Part shown: positions 1-36,048 of the stretch, in pieces | How positions within the stretch are numbered: position 1 is the stretch's first letter | How the letters are laid out: every line of letters starts with the position of its first letter | From: a virus | Virus record (IMG/VR): IMGVR_UViG_3300035701_000135 | Coordinates: 1-36,048 of that record | DNA: 36,048 nt | Direction: 5' to 3' (one strand) | Position numbers and translations under genes: made by a program | Notes under the pieces: generated by a model | Databases searched by the model: none | What the model saw: the letters and a program-made list of their open reading frames with translations, nothing else | What the model was told of the DNA's origin: nothing

Positions 1-1536
1 AAGCTGCCTAAGAACAGATGGGAAAAGCTGGTCAACATCTGGTGCGGCGGCTTCTGCATGGACGTCGTGGAGTACACTGAAAAGACGTGGGATCAACCAA
101 ATGCAGTTGATCTTCGGATGGACTTCATTGCCGAGCACATCAAAAAGGACAAATGTATCGACTGCTCTCTGGCCAGTGAAGTCAAGCAAATTGAGAGCGA
201 CATTGCCGGCAGTTTGGGGCCTGAGGCTACAGAGGTCTTCGAGAAGGGTGGAGACATTCTGCAGTTCCCCGGTGCAGACAAGCTGCGCAAAGATAAGATC
301 AACGAGTTCCTTCAAACACTGTCTCCGGAGGGAGTGAAGGCCTTCTACAAGTGGGTGGACATTGTGAATAGCAGGCCGCCACTCGAGAACACGTATCCTG
401 GCACTGTTCCTTTCAGGATTCCAAGTGTCCCTGGAGAAACCAACAATACAACCTTCCTCAAAGGAAGAGAACTGATCGTTGAATTGTACCTCACAGCCAT
501 GGCGACGTTCAGAAAGGCGTCGACGGCTCATGACCTGGACGAAAGAGCCAGACAGAGCGCCAGCCTCAATTGGGCACTGATCAACCAGTCCCGTATCTTC
601 GAAGTACCAGTTGGTTTGTACACGGCTCTCTACCACTTGGCAGATCGGCTGACCACGAAGAACTGTGGCTGGGACTACAACGGTCCTATGGTAAACGACA
701 ATGAACATGCTGCGAAGTACTTCAAAACGATCATAGAAACTGCTCGCACTGTGTGGCCCGAGAAGTTCCCGTTTGATGCTCTGTACCTGGCTATTGATCC
801 TCCAATCGAGATGTCAGAACTACAAAGGATGACTTACGGCATCAAGAAACTGGATGAATCAGGATCAGCTTGGCTTTGTGCTTTCATCGTCACTTCCAGT
901 GGAGCCGTAGTCACGCTGGCCAATGTCGTTCACGGCAAACATGGAGAGCATGCCAGCGTGGTACCGTTCCTCGAACGTGACTCTGGCCGGTGGACCATCC
1001 CCGCCTCGCTGTCACCTTGGGTGGTGACTTGGATCATTGAATGGATCAATGATCACCAAGTGACCATCGAAGAACGAACCAAGTCTTTCAGCTACCGCAA
1101 TCGGTACAAGAAGACCGCCAAGAAGATGAGACTGCAGCACATCCCTGCTCCCTACTACACGATCACCATGCATGAGGAGCTGCTCCGGGACAAGGAACAC
1201 ACTGCCTTGTCGGCTCCTCGCCGCCACTGGGAGCTGCAGTACCGGCATGACGTGAGAGGCTGCACCAACTGTCGGATCATGCGTGGCCCGCTACCCCTTG
1301 ACCCCAAGCTAGAGAAGCAGCTACGCCGGGACAAGCGACGACAGATCTTCACTGATAGTCTTCCCGATCCTGAGACTGCCAAGGAGCTGGCTAAGCGAGG
1401 TGTGGCTCCGAAACATCGCGATGAGTGGTTGTCTGTGCTCCTGTTCTGGCGTAAGGATCATGTCAAGGGGCCCAAGGACGCACCGTTCATTCCGGCGGTA
1501 CGCCGCTCCACTAGACGTAGGAAAAACGCTGCATGA
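1..1536 (+). CDS. Unknown phage protein, 5' end outside window
   Basis: The frame is open from the first base, so the gene probably begins upstream. The first internal ATG at 58 would give 492 residues. I do not recognise a family. The N-terminal part (about residues 40-110 from that ATG) is acidic and helical. The C-terminal part (from about 345) is strongly basic and ends in an Arg/Lys-rich tail. A CTNC pair sits near residue 405. The C-terminal pattern of a tyrosine/histidine/Arg segment followed by a W-K-HVKGP segment resembles the ends of other phage proteins of unknown role. The stop overlaps the next start (ATGA), indicating translational coupling. Confidence 0.8.
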   Translation, partial: KLPKNRWEKLVNIWCGGFCMDVVEYTEKTWDQPNAVDLRMDFIAEHIKKDKCIDCSLASEVKQIESDIAGSLGPEATEVFEKGGDILQFPGADKLRKDKINEFLQTLSPEGVKAFYKWVDIVNSRPPLENTYPGTVPFRIPSVPGETNNTTFLKGRELIVELYLTAMATFRKASTAHDLDERARQSASLNWALINQSRIFEVPVGLYTALYHLADRLTTKNCGWDYNGPMVNDNEHAAKYFKTIIETARTVWPEKFPFDALYLAIDPPIEMSELQRMTYGIKKLDESGSAWLCAFIVTSSGAVVTLANVVHGKHGEHASVVPFLERDSGRWTIPASLSPWVVTWIIEWINDHQVTIEERTKSFSYRNRYKKTAKKMRLQHIPAPYYTITMHEELLRDKEHTALSAPRRHWELQYRHDVRGCTNCRIMRGPLPLDPKLEKQLRRDKRRQIFTDSLPDPETAKELAKRGVAPKHRDEWLSVLLFWRKDHVKGPKDAPFIPAVRRSTRRRKNAA

Positions 1537-2483
1537 CTGACACGAAGGACAACATGCCCATGCTGACACATCACGCCATGGGCTTTGAGAAACCGAAGAA
1601 ACCACTCGATCTTGAAGACGAGGAGGAAGTCCCCAGACCAGAACCGATGCCTGTGACCATCGATCCGTTCATAGAGGAGATTGCCAAGATCAAGCATTCC
1701 CAGAGCCCAGCTGTCAGGGACACCATCGAACGGGCTCCGTGCTTCGGAAGGAACTGGTACATCGACCACGCTCTGACAGCTGGTGAAGACCTGGACGAAG
1801 GAGGTATCTGCGATCAGTGGGACTGCGACCTCAGGTCATTGTGCGAGCTGGTCTACACCAGGTCCACCGGAAAGGAGATCGAACAGCAGAAGAACGATGA
1901 CCCAGTGTCCTACCAAGACACCCAGGAGATTCCTCCTCAAGGCAAGAGCAAGAAAAAGATCAAACCGAAGATCAGGAAGTACACCCGCTTCCCTTACGTG
2001 GACCAAGGAAGGCCGATCGACAAGATGGCAACCTTGATCTGGGAACTGCTTGGAGGTCCACCCTCACTACCTGATTCCTGGATGTTCCCTTCGGTAAAAA
2101 CCAAACAAGATCTAGATCTTGCGCCACATCAATTTAGGGATCGCTTTGGTCCTGGGATCATGGTATCAAGGCGAACGAACTACCACCAGTTCTTCAAGGA
2201 AGGATCACACTTTCTGCGCCTGTGGATGACAGCGCCTGGCGGCGGATGGATGGACATCAGCGGAAGTCTTGCAAAGGTGATCTTGAAGATCGCCACCGAT
2301 CTGAAGTTGGAGCATCCTCCACAGAAGATGCTTCGCAAGCGCTACAGGTTCTACCCCTACAGGACATTCATCCACCGAAAGGCACACCTAAACCGGTTGG
2401 CCGAGGTCTTCGAGCACCTCGGGATAGTTCCCATGGCGGACCAGAAACAACAGGAGAATGAAAATGAAGATCAAGGGGTTTAA
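1533..2483 (+). CDS. Unknown protein with a CFG/Cys cluster
   Basis: This 316-residue protein begins at the ATG in an ATGA overlap with the upstream stop. Residues 1-50 are acidic and Pro-rich, suggesting a disordered tail. Around residues 69-106 there is a PCFG motif followed by spaced cysteines (ICDQWDC, then LC). The same layout appears at the C-terminus of the gp32-like protein at 8002. It may be a small metal-binding domain, which is inference. A K-rich linker (about 135-150) precedes a folded C-terminal half rich in Trp, Phe and Arg. I cannot assign a function. The next gene starts inside its last 26 bases. Confidence 0.8.
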   Translation: MTDTKDNMPMLTHHAMGFEKPKKPLDLEDEEEVPRPEPMPVTIDPFIEEIAKIKHSQSPAVRDTIERAPCFGRNWYIDHALTAGEDLDEGGICDQWDCDLRSLCELVYTRSTGKEIEQQKNDDPVSYQDTQEIPPQGKSKKKIKPKIRKYTRFPYVDQGRPIDKMATLIWELLGGPPSLPDSWMFPSVKTKQDLDLAPHQFRDRFGPGIMVSRRTNYHQFFKEGSHFLRLWMTAPGGGWMDISGSLAKVILKIATDLKLEHPPQKMLRKRYRFYPYRTFIHRKAHLNRLAEVFEHLGIVPMADQKQQENENEDQGV

Positions 2484-3162
2484 CGCACGTGAACAGAAGT
2501 GCTTCGACGTCCTGAGTGACGGCGAGCTGCACAACATCGCTGAGATGAAGAAGAAGTTCACCTCTGCGGCCACCGAGCTGTGCAAGGAGACCTACGAGAA
2601 GGGGTGGGGAGACGCCGAAGTCGATGCCGTAGCGCAGAGCATGGTTCGGAACAGCCTCCGCCGGCTGATCCGTGACGGCTGGACCGAGAAGTCGGCCTAC
2701 GGAACCTACAAACTGACCACCAACGGAAAGCGGTGGGTCAAGGACGGAAAGGAGGCCACCAAGTCCTTCGGTGTCAAGCGTGGACGCAAGCCGATGACGG
2801 ACGAGGAGAAGGAATCCGCCCGGAAGAAGCGGGAGAAGGAAGCCAAGGAGGGCGGCGGCAAGAAGAAGGCGGCCACAAAGACGAAGGCCAAGGCAGCCAA
2901 GCCGGCTGGCAAGAAGGTCAAAGCGAAGCCTGCGGTCAAGGCGAAGCCGGCCTCCAAGGCGAAGAAGAAGGTGGTTGACGGCAGCAAGAAGGTTGGCACC
3001 AAGAAGGCTGTCAAGAAAGCCGAGATGAAGAAGAACAACGGGGTGGCCAAGAAGAAGGCGGAGGAGGCCAAGAAGAGAGTGGCCAAGCAGGTCTCCAAGG
3101 ACAAGGCCGAGGAGGTCAAGCAGAAGGTCAAGGATCAAGAGCCTGAGACCTCCGCCAACTGA
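2458..3162 (+). CDS. Winged-helix protein with histone H1-like lysine-rich tail
   Basis: The protein has 234 residues. Residues about 5-95 look like a winged-helix or replication-initiator-like domain: an N-terminal helix, an LSDGELH turn, an NSLRRLIRDGW recognition-helix-like segment and a wing ending TTNGKRW. From about residue 115 to the end the sequence is almost entirely Lys, Ala, Pro, Val and Glu, with repeated KAKPA/AKK units like the tails of histone H1 and of actinobacterial HU or Lsr2-type proteins. This suggests non-specific binding or condensation of phage or host DNA (inference). The antisense strand shows a long leucine-rich open frame, which is a shadow of this bias. Confidence 0.82.
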   Translation: MKMKIKGFNAREQKCFDVLSDGELHNIAEMKKKFTSAATELCKETYEKGWGDAEVDAVAQSMVRNSLRRLIRDGWTEKSAYGTYKLTTNGKRWVKDGKEATKSFGVKRGRKPMTDEEKESARKKREKEAKEGGGKKKAATKTKAKAAKPAGKKVKAKPAVKAKPASKAKKKVVDGSKKVGTKKAVKKAEMKKNNGVAKKKAEEAKKRVAKQVSKDKAEEVKQKVKDQEPETSAN

Positions 3163-3176
3163 TCGGGGAGCCCGCC

Positions 3177-3386
3177 GTGAACAAAGAACAGGTACTGTTC
3201 TACTTGAAGCGCATGCTCAAGGACTACGAACCCGACGCGATCGATCATGAAGAGATGGCGGAGCAAGGATTCTCGTACGAAGAGAGGCAGCGTCGGATCA
3301 AACTTCATGAGAAAGAAAACCCAGAGGCTGCAGCTCTGCATGCAGCCATCGAGGTGGTGGACAAGTTCTACCACGTGCAATTCTGA
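3177..3386 (+). CDS. Small unknown acidic protein
   Basis: This 69-residue protein starts at GTG, preceded by GGGGAG at good spacing. It is helical and charged, with no Cys and no membrane segment. It sits 14 bases after the H1-like gene and ends 14 bases before the next gene, so it is part of the same operon. I do not recognise a family. Confidence 0.7.
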   Translation: MNKEQVLFYLKRMLKDYEPDAIDHEEMAEQGFSYEERQRRIKLHEKENPEAAALHAAIEVVDKFYHVQF

Positions 3387-3400
3387 AGGAGATCGATCCC

Positions 3401-3895
3401 ATGGACGGGACAGCTGTAACCGAGAAGCCGAGCATCTCCCCCTACACCGTGGTCCGCACCATCAAGGAGACCTCTTCAGGTCCGGAAGATGACCCCACAA
3501 GCAGGGTCACAATTCTGGTTCAAAGGAAGCGTCGTGACGATGGCAAGATGAGTCGAGAGTTCGTCTCCATCAAGTGTGAGCTGGGGCGCAAGGTGTTTTT
3601 CTTCTCGGTGAAGGCTGCGACAGACCTTGTGATCACCCTCGGTCAGGTGCTAGACGAGGCAAGAACTGAGGACAATCGCATGCGAGAGGAGTTCGAAGCT
3701 CGCCGGACCAAGGAGAAGGAAGACTGGGAGCGCCAGATTTCCGAGGGTGCAGCAGCAAAGAACGGAGGAACCCGCAAGACTGGGAAGACCGAGCGGGACA
3801 AGAAGAAGGACAGCTACAAGCCGTACGACAAGCGAAAGTCTGAGAAGTCTGAACGTGATCGAGAGATTCGATCCAACATGCAGAAGAACAGATAG
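3401..3895 (+). CDS. Unknown protein with long basic coiled tail
   Basis: The protein has 164 residues, and the ATG follows a strong AAGGAGATC ribosome site. Residues 1-85 look globular, with beta strands around VTILVQRKRR and GRKVFFFSVKAATDL. The rest, from about residue 90, is a highly charged Lys/Arg/Glu helix, probably coiled or disordered and able to bind nucleic acid. The function is unknown. Confidence 0.75.
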   Translation: MDGTAVTEKPSISPYTVVRTIKETSSGPEDDPTSRVTILVQRKRRDDGKMSREFVSIKCELGRKVFFFSVKAATDLVITLGQVLDEARTEDNRMREEFEARRTKEKEDWERQISEGAAAKNGGTRKTGKTERDKKKDSYKPYDKRKSEKSERDREIRSNMQKNR

Positions 3896-3904
3896 GAGAG
3901 TTCC

Positions 3905-4321
3905 ATGGCCACCAAGAAGAAGGCGGACAAGAAGGTTGAAGCTCCCAAGAAGGAGAAGACCAAGGCGGAGATCATCGAGGATGAGATCTACGACCTCGAC
4001 GAGGAGCAGAACAATCTGCCCAGCTTCGACGACTTCTACTTCGACTGCGAAACCATCGAAAATATCAATTCGATGATCAAGTCAGTTCCCAAGGAACACA
4101 AGCTGTACAAGACGGGAATCGACACGACAGCGTTCGTCCAGAAGGCCAAAGCTCTTCTGGATGAGATCAACAATATCGACAAGAAGATTCTGGTGCAGGA
4201 CAAGGCCAGCAACAACCAGTACAAAGCTCTTCAGAAGAAGATCGACTCCAAGAAGAAGCTACTGCAGAAGGAGCGAGGAAAGTCTGTTGTTATGTCATCT
4301 TCGTCGTCCTTCACCCACTAG
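3905..4321 (+). CDS. Unknown charged helical protein
   Basis: This 138-residue protein starts at the ATG after AGGAG. A Lys/Glu-rich N-terminus (about 1-25) leads to an acidic segment (DEEQNNLPSFDDFYFD) and then a long predicted coiled coil (about 70-130), with an Ser-rich end. It could be a scaffold or a partner of the neighbouring proteins. I recognise no family. Confidence 0.72.
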   Translation: MATKKKADKKVEAPKKEKTKAEIIEDEIYDLDEEQNNLPSFDDFYFDCETIENINSMIKSVPKEHKLYKTGIDTTAFVQKAKALLDEINNIDKKILVQDKASNNQYKALQKKIDSKKKLLQKERGKSVVMSSSSSFTH

Positions 4322-4333
4322 CAGGAGGGGTCC

Positions 4334-4615
4334 ATGCCGTTCGTCGTCGACGTCCAATGTGTCTGTGGACACGTCCGTACCGTCTGGTTCAAAAGCAGTG
4401 AAGCAGACCCTGATGCCGACGACGCGGCATGTCCCAAATGCGGCAGCGAGAAATTCGAGCGTCTCGTCGGCAAAGTGGCCTACCACAGGAGCAACAATCC
4501 TGAGGTTCGTTCAGCCATGCTCAAGAAACGAAGCGAAGACCACTCCAGAGCCCATCACAAGGATAACGTGGAGCGGGTCAAAAACTACGCTAGAAAGCGC
4601 GGAGTGGACCTGTGA
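4334..4615 (+). CDS. Zinc-ribbon protein
   Basis: In this 93-residue protein an N-terminal CVCGH pair (about residues 9-11) and a CPKCGS pair (about 35-38) form a likely zinc ribbon, followed by a basic helix (KKRSEDHSRAHHKDN). It is probably a small nucleic-acid-binding or adaptor protein, which is inference from the motif alone. The ATG follows AGGAGGGG. The stop overlaps the GTG of the next gene. Confidence 0.75.
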   Translation: MPFVVDVQCVCGHVRTVWFKSSEADPDADDAACPKCGSEKFERLVGKVAYHRSNNPEVRSAMLKKRSEDHSRAHHKDNVERVKNYARKRGVDL

Positions 4616-4887
4616 GCGTGGACTACGACCGTAAGAAGTGCGAAGAATTCGTTCAACGAGTCCTCTTCCAAGGAGATCAGTTCTTCGTACGATTCTGGAT
4701 GCACGCCAACGGTATGGTAGATGGTGTACCTCTATATCAACTGGATGCCATCTACGTTGAGTGGTACAACATGAGCCTGTGGAACAAGCAGGCTGTGCTC
4801 TTCCTGATGATTCCACCTTTATGTCGAATGGCCTCTGATAAGGCTCAAGAAGCCTGTGGCCTGGCAAGACAACAGGAGCCTCTGTGA
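4612..4887 (+). CDS. Small unknown protein before DNA polymerase
   Basis: This 91-residue protein starts at GTG overlapping the upstream stop, and its stop overlaps the GTG of the polymerase gene (GTGA). It is aromatic-rich (FFVRFWMHANG, YVEWYNMSLWNKQ), suggesting a compact fold or a binding surface. Tight coupling to the polymerase suggests an accessory role, but nothing in the sequence names one. Confidence 0.7.
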   Translation: MSVDYDRKKCEEFVQRVLFQGDQFFVRFWMHANGMVDGVPLYQLDAIYVEWYNMSLWNKQAVLFLMIPPLCRMASDKAQEACGLARQQEPL

Positions 4888-6866
4888 TCCAACCCATAGG
4901 AAAAAACAACCCCCTCCAAGCCAAGACCTGGAAAGGTGTGGCTGGAGGGGTGTATACATTGATCAACACGCTACCACTGTGGCATCACCTTCGAGATCAA
5001 TTGATGATCCGAAATCAGGTAGCGTGTGACACTGAAACAAGCGGCCTCACCTTTGTGGGAAACCACATCGTCGGTATGAGCTTCAGTTGGGGTGCGGAGA
5101 ACAGCTACTACACCCCCATCCGGCATGAGACGGGTGAGAAGCAACTCAAGATGGAGGACATCATCGATGACCTGCGGGCCATCTTTGAACGAGAAGACCT
5201 TACCACCATCTGGTTCAACGCCAAATTTGATCTCCACTTCTACCTGAACGAAGGGATCACTCCTCGAGGCATCGTTCACGATGTTCTCATTCAGCACAAG
5301 CTTCTCAGAGAGACAGGTTCTGCTGAGCTGAAGGAGCTAGCCAAGCAGGAGATTGATCCAAATTCGGACATGTGGGAGGTCGCCATAGACGACTTTCGCA
5401 CCAAGAAAGGCAGAGAGAAGCTCCCTTCCCCAACGGCTGCCAACCCAAAGCGCATGTTGATGAGGAAGAAGGCCAACGTCCACTACGGCATGATTCCGAT
5501 CAACCTGATGACCCCCTACGCTGCCTCAGATACTCACTACACCTGGGCACTCTGGAAGAAGAAGATGCCTCTGGTGGCGGAGAATTCTGAGCTGAGGCAG
5601 CTCTACCTGATGGAAAGCCAGCTCCTCTGGGTACTTCTCGAGATGGAACACAAGGGGGTGTACATAAGTCGTCCGTACTTGGAGAAAGCAGGTCCGGACC
5701 TCGAGACGGAAGCAGCCAAACATGAAGAGTCTGCATACCAGAAGCTTGGTCAGCGGATCAATCTGGCCTCCAACGACGAGCTGGCCAAGGCTCTACAGAA
5801 GCTGAAAATCCCCCTCACCAAGAAGACGGACAAGGGAAAGATCTCTCTCGATGTCGAGGTGATGGAGCGGCTGGCCACCAAGTATGAAGTCTGTGAGGAC
5901 ATCCTGGGGTTCCGTCAGACCAAGAAGCTGAAGTCGACCTACGTCGACAACATCCTCTCGAAACTTGATCCTGATGACTACCTGCATTGCACCTACAATC
6001 AGAACGTAACCACAGGCCGCATGTCGAGCCAAGGTCCCAACCTGCAGAACATCCCAGCGAAGACCAAGACGATCCGAAAGGCATTTGTATGCCCCGATGG
6101 GTACCTGATGGTCTTCATCGACTACTCTCAGGTCGAAGTAAGGATGACTGCTCACTACAGTGAGGACCAGATTCTGCTGGATTGCTACAACGTCACGCAC
6201 CGAGATGTCCACACCAACACCCTCTGTGAGGTCTTCGGCTACGAGTATGACGAGGCTCTACAGATTCTGGATGACAACAGCCACCCAACCCATGAAGAAC
6301 TGTCCCTGCTTCGGAAGGTAGCCAAGACGACCAACTTCCTCGTCATCTACGGTGGCGGGGCTGAGAACCTGAGGGCTAAGATATCCTCACCCAAGAGACA
6401 GTACTCCAAAGAGCAGTGCCAGAAGTTCATCGATCAGTACTTCGCCAAGCTCCGGCAGCTGAAGAAGTGGATCAATCGTACCTCAGCCCAGGTCTTGCAG
6501 GACAAGTACGTCCAGAACTACTTCGGTCGCTACCGCCGGTTCCCGGAGTTGGATGGAAAGTTCCTTCAGGAGTGGGAGCGCAAGCACTGCCAGCGTCAAG
6601 CTGTCAACTTCCTCATCCAGGGAACCTGTGCAGACCTTTTCAAAGTCGCCATGGTCAGGGTGGGTGACATCCTGCGTGGTATGAGATCTCGCCTGGTCAT
6701 GACGATCCACGACGAGCTGGTGTTCTACATCCACAAAGACGAGCTGGCTGTCCTGAACCCCATCGTAAAGACCATGGAAGATTGGCACTTCAAAGTCCCC
6801 ATCATCGCCGAGGTCTCTTACGCCCAAGATTCCTGGGCAGGAAAAAAAGCACTTCATCTTTCGTAA
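4884..6866 (+). CDS. Family A DNA polymerase with 3'-5' exonuclease
   Basis: This 660-residue protein replicates the phage genome. The N-terminal half carries the proofreading exonuclease: DTETSG near residue 49 (Exo I), FNAKFD near 110 (Exo II) and YAASD near 212 (Exo III). The C-terminal half carries the polymerase: motif A DYSQVEVR near 413, the O-helix RKVAKTTNFLVIYGG near 477 and motif C HDELVF near 608. The 5'-3' exonuclease domain of bacterial Pol I is absent, as in T7-like and many phage PolA proteins. The start is GTG, coupled to the upstream stop. All catalytic residues I can locate are intact. Confidence 0.96.
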   Translation: MIQPIGKNNPLQAKTWKGVAGGVYTLINTLPLWHHLRDQLMIRNQVACDTETSGLTFVGNHIVGMSFSWGAENSYYTPIRHETGEKQLKMEDIIDDLRAIFEREDLTTIWFNAKFDLHFYLNEGITPRGIVHDVLIQHKLLRETGSAELKELAKQEIDPNSDMWEVAIDDFRTKKGREKLPSPTAANPKRMLMRKKANVHYGMIPINLMTPYAASDTHYTWALWKKKMPLVAENSELRQLYLMESQLLWVLLEMEHKGVYISRPYLEKAGPDLETEAAKHEESAYQKLGQRINLASNDELAKALQKLKIPLTKKTDKGKISLDVEVMERLATKYEVCEDILGFRQTKKLKSTYVDNILSKLDPDDYLHCTYNQNVTTGRMSSQGPNLQNIPAKTKTIRKAFVCPDGYLMVFIDYSQVEVRMTAHYSEDQILLDCYNVTHRDVHTNTLCEVFGYEYDEALQILDDNSHPTHEELSLLRKVAKTTNFLVIYGGGAENLRAKISSPKRQYSKEQCQKFIDQYFAKLRQLKKWINRTSAQVLQDKYVQNYFGRYRRFPELDGKFLQEWERKHCQRQAVNFLIQGTCADLFKVAMVRVGDILRGMRSRLVMTIHDELVFYIHKDELAVLNPIVKTMEDWHFKVPIIAEVSYAQDSWAGKKALHLS

Positions 6867-6908
6867 AACCCACCCGACCTCCGGTGTATAAAGAAGAAAG
6901 GGGTCGTG

Positions 6909-7547
6909 ATGGACAAAGATTTCGACAAGCTGGCCACTCCGCTGAACGTCAACAACAAGGACTGGGGAAACCCGATCGAGGACGATGTCCGCATCGATCA
7001 GGGCAACCTCGACCAGGAGTTCCTCAGTCAACCTGAGAAATATGCCTGGTGGGCCTTTCTGACAGAGCACGCCAAGGCTCAGGTAAACGAGGTCAAGAAC
7101 GAGATGGACCAGCTTTATGCCAGGCTGGACCACAAGGTTCGGGCCAAGGCGCAGATGGCTGCGGTGGATGCCAAGACCAATAAGTCATCTCCGATCAAGT
7201 ATACCGAGAAGATGGTGGAGAATGAGGTCATCACCAGCAAGGAATACCAGGAGGTGATGACCCGCTACAATCATGCTAAGAAGCAGGCAGGCCTCACCGC
7301 TGCTGGCATGAATGCCATGCTGCAACGTCGGGACATGCTTCTTCAGCTGGGGGCCAACTACCGGACTGAGGGTCAGGCTGACCCAATCATCCTACGTGAG
7401 GCAGCCAGGGAGAAGGCTGCCAACTATGCTGCAGAGCGTGACAAACGCAAAGCAGATCGGGATGCCAAGATCAAAGCTGCCAACAAAGCTCAGGCTGAGT
7501 CCGAGGAGGAAGCCACCGTTCGCAAGCCTCCGATGAGGAAACCATGA
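6909..7547 (+). CDS. Coiled-coil protein, possible recombination mediator
   Basis: This protein of about 212 residues starts at ATG 6909, with an alternative GTG three bases earlier, after AAAGGGG. It is mostly helical, with an acidic N-terminus, a central charged region (about 55-150) and a Lys/Ala-rich C-terminal helix ending in RKPPMRKP. Its size, its composition and its place between the polymerase and the gp32-like gene fit a UvsY-type mediator that loads recombinase on ssDNA. That is a weak, context-based suggestion. A TATAAA-like stretch lies in the preceding 40-base gap. Confidence 0.75.
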   Translation: MDKDFDKLATPLNVNNKDWGNPIEDDVRIDQGNLDQEFLSQPEKYAWWAFLTEHAKAQVNEVKNEMDQLYARLDHKVRAKAQMAAVDAKTNKSSPIKYTEKMVENEVITSKEYQEVMTRYNHAKKQAGLTAAGMNAMLQRRDMLLQLGANYRTEGQADPIILREAAREKAANYAAERDKRKADRDAKIKAANKAQAESEEEATVRKPPMRKP

Positions 7548-8002
7548 AAAAAGTAACCAAGAAGATCAAGGCTGCGGCCTCGGACCTGATGCCTGAGTGC
7601 GAGCGCCAGAGCACGTTGGTAGTAGCCCATGCTGAGGCACTTCAGCCTATCCTGGACGGTCTTCCTCCTGGCATGGTGTTGGAACTGAGAGAAACTGTCC
7701 GCAATCTCGAGGCCAAGCTAGGGAAGATGGTGAGGAAGATGGTGGCTGAGAGGAAGCTGAAGATCACCAACTGCTTCACCTGCGATGGGACGGGGCAGAT
7801 GTGCAACATCTGCGGGGAGAGCGAAGCCGCCTGTCAGTGCCCGGAGAACGATCTCAGCACGTGTGAGGACTGTGATGGCCGCTGTCAGGTTGAAGTTCTT
7901 GCACGAGGAGTACCTTGCGCGAGGAGTGGACCGCACTCTACCCGGATAAGAATCTTTCAACTAGATCTGCCGCGAGCAGGTTCAACTAAAGGAGATCGAT
8001 AA
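7544..8002 (+). CDS. DnaJ-type Cys-rich zinc protein
   Basis: The protein has 152 residues. The first 75 are helical. Residues about 80-118 carry repeated CxxC pairs (CFTCDGTG, CNICGESEAACQC, CEDCDGRC), like the zinc module of DnaJ with its CxxCxGxG repeats. It has no J-domain. The last part is Arg-rich. It overlaps both neighbours by a few bases (ATGA and TAATG), so it is coupled to the ssDNA-binding protein gene. It could be a zinc chaperone or a nucleic-acid binder; the function is unknown. Confidence 0.75.
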   Translation: MKKVTKKIKAAASDLMPECERQSTLVVAHAEALQPILDGLPPGMVLELRETVRNLEAKLGKMVRKMVAERKLKITNCFTCDGTGQMCNICGESEAACQCPENDLSTCEDCDGRCQVEVLARGVPCARSGPHSTRIRIFQLDLPRAGSTKGDR

Positions 8003-9420
8003 TGGCCTTGAAAGCAGATGTCAGCAAAGCACAAAAGAAAGCGGCAGAGGAGGCTGCACGAGCAGCCAGCTTCGGCACTTTCGGCACCCTGAAGTGGTGG
8101 AAGCCCAAGAAGGGCAAGAACCGCCTCCGGGTGATGCCCCCCTGGACCGGAGAAGGTACCAACGCCTACCAGTGGTGGCGTGAGGTGTGGGTCCACTGGG
8201 GAGTCGGTACCGATGACGACAACAAACAGAGCGTGGCCTGCCCCCGCAAGACCCCGCCGGGAGATCAGCCGTGCCCGATCTGCGATGAGGTGGATCGTCT
8301 TCGCAAATCCGGTGATCCGGCAGATCTCGAGCTGGCCAAGCAGATCAAGGCCAAGATGCGGGTGTACGCCAACATTATCGACCTCAAGGACCCATCGTGG
8401 ACCGAGGAGGATATCGAGGAGCTGACGGCTGCGGGCGTGGAGGAGAACAACCTGCCAGAGGTCGGTGGCCCCAAGATCCAGGTCTTCAGCTTCGGATCGA
8501 CCATCTTCAAGGATCTGCTCGACTACTACACGGACGTCATCGACATCACCGATCTCGATGAGGGTCACAACGTCCTTCTCACCCGTGAGGGTGATGGGAT
8601 CAACACCGACTACCGTGTTCGCATCGAACAGGATGCCAGCAAGGCTCCGGTTCCGGATGACGAGCCCAAACTCCACAACCTCGACAACATCATGATCGTG
8701 AAGACCGAGTCCGAGCTGAAGGCGATCTTGGAGGGTGTCGACCCGGAGGAGGTAAAGAAACTCGCAGCAACCCAGTCCAAGAACAAGGACAAGCAGAAGA
8801 AGCTGGCTGCCGCCAAGAAGGCCCAGGACGAGTCCGAGGAAGGCGAAGGCGAGGAGGAAGCCGCAGCAAAGGAAGAGGCTGCCGAGGAGGAGGCTGCCGA
8901 GGAGGAGGCTGCCGAGGAGGAGGAAGAAAAGCCTGCTCCCAAGTCCAAGCCCGCTGCCAAGGCTCCGCCGGGCAAGAAGCCTGCTCCCAAAGAGGAGGAA
9001 GAGGCGTGGCCTCCCGTCGACGACGACGGCTACCTCGACTTCGAAAAGCTGACCGACGACCAGATCGAGGACAAACAGAACATCGCAGTCCAGGATGCCA
9101 ACGGCACTGCCATCTATGTCCAGTGCTTTGGCGCAGCGCGTCAGAGAGACGAAGACGATGCCAACTGCGCCGAGCAGTGCCCACTGTTCAAGCGCTGTGG
9201 TGCTCGTATCGCGGCCCTGGACGCTGCTGAGGCGGCTGCCAAGGCCAAGAAGACTTCTGGCAAGCCGGTACCTGGAAAGCCAACTCCTGGGAAGCCTGGG
9301 AAGCTTCCGTTGCCTGCTCCTGGGAAGCCCACGCCAGGCAAGAAGGCTGCCCCTAAGGAGGAGTCGGAAGTCGATGAGCTGGAAGCCTCCATGCGGGGCG
9401 CCATCAAGGGTCGAAAGTAG
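8002..9420 (+). CDS. gp32-like single-stranded DNA-binding protein, extended
   Basis: This 472-residue protein is expected to coat ssDNA during replication and recombination. The N-terminal region (about 20-230) matches the T4 gp32 core layout: FGTLKWW, LRVMPPW, then a zinc-finger region with His near 65 and cysteines spaced C-x10-C-x2-C near 80-95, then aromatic and basic strands. A low-complexity Glu/Ala/Lys/Pro linker (about 250-335) with repeated AAEEE units follows. Beyond it, about 335-400 forms a second module with CFG and further cysteines (CAEQC, RC). The tail has GKPTPGK repeats. T4 gp32 is about 300 residues, so the last 170 are an addition. A terminator follows the gene. Confidence 0.88.
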   Translation: MALKADVSKAQKKAAEEAARAASFGTFGTLKWWKPKKGKNRLRVMPPWTGEGTNAYQWWREVWVHWGVGTDDDNKQSVACPRKTPPGDQPCPICDEVDRLRKSGDPADLELAKQIKAKMRVYANIIDLKDPSWTEEDIEELTAAGVEENNLPEVGGPKIQVFSFGSTIFKDLLDYYTDVIDITDLDEGHNVLLTREGDGINTDYRVRIEQDASKAPVPDDEPKLHNLDNIMIVKTESELKAILEGVDPEEVKKLAATQSKNKDKQKKLAAAKKAQDESEEGEGEEEAAAKEEAAEEEAAEEEAAEEEEEKPAPKSKPAAKAPPGKKPAPKEEEEAWPPVDDDGYLDFEKLTDDQIEDKQNIAVQDANGTAIYVQCFGAARQRDEDDANCAEQCPLFKRCGARIAALDAAEAAAKAKKTSGKPVPGKPTPGKPGKLPLPAPGKPTPGKKAAPKEESEVDELEASMRGAIKGRK

Positions 9421-9467
9421 CAGTCCTAGCAGGAGCGTTCCCCCCACGTGACCTGCTGTTACTGTGA

Positions 9468-9509
9468 CGGGGGGAGCGGGAGGTTGATCTTCTCGCTCCC
9501 CCCGTTTTT
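9468..9509 (+). terminator. Rho-independent terminator after ssDNA-binding gene
   Basis: A 14-base-pair GC-rich hairpin (arms 9468-9481 and 9491-9504, one G-U pair, 9-base loop) is followed directly by five T. It lies in the 106-base gap after the gp32-like gene and would separate abundant ssDNA-binding protein expression from the downstream genes. Confidence 0.9.
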
Positions 9510-9526
9510 AATGAAAGGAGATCACC

Positions 9527-9883
9527 ATGAAACAGTACACTTCCCGCTGGGGCCGGTTCAAGATCACGGGCCCGCTCTTCGAGACCATTCGGCACGGTGG
9601 CCCAGACACTGAAGCCTTCAAGAGCGTCATGGCTCTGATGAGCCAGATCTTCATCGTAGAGGCCAGGCACCACCCCTTCGAGGATTCCGTTGAGTACATG
9701 GGGATCAGCCCACTATTCGATGAGGTGAAAGAGGGTGAGGTCGCCCCCGAGTACATGCTCGAGGGAGTTAGCTCTGTCGAAGAGCTTCCGGATGGAAGCC
9801 ACAGCTACAAGTACGAGGTGAAGTCCTTCAAGAGGATCAAGGGCTGTCCACGCTGCGGAAGTATGACTCACCCTTGGACCTAG
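9527..9883 (+). CDS. Small unknown protein with C-terminal CPRCG
   Basis: This 118-residue protein starts at the ATG after AAAGGAGATCACC, the first gene after the terminator. A globular alpha/beta body includes an ARHHPFED segment near residue 44. The end carries one CPRCG motif (about 107-111). With only a single CxxC it may bind metal as a dimer or with a partner. No family is recognised. Confidence 0.75.
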   Translation: MKQYTSRWGRFKITGPLFETIRHGGPDTEAFKSVMALMSQIFIVEARHHPFEDSVEYMGISPLFDEVKEGEVAPEYMLEGVSSVEELPDGSHSYKYEVKSFKRIKGCPRCGSMTHPWT

Positions 9884-9890
9884 GTGTGCT

Positions 9891-10229
9891 GTGGCTAGCG
9901 GATCTCACAGGCTCTTCTTCGTCATGTTGTTCAACAAGTCCGACGACCGAGACGACAACATGCTCAAGATTCGTACAACCACCAAACCAAAGGCCGAGAG
10001 GATAGCTGCAGAATACGTGAAGGCAGGGGGAGTGAGTCGTGGAAGAAAGATCAAAGTTCCTAACAACGGGACCATTTGTCCACGGTTTTCTGCAAGGGTT
10101 AAAGGACGCTGGGTTGATAGTGGACTACACGCTCACCGACCCAGGCCATGCTGTGGTCAAAGTGAAGTACCCCATTTCCTACCTTCAGATCGAATTGGTG
10201 CAAAAGAAGTGCGAGTGTGGGTGTTGTGA
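9891..10229 (+). CDS. Possible small gene overlapping the next one
   Basis: This frame is open for 112 residues from GTG 9891. Its first 55 codons (hydrophobic N-terminus FFVML, then Asp-rich, then a KPKAERIAAEYV helix) use the C- or G-ending codons typical of this phage and look genuinely coding. The last 60 residues overlap the gene at 10039 in another frame and look non-native. Either the gene really ends with an overlapping tail, or a frameshift links it to the next frame. There is no clear ribosome site. Confidence 0.45.
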   Translation: MASGSHRLFFVMLFNKSDDRDDNMLKIRTTTKPKAERIAAEYVKAGGVSRGRKIKVPNNGTICPRFSARVKGRWVDSGLHAHRPRPCCGQSEVPHFLPSDRIGAKEVRVWVL

Positions 10230-10329
10230 CTCTCCAGACTACGGAGCCTGCCAACGCTTCGAACTGGGAGGCAACGGTAGGTGTGCTCACTGTGATCATG
10301 CTCATCCTTGCCACAATCTGAAAGGTTGA
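10039..10329 (+). CDS. Small Cys-rich protein
   Basis: This 96-residue protein starts at GTG with a GGGGGAG ribosome site. The N-terminal half is alpha/beta (FVHGFLQGLKDAGLIVDY). The C-terminal half has many cysteines (CECGCC, then CQRF, CAHCDHAHPC from about 60 to 91), enough for one or two zinc sites. The function is unknown. It lies just upstream of the MazG-like gene and ends 2 bases before its start. Confidence 0.7.
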   Translation: MEERSKFLTTGPFVHGFLQGLKDAGLIVDYTLTDPGHAVVKVKYPISYLQIELVQKKCECGCCDSPDYGACQRFELGGNGRCAHCDHAHPCHNLKG

Positions 10330-10331
10330 TC

Positions 10332-10724
10332 ATGGACCCTAAGACCTACGTCGAAGGTGTGCTCAAGAATGAGTCGAAGAATCTTCCGGCCATTGCCTCT
10401 CGTCTGATTGACGACGGAGGTAGCAACATCCGGCTGCTCCATGCCGCCATGGGGATGGCCACCGAGGCCGGAGAATTCTTGGACGCTATCAAGAAGCACG
10501 TCTTCTACGGAAAGCCACTCGACAGAACCAACCTCATCGAAGAGCTGGGAGACATGTTCTGGTACCTTGGGGTGGCCTCGGACGTCCTGGGTGTCTCCTT
10601 CGAAGAGATCATGCAGATCAACCACAACAAGCTCTTCACCCGCTACAGCAAGGGCTTCAGCAGCGAGGAAGCCAACAACCGAGACCTTGTCAAAGAGCGA
10701 GCCATCCTGGAAGAGAAAGGCTAG
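10332..10724 (+). CDS. MazG-like nucleotide pyrophosphohydrolase
   Basis: The protein has about 130 residues from ATG 10332; an upstream in-frame ATG at 10308 lies within the previous gene. It carries the all-alpha NTP pyrophosphatase signature: EAGEFLDA near residue 44 and EELGDMFWYL near 69, with acidic residues for Mg binding, plus a downstream KLxxRY. Enzymes of this family hydrolyse NTPs or dNTPs to monophosphates. In phages they may lower alarmone levels or feed the dNMP pool. A dNMP kinase, ThyX and deoxynucleoside kinase lie further on, consistent with nucleotide-pool remodelling. Confidence 0.9.
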   Translation: MDPKTYVEGVLKNESKNLPAIASRLIDDGGSNIRLLHAAMGMATEAGEFLDAIKKHVFYGKPLDRTNLIEELGDMFWYLGVASDVLGVSFEEIMQINHNKLFTRYSKGFSSEEANNRDLVKERAILEEKG

Positions 10725-10727
10725 ACC

Positions 10728-11876
10728 ATGCCCACCAAGAGCCCTCCCGGCAAGAAGCCGCCGATCAAGACACCTGCACAGAAGACGAGCAACGCAGCTG
10801 CAGACCTCGTTGCCCATGCCGTGGAGGGCATGGAGAAGAAATTCGGCAAGGGTGCTGCCATCACCCCCAAGTCAGACACCGTACTCTGCCGGGTCGAGAC
10901 CTGGGCCAGCTGCCGTAACTTCCTCATCGACCAGGCCATAGCCGGCGGCAATCCAGCGATCCCTGGAGGAATCCCCTTCGGCCGCCTGACGGAGATCGCG
11001 GGTCGTAACGGTAGTGGCAAAACGACTCTCCTTGGCCACATCGTAGCCTCCACCCAAAAGATGGGTGGCATAGCCTGCATCAGTGACACGGAACAGGCCC
11101 TTGATCTGGGGTACTGGAGCAAGCTTGGGGTGAACCTGGATCACCTGGTGCTGTCCCAATCGGAATGCATCGAAGAGGTGTTCGAGAAAGCCACGTTCCT
11201 CATCCATACGATCAAAGATCGTCAGGCGAATGTTCCTGTCCTCATCGGATGGGACTCCCTTGGCGGCACACCAACCAAAGCTCAACTAGAGGCAGACACA
11301 GATCAGAACTTCTACGCTGAGGCGGCCAAGGTGGTAGGCAAGAACATGCAGAAGATCACCAATCTCATCGCCAAGGAGAGGATCGCTCTGGTCTTCATCA
11401 ACCACCTCTACCGGGACATCAATGTAAAGTACGGTGACCCATGGCAGAGCTATGGCGGAGAGAAGGTGCAGTTCTGTGCCTCGCTACGAATCCGTCTGGT
11501 ACGAGGAGCCCCGATCAAAGAGGGTGGATCGTCTCAGAAAGAGGATGACGACGATAAGGAGGACAAGGACACCATTGGCAACTTCAACAGAGTGCAGATC
11601 TTGAAGAACAAGATGGCCCCCGTTCTGCGCACTGTGAAGGTCCCGTGCCTCGGCAACCATGGATTCTGCGAAGACTACTCGATCTACGAAATGGGTCAGA
11701 GACTCAAGATCATTGAGAAGAACAAGGCCTGGTCCAAGGTGGAAGTTGACGGAGATGAGATCAACTTTCAAGGATGGTCCGGATTCCAAGAAAAAGTAAT
11801 GACCCATCTTCGATACTCTGAGCTTGTACAGTTGGTTCGAAAAATGTACAGTCAATCGAAGGTCTTCGAAGGATGA
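10728..11876 (+). CDS. RecA/UvsX-like recombinase
   Basis: This 382-residue protein has a Lys/Pro-rich N-terminal tail (KSPPGKKPPIK), then the RecA core: Walker A GRNGSGKTT near residue 92, an aromatic/acidic ISDTEQALD segment near 120 and Walker B VLIGWDSLGG near 170. Loop regions follow near 220-250 (NHLYRDINVKYGD, SYGGEKVQF). It should form ATP-dependent filaments on ssDNA for strand exchange and recombination-primed replication, working with the gp32-like protein and the SbcCD-like nuclease. It starts 3 bases after the MazG stop. Confidence 0.92.
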   Translation: MPTKSPPGKKPPIKTPAQKTSNAAADLVAHAVEGMEKKFGKGAAITPKSDTVLCRVETWASCRNFLIDQAIAGGNPAIPGGIPFGRLTEIAGRNGSGKTTLLGHIVASTQKMGGIACISDTEQALDLGYWSKLGVNLDHLVLSQSECIEEVFEKATFLIHTIKDRQANVPVLIGWDSLGGTPTKAQLEADTDQNFYAEAAKVVGKNMQKITNLIAKERIALVFINHLYRDINVKYGDPWQSYGGEKVQFCASLRIRLVRGAPIKEGGSSQKEDDDDKEDKDTIGNFNRVQILKNKMAPVLRTVKVPCLGNHGFCEDYSIYEMGQRLKIIEKNKAWSKVEVDGDEINFQGWSGFQEKVMTHLRYSELVQLVRKMYSQSKVFEG

Positions 11877-11925
11877 TCAAATAGATGGCCTGGCGGACAT
11901 CCATATATCACAATCGAGGGAGATC

Positions 11926-12501
11926 ATGTCAATTAACGATCCCAATATCCCTGAAAAGGGTTGGTACTTCAAACTAGGTTCAGTTCCCAGGGACTGCAAA
12001 ATCTGGCACGACGGAAAACAGATCAAGAATGTCACACGGGTGGCTATCGAGGTCAATGCCAAGATGCCACTGCCAGTTGCCCGCATTGACACTGTGGGAA
12101 ACACTGCTCTCACCTGCGCTCTACCTGATGAGAACGTGCTGGTATCCAATGAACCCTGGCCTCGAGAGGTCTCCAAGCAGTGCAGCCTGCCTGGACTAGA
12201 GCCTCCAGAAAGACAACACCCACTCGGACTGACACTGATCTCAATGAAAGAGTTCGTTCAGTGGCTGTTCGTCAACGTCAGAGACTGCATCGACTACGAT
12301 CTGGTCCTCTTCTTCGGAACACACTCAGAAAAGATCTACGCTGAGGTCACTGACGAGGAAGGAGTAGGGGTATGGTACGCCTACCTCGACTTCCACTTGA
12401 GAGACGAATCAGTGATCAGATGGTCCGTGGACGACGGATGGGACTACCCTGTTGAAGATGCCCTTCGCGCTCTGTGGAACATCTCACGCTATGGCCGATG
12501 A
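11926..12501 (+). CDS. Unknown protein
   Basis: This 191-residue protein starts at ATG 11926, which has GAGGGAGATC in front; the frame is open further upstream but overlaps the recombinase gene. It is beta-rich in the first 90 residues and contains LVLFFGTHSEKIYAEVTDEEG near 128-148. No family is recognised. It lies between recombination genes. Confidence 0.75.
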   Translation: MSINDPNIPEKGWYFKLGSVPRDCKIWHDGKQIKNVTRVAIEVNAKMPLPVARIDTVGNTALTCALPDENVLVSNEPWPREVSKQCSLPGLEPPERQHPLGLTLISMKEFVQWLFVNVRDCIDYDLVLFFGTHSEKIYAEVTDEEGVGVWYAYLDFHLRDESVIRWSVDDGWDYPVEDALRALWNISRYGR

Positions 12502-12862
12502 AGAGAAAAAGACCATCTGGGACATCCCTGGTGTAGGGCAGATGGTGGCAGGGATCAAGACGGAGCTGATGAAAGTCAGCTCAAACGACGTCGTGGTACA
12601 CATCCAATTCCCTGCCGGAACACCGCCCCAGCGCTCCTCAGCGTTCGCTCAAGCGCTGCGAAAGGAATTCCCACCTCGCATCAGGATGTGCTTCACCACT
12701 CCTGGCGTCAAGATCAATGTATCTCGCCCCAAAGAGATCAACCTGACTCTGCAGAACTGCGAATTGAGTATGGACGACGTTCACGGGTACGTGGACAAGG
12801 CGTTAGCCGAGGAAGCTGACACAGTGAACATTGTGATCTCCAATATCCAGTGGAAAAAGTAA
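12491..12862 (+). CDS. Unknown small protein
   Basis: This 123-residue protein starts at ATG 12491, overlapping the previous stop by 11 bases; in-frame codons upstream lie inside that gene. A helical N-terminus (WDIPGVGQMVAGIKTELMKV) precedes an alpha/beta fold. It ends in a TAATG overlap with the next gene. The function is unknown. Confidence 0.72.
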   Translation: MADEEKKTIWDIPGVGQMVAGIKTELMKVSSNDVVVHIQFPAGTPPQRSSAFAQALRKEFPPRIRMCFTTPGVKINVSRPKEINLTLQNCELSMDDVHGYVDKALAEEADTVNIVISNIQWKK

Positions 12863-13059
12863 TGACAGACAAACAGTGGATGAAAGAGGCCAATAAGCAT
12901 TTAGATGATATGGATTATGACACCACTGGCATATGCTCTAGTTGTAACAGAGAAAGAGAATATCTATTTGATATAGATCCTCGTTTCACGACAAGGGAAC
13001 CAGATGAGTTCTTTTGTTCTCATTGTATTGAGCAAATGATCAAAGGAAAACTACCGTGA
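12862..13059 (+). CDS. AT-rich zinc-ribbon protein
   Basis: This 65-residue protein has CSSCNRE near residue 28 and CSHC near 52, a likely zinc ribbon, with a helical N-terminus. The gene is about 40% GC and favours A/T-ending codons (ttt, tat, gat, att), clearly unlike its neighbours, which suggests recent acquisition. Start and stop are both coupled to the flanking genes. The function is unknown. Confidence 0.75.
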   Translation: MTDKQWMKEANKHLDDMDYDTTGICSSCNREREYLFDIDPRFTTREPDEFFCSHCIEQMIKGKLP

Positions 13060-14180
13060 AAGTCCTGTTCTTCAGCGACCTACACGCCCACGCCTTCAAG
13101 GCATACTCCACAGTTCTTCCACAGCCTGTGGGTAGAAACAGTAGACTGCAGGATGCCATCCTGATTCTTCAAGAGATCAAGTCAATTGCTGATCAGGAGG
13201 GTGTTGATGGAATCCTCTTCGGAGGGGACCTTTTCCACATCCGACCCGGCGCGGGAACGATGAAGATACCGACCTTCAACGCCATCTACGATGCGATAGC
13301 CCGCCTGAAGATTGGGTGCAGCTTCGTTGGCCTCTTGGTGGGGAATCACGACCAGGGTGACCGGGCTGGCTTGGAGCACAGCATCTACGCTTTCGGATCG
13401 ATCGTCACGGTAATGGATCGAGCAGGGTGGTTCAAGTTCGAGGCCAATGACAAGGAGCAATACGTCTTCGCACTGCCGGCGCAAGGTAGACATTCCCAGG
13501 TAAAAGAGATCATTGACCAGACTATCACTGAGAGCCCTGAACTAGCAGAAAAGGCTATCCTGCTTGGTCACCTGCCAATAGCCGGCGGAGTGGTTGGCTG
13601 CAACTTCCACATGTCGGACGAGAATGCCTCCAAACTTGACGATCTGAGACCAGACTACTTCCACCGCATCTTCCTTGGTGACTTCCACAAGCCTCAGACC
13701 CTTCAGCCTGGCGTTCAGTACATAGGGGCGACCCACCACCACAACTGGGGAGATGCCGGTCAGAGAAGAGGCTGCTTGATCTGGGATACTGTGACAGATG
13801 AGGTGACGTTCCACCACCTGACCTCAGCGCCCAGGTTCGAAAAGGTCTCTGCCGACTCGTGGGTCAAGGACATGCTGGTGAGTCCTCCACCAGGTGCCTT
13901 CATTCGGGTCATCCACAGCACATCCTTGTCTGGAGCAACCCGCGACGAGATCACAGGGACCTACCTACAGGCCGGTGCTAGATCAGTGGAGTTTTGGCTG
14001 GAGCAAAAGGTCAAGGACACCTCTGTCATCTCCAAGACCAGCGAGTTCCACCCATCAATGGACCAGGAAGAGATGATCGTGACCTTCGTCAAACGGGAGA
14101 TTCCCGACAACCTGGAAGAGGACATGCTGATCTCCACAGGCCGGGACATCATGAACAAGGCGATGGAGCAATGCGAGTAG
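13056..14180 (+). CDS. SbcD/Mre11-like nuclease (T4 gp47-like)
   Basis: In this 374-residue protein the calcineurin-like phosphoesterase motifs appear in order: SDLHAH at 7-12, GGDLFH near 56, GNHDQGD near 97, GHLP near 170 and GDFHKP near 208. These bind two metal ions and cleave DNA ends. The partner ATPase SbcC is encoded at 14971. In T4 the gp46/gp47 pair resects DNA ends for recombination-dependent replication and degrades host DNA. The start GTG overlaps the preceding stop. Confidence 0.92.
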   Translation: MKVLFFSDLHAHAFKAYSTVLPQPVGRNSRLQDAILILQEIKSIADQEGVDGILFGGDLFHIRPGAGTMKIPTFNAIYDAIARLKIGCSFVGLLVGNHDQGDRAGLEHSIYAFGSIVTVMDRAGWFKFEANDKEQYVFALPAQGRHSQVKEIIDQTITESPELAEKAILLGHLPIAGGVVGCNFHMSDENASKLDDLRPDYFHRIFLGDFHKPQTLQPGVQYIGATHHHNWGDAGQRRGCLIWDTVTDEVTFHHLTSAPRFEKVSADSWVKDMLVSPPPGAFIRVIHSTSLSGATRDEITGTYLQAGARSVEFWLEQKVKDTSVISKTSEFHPSMDQEEMIVTFVKREIPDNLEEDMLISTGRDIMNKAMEQCE

Positions 14181-14401
14181 GGACGTGTCCGAATTGCGGC
14201 AAGAGACCAGGCACCTTGGAGTGGGTTGGTGAAGGTGGAACCTTGGCCTTTGTTCATGGGATGAGCCAGCTCTGGTGCGAGATCTGTTGTCTTAAAACTC
14301 AGCTGATCCATTTCAGAGCAATGGCATCCAAGATACCAGAAACGGAGGCGAGACTAGCTGAGCTGCTGAAATCGGAGGAGCCCAATGCCAGCAAGGTTTG
14401 A
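14171..14401 (+). CDS. Small zinc-ribbon protein
   Basis: This 76-residue protein starts at ATG 14171 inside the end of the SbcD-like gene. It has CPNCGKRPG near residue 6 and CEICC near 37, a probable zinc ribbon, followed by a helix. Its stop overlaps the next start. It is one of several tiny Cys-pair proteins wedged into the recombination operon. The function is unknown. Confidence 0.72.
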   Translation: MRVGTCPNCGKRPGTLEWVGEGGTLAFVHGMSQLWCEICCLKTQLIHFRAMASKIPETEARLAELLKSEEPNASKV

Positions 14402-14585
14402 AAACTGCGAAGTGAAGAGAGACTCTGGAAAAGCACTCTTGGTCTACATCGAAGACCTTGAGGAAACCAGGTGGATCCCAAAATCAGTCATACACGATGA
14501 CAGCGAGGTGTTCGACGACAGCGAAAACAGCTGCGGCACCTTGGTCGTTGAAGACTGGTTCGCTGATAAGGAAGACATGAAATGA
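14385..14585 (+). CDS. Small acidic unknown protein
   Basis: This 66-residue protein is strongly acidic toward its C-terminus and has no cysteine pairs. It overlaps both neighbours by a few bases. It begins with a short beta-like segment (ARFENCEVKRD). No family is recognised. Confidence 0.65.
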   Translation: MPARFENCEVKRDSGKALLVYIEDLEETRWIPKSVIHDDSEVFDDSENSCGTLVVEDWFADKEDMK

Positions 14586-14974
14586 GAATCTGTCTTGAGC
14601 CTGGAGAGCGCCTGTTCGTGACCATGGACGATGCTGAAGATGACGACGACGGCGTAGTGGTCGAATACGACTTCCAGGACAGCGGAAAGCTCCAAGTGTC
14701 AGCCAACTACCCCGACGACAAGAAGCGGGACGGTGTCATCTACTCGGCTACGATCGATGATGGAGATGACGAAGAGAAAGAGGACAAAGAAAAGGATCAG
14801 GTAGTCAAAACGATCAGCTGCAGCAGCTGTGGAAACGACTTCAACCTGACCAAGGGAGAAGTCGACTTCATGCAGGGCATCTTCGGCGAAAAGTACCACG
14901 AGCCTCTACGATGCAAGAAGTGCCGCATGCTCAGAATGCGGCGCTGTAGAACACCCAAGGACAGCAACAAATGA
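14582..14974 (+). CDS. Zinc-ribbon protein with acidic linker
   Basis: The protein has 130 residues: a beta-rich N-terminus, an acidic Asp/Glu/Lys stretch (about 58-75) and a C-terminal ribbon at about 80-115 with CSSCGN, then a spacer reading FNLTKGEVDFMQG and RCKKCR. This layout matches the family of probable zinc-ribbon domains of the type CxxCxxxF...GE..F...G...P.RC..CR found in many small bacterial DNA-associated proteins. It is coupled to the SbcC-like gene by an ATGA overlap. Confidence 0.78.
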   Translation: MRICLEPGERLFVTMDDAEDDDDGVVVEYDFQDSGKLQVSANYPDDKKRDGVIYSATIDDGDDEEKEDKEKDQVVKTISCSSCGNDFNLTKGEVDFMQGIFGEKYHEPLRCKKCRMLRMRRCRTPKDSNK

Positions 14975-16905
14975 TCTTCGTTCGCACCATCATTGAGAAC
15001 TTTTTCTCCATCTCAGATCAATTGACTTGGGAGATGGAGAACCAGGGCTTGGTACTGATCTCTGGAGAGAACAACGACAGTCAGGCCGCCGACAGCAATG
15101 GCGCCGGAAAGTCAACTCTCTTCGAGGCTCTAGTATGGTGCCTGTGGGGTAAGACCACTCGTGGTCAAATTGGCGACGGTGTGATCAATCGCAAGGCTGA
15201 GAAGAACTGCAAAGTGATGGTGTGGGTTCGACACGAGAAGGAACTGTACTACATCAGCCGGCATCGCAAGCACGACACTGATGGAAACAATGTTGTCTTC
15301 CACCGACTGGGTCCGCAAAACGAGCCATGTGACCTGACCCAGGGAACCTCCACCCTCACGCAGTCCAAGATTGATGCCTTCCTGGGCATCGACTACGACA
15401 CGTTCATTCAAGGACCAATGATCCCGCAGGGGCACTTCAAGAAATTCTCCGAAATGAGCGACGGGGAGCAGAAGGCCATCTTCGATCGTGCTCTACAGAC
15501 TGGTGTCCTTGCTGTGGCTCTGAAAGAGACCAACGATCGGATAGCTGGAGCATCCCAGAAGCTGTCTCACAACAGCTCCTGGCTGGAGAAAACTAAGGCA
15601 GAGATCACTACTATTCAAGGTACCATCGAGAAATATCAGATCGAAAGAAGCACATGGGACCGCTCCAAAAGGCAAGCTCTGTGCGAAGTGGCCAAAGAGA
15701 TCGTGGCCATCGTTGAACAACAGGAAGCTCTGTGGGAGCAGAGTCAGGCCGTCAATTTTGATCAAGCTATCGTATCATCCAAAGCGGAAGCTACTCGTCT
15801 GCGGGCAGACAGAGATCGCATGCAGCGAGAGTGGTCTGATTCCAAATCTGAGATCAAGGAATCCCTAGCTGAGGTCAGGGTACAGTGGAAAGATCTTTCA
15901 GCCAAGGTTAGGAATTTGCAGAACGAGATTCGGAACATGGAAGAGCTGAAGGATGCCACCTGCCCGACCTGCGGCCAAGAGGTCACCGTCGAGCACGTGG
16001 CCACCTGTCTCGAGGAATCAAAGAAGGACCTGATCGAAAAGTCTTCTCAGTCTTCCAAGTTAGCAAAGCAGATCGAAGCCCTGGAAGGAGACCTAGCGGC
16101 TAAGGAGAACGCACACAACCAAGTCTGGTCCGACATTCTCTCCCACATCAACACCAGAGAAGCCGTCCACTTGAAGCTGGTTGACGATGCTTCAGCAGCC
16201 AAAGCGTGGGTCAATGAACTGGCTGCCCTGCACCGGCAGGAGCACACCCTGAGAGGGTTGTTCAAGAAGAAGCAGGACGAGGTGACTCCGTTCGACGACA
16301 TGATCGAATACGCTGAAAAAGAGATGCTGCAGAAGCAGAAAGATCTGGCATCCATCCGAGCCACCGTCCGCCGGTACCAGATTGAACTGGAGAATCTACA
16401 GTTCTGGCAGTACGGTTTCTCCAACAAGGGGCTCAAGAGCCACATCTTGGCTTCTGTGACTCCGTTCTTGAACGAAAGGGTTGAGCACCACATAAAAGCT
16501 CTGGCCGGCGGGGAGCTGAGCGTAGAGTTCAGCACGCAGACCACTCTGAAGTCAGGAGAGACCCGTGAGAAGTTTTCAGTACAGGTCACCAACCTTCGAG
16601 GAGCGGATTCTTACGCTGGCAACAGCGGTGGAGAAAAGGGTCGGGCAGATCTCGCGATCAATTTCGTTCTATCTGATCTTATGTCTTCGCGCTCTCGGTG
16701 CCCTTACCCTCAACGATTTCTCGATGAACCTTTTGAGAATCTGGATGAATCCGGTATTGAAGCTGTCATGGAACTGCTTTCGGACATGGCAGTGGGTGCA
16801 GGGTCCATCTTTGTCATCACACATCTCGATTCAATGAAGGGCCTCTTCTCCAAGACACTGAAGCTGGTCAAGCAAGGCGGACTGACCACTCTAGAGGCGG
16901 CATGA
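14971..16905 (+). CDS. SbcC/Rad50-like ATPase (T4 gp46-like)
   Basis: This 644-residue protein is an SMC-type ATPase. It has Walker A SNGAGKST near residue 40, a Q-loop region near 145 (QGPMIPQG), a coiled coil from about 180 to 540 interrupted by the zinc hook CPTC near 331, signature SGGEKGRADL near 552, Walker B RFLDEPFENLD near 583 and a switch histidine in VITH near 617. It should pair with the SbcD-like nuclease as the end-processing complex. The arms are short compared with cellular Rad50 but similar to the T4-like phage proteins. Confidence 0.94.
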   Translation: MIFVRTIIENFFSISDQLTWEMENQGLVLISGENNDSQAADSNGAGKSTLFEALVWCLWGKTTRGQIGDGVINRKAEKNCKVMVWVRHEKELYYISRHRKHDTDGNNVVFHRLGPQNEPCDLTQGTSTLTQSKIDAFLGIDYDTFIQGPMIPQGHFKKFSEMSDGEQKAIFDRALQTGVLAVALKETNDRIAGASQKLSHNSSWLEKTKAEITTIQGTIEKYQIERSTWDRSKRQALCEVAKEIVAIVEQQEALWEQSQAVNFDQAIVSSKAEATRLRADRDRMQREWSDSKSEIKESLAEVRVQWKDLSAKVRNLQNEIRNMEELKDATCPTCGQEVTVEHVATCLEESKKDLIEKSSQSSKLAKQIEALEGDLAAKENAHNQVWSDILSHINTREAVHLKLVDDASAAKAWVNELAALHRQEHTLRGLFKKKQDEVTPFDDMIEYAEKEMLQKQKDLASIRATVRRYQIELENLQFWQYGFSNKGLKSHILASVTPFLNERVEHHIKALAGGELSVEFSTQTTLKSGETREKFSVQVTNLRGADSYAGNSGGEKGRADLAINFVLSDLMSSRSRCPYPQRFLDEPFENLDESGIEAVMELLSDMAVGAGSIFVITHLDSMKGLFSKTLKLVKQGGLTTLEAA

Positions 16906-17255
16906 TCGAACAGATCAAAAAGATGATCGAGGAGTTCGGTATCCGCCTGTGGTGCAGCCGCCAGTGGCTTGCTGACGATAATATCAAGATCTACGTCAGG
17001 GTCACCAAGCACTACTTGCCTGACGGAGAGGTGGTCAAGACCATCGACCTGTCCAGCATCGAAGTAGAAGAGGCACACAGAGGAAGAGGGCTGTTCACAA
17101 GGAAGCTGGAAGAGATCGAACTTCTAGCCTCGGAGCGAGGATTCACAATATACGTTGAGAGCATACTGAATGAAAGGTTGATCCCGTTCTTTGAAAAGAG
17201 AGGGTACCGCCGGGTTGACAACCTTCAGTCAATGTTTTTAAGGCCTGATAAATGA
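16902..17255 (+). CDS. GNAT-family acetyltransferase-like protein
   Basis: In this 117-residue protein the centre reads VEEAHRGRGLFTRKLEEIE (about 53-71), matching the acetyl-CoA pyrophosphate-binding turn (R/Q-x-x-G-x-G/A) of GNAT enzymes. A strand and the FFEKRGYRRV end typical of GNAT motif B follow. The domain is short and lacks a full N-terminal region. The substrate is unknown. It overlaps the SbcC-like gene by 4 bases. Confidence 0.8.
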   Translation: MIEQIKKMIEEFGIRLWCSRQWLADDNIKIYVRVTKHYLPDGEVVKTIDLSSIEVEEAHRGRGLFTRKLEEIELLASERGFTIYVESILNERLIPFFEKRGYRRVDNLQSMFLRPDK

Positions 17256-17827
17256 TCAACCTTAATCTACCAAATTCTCTTGTAGACAAGAGTCTGGCAG
17301 ACCTTATCTACCACAAGATGTCAGTAGAGATGGAGAAGATCAAGTGGGACCTCCGCAGCCTGATGGCGGCCCCCATCGTGGTTCAATTAGTTAACGGCAT
17401 CGTAAGACCCAACTTGGTCCTCCAAGCACATATGAAGTTGACCAATGGGAAGACCCTAGGTTGCAGGGCAGAAATTGACCACATTCGTCTGCTGAGGGAT
17501 GAAGATCGAGGTCTCCAAGCGATAGCCCTAGAAGCAGAGGCGCTGGCCAGTGAATTGATTGGAGGTATCCTCAAAGAGTACGGTACCTCCATCTCTGATG
17601 AACGGAAAAAGATGCACGAGGAGTGGTTGGTCCAAAAAGATCACATGATGGAGAATCACAGCTACTACCCTCTACCAATTATTATTGCTGATCCATCTGT
17701 TCCTCCAGACACTATTTTGGCCGTGGATGGGAAAACTGGAGAGGTACTGAAACGTCTAGATCTGAAAGAATCAATTAAGGGTATACTGGAAGAAAGAAAG
17801 AAGAACGCCAAATGGAAGATCGAATAG
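17252..17827 (+). CDS. Unknown protein
   Basis: This 191-residue protein is largely helical in its first 120 residues. It contains a beta segment with a DPSVPPDTILAVDGKTGEVL stretch near 150-170 and ends in a Lys-rich helix. No family is recognised. Its start overlaps the GNAT-like gene. Base composition is slightly more AT-rich than the neighbours. Confidence 0.72.
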   Translation: MINLNLPNSLVDKSLADLIYHKMSVEMEKIKWDLRSLMAAPIVVQLVNGIVRPNLVLQAHMKLTNGKTLGCRAEIDHIRLLRDEDRGLQAIALEAEALASELIGGILKEYGTSISDERKKMHEEWLVQKDHMMENHSYYPLPIIIADPSVPPDTILAVDGKTGEVLKRLDLKESIKGILEERKKNAKWKIE

Positions 17828-17836
17828 GAGATCATT

Positions 17837-18232
17837 GTGATAGGATTCAGTGACCCAGAGGACTGGACCCCACCCAAGATGTGGGTGCTCTACATTGCAG
17901 GTCCATTCACAGCTGACACTCCGTGGCTGATCGAGAACCACGTCCGGCGGGCAGAGGAGCTGTCCTTGAAGGTATGCGCCCTGGGCGGTGTCGTGGCTCT
18001 GTGCCCCCACACGATGTACCGGTTCTTCCACAGGATGGAGACCTCTCAGTACTGGTACGAGGCCACCCTGGAGCTTCTACGTCGCTGTGACGGCATCGTC
18101 TTGATTCACGGGTGGGAGCTATCCAAGGGCTCCGTCGAAGAGCACAAGGAGGCCACTAAGCTAGGTCTCAGGGTCTTCCATGAGAACGAACTCGAGCTGA
18201 TCCGAGAATGGGTCAGCAAGGAAAAGGTGTAA
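17837..18232 (+). CDS. Nucleoside deoxyribosyltransferase-like (DUF4406-type) protein
   Basis: This 131-residue protein starts at GTG after TAGGAGATCATT. It begins its fold with VLYIAGPFT near residue 17, followed by an N-terminal helix, CALGGVVALCPHTM, a helix with YW, and RCDGIVLIHGWELSKGS, then EHKEA. This matches the Rossmann-like family related to nucleoside 2-deoxyribosyltransferases (DUF4406/DUF1937), with the conserved GPxT, D-x-hydrophobic and S-x-G-x-x-x-E elements. It probably acts on nucleosides or nucleotides. The exact reaction is not known. Confidence 0.82.
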   Translation: MIGFSDPEDWTPPKMWVLYIAGPFTADTPWLIENHVRRAEELSLKVCALGGVVALCPHTMYRFFHRMETSQYWYEATLELLRRCDGIVLIHGWELSKGSVEEHKEATKLGLRVFHENELELIREWVSKEKV

Positions 18233-18234
18233 CC

Positions 18235-18663
18235 ATGAATGAAAAGAAGTCACCCTTCGAGAAGAAGATGGCCGAGAAGAGAGAACTGAAGGAACAGGAG
18301 GGGTACATACAGGAACGGGCCCTAAAGGAGTGGCCCACGATCAAGCATTTCAATCAGGCGCTGAGGTACCTCGAAGTGTTCGCTCAGCTGATGAGGATCA
18401 AACCGTTTCTGGCCTGGATGAAGGCTCACATCGAAATCCACGATCAGGTCAACCACAAAGAGAAGTCCATCGACACCATCGTTATGTACAAGGACGGAAC
18501 AGAATCCGAACCGATAAAAGCTCTTGACCAACCAGAGCCAGATGATCAGAATCTGATGCGCTGCCCAGGTTGTGGAGTTCTGTTTGACGCTAACGTAAGA
18601 GCCCCGGTCATTCAACTGGCAACTTCGATCCCAAAAGACTTGCCAAAACCAGAACCAAAGTAG
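18235..18663 (+). CDS. Unknown protein with C-terminal CPGCG
   Basis: This 142-residue protein starts at ATG 18235, 2 bases after the previous stop; the frame is open for 9 codons further up. The N-terminus is highly charged and helical. Near residue 107 there is RCPGCGVLFDAN, and the end is Pro/Lys-rich (PKDLPKPEPK). The function is unknown. Confidence 0.72.
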   Translation: MNEKKSPFEKKMAEKRELKEQEGYIQERALKEWPTIKHFNQALRYLEVFAQLMRIKPFLAWMKAHIEIHDQVNHKEKSIDTIVMYKDGTESEPIKALDQPEPDDQNLMRCPGCGVLFDANVRAPVIQLATSIPKDLPKPEPK

Positions 18664-18691
18664 TTCGTTGCCGATTCAACAGGAGGCTTCA

Positions 18692-19033
18692 ATGCCAAAG
18701 AAGCAAGAGGGTTCCAAGGTCGATCTGGTTCGAGACTTCTTGAAGAAGAACCCAGGTGGTACCTTCAAGGACTTCGACAAGGAGTTCCCCGAGGTTCTCA
18801 CCTCATCGTACTTCGCGACGATGAAGAGCCAGCTCAAGAAGAAGGGAGAGCTGGAAGGAAATCCATCCAAGAAGACGAAGGCTTCAGAAAACGGCCAGAG
18901 GAGGGTGACCAAGCGCCCTACCGTCCAGTCGTCGCTGCAGGACAAGATCGACGATCAGAAGCATTTCCTGGCCTGGGTCGAGCTGGGCATGGAACACGGA
19001 TACGTCGACAAGCTGAAAGACCATCTCGAGTAG
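18692..19033 (+). CDS. Small basic helical protein
   Basis: This 113-residue protein starts at ATG 18692, with AGGAGG seven bases upstream. The N-terminal part (VDLVRDFLKKNPGGTFKDFDKEFP) resembles a winged-helix or SAM-like DNA-binding fold. A Lys-rich linker and a C-terminal helix follow. This is a weak structural impression, not a family match. Confidence 0.7.
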   Translation: MPKKQEGSKVDLVRDFLKKNPGGTFKDFDKEFPEVLTSSYFATMKSQLKKKGELEGNPSKKTKASENGQRRVTKRPTVQSSLQDKIDDQKHFLAWVELGMEHGYVDKLKDHLE

Positions 19034-19058
19034 TCAACAACCTGGAAGGGGTGTCCCT

Positions 19059-19640
19059 GTGGCCGTGTCCGGATTAGTTTCAATAGGGATCGACAACGGA
19101 CTGTTAGGAGCCATCGTCGTTATCGACGAGGCCTTCCGCCTGGTGGACTACAGGGACACCCCGACCATCAATCTTGGCAAGAAGGGCAAGACCAAGAATG
19201 AATTCGCTACCGCCGAGATGGGAAAAATACTAAGAGAGTTCATAGAAATAGGAGATTCGTCCATGGTTTGGCTTGAGCAGGCTCAAGCCATGCCCAAGCA
19301 GGGACTCAGCTCCACGTTCAAGACTGGCCGTGGTTTCGGATTGTGGGAAGGAATCTGTATCGGATTGGGGATCAGATATGATATAGTCCACCCCGCAACG
19401 TGGACAAAGTTGGTACTCAGGGATGTGCCGGCAGGAGAACCAAAGGCGAGATCAATGACCAAGTGCCAGAGGCTGTTTCCAACGATGCCTTTGACCAAGC
19501 CCAGGGGCACTGTTCTCTCCATGGACGGTCGATCCGACGCATCCCTGATTGCCTACTACGGCATGCTGAAGATGAGGGGAAAAGAACCAGGAGAGGTCCA
19601 TGCGCCCAAAGTCGAAAAAAGACCGCCCCCAAGAAGGTAA
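19059..19640 (+). CDS. RuvC-like Holliday junction resolvase
   Basis: This 193-residue protein starts at GTG after GGAAGGGG. It has the RNase H-like fold of RuvC-type resolvases: GIDNG with Asp 12 in strand 1, VWLEQ with Glu near 73, and SMDGRSDASLIAYYG with two Asp near 155-160 near the C-terminus. A basic QGLSSTFKTGRGFGLWEG segment lies between. It probably resolves branched replicating DNA before packaging, since TerL is encoded just downstream. Confidence 0.88.
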   Translation: MAVSGLVSIGIDNGLLGAIVVIDEAFRLVDYRDTPTINLGKKGKTKNEFATAEMGKILREFIEIGDSSMVWLEQAQAMPKQGLSSTFKTGRGFGLWEGICIGLGIRYDIVHPATWTKLVLRDVPAGEPKARSMTKCQRLFPTMPLTKPRGTVLSMDGRSDASLIAYYGMLKMRGKEPGEVHAPKVEKRPPPRR

Positions 19641-19740
19641 GCCAGCAGAGAAGCCAGCAGAGCCGCCGGTTCCTGTGTGCCCAACTTGCCGGAAGACCGT
19701 GCTGCACTGCACGTGCAAGGACAATGAGCTGAAGAAATAA
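19600..19740 (+). CDS. 46-residue Lys/Pro-rich Cys peptide
   Basis: This small gene is inside the end of the RuvC-like gene, starting at ATG 19600 with an AGGAGAGG ribosome site. It encodes a Lys/Pro/Glu-rich N-terminus followed by CPTC and CTC motifs and a KK end. It terminates exactly one base before the ATG of the NYN gene. Three potential zinc ligands or more and the tight coupling support it as a real gene. Its role is unknown. Confidence 0.6.
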   Translation: MRPKSKKDRPQEGKPAEKPAEPPVPVCPTCRKTVLHCTCKDNELKK

Positions 19741-20313
19741 ATGGGATCAGTCGAACGTGCATACGTCGCAATCGACGTCAACAACTTGTGGCACTCCTGC
19801 CGAGAGATCTACGGTAGGGACACACGAGTTAGCTATCCGTCTCTCAAAAGACTGATCAATGGTCGACGGTACTCGAACCTCCCTCGTCAATTGACGATCA
19901 CTGCTTACGCTGTGACCTTGTCCTTCTCCAAGACGGACAATGCCAGATTCCTGCAGTCACTCCAAAAGCTAGGATTCATCGTCAAGACCCGAAGCATGAG
20001 GATCGAGAAAGGACTCGCCAAACCGTTTGCCACAGATTGGGACGTTGGGATCACGATTGATGCTATCAGTGACGTCAACACCTACGACACGTTCATTCTG
20101 GTATCAGGTGATGGTGACTACGCCATGCTACTCGAACGCCTCCACAAGCTAGGCAAACGAGTTGAGGTGATCACCTTCCAAACCACCGCCTCCAGTCTGC
20201 TGCATGCCGTAGCAGACGAGCTGGTCTACCTGACCGAGAACGAAGTGTTTCAAGACCCTGGGAGACGTCATGGATCAAGCGATCAAGAAGACCCCGCCCC
20301 CGAAGAAGACTGA
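19741..20313 (+). CDS. NYN-domain (LabA/DUF88-type) RNase-like protein
   Basis: This 190-residue protein has the PIN-like NYN fold: VAIDVNNLW with Asp 12, a central strand region, DWDVGITIDA near 99-108 with two Asp, and LVSGDGDY near 121-128. These acidic residues bind the catalytic metal. Such proteins cleave RNA. Here it sits between the resolvase and the terminase, and its last 44 bases overlap the terminase start. The target is unknown; tRNA, mRNA or a packaging-linked RNA are all possible. Confidence 0.85.
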   Translation: MGSVERAYVAIDVNNLWHSCREIYGRDTRVSYPSLKRLINGRRYSNLPRQLTITAYAVTLSFSKTDNARFLQSLQKLGFIVKTRSMRIEKGLAKPFATDWDVGITIDAISDVNTYDTFILVSGDGDYAMLLERLHKLGKRVEVITFQTTASSLLHAVADELVYLTENEVFQDPGRRHGSSDQEDPAPEED

Positions 20314-22153
20314 GGCGGAGCCAAAGCGTTCGGCAGTCAAAATCAAGCCGACTCGCCAGGCTGTGAAGATCAACAGGGTCGAGCAGCCTGTTCAAGAGAT
20401 ATTCGGCAATCTGATGCCTCCGCAACAGGCTCACAGCGTGGAAGGCTACAGCCTCATCTCTCCGGCCAACATCAACCCAGACCAGCTTCATGCTCTGAAG
20501 CAGGAGAACTTCCTCCTTTGGGCCTGCACCACAGGAATCGAGATCGATCACAAACCGTTTGACATTGACTCTCACAAGTACCTCATCCCGATGTACTTGG
20601 ATCGGTCCAAGGAGTTCGTTCTGATGAAGTCGGCGCAGATGGGCGCCACGATCTTCGTTCTGCTGAAGCTCTTCTGGTTCTGTCTCTATCGCTCTGTCAA
20701 AGCCTGCTTCTTCTTCCCAACTCAGGACGACGTAGCTCTCCTTTCCAAGGACCGGCTCACCCCCATCGTCATGTCCAACCCTGAGCTTGCTGACGCGGTC
20801 CAGGACACTGATACGATCGGTTTCAAAAAGGTTGGAGCCAAGTCCTCCTTGTACATGCGCCACCTGGGCGGCGTGGCCTCCAAGGACTCCACCCCGTTTG
20901 ACATGCTGGCCTTCGACGAGGTGCGCCTGATGAGCGCAGCTGACATCGACCAGGCCCGCGAGCGTGTCAGCCACAGCCTCTTCAAGTACATCATCCAAGT
21001 GAGCACTGCCGGCTATCCTCACGCGGACATTCACCGGCAGTTCGTCTACGGGACACAGAACTATTGGCACACCAAGTGCAACTGCCCTGATGGGGTGGTC
21101 CTATCAGAGGTCTGGCCAGACTGCATGGCGATCACCGACACAGAGATCTACTATCGGTGTCCTAGATGTAAAATGAGGATCACTGATGTCCAAAATGGAA
21201 GGTTCATTCCTCACAATCCAGGATCGGACACAGCGAGCTACCACATCCACCAGATGATGTCGAAGTTCATCACCCCAGCAGAGATCTGGAAGTCCTTCAC
21301 CACTACACAGAACCTAAAGGAGTTCCACAACGCCAAGCTGGGCAAGCCGTATGTCGACGCTGAGAACGTACCTGTCTCGATGGATGACCTGATCGGCTGC
21401 GAGAACACGGACATTCTGTGGGGCCCCATCAAGGACCGCAAGAGCCAGGTTGCCATGGGTGTGGACCAGATGTCAGGCCACAACTACGTGGTCATCTGCG
21501 AGCGCACTCCAACCAAGAAAAGGATCATTCACTACGAGATCATCGATAGCATGAACCCATACTACTACGAGGGCGGTCAGAGGATCACTCCGTTCAAGAG
21601 GTTGTACCACCTAATGAAGGAGTTTGATGTTGATCTTTGTATTATAGACGCCATGCCCAACGCCAACGAGGCTCTCGACTTCGCCAGATCCTTCCCCAGG
21701 AGGGTGTTCGTGGCCTGGTACCTTGACAGTCACGGCACGCAGAGAGATATCGTCCAGTGGGGTGATCGTCCCAAGGACAAGATGAACGTTCGTCGAGGCG
21801 GACCCAACATCAAGTTCAAGTACACCTGCGTGCTCAACCGGTACATGTCGATCGACTTCGCTTTGGCTGAAATCGCCAACCGCAACTGCGAGTGGCCAGC
21901 TACGGGAACACTGATTCAGGTGGCTAGAGGTCTCGAGACCGGGCGCTACGAACCGCAGGCGATTTTCCGCAACTACTTCTACTTGCATGCTACTAAAATC
22001 GTTAGACAAAAGGCCATGATCAACGAGGAAAGTGGCACCTTCAGGATGGAGTGGGTTAACCTCGGATTGGATCCACACAGCGTTCATGCTTGGAACTTCT
22101 GCAACATAGCTCTCGAGCGGTTGCGTCGTATGCCAATCATGACTTTTGCATAG
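20270..22153 (+). CDS. Terminase large subunit (gpA-like)
   Basis: This 627-residue protein packages DNA into proheads. It has a disordered KTPPPKK N-terminus. The ATPase has a Walker A-like KSAQMGAT near 120 (the variant lambda gpA type), FFFPTQDD near 145 and Walker B MLAFDEVR near 212. A zinc-like cluster with CNC and CPRC lies near 273-303. The nuclease domain has GVDQ near 396, CIIDAMPN near 455 and GLDPHSVHAWN near 599. The family usually works with a small terminase subunit and cuts concatemers. The start ATG lies within the NYN gene. Confidence 0.93.
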   Translation: MDQAIKKTPPPKKTEAEPKRSAVKIKPTRQAVKINRVEQPVQEIFGNLMPPQQAHSVEGYSLISPANINPDQLHALKQENFLLWACTTGIEIDHKPFDIDSHKYLIPMYLDRSKEFVLMKSAQMGATIFVLLKLFWFCLYRSVKACFFFPTQDDVALLSKDRLTPIVMSNPELADAVQDTDTIGFKKVGAKSSLYMRHLGGVASKDSTPFDMLAFDEVRLMSAADIDQARERVSHSLFKYIIQVSTAGYPHADIHRQFVYGTQNYWHTKCNCPDGVVLSEVWPDCMAITDTEIYYRCPRCKMRITDVQNGRFIPHNPGSDTASYHIHQMMSKFITPAEIWKSFTTTQNLKEFHNAKLGKPYVDAENVPVSMDDLIGCENTDILWGPIKDRKSQVAMGVDQMSGHNYVVICERTPTKKRIIHYEIIDSMNPYYYEGGQRITPFKRLYHLMKEFDVDLCIIDAMPNANEALDFARSFPRRVFVAWYLDSHGTQRDIVQWGDRPKDKMNVRRGGPNIKFKYTCVLNRYMSIDFALAEIANRNCEWPATGTLIQVARGLETGRYEPQAIFRNYFYLHATKIVRQKAMINEESGTFRMEWVNLGLDPHSVHAWNFCNIALERLRRMPIMTFA

Positions 22154-22162
22154 GAGATCATC

Positions 22163-22360
22163 GTGGCAACTAGACAGGTACCAACAGTTGTGCAAGAGAA
22201 GATGAAGGCCGGTGACAAGATCAAAGCCGTCGTTCACAAGAACGAAACCATCGACTACCTCAATGAGGATGACAGCCTGATCATCACGGTAGCTATGGAC
22301 ACGGTGTACGAAAAAGGATCTGCTTTCTACGATCACCTACTCGAAGAAGCCGTGTCGTGA
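22163..22360 (+). CDS. Small unknown protein after terminase
   Basis: This 65-residue protein starts at GTG after ATAGGAGATCATC. It is mixed charge and appears beta-rich (DSLIITVAMDTVYEKG). Its stop overlaps the GTG of the next gene. No family is recognised. Confidence 0.68.
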   Translation: MATRQVPTVVQEKMKAGDKIKAVVHKNETIDYLNEDDSLIITVAMDTVYEKGSAFYDHLLEEAVS

Positions 22361-22605
22361 GCCAACCGGACTTTGAGGTAGATCAATGGCTAGAGGTAAG
22401 CTCGTCAAATCTGGCGGCAGCGGGGACGAAGGACGACTTCCTGATCATCCAGTTCAGGAACGGGGACCTCTACAGGTACCCGAATCTAGCCCAGGAATTC
22501 GAAACGCTGATAACGGCAGAGTCGGTGGGGAAGTACTTCCACCAGGAGATCCGACACCAATCATGCCAGAAGCTGAACAAGGGGGAGTGGCCGGAGGAGG
22601 CATAG
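22357..22605 (+). CDS. KTSC-domain protein
   Basis: This 82-residue protein starts at GTG overlapping the previous stop. It matches the KTSC layout: VSSSNLAAAGT with Ser-Ser near 13, FLIIQFRNGDLYRYPN, then FETLITAESVGKYFHQEIR and a Cys near 73. KTSC domains are found alone or in lysyl-tRNA synthetase and phage proteins, and their function is not established. The family call rests on the characteristic spacing of the SS, G-x-L, Y-Y and F-K/H-I elements. Confidence 0.72.
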   Translation: MSQPDFEVDQWLEVSSSNLAAAGTKDDFLIIQFRNGDLYRYPNLAQEFETLITAESVGKYFHQEIRHQSCQKLNKGEWPEEA

Positions 22606-22838
22606 AGCACCTCCCTCGGCTTTCGTACAGAGAAGGTGGCCTGGCAAACGTCAAGTCCTACTGCCGGTGCTATTTGAAAAGACCTCTGCGTCTCTGCAAC
22701 ATGTGTATCTGTTCCGGCGGAGGATGCAGACCTCCATGCGTCGATCTGTTCTGGTGCCTTGGAAAACCGTTCAAGGAAAAGGATCCAGAGAGCTTCGACG
22801 AAGGAGAAGAGGATCGAGATGTACTTCGTGAACACTGA
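22563..22838 (+). CDS. Cys-rich small protein
   Basis: This protein has about 91 residues if ATG 22563 is used; a GTG at 22587 is the main alternative, and the AGGAG before 22563 is rather distant. Its centre holds a dense set of cysteines: CRC, CNMCIC, GGGC, PPC, then WC (about residues 34-66), enough for one or two zinc or Fe-S sites. The C-terminus is acidic. It overlaps the KTSC and RNase H genes. The function is unknown. Confidence 0.6.
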   Translation: MPEAEQGGVAGGGIEHLPRLSYREGGLANVKSYCRCYLKRPLRLCNMCICSGGGCRPPCVDLFWCLGKPFKEKDPESFDEGEEDRDVLREH

Positions 22839-23304
22839 CAGCTCCATCGAACCGTACAACCCTGGTGGCATCGTATCTTGGGCCTTCATCGTGAAGGATG
22901 GGAAAAGCCTCGTCCACCAGGAGGCTGGCATCTCTGTGAAAGGAGGAGAGCTGGCAACCAACAACATCGGAGAGTATCACGCAGTCATTGCCGCCATGCT
23001 GTGGTTGATCAAGCTTCCAGAAGGCAAGAAGCAACCGGTAGTGATCAAGTCAGACTCCCAGCTCATCGTGAATCAATGCAGTGGCACATGGAACTGCAAC
23101 GATGAGAAGCTGGTCCCTCTTCATAGCATGGTGGTGAAAGCCAGGAAACGATACGGTCGAAGCATCACCTTCCAATGGATACCTCGAGAGAAGAACTCCG
23201 AGGCCGACGCCTTGTCTAGAACCGTCTACGACGAGGACGAAGTCAAGTACTTCAAAGAACACCAGATCGACATCCTCTTCGACGGGGATGATCTTCCTTT
23301 TTAA
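22819..23304 (+). CDS. RNase HI-like protein
   Basis: This 161-residue protein starts at ATG 22819, which has AAGGAGAAGAGG upstream. It has the DEDD set of RNase HI: NTDSS with Asp 7, NIGEYHAV with Glu near 52, IKSDSQL with Asp near 78 and SEADALS with Asp near 129. RNase H enzymes remove RNA from RNA-DNA hybrids, here probably Okazaki primers, which would compensate for the missing 5'-3' exonuclease domain of the phage polymerase (inference). Confidence 0.9.
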   Translation: MYFVNTDSSIEPYNPGGIVSWAFIVKDGKSLVHQEAGISVKGGELATNNIGEYHAVIAAMLWLIKLPEGKKQPVVIKSDSQLIVNQCSGTWNCNDEKLVPLHSMVVKARKRYGRSITFQWIPREKNSEADALSRTVYDEDEVKYFKEHQIDILFDGDDLPF

Positions 23305-23316
23305 TAGGAGCTAACG

Positions 23317-23976
23317 ATGGGCAGGTTGATCATAGCCTTCGGGTACAAACGCATGCGCGGCAAGGACACAGCAGCCAGCATGACCTTTGAAAACCTGTCC
23401 TGCAGGGGCTTCAGCGTTCGCACTGACGCCTTCGCATTCTCCCTGAAGGAGATGTGTCGAGTGGTGTTTGGGTTTTCGACTGAGCAGCTCTACGGAGACC
23501 TCAAAGGGGTTGAGGACCCGTTCTGGGGGTTCACCCCTCGTTGGGCTATGCAGTACGCCGGGACAGAAGCCATGAGAAAAGTGATCGACAACGAAATCTG
23601 GGTCAAGACTCTGATCCGACGGGCTCAGCAGGACCCCTCCACTTCGGTGCTTGTCACAGATCTGAGATTCCCAAATGAGGCAGCAGCTATCAAGAAGATG
23701 GGAGGCCTGCTGGTCAAGTGCCACAGGAACCTGGGATTCAACGCAGACATGGACTCTCACATCTCCGAGATCGCTCTGGATGAGTTCGATGGTTGGGACT
23801 ATGAGCTGGACAACAATGGATCAATGAATGCATTGCGTGAGCAAGTGGACATGATGCTGGACCACATGCTGATGGGAGAGATCAATGATCAAGACTCCGC
23901 CGAAGGTCAAGCCAAAGGTGGCACCTCCCACGAAGAACCCGGAGGGGAAGACCAAGACAGTTCTTCTCATGAGTGA
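23317..23976 (+). CDS. Deoxynucleoside monophosphate kinase (T4 gp1-like)
   Basis: This 219-residue protein starts at ATG 23317 after TAGGAG. It carries a P-loop variant ending RGKDTAA at about 14-20, the FAFSLKEM segment, FWGFTPRWAMQYAGTEAMR near 69-87 and VLVTDLRFPNEA near 110. These are hallmarks of phage dNMP kinases that phosphorylate dTMP, dGMP and modified dCMP. The C-terminal 25 residues are Asp/Ser-rich and overlap the next gene. Confidence 0.88.
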   Translation: MGRLIIAFGYKRMRGKDTAASMTFENLSCRGFSVRTDAFAFSLKEMCRVVFGFSTEQLYGDLKGVEDPFWGFTPRWAMQYAGTEAMRKVIDNEIWVKTLIRRAQQDPSTSVLVTDLRFPNEAAAIKKMGGLLVKCHRNLGFNADMDSHISEIALDEFDGWDYELDNNGSMNALREQVDMMLDHMLMGEINDQDSAEGQAKGGTSHEEPGGEDQDSSSHE

Positions 23977-24097
23977 GCCCCAACAAAAAGATCTAGTTCA
24001 GTTACTTGATAAGGTGAGAAACGAATCAACAGATCGAAACAGGTTTGATCAATCAAGCCTGGGTCTCATACTGAAATGTCTAATAGGAGGATACTGA
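23885..24097 (+). CDS. Small K/P-tailed protein
   Basis: This 70-residue protein uses an ATG with GGGAGAG four bases upstream. The N-terminus is a Lys/Pro-rich tail (IKTPPKVKPKVAPPTK), nearly the same as the N-terminus of the methyltransferase at 33326. The rest is a short helical domain. A shorter version from ATG 23969 is possible. It overlaps the kinase gene by 92 bases and shares TGATG with the ThyX gene. Confidence 0.6.
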   Translation: MIKTPPKVKPKVAPPTKNPEGKTKTVLLMSEPQQKDLVQLLDKVRNESTDRNRFDQSSLGLILKCLIGGY

Positions 24098-24918
24098 TGA
24101 TCGGGATCACTATTGTGTCTCCTACTGTGGAGTTCATTACTCCTAAGTACTTTCCAAACTGGGCCGAGGCTTCTCCATTGCTGGTCGAAGAATGCGGACG
24201 AGTCAGCCACAAGTCAGAGGGCAGAATTGCCCCAGGATCTGCAGAGCCGTTCATCAAACGTATCGCCATGGGGATGGGACACGAATCCATCATCGAACAT
24301 GTGAACTTTACGGCCTGTTTCATCGGCTCCAGAGCCATGAGCCACCAGCTTGTTCGGCACCGTCTGGCCTCCTACACCCAAGAGAGCCAACGCTACTGTG
24401 ACTATGGTCATGGCCACCAGGACCACAAGCTCCTGCAGGTCATCATGCCTCCCAGCATCATGAAGTCAGCTAACGGGTTGTCGTCGATCGACACTCTCCT
24501 GTGGGGGAAGACCATCGTGGAAGGTGGCCCGTCAGGAAACAATCTTGTCGTCTTGGACAGCAAGGCAACACTGCAGCTCTTCCTCGAGGAGGCCTTCAAC
24601 CGAGTCCACCGTCTGGACACTGTCCAAATACCAAAGACCATCAAGTGGGTTCGAAAGAAGATCGACACCTATCTGTACTATCTCGAGATGAGAGAGAATG
24701 GAATACCAGCAGAGGACGCCAGATACGATCTTCCCAACGCCACCAAGACAGAGGTCTACTCCACCTACAACATCCGGGAGTGGCGGCACTTCTTCAAGAT
24801 GCGTTGCGACAAGCATGCACAATGGGAGATCAGAATGCTGGCTACCATGGCCTTCAACTTCCTCTCACACCACATACCTGTGTTTTTCGAGGATCAACAG
24901 TACGGAGTGGACGCATGA
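24097..24918 (+). CDS. thyX: FAD-dependent thymidylate synthase
   Basis: This 273-residue protein is called by the ThyX signature RHRLASYTQES near residues 87-97, followed by RY, and by the upstream HESIIEHVNFTACF helix that contributes the FAD/dUMP site. The C-terminal EWRHFFKMRCD (about 226-236) is also typical. It makes dTMP from dUMP using methylenetetrahydrofolate and NADPH. The start ATG 24097 follows AGGAGG and shares a base with the previous stop. ThyX rather than ThyA is common in actinobacteria and their phages. Confidence 0.95.
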   Translation: MIGITIVSPTVEFITPKYFPNWAEASPLLVEECGRVSHKSEGRIAPGSAEPFIKRIAMGMGHESIIEHVNFTACFIGSRAMSHQLVRHRLASYTQESQRYCDYGHGHQDHKLLQVIMPPSIMKSANGLSSIDTLLWGKTIVEGGPSGNNLVVLDSKATLQLFLEEAFNRVHRLDTVQIPKTIKWVRKKIDTYLYYLEMRENGIPAEDARYDLPNATKTEVYSTYNIREWRHFFKMRCDKHAQWEIRMLATMAFNFLSHHIPVFFEDQQYGVDA

Positions 24919-25595
24919 AACCACTTCTCTGGGTAGAAGGGATCATAGGATGTGGAAAAACAACCTTCTCAAGGGAAGTCGGCAAGCGTCTCAACTTCTC
25001 CGTCATCGAAGAGCCAGTTGAGACCAATCCTTACCTGGAGAAGTTCTACCAGGACCCCAAAACTTACGCCTTCGGAATGCAGATCTACCTACTGCATCGT
25101 CGCTACGCGATGCAGAAGATGGCTGCCCTCATCTCTCTGGGAGTTGGGACTCATGCCGGTGCGATTCTCGATCGCTCTCTCAGCGGTGACCGAGTCTTCG
25201 CCAGCCTGCACACTGAGATGGGTAACATCAATCCACTCGACTGGGAGACCTACGAGTACTGCTACAACGTGATGTGCCACGAGCTTCTTCCACCAACCAA
25301 GTTGATCTTCCTTGACGTGCAACCAAGGACCGCCTTCGAGCGCATGAGGCAGCGTAGCCGAAGTGCTGAGTCGGGAGTCCCATTGGAGTACCTGGAGCGC
25401 CTCAATGTGGGGTACCAGAAGCTACTCAATGAGGCCGAGATCGGACTCATGCCGTGGGGTCATGCTGTGAAAGTCACCAGACTCATCTGGGATCCAACAA
25501 CAGCCCAGCCTGACTGGGATGCCATCTCAGCCACGATTCACGACATCTGCACACCAAGAGTGAGAAATGATCGAACCATTTGTCAGAATAGTTGA
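24915..25595 (+). CDS. Deoxynucleoside kinase
   Basis: This 226-residue protein starts at ATG 24915, overlapping the ThyX stop. It has the P-loop EGIIGCGKTT (8-17), a VIEEPVETNPYLEKFY segment near 33-48 and ILDRSLSGDRVFA near 84-96, the DRS motif of the deoxyribonucleoside kinase family. It also has a LID-like Arg-rich RMRQRSRSAE near 140. It salvages deoxynucleosides to monophosphates, feeding the dNMP kinase encoded upstream. Confidence 0.9.
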   Translation: MKPLLWVEGIIGCGKTTFSREVGKRLNFSVIEEPVETNPYLEKFYQDPKTYAFGMQIYLLHRRYAMQKMAALISLGVGTHAGAILDRSLSGDRVFASLHTEMGNINPLDWETYEYCYNVMCHELLPPTKLIFLDVQPRTAFERMRQRSRSAESGVPLEYLERLNVGYQKLLNEAEIGLMPWGHAVKVTRLIWDPTTAQPDWDAISATIHDICTPRVRNDRTICQNS

Positions 25596-25776
25596 AGAGG
25601 GGCCTTCAGAGAGCTGGTCTGCTGGGCCACTAATGATCACCAAACGGACTTTCTCTCATGGGGTGCAATGGGCTTTCATTATTGAGGAAGTCATGGTTGT
25701 GGTTGCTGAGTGGGTAGCCCGTAAGGACATTTCTGGGGATTGGGATCAAGGTAAGACAGAGGTTTCATACACATGA
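25567..25776 (+). CDS. Small unknown protein
   Basis: This 69-residue protein overlaps the deoxynucleoside kinase end by 29 bases. A beta/alpha pattern with a hydrophobic core (VQWAFIIEEVMVVVAEWVA) suggests a small folded domain or a single membrane-associated helix. No family is recognised. Confidence 0.6.
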   Translation: MIEPFVRIVEEGPSESWSAGPLMITKRTFSHGVQWAFIIEEVMVVVAEWVARKDISGDWDQGKTEVSYT

Positions 25777-25807
25777 TCTTCGAGAAGATTGGTGAAGCGG
25801 TGACCAT

Positions 25808-26158
25808 ATGACCATTTGCGAGCGGGACCACACGTCGGAGATGCCCGACGAGGCGCTCAAGACGCTCGAGGATCTCCCCCGGAGCCAGGGCGGGACCTGG
25901 AGGCATCATTGCCCAGCGTGCGCGTACCTCTCGGGGTTCAAGGCGGGGGAGGCGAGCGCCCTGGAGCTACTCGCGGGCGAGTATTGGAAGGCGGGCCAGG
26001 CCATCGTCCGAGAGCTAGACGTGAGGAGTCGTCGCGCTGCTCCAGGGTGCTCCCATGATCGGATCATCGTCCGCTCCGGGGACGAGACGTTCTTTCCGCA
26101 GAGGGGGTGTCTCGACTGCAGCACCTGGCTCGATCCAGTGCGGCTCAGGAGGCCTTGA
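25808..26158 (+). CDS. GC-rich gene, Cys-motif protein
   Basis: This 116-residue protein is encoded by DNA of about 65% GC with strong G/C third positions, unlike the surrounding phage genes, so it was probably acquired from a high-GC bacterium. It has HHCPACAYLSGFKAGEA near 33-49 and CLDC near 104. The CPACAY-x-x-GF motif recurs in small actinobacterial proteins of unknown role. The ribosome site is weak. Confidence 0.7.
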   Translation: MTICERDHTSEMPDEALKTLEDLPRSQGGTWRHHCPACAYLSGFKAGEASALELLAGEYWKAGQAIVRELDVRSRRAAPGCSHDRIIVRSGDETFFPQRGCLDCSTWLDPVRLRRP

Positions 26159-26174
26159 TGAACGGAGATTCTAG

Positions 26175-26429
26175 ATGAAGGATCTGTCACTGGTGGAGCT
26201 ATCAAACAGGATCTCCAGCATGCTTGTGGACACACTGAAAAAGGAACATTATCGGATCGAGTTGGGAAACGACTCTGGCATAAGGGTGAGTGGAGTAGCT
26301 GAAAGAGAGCTATTCTTCGCTCTGCGGTGCAAGGTCTTCAAGACCGTGCCTCCAGATCCAACCAAGAAACCAGATCCTGAAGGGTCACCAAGCCAACAGG
26401 AACCCGCCACCCCAGAAAGCGGAAGGTAG
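26175..26429 (+). CDS. Small unknown protein, last of the plus-strand operon
   Basis: This 84-residue protein starts at the ATG after CGGAG. A helical N-terminus (LVELSNRISSMLVDTLKKEHY) precedes a short beta part and a Pro-rich disordered tail. Its stop codon lies inside the 3' end of the oppositely oriented tRNA-Ser, so the operon and the tRNA array converge with a 10-base overlap. Confidence 0.68.
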   Translation: MKDLSLVELSNRISSMLVDTLKKEHYRIELGNDSGIRVSGVAERELFFALRCKVFKTVPPDPTKKPDPEGSPSQQEPATPESGR

Positions 26430-26502
26430 AGGAGTCGAACCCCCAGCCGTTAGACCGCCCCCGCTTTCAAGGCGGGTTGCCTCACCGTCGGCGGTACCTT
26501 CC
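26420..26502 (-). tRNA. tRNA-Ser(UGA)
   Basis: The acceptor GGAAGGT/ACCTTCC is perfect with G73. The anticodon stem CCCGC/GCGGG holds loop CTTGAAA. A long variable arm and TTCGACT T-loop fit the Ser class. It is separated from the rest of the array by the HNH gene. Confidence 0.95.
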
Positions 26503-26506
26503 AGAT

Positions 26507-27016
26507 CTATGGCTGCAGCTCCACGGTCCAGTAGTCCCTCCACTCGACAGGGATCGAGTGGACATCACGCAGAGCGACGTTGAAGGTGGGCACCCACGTA
26601 GGCCGAAAGGGTTGCGACCGGAGCTGCATCCCGGACTCTCTCGGAGTCATGTTCGCCTTGCGTGCATTGCATGCCTGGCAGGCCATGACGATGTTCTCCC
26701 ACTCCGTTCGGCCACCTCGAGAACGAGGAATGACGTGATCAAAGGTCAAGATCACGTCGCGACCGTGGGCGCCGCAGTATTGGCACTTGAACTTGTCCCT
26801 CGCCAGAACGTTCTGACGAGAGAACTTGATCCGCTTCTTGCTGGCGCTGATGCCGTGGGTCAGACGAACCACTGCCGGCATGCCCATGTTGAAGTGGACT
26901 TCCTGCCCGTACTCCTCCAGCACGTCCACCTTCCCCTTGGCGACATAGGTCATCGCCTTCGTCCAGGGGACGGTGTTGATCGGTTGGTAGCCTTGGTCGA
27001 GCACGAGCGTTTGCAT
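26507..27016 (-). CDS. HNH endonuclease within the tRNA array
   Basis: In this 169-residue protein the N-terminal VLDQGYQPINTVPWTKA and the GKVDVLEEY segment match a widespread bacterial HNH nuclease family. The catalytic part has CQYCG near 77, FDHVIPRSRGG near 92-102, WENIVMACQACNARK near 105-119, and a conserved tail with P-x-R-P-x-W-x-P. Cys pairs bind zinc and the DH/N residues cut DNA. It starts after GAGGTGAT. It sits between two tRNA genes, in line with them, so it may be a homing nuclease linked to tRNA-array mobility (inference). Confidence 0.92.
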   Translation of the reverse strand: MQTLVLDQGYQPINTVPWTKAMTYVAKGKVDVLEEYGQEVHFNMGMPAVVRLTHGISASKKRIKFSRQNVLARDKFKCQYCGAHGRDVILTFDHVIPRSRGGRTEWENIVMACQACNARKANMTPRESGMQLRSQPFRPTWVPTFNVALRDVHSIPVEWRDYWTVELQP

Positions 27017-27049
27017 GACATCACCTCGAATAGTCTAGGTCGTGGGCCG

Positions 27050-27078
27050 ATTATACAGTGCTCGAGGAGGGATTCGAA
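27050..27078 (-). promoter_or_regulatory. Possible promoter for the HNH gene
   Basis: On the minus strand a perfect TATAAT lies 33 bases before the HNH start codon, with a poor -35 (TTCGAA) 17 bases further upstream inside the T-arm of tRNA-Leu(CAA). The -10 is convincing and the -35 is not. It could let the nuclease be expressed independently of the array transcript. Confidence 0.35.
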
Positions 27079-27133
27079 CCCTCACTTTTCCAAGGTTTGA
27101 GCTTGGTGCGACTTCCGTTTGCGCCACTCGAGC
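27059..27133 (-). tRNA. tRNA-Leu(CAA), short variable loop
   Basis: The acceptor GCTCGAG/CTCGAGC has A73. The anticodon stem CCAAG/CTTGG holds loop CTCAAAC, and the T-loop is TTCGAAT. The variable loop is only 6 bases, whereas bacterial tRNA-Leu normally has a long arm. Confidence 0.9.
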
Positions 27134-27137
27134 ATGG

Positions 27138-27211
27138 TACCAGGGATGGGATTCGAACCCACACTGGACAGCGCCTCGGGCTGTTGCCACTTCCGTTTGG
27201 GCTACCCTGGC
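27138..27211 (-). tRNA. tRNA-Leu(GAG), C33, CCA encoded
   Basis: The acceptor GCCAGGG/CCCTGGT has A73, and CCA is encoded (27135-27137). The anticodon stem ACAGC/GCTGT holds loop CCGAGGC, so position 33 is C rather than U. The variable loop is short. The identity rests on anticodon GAG. Confidence 0.85.
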
Positions 27212-27224
27212 ATATCAAGATCAG

Positions 27225-27298
27225 TCAGGCAGGCGGGAGTCGAACCCGCACAACTCCGGCGCCCCATGCCGGCGGCTTACCACCAAGCCCTCTGCCTG
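27225..27298 (-). tRNA. tRNA-Pro(GGG)
   Basis: The acceptor CAGGCAG/CTGCCTG starts with the C1-G72 pair usual for Pro and has A73. The anticodon stem CCGGC/GCCGG holds loop ATGGGGC. The T-arm GCGGG/CCCGC has loop TTCGACT. Confidence 0.93.
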
Positions 27299-27302
27299 TC
27301 GG

Positions 27303-27377
27303 TACCCCTGGCGAGATTCGAACTCGCACGCATCGGGTTTAAGCCGATAGCCTCTACCTGTTGGGCTTTACAGGGGC
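27303..27377 (-). tRNA. tRNA-Leu(UAA), short variable loop
   Basis: The acceptor GCCCCTG/CAGGGGT has A73. The anticodon stem ATCGG/CCGAT holds loop CTTAAAC. The T-loop is TTCGAAT. The variable loop has 4 bases, atypical for Leu. Confidence 0.9.
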
Positions 27378-27404
27378 AAACAAATCGATCTAGAATGGTG
27401 AACT

Positions 27405-27611
27405 ATGACAAAAGAAGAGAAGGATCACGCCATCTTAGACTTTTTGTCTGGTCCACGAACAGGAGAGGGACTGCAAGGCACGGGTCAGTCTCTGTTGATC
27501 AACGTGGTACGCTATCTTGCGGCCCAGGTCAGGTCCATGGAATACAGGATCAAAGAGCTGGAAAAGAAAGTGGCAGCAACTGGGATCGAACCAGCAATTC
27601 CCGGATTATGA
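27405..27611 (+). CDS. Small plus-strand coiled-coil ORF inside the array
   Basis: This 68-residue ORF runs opposite to the tRNAs. Residues 1-55 look natural: charged KEEKDHAILDFL start, LLINVVRYLAAQVRSMEYRIKELEKKV coiled coil. The last 13 residues are read through the 3' half of tRNA-Met on the other strand. No ribosome site stands out. It occupies the largest tRNA-free gap after the HNH gene. The function is unknown; it may be a displaced fragment. Confidence 0.5.
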   Translation: MTKEEKDHAILDFLSGPRTGEGLQGTGQSLLINVVRYLAAQVRSMEYRIKELEKKVAATGIEPAIPGL

Positions 27612-27644
27612 GACCGGTGAGGAGACCCTCTCCTCCCTGCTGCC
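27571..27644 (-). tRNA. tRNA-Met or Ile2 (CAU)
   Basis: The acceptor GGCAGCA/TGCTGCC has A73. The anticodon loop is CTCATAA on CCGGT/TCCGG, with a T-T mismatch at the loop end. The T-loop is TTCGATC. There is no initiator GGG/CCC stem. It cannot be told from sequence alone whether C34 is lysidine-modified (Ile) or not (Met). Confidence 0.85.
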
Positions 27645-27647
27645 AAG

Positions 27648-27689
27648 TACCGGGAGCGGGACTCGAACCCGCAACAACTGGGGCCTGAG
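27648..27689 (-). pseudogene. tRNA 3'-half relic
   Basis: Immediately after tRNA-Leu(UAG) lies an intact 3' portion: a loop-like CTCAGGC, stem CCCAG, short variable region, T-arm GCGGG/CCCGC with TTCGAGT, and acceptor 3' strand TCCCGGT plus A. The matching 5' half is absent. The cut falls at the start of the anticodon loop, which would read CAG (Leu). Confidence 0.7.
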
Positions 27690-27764
27690 TGGGGACGGAG
27701 GGACTCGAACCCTCAGACAATGGATCCTAAATCCACCGCGTCTACCTGATTGCGCCACGTCCCC
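27690..27764 (-). tRNA. tRNA-Leu(UAG), short variable loop
   Basis: The acceptor GGGGACG/CGTCCCC has A73. The anticodon stem GTGGA/TCCAT holds loop TTTAGGA. The T-arm is GAGGG/CCCTC. It lacks the long variable arm of bacterial tRNA-Leu. Confidence 0.9.
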
Positions 27765-27806
27765 GTAGAAAATGGGTCCTAACAGCTGTAATCCCTGTCG
27801 GTTTGG

Positions 27807-27880
27807 TACGCCCTAGCCGACTCGAACGGCTAATTCCAGGTTCGTAGCCTGGCGTGATAATTCCATTTCACTAAGGGCGC
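27807..27880 (-). tRNA. tRNA-Arg(ACG)
   Basis: The acceptor GCGCCCT/AGGGCGT has A73. The anticodon stem CCAGG/CCTGG holds loop CTACGAA. A34 needs deamination to inosine by host TadA to read CGU, CGC and CGA. Confidence 0.94.
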
Positions 27881-27969
27881 TTGCGGTACTTCTTCTGACG
27901 CTCTGTGTGCCCTGCTCGACACACCTCACAACGGCACTTGTGATATCCGTAGGCTGTTGCTGTGCAGAT
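27871..27969 (-). pseudogene. Remnant encoding a CRCxxC motif
   Basis: The spacer between tRNA-Val(UAC) and tRNA-Arg(ACG) reads without stops as about 32 codons including GYHKCRCEVCRAGH, and ends in TAG within the tRNA-Arg 5' end. There is no start codon upstream of the motif before the frame closes inside tRNA-Val. GY-x-x-CRC-x-x-C is a motif known at the N-terminus of small phage proteins that often continue into a helix-turn-helix. This looks like a gene decapitated by tRNA insertion. Confidence 0.45.
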
Positions 27970-27971
27970 GG

Positions 27972-28044
27972 TGGGCGGTGAGGGAGTTGAACCCCCATTA
28001 TTCCTGAGTGTAGGTCAGGTTCCATTCCGCTAGGAGAACCGCCC
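27972..28044 (-). tRNA. tRNA-Val(UAC), C33
   Basis: The acceptor GGGCGGT/ACCGCCC has A73. The anticodon stem CCTGA/TCAGG holds loop CCTACAC, with C at position 33. The T-loop is TTCAACT. Confidence 0.88.
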
Positions 28045-28047
28045 GAA

Positions 28048-28121
28048 TGCTGCGACTGAGAGTTGAACTCAGACTTGTGGTTCCGGAGACCACCGTGCAG
28101 GGTCCGCTACACTATCGCAGC
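28048..28121 (-). tRNA. tRNA-Arg(CCG)
   Basis: The acceptor GCTGCGA/TCGCAGC has A73. The anticodon stem GTGGT/ACCAC holds loop CTCCGGA. The T-arm CTGAG/CTCAG has TTCAACT. Confidence 0.94.
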
Positions 28122-28126
28122 CAAAG

Positions 28127-28200
28127 TGATCCTGGCAGGAGTCGAACCTGCATCTATCCACTTAGGGGGTGGATGCCTCTCCTTATTAGGCTACAGGACC
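28127..28200 (-). tRNA. tRNA-Arg(CCU), C33
   Basis: The acceptor GGTCCTG/CAGGATC has A73. The anticodon stem TCCAC/GTGGA holds loop CCCCTAA, so position 33 is C. The T-arm GCAGG/CCTGC is normal. Confidence 0.88.
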
Positions 28201-28203
28201 AGA

Positions 28204-28271
28204 TACCCCGTCCAAGAATCGAACTTGGCACAACCGGTTTAGAAGACCAGTCTGGCTCCTTACCACGGGGC
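28204..28271 (-). tRNA. tRNA-Arg(UCU), shortened D-arm
   Basis: Only 68 bases long. The acceptor GCCCCGT/ACGGGGT has A73. The anticodon stem CTGGT/ACCGG holds loop CTTCTAA, and the T-arm CCAAG/CTTGG is normal. Only 14 bases separate the acceptor and anticodon stems, so the D-arm is reduced. Confidence 0.85.
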
Positions 28272-28275
28272 ATAG

Positions 28276-28343
28276 AGGCGCTGTAGCGAATCGAACGCTA
28301 CTCACACGATTTGCAGTCGTGTTTGCTCCCAGAACGCAGCGCC
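28276..28343 (-). tRNA. tRNA-Cys(GCA), shortened D-arm
   Basis: The acceptor GGCGCTG/CAGCGCC has U73, the Cys identity base. The anticodon stem CACGA/TCGTG holds loop CTGCAAA. It is 68 bases long with a 15-base D-region. Confidence 0.92.
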
Positions 28344-28346
28344 AAG

Positions 28347-28415
28347 CGGGCCAGCAAGGAATTGAACCCTGTCCTACCGATTTGGAGTCGGATTGGCTGC
28401 CATAGCCTCTGACCC
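28347..28415 (-). tRNA. tRNA-Trp(CCA)
   Basis: The acceptor GGGTCAG/CTGGCCC has G73, typical for Trp. The anticodon loop is CTCCAAA on TCCGA/TCGGT, with one mismatch at the outer pair. It is 69 bases long. Confidence 0.9.
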
Positions 28416-28420
28416 ATCAG

Positions 28421-28493
28421 AGCCGCCACAGAGAATCGAACTCTGCCTTGCTGCTTACCAAGCAGCCGTCCCAACCATGTGGACCTTGGCGGC
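28421..28493 (-). tRNA. tRNA-Thr(GGU)
   Basis: The acceptor GCCGCCA/TGGCGGC has U73. The anticodon stem GCTGC/GCAGC holds loop TTGGTAA. The T-arm is CAGAG/CTCTG. Confidence 0.94.
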
Positions 28494-28504
28494 AAATCGA
28501 CCCC

Positions 28505-28554
28505 GCACAGATCATCCCCTCTGACAGACTAGTCATATCGGCAATGATCTGTGC
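28505..28554 (-). other. Stem-closed spacer element A
   Basis: A perfect 11-base inverted repeat (28505-28515 with 28544-28554; GCACAGATCAT and its complement) encloses 28 bases that include the palindrome GACTAGTC. It is not a tRNA and is not followed by a T-run. It lies between tRNA-Ala(UGC) and tRNA-Thr(GGU). Confidence 0.55.
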
Positions 28555-28560
28555 AGGTAG

Positions 28561-28632
28561 TGGAGAGTAGGGGATTTGAACCCCTGATCCAGCCGTGCAA
28601 GGGCCGTGTGATTCCAGTTTCACCAACTCCCC
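28561..28632 (-). tRNA. tRNA-Ala(UGC)
   Basis: The acceptor GGGGAGT/ACTCTCC has A73 and one G-U pair at 3-70, the alanine identity element. The anticodon stem CGGCC/GGCTG holds loop CTTGCAC. The T-arm is AGGGG/CCCCT. Confidence 0.94.
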
Positions 28633-28636
28633 AGAA

Positions 28637-28709
28637 TGGGCACTGCCGGACTCGAACCGGCGGTCACCTGCGTGTCGAGCAGGGGTCCTTGCCGCTAGAC
28701 GAAGCTCCC
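28637..28709 (-). tRNA. tRNA-Val(GAC), C33
   Basis: The acceptor GGGAGCT/AGTGCCC has one A-G mismatch and A73. The anticodon stem CCTGC/GCAGG holds loop TCGACAC, with C33. The D-arm resembles Glu/Asp tRNAs, so identity rests on the anticodon. Confidence 0.8.
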
Positions 28710-28713
28710 TCAG

Positions 28714-28785
28714 TGACCCCAGGGGGAGTTGAACCCGCCGTTGCGTGGGTGAAAACCACGGTGCCTACCGTTAGCAGATGGGGCC
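28714..28785 (-). tRNA. tRNA-Glu(UUC)
   Basis: The acceptor GGCCCCA/TGGGGTC has A73. The anticodon stem CGTGG/CCACG holds loop TTTTCAC. It is closely similar to the adjacent tRNA-Glu(CUC), suggesting tandem duplication. Confidence 0.93.
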
Positions 28786-28790
28786 TTCAG

Positions 28791-28862
28791 TGACCTCGAG
28801 GGGAGTTGAACCCACCATTTCCTGGGTGAGAACCAGGTTGCCTACCGTTAGCAGACGAGGCC
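28791..28862 (-). tRNA. tRNA-Glu(CUC)
   Basis: The acceptor GGCCTCG/CGAGGTC has A73. The anticodon stem CCTGG/CCAGG holds loop TTCTCAC. It shares D-arm and T-arm sequence with the preceding tRNA-Glu(UUC). Confidence 0.93.
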
Positions 28863-28874
28863 ATTCAAGATCAG

Positions 28875-28945
28875 AGCCGGTGACAGGAATCGAACCCGCC
28901 TCTCTCGGGTACAGGCCGAGTGCATCTCCACAATGCTTCACCGGC
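28875..28945 (-). tRNA. tRNA-Thr(UGU), C33
   Basis: The acceptor GCCGGTG/CACCGGC has U73. The anticodon stem CTCGG/CCGAG holds loop CCTGTAC, with C33. The T-loop is TTCGATT. Confidence 0.88.
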
Positions 28946-28950
28946 AACAG

Positions 28951-29022
28951 AGCCCTCGCGGAGAGTCGAACTCCGATATCTCGGATACGAGCCGAGCGCA
29001 GCTCCACATCTGCTTCGAGGGC
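28951..29022 (-). tRNA. tRNA-Thr(CGU)
   Basis: The acceptor GCCCTCG/CGAGGGC has U73. The anticodon stem CTCGG/CCGAG is the same as in tRNA-Thr(UGU), with loop CTCGTAT and a normal U33. Confidence 0.94.
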
Positions 29023-29026
29023 ATGG

Positions 29027-29100
29027 TGCCAGGGAAGGGATTCGAACCCTCACTTTCAGGTTCCTGAAACCTGTGCGACTTCCTGTTGCGCCACCCTGGC
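29027..29100 (-). tRNA. tRNA-Leu(CAG), short variable loop, CCA encoded
   Basis: The acceptor GCCAGGG/CCCTGGC has A73, then CCA (29024-29026). The anticodon stem CAGGT/ACCTG holds loop TTCAGGA. The variable loop is short. The acceptor is shared with tRNA-Leu(GAG). Confidence 0.9.
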
Positions 29101-29104
29101 TTGG

Positions 29105-29177
29105 TCGGGGACGTGGGAGTCGAACCCACAACCTCTCGCTCCCGAAGCGAGCGTGCTACCGTATGCACCTCTCCCCG
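29105..29177 (-). tRNA. tRNA-Pro(CGG), CCA encoded
   Basis: C1-G72 and A73 fit Pro, and CCA is at 29102-29104. The acceptor has one G-G mismatch at the inner end. The anticodon stem CTCGC/GCGAG holds loop TTCGGGA. Confidence 0.9.
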
Positions 29178-29178
29178 A

Positions 29179-29266
29179 TGGTGCGACTGGGCTACTTGCA
29201 TTTCAGCAAGCCCATCGATCCACGATCAGTTGACCGTGTGACGTCAGGTCCATTTACCCAGACGCA
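29179..29266 (-). other. Stem-closed spacer element B with terminal ACCA
   Basis: A 10-base stem with one T-T mismatch (29182-29191 with 29257-29266) closes about 65 bases between tRNA-Gly(UCC) and tRNA-Pro(CGG). An internal hairpin TTGC/GCAA lies next to the 3' arm. The 3' arm is followed by ACCA, as in a tRNA, but there is no TTCRA T-loop. It is either a degenerate tRNA or a tRNA-like RNA. Confidence 0.5.
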
Positions 29267-29271
29267 TGTAG

Positions 29272-29343
29272 TGCGGGTGCGGAGAGTTGAACTCCGTCAT
29301 CCAGTTTGGAAGACTGGCATGCAACCGATAACATCTCACCCGC
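29272..29343 (-). tRNA. tRNA-Gly(UCC)
   Basis: The acceptor GCGGGTG/CACCCGC has A73. The anticodon stem CCAGT/ACTGG holds loop CTTCCAA. The T-arm CGGAG/CTCCG has TTCAACT. Confidence 0.94.
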
Positions 29344-29347
29344 ATGC

Positions 29348-29411
29348 GATGAGTCGTAAGACGCCCTTGGGGACCGGGATCAGCTGCCGTCTCCGTGTCA
29401 GCCGACTCATC
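29348..29411 (-). other. Stem-closed spacer element C
   Basis: A perfect 9-base inverted repeat (GATGAGTCG and its complement, 29348-29356 with 29403-29411) closes 46 bases. Inside is a D-arm-like hairpin GCTG/CAGC next to the 5' arm (minus strand) and a GACG/CGTC pairing option. There is no T-arm and no T-run. It lies between tRNA-Ser(GGA) and tRNA-Gly(UCC). Confidence 0.55.
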
Positions 29412-29414
29412 TGG

Positions 29415-29498
29415 CGGAAGACCGGGGAGTCGAACCCCGCTGGCCACTGGGACCGCACCGCGCTTCCAACGCGGCTGCGCACCTCGCGCACGTCTTCC
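29415..29498 (-). tRNA. tRNA-Ser(GGA), CCA encoded
   Basis: The acceptor GGAAGAC/GTCTTCC has G73 and then CCA (29412-29414). The anticodon stem CCGCG/CGCGG holds loop TTGGAAG. A long variable arm is present. Confidence 0.95.
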
Positions 29499-29507
29499 AT
29501 AGGTCGA

Positions 29508-29585
29508 TCTCGTGTGTGGGATTCGAACCCTCTGGTTCCGCCGTGAGCGGGATTGCCAGCTGCCTCTCTCACGGAGCATCACAAG
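29508..29585 (-). tRNA. Degenerate tRNA, possibly Val(CAC)
   Basis: The acceptor CTTGTGA/ACACGAG has one mismatch and A73, and the T-loop is TTCGAAT, but its stem has an A-A mismatch. The best anticodon arm has loop CTCACGG (anticodon CAC) on a weak stem, with a D-region about seven bases too long. It may be a decaying tRNA. Val(CAC) would complete the Val set. Confidence 0.45.
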
Positions 29586-29594
29586 ATCAACCAG

Positions 29595-29678
29595 CGGAAG
29601 GGACAGGAATTGAACCTGCTGGGCCTTGCGACCCTGACGGGTTAGCAACCCGCTCCAGTACCATACTGGTCCCCTTCC
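29595..29678 (-). tRNA. tRNA-Ser(GCU)
   Basis: The acceptor GGAAGGG/CCCTTCC has G73. The D-arm CCAG/CTGG is clear. The anticodon stem GCGGG/CCCGT holds loop TTGCTAA. The long variable arm fits Ser. Confidence 0.95.
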
Positions 29679-29755
29679 ATGCCGGCGATGCTGCCACTAC
29701 ACCACAGGTCCCCGAAGGGTCCTGGCGGGGCTCGAACCCGCGCCTCCGGACGTCG
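29679..29755 (-). other. Circularly permuted tRNA-like element
   Basis: The 77 bases exactly between tRNA-Gly(GCC) and tRNA-Ser(GCU) read, on the minus strand, as a tRNA 3' half followed by a tRNA 5' half. The 3' half has anticodon-stem strand TCCGG, T-arm GCGGG/CCCGC with TTCGAGC, and acceptor strand CAGGACC. The 5' half has acceptor GGACCTG, a Gly-like D-arm, and stem CCGGC. The two acceptor strands pair in 6 of 7 positions plus one extra C-G, and are joined by a TTCG tetraloop. CCGG in each half can pair as an anticodon stem. The anticodon itself cannot be assigned. Two fused truncated tRNAs are the alternative. Confidence 0.55.
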
Positions 29756-29827
29756 TGCAGCTGGCGGGAGTTGAACCCGCGCCTCCTGACTGGCAATCAG
29801 GCATGCGGCCACGAACACTTCAGCTGC
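29756..29827 (-). tRNA. tRNA-Gly(GCC)
   Basis: The acceptor GCAGCTG/CAGCTGC has A73. The anticodon stem CCTGA/TCAGG holds loop TTGCCAG. The T-arm is GCGGG/CCCGC with TTCAACT. The 3' half is very similar to that of the adjacent permuted element. Confidence 0.94.
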
Positions 29828-29829
29828 GT

Positions 29830-29898
29830 AGCGGGTCCGGGTACTGCCCCCGGTTCTCGAGGTTATGGGCCTCGCGTGGAGCTTCTCCACCAACCCGC
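29830..29898 (-). tRNA. Atypical CAU tRNA (C33, no TTC T-loop)
   Basis: The acceptor GCGGGTT/GACCCGC pairs fully with one G-U. The anticodon stem CGAGG/CCTCG holds loop CCCATAA with C33. A perfect T-stem CCGGG/CCCGG holds loop GGCAGTA instead of TTCRANY. The fourth base after the acceptor is U. It is well paired but lacks the TψC signature; it may be Met, Ile2 or non-functional. Confidence 0.6.
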
Positions 29899-29900
29899 AG

Positions 29901-29974
29901 CGGACGTGAAGGGAATCGAACCCTCCTCATTCCTGATCGACAGTCAGGCGTCCACACCAGTAGACTTCACGTCC
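29901..29974 (-). tRNA. tRNA-Asp(GUC)
   Basis: The acceptor GGACGTG/CACGTCC has G73, the Asp identity base. The anticodon stem CCTGA/TCAGG holds loop CTGTCGA. The T-loop is TTCGATT. Confidence 0.95.
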
Positions 29975-29987
29975 ATGGCCGGGGGCG

Positions 29988-30047
29988 TTACCTCAGGCCA
30001 ACGCCTGATCCTCTTTCGAGGAGCCTAAAGATCTCCCGGATGACCTG
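29988..30047 (-). pseudogene. Short coding-like remnant in spacer
   Basis: After tRNA-Ser(CGA) the minus strand reads as QVIREIFRLLERGSGVGLR then a stop, with codon use like real genes but no start codon of its own. It may be the tail of a helix-turn-helix gene cut off by the tRNA. The evidence is weak because the fragment is short. Confidence 0.25.
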
Positions 30048-30048
30048 G

Positions 30049-30130
30049 CGGAAGGTAGACGAATCGAACGCCCAGCTTGGTAGCCGCCCTCGGGTTCGAG
30101 CCGAGTTAGGGACCTTCCCTGGTACCTTCC
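30049..30130 (-). tRNA. tRNA-Ser(CGA), CCA encoded
   Basis: The acceptor GGAAGGT/ACCTTCC is the same as in tRNA-Ser(UGA), with G73 and CCA (30046-30048). The anticodon stem CTCGG/CCGAG holds loop CTCGAAC. A long variable arm is present. Confidence 0.94.
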
Positions 30131-30136
30131 ATCGAG

Positions 30137-30207
30137 TGGACCCACCGGGGGTTGAACCCGGAATACGGCCATGCCGAGGCCGCGTGATCCCATTTCACTA
30201 TGAGCCC
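30137..30207 (-). tRNA. tRNA-Ala(GGC), C33
   Basis: The acceptor GGGCTCA/TGGGTCC has a G-U at 3-70, the Ala identity pair, and A73. The anticodon stem CGGCC/GGCCG holds loop TCGGCAT, with C33. Confidence 0.9.
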
Positions 30208-30211
30208 AGAG

Positions 30212-30283
30212 TGGAGACGGAGGGAGTCGAACCCTCACTTCAGCGTTGCGAACGCCGTGTGCTCCCGCTATCACTACGTCCCC
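30212..30283 (-). tRNA. tRNA-Ala(CGC)
   Basis: The acceptor GGGGACG/CGTCTCC has G-U at 3-70 and A73, as expected for Ala. The anticodon stem CGGCG/CGCTG holds loop TTCGCAA. The T-arm is GAGGG/CCCTC. Confidence 0.94.
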
Positions 30284-30285
30284 TT

Positions 30286-30310
30286 GGGGTGACCGGTGGA
30301 AGTCGAATCT
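30286..30310 (-). repeat. Duplicated tRNA-His 3' end
   Basis: These 25 bases match the T-loop-to-3'-end part of tRNA-His (30311-30335) at 19 of 25 positions and lie directly next to it as a tandem copy. Only the T-loop, the 3' T-stem strand and the acceptor strand are present. It is a relic of duplication or of integration at the tRNA 3' end. Confidence 0.65.
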
Positions 30311-30312
30311 GG

Positions 30313-30385
30313 GGTGACGGACGGGAGTCGAACCCGCTATAACAAGGGCCACAACCTTGCGCCCGACCGTTAGGCTTCCGCCACC
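30313..30385 (-). tRNA. tRNA-His(GUG)
   Basis: The acceptor GTGGCGG/CCGTCAC is extended by G-1 paired with C73, the His-specific feature. The anticodon stem CAAGG/CCTTG holds loop TTGTGGC. The T-arm is GCGGG/CCCGT with TTCGACT. Confidence 0.95.
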
Positions 30386-30561
30386 ATGATCTGCAAAACC
30401 TTTCTCCTCAGCACAGCATGTGAGCACCCGACTTTCTGTGCCATCTCCCGCCACGACATCTTTTTTCGCATCTTCAACAACGTAGAGTTGGACGGCCATT
30501 CGTACCGTCGGTTGCATGGATGCTGCGGCCACAGTCGCCTCGGAGAGAATCGGACTCTCAT
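30370..30561 (-). pseudogene. Helix-turn-helix gene remnant between tRNAs
   Basis: The 149-base gap between tRNA-Ile and tRNA-His encodes, on the tRNA strand, WPSNSTLLKMRKKMSWREMA and then a QKVGCSHAVLRRKVL helix-turn-helix, ending in TAA inside tRNA-His. The frame stays open into tRNA-Ile, but the residues there are tRNA-derived. ATG 30471 or 30459 could start a product of about 30 residues, with poor ribosome sites. It is most likely the C-terminal half of a Cys-plus-HTH phage protein whose N-terminus was lost. Confidence 0.45.
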
Positions 30562-30606
30562 CTCACGCTTATCAGGCGTGTGCTTGGACCACTAAGCTAC
30601 GAGGCG
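30535..30606 (-). tRNA. tRNA-Ile(GAU)
   Basis: The acceptor CGCCTCG/CGAGGCG has A73. The anticodon stem CACGC/GCGTG holds loop CTGATAA. The T-arm GAGAG/CTCTC has loop TCCGATT. C1-G72 is unusual for Ile. Confidence 0.92.
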
Positions 30607-30612
30607 GATCAG

Positions 30613-30695
30613 CTCTGGAGGAGGGATTCGAACCCCCGGTGGGATTGCTCCCGGATGGTTAACAGCCATCTGCCCTGCCGCTAGGCGACTCCAGA
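30613..30695 (-). tRNA. tRNA-Asn(GUU) with long variable arm
   Basis: The acceptor TCTGGAG/CTCCAGA has U1-A72 and G73, as in bacterial tRNA-Asn. The anticodon stem GATGG/CCATC holds loop CTGTTAA. The variable region is 16 bases with a GGGA/TCCC stem, making this a class II-shaped tRNA, which Asn tRNAs normally are not. Confidence 0.9.
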
Positions 30696-30700
30696 ATGAG

Positions 30701-30774
30701 TCGGGGTGACTGGATTCGAACCAGCGTAACTCCTGCTCCCAAAGCAGGCGAGGGACCAACTCCTCCACACCCCG
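30701..30774 (-). tRNA. tRNA-Pro(UGG)
   Basis: The acceptor CGGGGTG/CACCCCG has the Pro-type C1-G72 and A73. The anticodon stem CCTGC/GCAGG holds loop TTTGGGA. The T-arm is GCTGG/CCAGT. Confidence 0.95.
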
Positions 30775-30780
30775 ATGTAG

Positions 30781-30851
30781 ATCCCCCTGCTGGAATCGAA
30801 CCAGCATCCTCGGATTCAAAGCCCGGTGTCCAGCCACTAGACGAAGGGGGA
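30781..30851 (-). tRNA. tRNA-Gln(UUG)
   Basis: The acceptor TCCCCCT/AGGGGGA starts with U1-A72, typical of Gln. The anticodon loop is CTTTGAA on CCGGG/TCCGA, with the outermost pair mismatched. The T-arm is GCTGG/CCAGC. Confidence 0.92.
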
Positions 30852-30855
30852 ATAG

Positions 30856-30928
30856 TGGAGAGAGGGAGAATCGAACTCCCATTTCAGGATTTTCAGTCCC
30901 GCGCCTTGACCACGTAGGCTATCTCTCC
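30856..30928 (-). tRNA. tRNA-Phe(GAA)
   Basis: The acceptor GGAGAGA/TCTCTCC has A73. The anticodon stem CGGGA/TCCTG holds loop CTGAAAA. The T-arm is GGGAG/CTCCC. Confidence 0.95.
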
Positions 30929-30933
30929 ATGTA

Positions 30934-31004
30934 TGGACCCAGAGTGAATCGAACACTCACCAATCGGTTATGAGCCGATAGCTCGTCCTTCGAGCTATGG
31001 GTCC
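30934..31004 (-). tRNA. tRNA-Met or Ile2 (CAU)
   Basis: The acceptor GGACCCA/TGGGTCC has A73. The anticodon stem ATCGG/CCGAT holds loop CTCATAA, and the D-arm GCTCG/CGAGC is strong. It is an elongator type, not an initiator. Whether C34 becomes lysidine cannot be read from the sequence. Confidence 0.9.
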
Positions 31005-31113
31005 ATCGGCCACGACCAACTATTCGATTATCAAAGATCAAGAAGTACTGAAGATCTCTGTCGAGATATCGGCTTCAGCTCCCGCACAAGCACCGTGCCT
31101 GGCACTTCTTCAG
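31005..31113 (-). other. Array spacer with small hairpin only
   Basis: This 109-base spacer lies between tRNA-Gln(CUG) and tRNA-Met. I see a short hairpin (ATCTC/GAGAT) and a very short coding-like run KKCQARCLCGS before a stop, but no gene or tRNA. Confidence 0.5.
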
Positions 31114-31188
31114 TTCGGGTGGGAGGAGTCGAACCTCCACAAGACACGGGTTCAGAGCCCGTCGTTCTGCCAATTGAACTACACCCGA
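31114..31188 (-). tRNA. tRNA-Gln(CUG)
   Basis: The acceptor TCGGGTG/CACCCGA has U1-A72 and A73. The anticodon stem ACGGG/CCCGT holds loop CTCTGAA. The T-arm is GGAGG/CCTCC. Confidence 0.94.
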
Positions 31189-31199
31189 TCAACAATCAG

Positions 31200-31271
31200 T
31201 GGGCCCGGAGGGAGTTGAACCCTCACCTGTCGGCTTAAGAGGCCGCTGTGCAACCATAACACCTCGAGCCC
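31200..31271 (-). tRNA. tRNA-Lys(CUU)
   Basis: The acceptor GGGCTCG/CGGGCCC has A73. The anticodon loop is CTCTTAA on GCGGC/GCCGA, with the outer pair mismatched. The T-arm GAGGG/CCCTC has TTCAACT. Confidence 0.92.
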
Positions 31272-31283
31272 GATCTTCTGCAG

Positions 31284-31356
31284 TGCCTCCGGCAGGACTC
31301 GAACCTGCGTCTCGACGGGTAAAAGCCGTGTGTGCTGGCCGCTGCACCACGGAGGC
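31284..31356 (-). tRNA. tRNA-Lys(UUU)
   Basis: The acceptor GCCTCCG/CGGAGGC has A73. The anticodon loop is CTTTTAC, on a stem with four firm pairs (ACGG/CCGT). The T-arm is GCAGG/CCTGC. Confidence 0.92.
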
Positions 31357-31424
31357 TCGACCTGAATCGAGCCCCTGTTTCAAGCGGTACATGAATTCCT
31401 GCAAGCACACGTTCGGCCTCCTGG

Positions 31425-31511
31425 TGGGAGACGATGGAATCGAACCACTCGCCCAAACGGGATCGCGTTTACAGCGCGACGCAGGCCCAGCCTGCCTTAT
31501 TGTCGCCTCCC
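31425..31511 (-). tRNA. tRNA-Tyr(GUA), CCA encoded
   Basis: The acceptor GGGAGGC/GTCTCCC has A73 and CCA (31422-31424). The anticodon stem TCGCG/CGCGA holds loop CTGTAAA. A long variable arm is present, as expected for bacterial Tyr. It is the first tRNA of the array in transcription order, only 7 bases after a terminator. Confidence 0.94.
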
Positions 31512-31518
31512 AGATACG

Positions 31519-31548
31519 AAAAAAGCCGCCAGGTTTCCCAGGCGGCTT
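31519..31548 (-). terminator. Rho-independent terminator before the tRNA array
   Basis: On the minus strand an 8-base-pair stem (31523-31530 with 31541-31548) with a 10-base loop is followed by six T. It ends transcription of the lysis/methyltransferase operon just upstream of tRNA-Tyr. Because only 7 bases separate it from the tRNA, array transcription must read through it or start within this region. Confidence 0.85.
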
Positions 31549-31575
31549 CTCGAGTTCCTTCTGTTTCCTCGAGTA

Positions 31576-31740
31576 TCAGCCGCCTGGTGCTCCTTCATGC
31601 TCGAAGGTATTTGGGTAGTAAGACTGCAGGGTACCCAATACCCTCGAACTATCGGGGCGCACGCTAAACGCACACGTCCCGCACCAGCCTGTAATGGCCG
31701 GTCGTGACTTGAGGCGTTTGGTAGCGGCTTGGAGTTTCAT
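31576..31740 (-). CDS. Small protein with WCGTC motif
   Basis: This 54-residue protein starts at ATG 31740. The N-terminus is basic (KLQAATKRLKSRP), and the centre has WCGTC and an SVRPDSSRVLGTLQSYYPN stretch. It ends 28 bases before the terminator, as the last gene of the minus-strand operon. A frame open seven codons further up has no better start. The function is unknown. Confidence 0.6.
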   Translation of the reverse strand: MKLQAATKRLKSRPAITGWCGTCAFSVRPDSSRVLGTLQSYYPNTFEHEGAPGG

Positions 31741-31762
31741 CTTCTCTATCCTGTGCCTCAAC

Positions 31763-31789
31763 GGGGGTTGCTTGTCAACCCCCTTTTTT
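31763..31789 (+). terminator. Plus-strand terminator-like hairpin
   Basis: Arms GGGGGTTG and CAACCCCC (31763-31770, 31776-31783) with a 5-base loop are followed by six T on the plus strand. No plus-strand gene precedes it closely. It may stop antisense transcription into the lysis operon. On the minus strand the same hairpin overlaps the stop codon at 31775 and lacks a T-run. Confidence 0.6.
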
Positions 31790-32086
31790 CATCAGCACCA
31801 ACTTGCGTCCTCCACAGAGATGACTCTCGCTGTCCTTCGTTTCTTCGACCTCCACACCAGGAACGAATGTTACAGCCTCCGAAATGGCGTCTCCGACCTG
31901 CGTTGTCACCTGCACGAGGCACCCCACTCCATCGATCTGCATTGCCTTGGTCGACTTCATCCACCTTTCCTTCTTCGACCACGCTTTGCAGATCAGCTTC
32001 CAGGCGTCTCCGTCTCCATAGCAACTGGCCTCAGAGTAGTGAGCAGCTTCTTCGAACTTGGTGTTGTGCAGAGTCTTCTCGGACAT
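31775..32086 (-). CDS. Small unknown protein
   Basis: This 103-residue protein starts at ATG 32086 with a strong AAAGGAGATC site. The N-terminal part (EEAAHYSEASCYGDGDAWKL) is helical. The second half is beta-rich (GVGCLVQVTTQVGDAISEAV). Two or three cysteines are scattered without a clear motif. No family is recognised. Confidence 0.75.
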   Translation of the reverse strand: MSEKTLHNTKFEEAAHYSEASCYGDGDAWKLICKAWSKKERWMKSTKAMQIDGVGCLVQVTTQVGDAISEAVTFVPGVEVEETKDSESHLCGGRKLVLMKKGG

Positions 32087-32097
32087 TTTGATCTCCT

Positions 32098-32562
32098 TTA
32101 GTGATCCCCGACGATGGTCTCGTAGGCAGAATTGATCTCTTTGAACAGCTCCTCATCTCCACCACGATCAGGGTGGTGAAGAAGAGCCAGAGCTTTGAAG
32201 GCCGCCTTGACTACCTCAGTTGGAGCAGATGGAAGAAGGTGCAGAACCTCGAATGGGGTGACTGGCTTCACCCTGACTGGAGTGTCTTCTTGGAATGCCT
32301 TGAGCCTCGACACCAACTCTATTTGCAGATCACCTGGCAGCTCCGAGTAGTCCACGTGATCAAAGTACCGACGGGATACAACCACCACTCTGGGCAACCT
32401 CGAGACATGAACCTCCCAACTCTTCCTATCTCCCACCCACCTACGATAGGACAGAGGGGTGATTCCGCTCTTCATGAAGTCGGAGAAGCGTTTGTTGTAG
32501 CCGTGCTTGAGCAGGCAAAACTTGGTATCAGGATCAAAGGTGATCTTGAGAGTATTGCTCAT
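32098..32562 (-). CDS. Protein with C-terminal J-domain
   Basis: In this 154-residue protein residues 103-154 form a J-domain-like helical unit: TPFEVLHLLPSAPTEVVKAA, then ALALLHHPDRGGD with the HPD tripeptide at 130-132, then an SAYE helix. J-domains stimulate Hsp70 ATPase. Residues 1-80 form a different unit (KHGYNKRF..., RKSWEV..., SRRYFD), reminiscent of the HARP-like module of annealing helicases, but that is only an impression. Its start overlaps the methyltransferase stop by 4 bases. Confidence 0.82.
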   Translation of the reverse strand: MSNTLKITFDPDTKFCLLKHGYNKRFSDFMKSGITPLSYRRWVGDRKSWEVHVSRLPRVVVVSRRYFDHVDYSELPGDLQIELVSRLKAFQEDTPVRVKPVTPFEVLHLLPSAPTEVVKAAFKALALLHHPDRGGDEELFKEINSAYETIVGDH

Positions 32563-33326
32563 GTGAGCCGTCGTCTGATCTCTCTGGTGTCGATATCACC
32601 CAAAAGGAATCTCCTCTTGTGATCACGACACATCTGACCAACCACCCCAGACCCACCAAATATGTCGAGGACTGTATCTCCCTCGTTGGATGACTGCAAC
32701 ACCAAAAGAGAGATCAGTTCCGACGGCTTCTCTGTCGGGTAGAACTTGACTCCCTTCAGCCTCTGGTACCGTAGAACATCTCCCGGTCCTAGGTCGTTGA
32801 GCTGCCGGTGCTTGTTAACTCGGATCACTTTCTCAGCCATGATGATGAACTCGTGCTGAGCACGAAAGTGGTACCCCATTCCGGCAACGACCTTGTCCCA
32901 GATGAGGGCCTTCCAGTACTTGAACCCTGCCTGGATCAGCGGCGAGTAACCTAGGCTGACCTCTGGTGTCTGAGGAGACCAGCCGCATGTGACGACATCT
33001 CTGGTCTCTTCGTCACAGAACAGGTACAGGTGCGTCCCTGGCTTCATCACCCGGTAGAGCTGCTGAAAGAGTTGACCGTACCGGTCATTGGGGAAGGTCT
33101 GGAACCAATCATTGCTCGAGGCCTTGGAGTGCTTGAGACGAGTCTTCGACCCAACAGCCCGGTGCTTCTCCAAGCTCTCGTAAGCAGGATCAGAGATCAC
33201 CAGGTCGACAGAATCAGACTGCACCTCCTTGAGCATGTCGATGCAGTCACCAGTGAAGATCTTGCCGCCAGGCACTTGTTTCCAGCCCACTACAGGGGCT
33301 GGCTTTGGGGGTGGTGTCTTGATCAT
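32559..33326 (-). CDS. DNA methyltransferase (N6-adenine or N4-cytosine type)
   Basis: This 255-residue protein has a K/P-rich start (IKTPPPKPAP), then the catalytic motif IV VISDPAYE near 43-50 (a DPPY variant), a central target-recognition region, KPSELISLLV near 202, and the AdoMet motif LDIFGGSGVVGQ near 217. Motif IV before motif I gives the beta arrangement. There is no restriction enzyme nearby, so it is an orphan methylase, perhaps protecting phage DNA. The target sequence is unknown. Confidence 0.9.
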   Translation of the reverse strand: MIKTPPPKPAPVVGWKQVPGGKIFTGDCIDMLKEVQSDSVDLVISDPAYESLEKHRAVGSKTRLKHSKASSNDWFQTFPNDRYGQLFQQLYRVMKPGTHLYLFCDEETRDVVTCGWSPQTPEVSLGYSPLIQAGFKYWKALIWDKVVAGMGYHFRAQHEFIIMAEKVIRVNKHRQLNDLGPGDVLRYQRLKGVKFYPTEKPSELISLLVLQSSNEGDTVLDIFGGSGVVGQMCRDHKRRFLLGDIDTREIRRRLT

Positions 33327-33787
33327 CCTCGTGGCACTTTCATCTTTGCGATCTCAATCAGAAGCATCTTGACTTGTGCTTCGAGAGTCATTGTAGCTGG
33401 CCTCTCGAACCTCTCGGCCATCTCGACGATCTTCTCGAATGGGACAGGATGACGTCCAGCTCCAAAGCATTCGAACAGGCCTCGCTGGACCTCGACCAGA
33501 TGAGTGGTATACCCAATCTCTTCTGCCCGATTCTTGAACCAGAGGTACTCCCACTCTCTGGTATTTGTGTTGTCCAACACAATGAGTTCTTCATCTTGAT
33601 CGATCGCCGTTTCGAATTTGGCCTTGGTCCAAGCCACAGCATGATCAAGCTTGGTGTGATCAAATCGGTATGGGCCGTCCAATGACCAGAAGTCGTCCAT
33701 GGAAACTACTACTGCACCAGTGAAGAGCTTGGCAAGTGTGCTCTTCCCGCAGCCAGGAAGACCTCTAAGGATGATCACTGTTCTCAT
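33323..33787 (-). CDS. P-loop kinase, polynucleotide-kinase/N4BP2-like
   Basis: This 154-residue protein opens with VIILRGLPGCGKSTLAKLF (Walker A at about 10-17), followed by VVVSMDDFW near 27, YRFDHTKLDHA near 41 and LIVLDNTNTREWEY near 68-81. This is the AAA_33/polynucleotide-kinase-like pattern (Dx[D/E] then DNTN). These enzymes phosphorylate 5'-OH ends of nucleic acid or small substrates. No phosphatase or ligase domain is attached. In phages a PNK often repairs tRNAs cleaved by anticodon nucleases, which is suggestive next to this array but unproven. Confidence 0.85.
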   Translation of the reverse strand: MRTVIILRGLPGCGKSTLAKLFTGAVVVSMDDFWSLDGPYRFDHTKLDHAVAWTKAKFETAIDQDEELIVLDNTNTREWEYLWFKNRAEEIGYTTHLVEVQRGLFECFGAGRHPVPFEKIVEMAERFERPATMTLEAQVKMLLIEIAKMKVPRG

Positions 33788-34071
33788 TTTTTCCTCATTG
33801 GTGGTGGTGTTCTTTTCGGTGGTTCAGCCTGGGGCTTCCTTGGCGGAGGTCGACGTGCAGGAGCATAATTGACAGTCAGCTCAAACACGTCCTCTATCCG
33901 CAGCCAGAGCTTGGTGCGACCACCGTCTCTCACACTGCCTACGAGCGTGCAGAGATGACCAAGCGTTGGGTGAACGACCTTCGGTTCTTCAACTTCAACA
34001 AGGTCACCAGTAATTCCAGCCAGCAGCCTTGCATGGCTGCTGTCGTTGAACCGAAGGATCGTCTTTACCAC
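33784..34071 (-). CDS. Unknown protein with K/P-rich tail
   Basis: This 95-residue protein takes GTG 34071 as start, because it overlaps the previous gene's stop (GTGGTAA) with GGAGAG just upstream; the frame stays open to 34125. Residues 1-70 form a beta-rich domain (SHARLLAGITGDLVEVEEPK). The last 25 are Pro/Lys/Arg-rich (RRPPPRKP, PPKRTPPPMRKK). The function is unknown. Confidence 0.7.
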   Translation of the reverse strand: MVKTILRFNDSSHARLLAGITGDLVEVEEPKVVHPTLGHLCTLVGSVRDGGRTKLWLRIEDVFELTVNYAPARRPPPRKPQAEPPKRTPPPMRKK

Positions 34072-34316
34072 GTCTCTCCACGTTCCTTCAACAGAGCTGA
34101 CTCTCCTGTGCAGCAGACACCGCACATCCCTGTGCCGTAGTATCCTCCACGGATCGTCAGATCACACCCACAGACCTGACACGTTGTCTGCTGGGCATCC
34201 TTGATCTCCGCAGGAGTGGCTTCACCTCTGGCAATCCGGCAGTACGGACAGTCGTCGTTCTCTTCACATTCCGCGTCGCGTAGTTGGGGCCACGGACAAA
34301 GAAGCATGTCTTTCAT
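34065..34316 (-). CDS. Zinc-ribbon protein
   Basis: In this 83-residue protein cysteine pairs at CPYC (about 23-26), CQVCGC (about 46-51) and CGVCC (about 65-69) suggest one or two zinc sites. Its start overlaps the endolysin stop and its stop overlaps the next start. It may be a regulator or adaptor; the function is unknown. Confidence 0.75.
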   Translation of the reverse strand: MKDMLLCPWPQLRDAECEENDDCPYCRIARGEATPAEIKDAQQTTCQVCGCDLTIRGGYYGTGMCGVCCTGESALLKERGETW

Positions 34317-35107
34317 CAGATCACCGTCTTGAAGTCGTAGAGTCCGCCAGCAAACCCAAGAGCCTGAAGAGCGTCCCTGGTCTTGGGTCCGGGCACACCA
34401 TCACATTTGAGACCAAGCTTGGCCTGGATAGGGATCCAATACCCGACGTCCCAATACGCCCCCGTCACGTCACACCCAACGAAGTCGAACTCCCTGAATC
34501 CGGCGGCTGCCAGGAACTTCATGACGTCGAAGCCAGGATCGTAGGCTTTGTCCTTGTGGTTGTTGTGGCAATGTCCAAAAACACCCACGCAGTCGCTGCC
34601 CCCGGTCTTGATCCGAGGGATTTCCGAGTTGTCGTGCCATGGGTGCATCTGCATCTGGATGCCAAAGCGCTGGCAGAGCCACTTGACCAGGTTGACAACG
34701 GTGATCAGTTGGTCCTCGTACACCACTCCCTTGCTGTCCTCGTAGATCTCGATTCCGATGCTCACCTCGTTCATTGATCCTGCATGGTAGGAAGCATCCA
34801 ACAACAGGTCGCAGTGACACCCAACCGTGCTGTCCCAATCCACTGACAGGTGGGCCCCTGCGTTGCGAGCATCTGTTGACCACAGTCTGGCGATTCGATG
34901 GTCCAGATCAGTGCTGGGACCAGACCCCAGCTTGACCGTGGTGGGGGCATTCTTCGTGTTGTGAAGAACGATGGACCTGATCCACCTCGTGTGCCGAGAC
35001 CGCATGTCCTCCCCAGGCTTGAGCTTCAGTCTGGGATCGTCCTTGTAGTTGAGGACGATGACGTTTGGGATTTGTTCTTCTTTGCCGTTGATGATCAGTC
35101 CTGGCAC
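34316..35107 (-). CDS. Endolysin, N-acetylmuramoyl-L-alanine amidase
   Basis: This 263-residue protein starts at GTG after AGGAGAAC. It has an amidase_2/PGRP fold: SIVLHNTK with His 49, ASYHAGSMNEVSIGIEIYED near 105-124 with Glu 120, and FGHCHNN near 178 with DPG at 190-192 supply the zinc and catalytic residues. The C-terminal 50 resid­ues (AKLGLKCDGVPGPKTRDALQ) form a peptidoglycan-binding-type repeat. It cleaves the cell wall at lysis. No signal peptide is seen, so a holin would be needed. Confidence 0.92.
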   Translation of the reverse strand: MPGLIINGKEEQIPNVIVLNYKDDPRLKLKPGEDMRSRHTRWIRSIVLHNTKNAPTTVKLGSGPSTDLDHRIARLWSTDARNAGAHLSVDWDSTVGCHCDLLLDASYHAGSMNEVSIGIEIYEDSKGVVYEDQLITVVNLVKWLCQRFGIQMQMHPWHDNSEIPRIKTGGSDCVGVFGHCHNNHKDKAYDPGFDVMKFLAAAGFREFDFVGCDVTGAYWDVGYWIPIQAKLGLKCDGVPGPKTRDALQALGFAGGLYDFKTVI

Positions 35108-35116
35108 GTTGTTCTC

Positions 35117-35431
35117 CTATTTTGGGATCTCTATTGGCAGATCACCATGGAGAAATCTCTCCTTGTCCTGGTGACTTAGCTGCTTGAGTTTGTGCTCGAA
35201 TTTCAGTGCGCTAGATTGCGTTAGCGGAATGTCCAAAGTCCAGATCAACTTCACGGGCCTCTGCCCACGCAAACTGCGGGCACCCTTCCTGCTGGTGTTG
35301 TGTTCCAGACAACGTCTTTCTGGATCCACAGAGATTCCCGTGTACAGGTTCCCCATGGATGTCCGGACCATGTAGACAAAAAACCTCTTGACTTTCTGAT
35401 CCAGTGATTCATATATGGGATCAATGGTCAT
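35117..35431 (-). CDS. GIY-YIG nuclease
   Basis: The protein has 104 residues from ATG 35431; the frame continues 16 codons up without a ribosome site. The core reads FFVYMVRTSMGNLYTGIS (17-34), the GIY-YIG pair, then the Arg near 39-40 and the Glu in LEHN near 43. It is a single-domain YhbQ/UvrC-N-like enzyme that may act as a structure-specific or homing nuclease. It lies between the endolysin and the window-edge genes. Confidence 0.88.
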   Translation of the reverse strand: MTIDPIYESLDQKVKRFFVYMVRTSMGNLYTGISVDPERRCLEHNTSRKGARSLRGQRPVKLIWTLDIPLTQSSALKFEHKLKQLSHQDKERFLHGDLPIEIPK

Positions 35432-35440
35432 GGTGATCAA

Positions 35441-35719
35441 ATGTTCCTCAGATGCGACAGATGCGGTGCTCCCGCACATCCAGCCCTACCCGGTCTGTAC
35501 GGGCTAACTCACGCCAGGCTCTGTCTGGCGTGCTGCAATGTCGTCGCACGTCGTCAATCACTCTCGGTACTGGCAGTAGCACCCGAGATGGTGGTACGTG
35601 CTCCGACTCCGCAGCCGAGGGTTGTGTGTGCGGTAGACCAGAGGTTCTTCGGAGACCACGACAGGGACACTGGCAAGGCAGTTCTGGTTGAAGAGGAAGA
35701 CCTAGCCAGGGCTGCCTAA
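35441..35719 (+). CDS. Cys-pair protein, only plus-strand gene on the right
   Basis: This 92-residue protein starts 9 bases from the GIY-YIG start in the opposite direction. It has CDRCGAPA at residues 5-8 and CLACC near 28-32, a likely zinc ribbon, then a less ordered acidic end. It stops one base before the oppositely oriented gene at 35720. No ribosome site is clear; the N-terminal motif is the main support. Confidence 0.55.
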   Translation: MFLRCDRCGAPAHPALPGLYGLTHARLCLACCNVVARRQSLSVLAVAPEMVVRAPTPQPRVVCAVDQRFFGDHDRDTGKAVLVEEEDLARAA

Positions 35720-36007
35720 TCATTCGATGTCCTTGTACGGCGCATTCTTGCGCCGAATGATCCTTTTGTGCTTTCCAAGATCAGCAGCAGACGGCCGAAG
35801 CATGGCGTCTGGGATTCGATCTCTCATCTCCTGCTCGAGACGGAGAAGATGGAATCTTTGTATCTCACCAATCTCCAATGTGGCGCTGTCGACAACCTTC
35901 GTCACTTGGTACGTGGTCTTGTTCCCGTACCCGTCATCCACAGACAAAACCATGCCGGGATGGAACGACCGGGCATCAGCTATAGAGATGGTGGATCTAC
36001 CTGGCAA
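35720..36007 (-). CDS. Unknown small protein
   Basis: This 95-residue protein uses TTG 36007 with GAGATCACC before it, overlapping the upstream stop; ATG 35953 would give 77 residues. The N-terminal half is beta-rich (FHPGMVLSVDDGYGNKTTYQV), the middle helical and the end basic. No family is recognised. It may be a minor structural or assembly protein, on position only. Confidence 0.6.
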   Translation of the reverse strand: MPGRSTISIADARSFHPGMVLSVDDGYGNKTTYQVTKVVDSATLEIGEIQRFHLLRLEQEMRDRIPDAMLRPSAADLGKHKRIIRRKNAPYKDIE

Positions 36008-36048
36008 CGGTGATCTCGAAGCAGTCCTCGGCCTTGTAGTCCTCGAGA
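35997..36048 (-). CDS. C-terminal end of a gene entering from the right
   Basis: The last 17 codons, reading EDYKAEDCFEITVAR and then a stop, have natural codon use. The rest lies outside the window. Its stop overlaps the next start, as elsewhere in this operon. Confidence 0.5.
   Translation of the reverse strand, partial: LEDYKAEDCFEITVAR

Follow-up and report, generated by a model that had tools for sequence, protein, structure and literature searches.

A viral tRNA operon with a full decoding set and a probable leader-peptide attenuator containing all 20 amino acids

Dense arrays of tRNA genes are known from phages and mycobacteria, some of them with all 20 isotypes and sometimes with a tmRNA (PMC5966550, PMC6409571, PMC12803027; XacN1, PMC5852040), and a phage tRNA array has been defined by at least 15 tRNA genes at a density of at least 2 per kb (PMC6409571). 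Phage tRNAs are also known to substitute for host tRNAs cut by tRNases, and such substitution involves single tRNAs that have strong promoters or mutated anticodon loops or whose genes are amplified (PMC11555353, PMC10264068, PMC13096335). Two regulatory systems are comparable. The attenuators of amino-acid operons (trp, his and ilv type) place a short leader ORF, enriched for one amino acid or a small number of them, and overlapping antiterminator and terminator structures before the first gene, whereas T-box riboswitches sense a shortage of aminoacyl-tRNA through antitermination by directly binding one uncharged tRNA.

Here we describe a locus in a viral DNA stretch of 36,048 nucleotides (IMG/VR record IMGVR_UViG_3300035701_000135; hereafter, the window). 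Its array shares dense genes and an embedded HNH endonuclease with the known arrays, but it comprises 42–43 essentially non-redundant genes serving all codons, is preceded by a predicted attenuator, and has a set and order kept across distant phages. In contrast to the counter-tRNase cases, a whole set is present and its expression is apparently conditional. The organization of the leader, in which ribosome position presumably controls the outcome, resembles that of the amino-acid operon attenuators, but the phage leaders contain all 20 amino acids with spread codons and precede a viral tRNA operon; no all-20-amino-acid leader was found in the literature searched. Unlike a T-box, the locus has a coding leader, and no T-box riboswitch in the window reached the gathering score of Rfam. 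Judged from sequence comparison and folding, the locus is probably a phage operon with a full tRNA decoding set under transcription attenuation in its 5′ leader.

Gene content and codon coverage of the array

ARAGORN called 42 tRNA genes in 5.1 kb, all on the minus strand (26419-31507), a density within the definition of a phage tRNA array. The 41 distinct anticodons for 20 amino acids named in the original prediction were confirmed by this run, with CAT, occurring twice, as the sole duplicate. Rfam tRNA models accepted 34 of the 42 genes at the gathering score. In the direction of transcription, these were Lys(TTT) (31283-31356), Lys(CTT) (31199-31271), Gln(CTG) (31113-31188), a first CAT gene (30933-31005), Phe(GAA) (30855-30928), Gln(TTG) (30780-30851), Pro(TGG) (30700-30774), Asn(GTT) (30612-30695), Ile(GAT) (30534-30606), His(GTG) (30310-30384), Ala(CGC) (30211-30283), Ala(GGC) (30136-30207), Asp(GTC) (29900-29974), Gly(GCC) (29755-29827), class II Ser(GCT) (29594-29678), Gly(TCC) (29271-29343), Pro(CGG) (29102-29177), Thr(TGT) (28874-28945), Glu(CTC) (28790-28862), Val(GAC) (28637-28709), Ala(TGC) (28560-28632), Thr(GGT) (28420-28493), Trp(CCA) (28346-28415), Arg(CCT) (28126-28200), Arg(CCG) (28048-28121), Val(TAC) (27969-28044), Arg(ACG) (27804-27880), a second CAT gene (27570-27644) and Pro(GGG) (27224-27298), together with the Leu genes CAG (29024-29100), TAG (27689-27764), TAA (27301-27377), GAG (27135-27211) and CAA (27058-27133, 76 nt), which have short variable loops. 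Lower Rfam scores or a match to the class II-like tRNA-Sec were obtained for Thr(CGT) (28950-29022), Glu(TTC) (28713-28785), Arg(TCT) (28202-28272) and the class II genes Tyr(GTA) (31426-31507), Ser(CGA) (30046-30130), Ser(GGA) (29412-29498) and Ser(TGA) (26419-26502). Only Cys(GCA) (28275-28343), the weakest call in the array, had no covariance-model match in Rfam; all 17 of 17 pairs in its acceptor, anticodon and T stems were formed.

Under strict wobble reading, the array served 60 of the 61 sense codons, the remainder being AUA. Decoding of AUA calls for Ile2, so that one CAU gene acting as Ile2 completes 61 of 61, and on this proviso the predicted reading of every sense codon holds. In the distant phage L038, the slot of the CAU gene at 30933-31005 is occupied by Ile(UAU), which supports the reading of this gene as an Ile2 tRNA that would need lysidine, while the CAT gene at 27570-27644 is probably the elongator Met, as it is syntenic with the Met gene of L038. 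The Arg(ACG) gene requires inosine. The set still depends on the host for synthetases, TilS, TadA, RNase P and, in the case of most genes, CCA addition; a scan of 54 proteins from a relative (G002) revealed no synthetase domain.

The initiator had been taken to be the only tRNA missing, which proved to be wrong. An initiator-like 43rd gene (CAU; 29829-29899, minus strand), missed by ARAGORN, folds into a cloverleaf (fold z = -3.2) in which the 1-72 pair is mismatched. Its syntenic counterpart in the relative L028 (L028:11034-11107) was called as tRNA-Met(CAT), and a similar gene is present in the GenBank phage Rctr197k. The D-arm and T-loop (GGCAGUA) of the window copy are aberrant.

Two further elements lie within the array on the same strand. 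The gene at 26507-27016 contains an HNH domain (PF01844, E 2e-16) and is a putative homing endonuclease gene, which is a hallmark of tRNA arrays; HNH relatives were found at 80 loci, most of them with same-strand tRNA arrays. The element at 29679-29754 consists of a 3′ half, a UUCG loop and a 5′ half, and resembles a YrlA Y RNA in its permuted tRNA-like core and capped acceptor stem. This anatomy matches YrlA Y RNA better than a permuted tRNA gene, and we rejected the latter reading, including its variant as an amber suppressor. Compensatory changes were present in 14 of 16 pairs across 14 relatives. The array elements differ from YrlA in scoring below the Rfam gathering score: the L028 copy matched RF02553 at 39 bits (gathering score, 69), and the window copy was unlisted at E values up to 10. 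The window copy was the top match of a model built without it, although that model also matches tRNA junctions; model R1 is unspecific, scoring on any tRNA-tRNA junction. Of 26 related phages, 9 have a TROVE gene next to the array, as in the YrlA/Ro60 system, and no such gene was found in the 36-kb contig of the window. The tmRNA* calls in L028 and L239 were treated as false positives.

Conservation of the decoding set

The first 25 kb of the window had no near match in DNA similarity to known phages, and a distant-mode comparison recovered single tRNAs and the HNH gene only. The gene set was kept in other phages. L028 carries the same 43 genes, in an order identical except for one swap, and L038 an identical tRNA set. 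In about 14 slots, the sequences of the window and L028 were no closer to each other than to other tRNAs, with the anticodon unchanged, and 177 of the 219 changed stem pairs were double compensatory changes. A chance model of 42 random draws from 42 types gave 26.7 distinct types (maximum, 36 in 200,000), and 40 non-CAU draws at pooled phage anticodon frequencies gave 26.4 (maximum, 34), compared with 40 observed. Because the array retains its anticodons and their order despite sequence turnover, with covarying stems, the sequence evidence lends good support to the predicted selection for a complete, non-redundant decoding set. Loss of U33 was rejected as a signature of nuclease evasion (91 of 1221 phage-array tRNAs vs 1 of 60 control bacterial tRNAs, p = 0.12); the single control tRNA had the same Val-GAC loop as in the phage arrays.

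The leader region upstream of the array

A leader ORF of 54 codons (MKLQAATKRLKSRPAITGWCGTCAFSVRPDSSRVLGTLQSYYPNTFEHEGAPGG, followed by the stop; 31576-31740, minus strand), whose position is conserved in relatives, lies upstream of tRNA-Tyr. Just upstream of it, in both the window and L028, is a perfect -35 box, TTGACA (31773-31778, minus strand), assigned to the leader and array, and TTGAC precedes most of the other leaders. The -10-like CAGGAT (31748-31753, minus strand) is weak, which accounts for the absence of this promoter from the promoter scan, and ribosome-binding sites are not obvious. Within the ORF, a long hairpin (TTCGAGGGTATTGGGTA / TACCCAAATACCTTCGAG; 31600-31648, minus strand), with similar hairpins in L028, L038 and L242, could possibly serve as an RNA polymerase pause hairpin according to the folding model.

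Three minus-strand segments form the predicted switch. Segment 1 (CCAGGCGGCT; 31578-31587) includes the first base of the TGA that ends the leader ORF and forms the 5′ arm of the antiterminator; segment 2 (AGCCGCCTGG; 31538-31547) can pair with either segment 1 or segment 3 (CCTGGCGGC followed by U6; 31519-31533), the latter pairing forming an intrinsic terminator just before tRNA-Tyr (hairpin, 31525-31547; U-run ending at 31519, 11 nt 5′ of tRNA-Tyr). The 10-bp antiterminator excludes the terminator. As in leader-peptide attenuators, a short 5′ leader ORF, an intrinsic terminator before the first gene and an exclusive antiterminator at the ORF end are all present, as is the codon content for the sensed amino acids, namely all 20, above chance over 16 leaders. 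The whole leader 3′ region folded into the antiterminator in the window and L038, and masking of segment 1 gave the terminator in the window, L028, L038 and all 13 of the other leaders that were folded. In L028 (with a longer flank), L045-L047, L052, L054, L061 and L065, the minimum free energy structure of the full leader end was the terminator rather than the antiterminator, and the switch there would therefore have to rest on co-transcriptional kinetics.

The leaders of the window, L028 and L038 (54, 51 and 50 codons; 44 for L038 if its ATG is the start) each contain 20 of 20 amino acids. The window leader uses 44 distinct codons and needs 36 of the 41 array anticodons. As the initial candidates had been ranked by amino-acid content and were biased, the statistics were drawn from content-blind rules instead (TTGAC, an ATG ORF of 30-80 codons, a hairpin and a tRNA). 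In 16 unique array-phage leaders, 10 amino-acid types were missing in total, compared with a simulated mean of 42.4 (minimum, 23 in 100,000 simulations) and a minimum of 24 in 20,000 when windows of real proteins were the null; 10 of the 16 contained all 20, against 0.9 expected. The control ORFs without a downstream tRNA (n = 14) lacked 61 types, and none of the 14 had all 20. Some leaders are homologous; when L028 and L242 were dropped for this reason, 10 types were missing vs 37.6 (minimum, 18), with L047 and L054 possibly related too. Synonymous codons were also spread, with 590 distinct codons over 17 leaders, compared with 551.9 expected for these peptides and no more than 584 in any of 5,000 simulations. 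A single amino acid (W, K, C, V or H) was absent from five otherwise convincing leaders, and two were absent from L043. In a later GenBank check, Rctr197k (KX853510) showed a 52-codon leader with 20 of 20 amino acids and a terminator downstream, and a similar ORF in Synechococcus phage S-CBWM1 had only 18 of 20. A DNA-pattern search for further leaders returned only the three phages behind the pattern.

Proposed regulation and alternative readings

These features are best read as a sensor for a shortage of any aminoacyl-tRNA that would switch on the array, the regulation being deduced from the leader layout. With all aminoacyl-tRNAs present, a ribosome reaching the stop codon would cover segment 1, the terminator would form and the array would stay off. 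If any aminoacyl-tRNA were short, for example through removal by a host tRNase or by the phage itself, the ribosome would stall upstream, segments 1 and 2 would pair, and all the tRNAs would be co-transcribed without termination. Failure of initiation would likewise turn the array on. In 5 of 12 all-20 leaders, one amino acid is confined to the last six codons, where a stalled ribosome may already cover segment 1. The leader would probably act as a viral OR gate over 20 aminoacyl-tRNA kinds, in which the lack of any one calls up the complete tRNA set; found in about 15–19 phage records of distant lineages, it would suggest that wholesale attack on tRNAs is a common threat. This predicted leader-peptide attenuator, which the original prediction had not seen, independently supports the suggestion that the array serves upon destruction of host tRNAs.

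Any stall would trigger this switch, and the leader has a strong internal hairpin, as expected if it sensed any elongation block (antibiotic, ribosome damage or initiation failure), with the array as a general response and the 20-amino-acid content incidental to a long, slow ORF. We consider this unlikely, since such a sensor needs neither every amino acid nor spread codons, yet both are far above chance. Codon compensation, the hypothesis on phage tRNAs with the widest acceptance (PMC10264068), would make the tRNAs constitutive and matched to phage codon usage, as fits the XacN1 tRNAs that match phage-preferred codons (PMC5852040), and would reduce the leader ORF to a normal gene for a small protein, followed by a terminator of its own; it is improbable here, as the array serves all codons rather than a subset, and the conserved three-segment geometry, with the stop codon lying in segment 1, and the all-20 content would be unexplained. 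Least probable by our estimate is a selfish cassette spread and kept by the HNH endonuclease, in which repeated capture would have produced completeness incidentally. Such a cassette would fit the association of HNH relatives with tRNA arrays in many phages, the wider distribution of HNH endonucleases than of any other coding gene in mycobacterial arrays (PMC5966550) and the recombination visible in array remnants, but random capture should yield redundancy, and here slots were replaced with anticodons kept and stems covarying.

The purpose of phage tRNAs has been disputed for decades. If the leader tests all 20 amino acids, the trigger would be the loss of tRNA function, and the question could be tested by a simple reporter. 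If true, the sensing of any aminoacyl-tRNA shortage would add a novel input logic to attenuation and would provide a ready-made genetic alarm for any tRNA damage, useful for finding tRNA-targeting defences.

Gene content and decoding capacity of the tRNA array

ARAGORN identified 42 minus-strand tRNA genes in the window (26419-31507); their 41 anticodons represent all 20 amino acids, in agreement with the original prediction. The Rfam gathering score was passed by 34 of the array tRNA genes, and the Thr-cgt, Glu-ttc, Arg-tct, and class II Ser and Tyr genes were recovered by laxer and per-genome covariance searches, with some of these added matches arising from the tRNA-Sec model. Across the gathering, laxer, and per-genome searches, covariance-model support was absent for Cys-gca alone among the array tRNA genes. 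Standard pairs accounted for 715 of the 731 pairs in the acceptor, anticodon, and T stems of all 43 genes, including one additional gene described below.

Under strict wobble, 60 of the 61 sense codons are read, with AUA as the sole exception; the ORFs of the window use all 61. The tRNA(CAU) gene at 30933-31005 (minus strand) is most likely Ile2, because Ile(UAU) holds its slot in the distant phage L038, and with this assignment the array would read every codon, as predicted. Another tRNA(CAU) gene (27570-27644, minus strand) occupies the slot of Met in L038. The assertion that only the initiator is missing did not hold: a third CAU gene, the 43rd of the array (29829-29899, minus strand), is initiator-like, with a mismatched 1-72 acceptor pair, a CCCAUAA loop, and a stable cloverleaf. 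ARAGORN made no call for this gene in the window and did call the syntenic gene in the relative L028 (L028:11034-11107); phage Rctr197k (KX853510) carries a close match annotated as tRNA-Met. The usual D- and T-loop sequences are gone from the window copy, which has GGCAGUA instead of UUCRANN in the T-loop and has lost the D-loop GG. The Gly-GCC gene of L038 (5493-5565) has also lost the D-loop GG, with GGCAGAG instead of UUCRANN. These altered loops are reminiscent of translation-avoiding tRNAs.

Conservation and surroundings of the array

A terminase search for relatives gave IMGVR_UViG_3300009082_000018 (109.6 kb; loci L010, L028, and L036) as the best, which carries all 43 of these genes in unchanged order apart from one Phe/Ile2 swap. 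The identities of cognate tRNAs between the window and L028 ranged from 0.52 to 1.00, and the anticodon was kept in about 14 slots where the cognate gene was not, or barely, closer than an unrelated tRNA, suggesting that these genes were either replaced or diverged under constraint. Of the 219 stem pairs that differ, 177 had both bases replaced with pairing maintained, 21 had one base replaced with pairing maintained, and 21 were unpaired in one phage. In L038 (197.8-kb contig), 42 genes make up an identical set (order tau 0.93), and most arrays located via the HNH gene are likewise non-redundant. The conserved set and order and the compensated stems support well the proposed selection for a complete, non-redundant set.

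The window is a tailed-phage fragment, with genes for a family A DNA polymerase, RecA-like and SbcCD-like proteins, ThyX, and a large terminase. An HNH endonuclease gene sits within the array, as is known for mycobacterial arrays (PMC5966550, PMC12803027). In many large phages its relatives are markers of tRNA arrays, and bacterial relatives mostly have zero or one tRNA nearby. In phages, tRNA-Leu(CAA) adjoins the HNH gene (window 26507-27058), and a single tRNA-Leu(CAA) is also found at the locus of the HNH relative in many Alphaproteobacteria (among L132-L207). A Ro60 (TROVE) gene, noted earlier in jumbo phages (PMC7824862), neighbors the array in 9 of the 26 related records; none was found in the window contig. 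The window also encodes a LabA-like NYN-domain nuclease (19741-20313) and an AAA_33 kinase close to polynucleotide kinases (33323-33787, minus strand), both of which could act on RNA, and a GIY-YIG nuclease (35117-35479, minus strand). L038 has a tmRNA gene (2072-2410, 112.8 bits) 1.6 kb upstream of its array.

Related arrays often also carry YrlA-like RNAs. Permuted tRNA-like elements (window 29679-29754, minus strand; L028 11186-11254 and 11864-11974; L010 17270, minus strand), whose acceptor stem is capped by a UUCG, GCAA, or UUAG loop, resemble YrlA Y RNA cores, and their acceptor pairs covary across 14 relatives. Bacterial tRNA-Leu usually has a long variable arm, which is absent from all five tRNA-Leu genes of the window (27058-27764 and 29024-29100; 76-77 nt, against 83-88 nt for control bacterial Leu genes). 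In about 50 arrays, a short variable loop was found in 63 of 171 tRNA-Leu versus 1-2 of 80 tRNA-Ser, and the tRNA-Tyr of L028 is likewise short. Because Septu cleaves the variable loop of tRNA-Tyr (PMC13096335), nuclease evasion by short variable loops is a testable idea. Between Ser-GCT and Ser-GGA lies a 95-nt element (29499-29593; z = -3.5) that is closed by a long stem, contains a T-arm-like piece, and is absent in L028. Two spacers (29344-29411 and 28494-28559), conserved with L028 far above most spacers and able to form hairpins, are possible small RNAs, and 3'-half remnants of tRNAs (T-arm and acceptor; 27645-27688 and 30284-30309) are signs of recombination in the array.

A leader ORF and probable attenuator upstream of tRNA-Tyr

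Upstream of tRNA-Tyr, the first gene, lies a leader ORF of 54 codons ending in GAPGG* (31576-31740, minus strand). Its stop codon overlaps segment 1, CCAGGCGGCT, which can pair with segment 2, AGCCGCCTGG; segment 3, CCTGGCGGC, followed by U6, is the alternative partner of segment 2 and yields an intrinsic terminator. In the predicted full RNA folds of the window and L038, segments 1 and 2 were paired, and the terminator formed once segment 1 was removed. The leader and segments are arranged alike in L028 and L038, and each of the three leader peptides contains all 20 amino acids; 36 of the 41 array anticodons are needed to translate the leader of the window.

As the chance of all 20 amino acids in a single peptide of such length is 5-7%, further leaders were sought. 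Our first ORF ranking used amino-acid content and was biased, and two content-blind rules were therefore adopted: a terminator and segment 1 with a stop codon within it (rule 1), or TTGAC, an ATG ORF 30-80 codons long, and a hairpin downstream of its stop codon (rule 2). The 16 unique tRNA-upstream leaders under rule 2 lacked 10 amino-acid types in total, versus 42.4 in simulations with phage composition (minimum 23 in 100,000) and at least 24 in all 20,000 draws of windows from the phage's real proteins. This set excluded one match, the 3' end of the L038 HNH gene, with which the values were 12 versus 44.3. All 20 amino acids were present in 10 of the 16 (0.9 expected) and in none of 14 control ORFs that fit rule 2 without a downstream tRNA, which lacked 61 types. 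The result held without the homologues L028 and L242; L047 and L054 may share ancestry with each other. Rctr197k, inspected later, has a 52-codon leader with all 20 amino acids and matching anatomy. Synonymous codons were also unusually spread: given their peptides, 17 leaders used 590 distinct codons versus 551.9 expected, more than in all 5,000 simulations, with the greatest effect in the window, L028, and L046; this set was partly selected by content, which has no bearing on synonymous choice. In Synechococcus phage S-CBWM1, gp18 (L265, NC_048106, 10804-10977) is a 57-codon ORF directly before the tRNAs and followed by a terminator, with 18 of 20 amino acids (W and C absent); this phage is a possible cultured model.

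Proposed mechanism and meaning

By analogy with known attenuators, we infer that the leader acts by attenuation. A ribosome arriving at the leader stop would cover segment 1 and allow the terminator to form, and one stalled upstream would leave segment 1 free, so that transcription continues. Every amino acid occurs before the last six codons in 7 of 12 all-20 leaders, and just one is absent there in the remaining 5; therefore, nearly any shortage would stall the ribosome early enough. Complete isotype sets are already known in phages. Our literature search, which covered few subscription papers, found no report of an all-20 leader peptide or of phage tRNA-array attenuation. The locus would combine a variant of leader-peptide attenuation with an array of a known kind. 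Under the proposed mechanism, the array would serve as a conditional reserve of tRNAs, which fits both the reports that phage tRNAs rescue infection after host tRNA cleavage (PMC11555353, PMC13096335) and the anticodon-nuclease hypothesis for phage tRNAs (PMC10264068).
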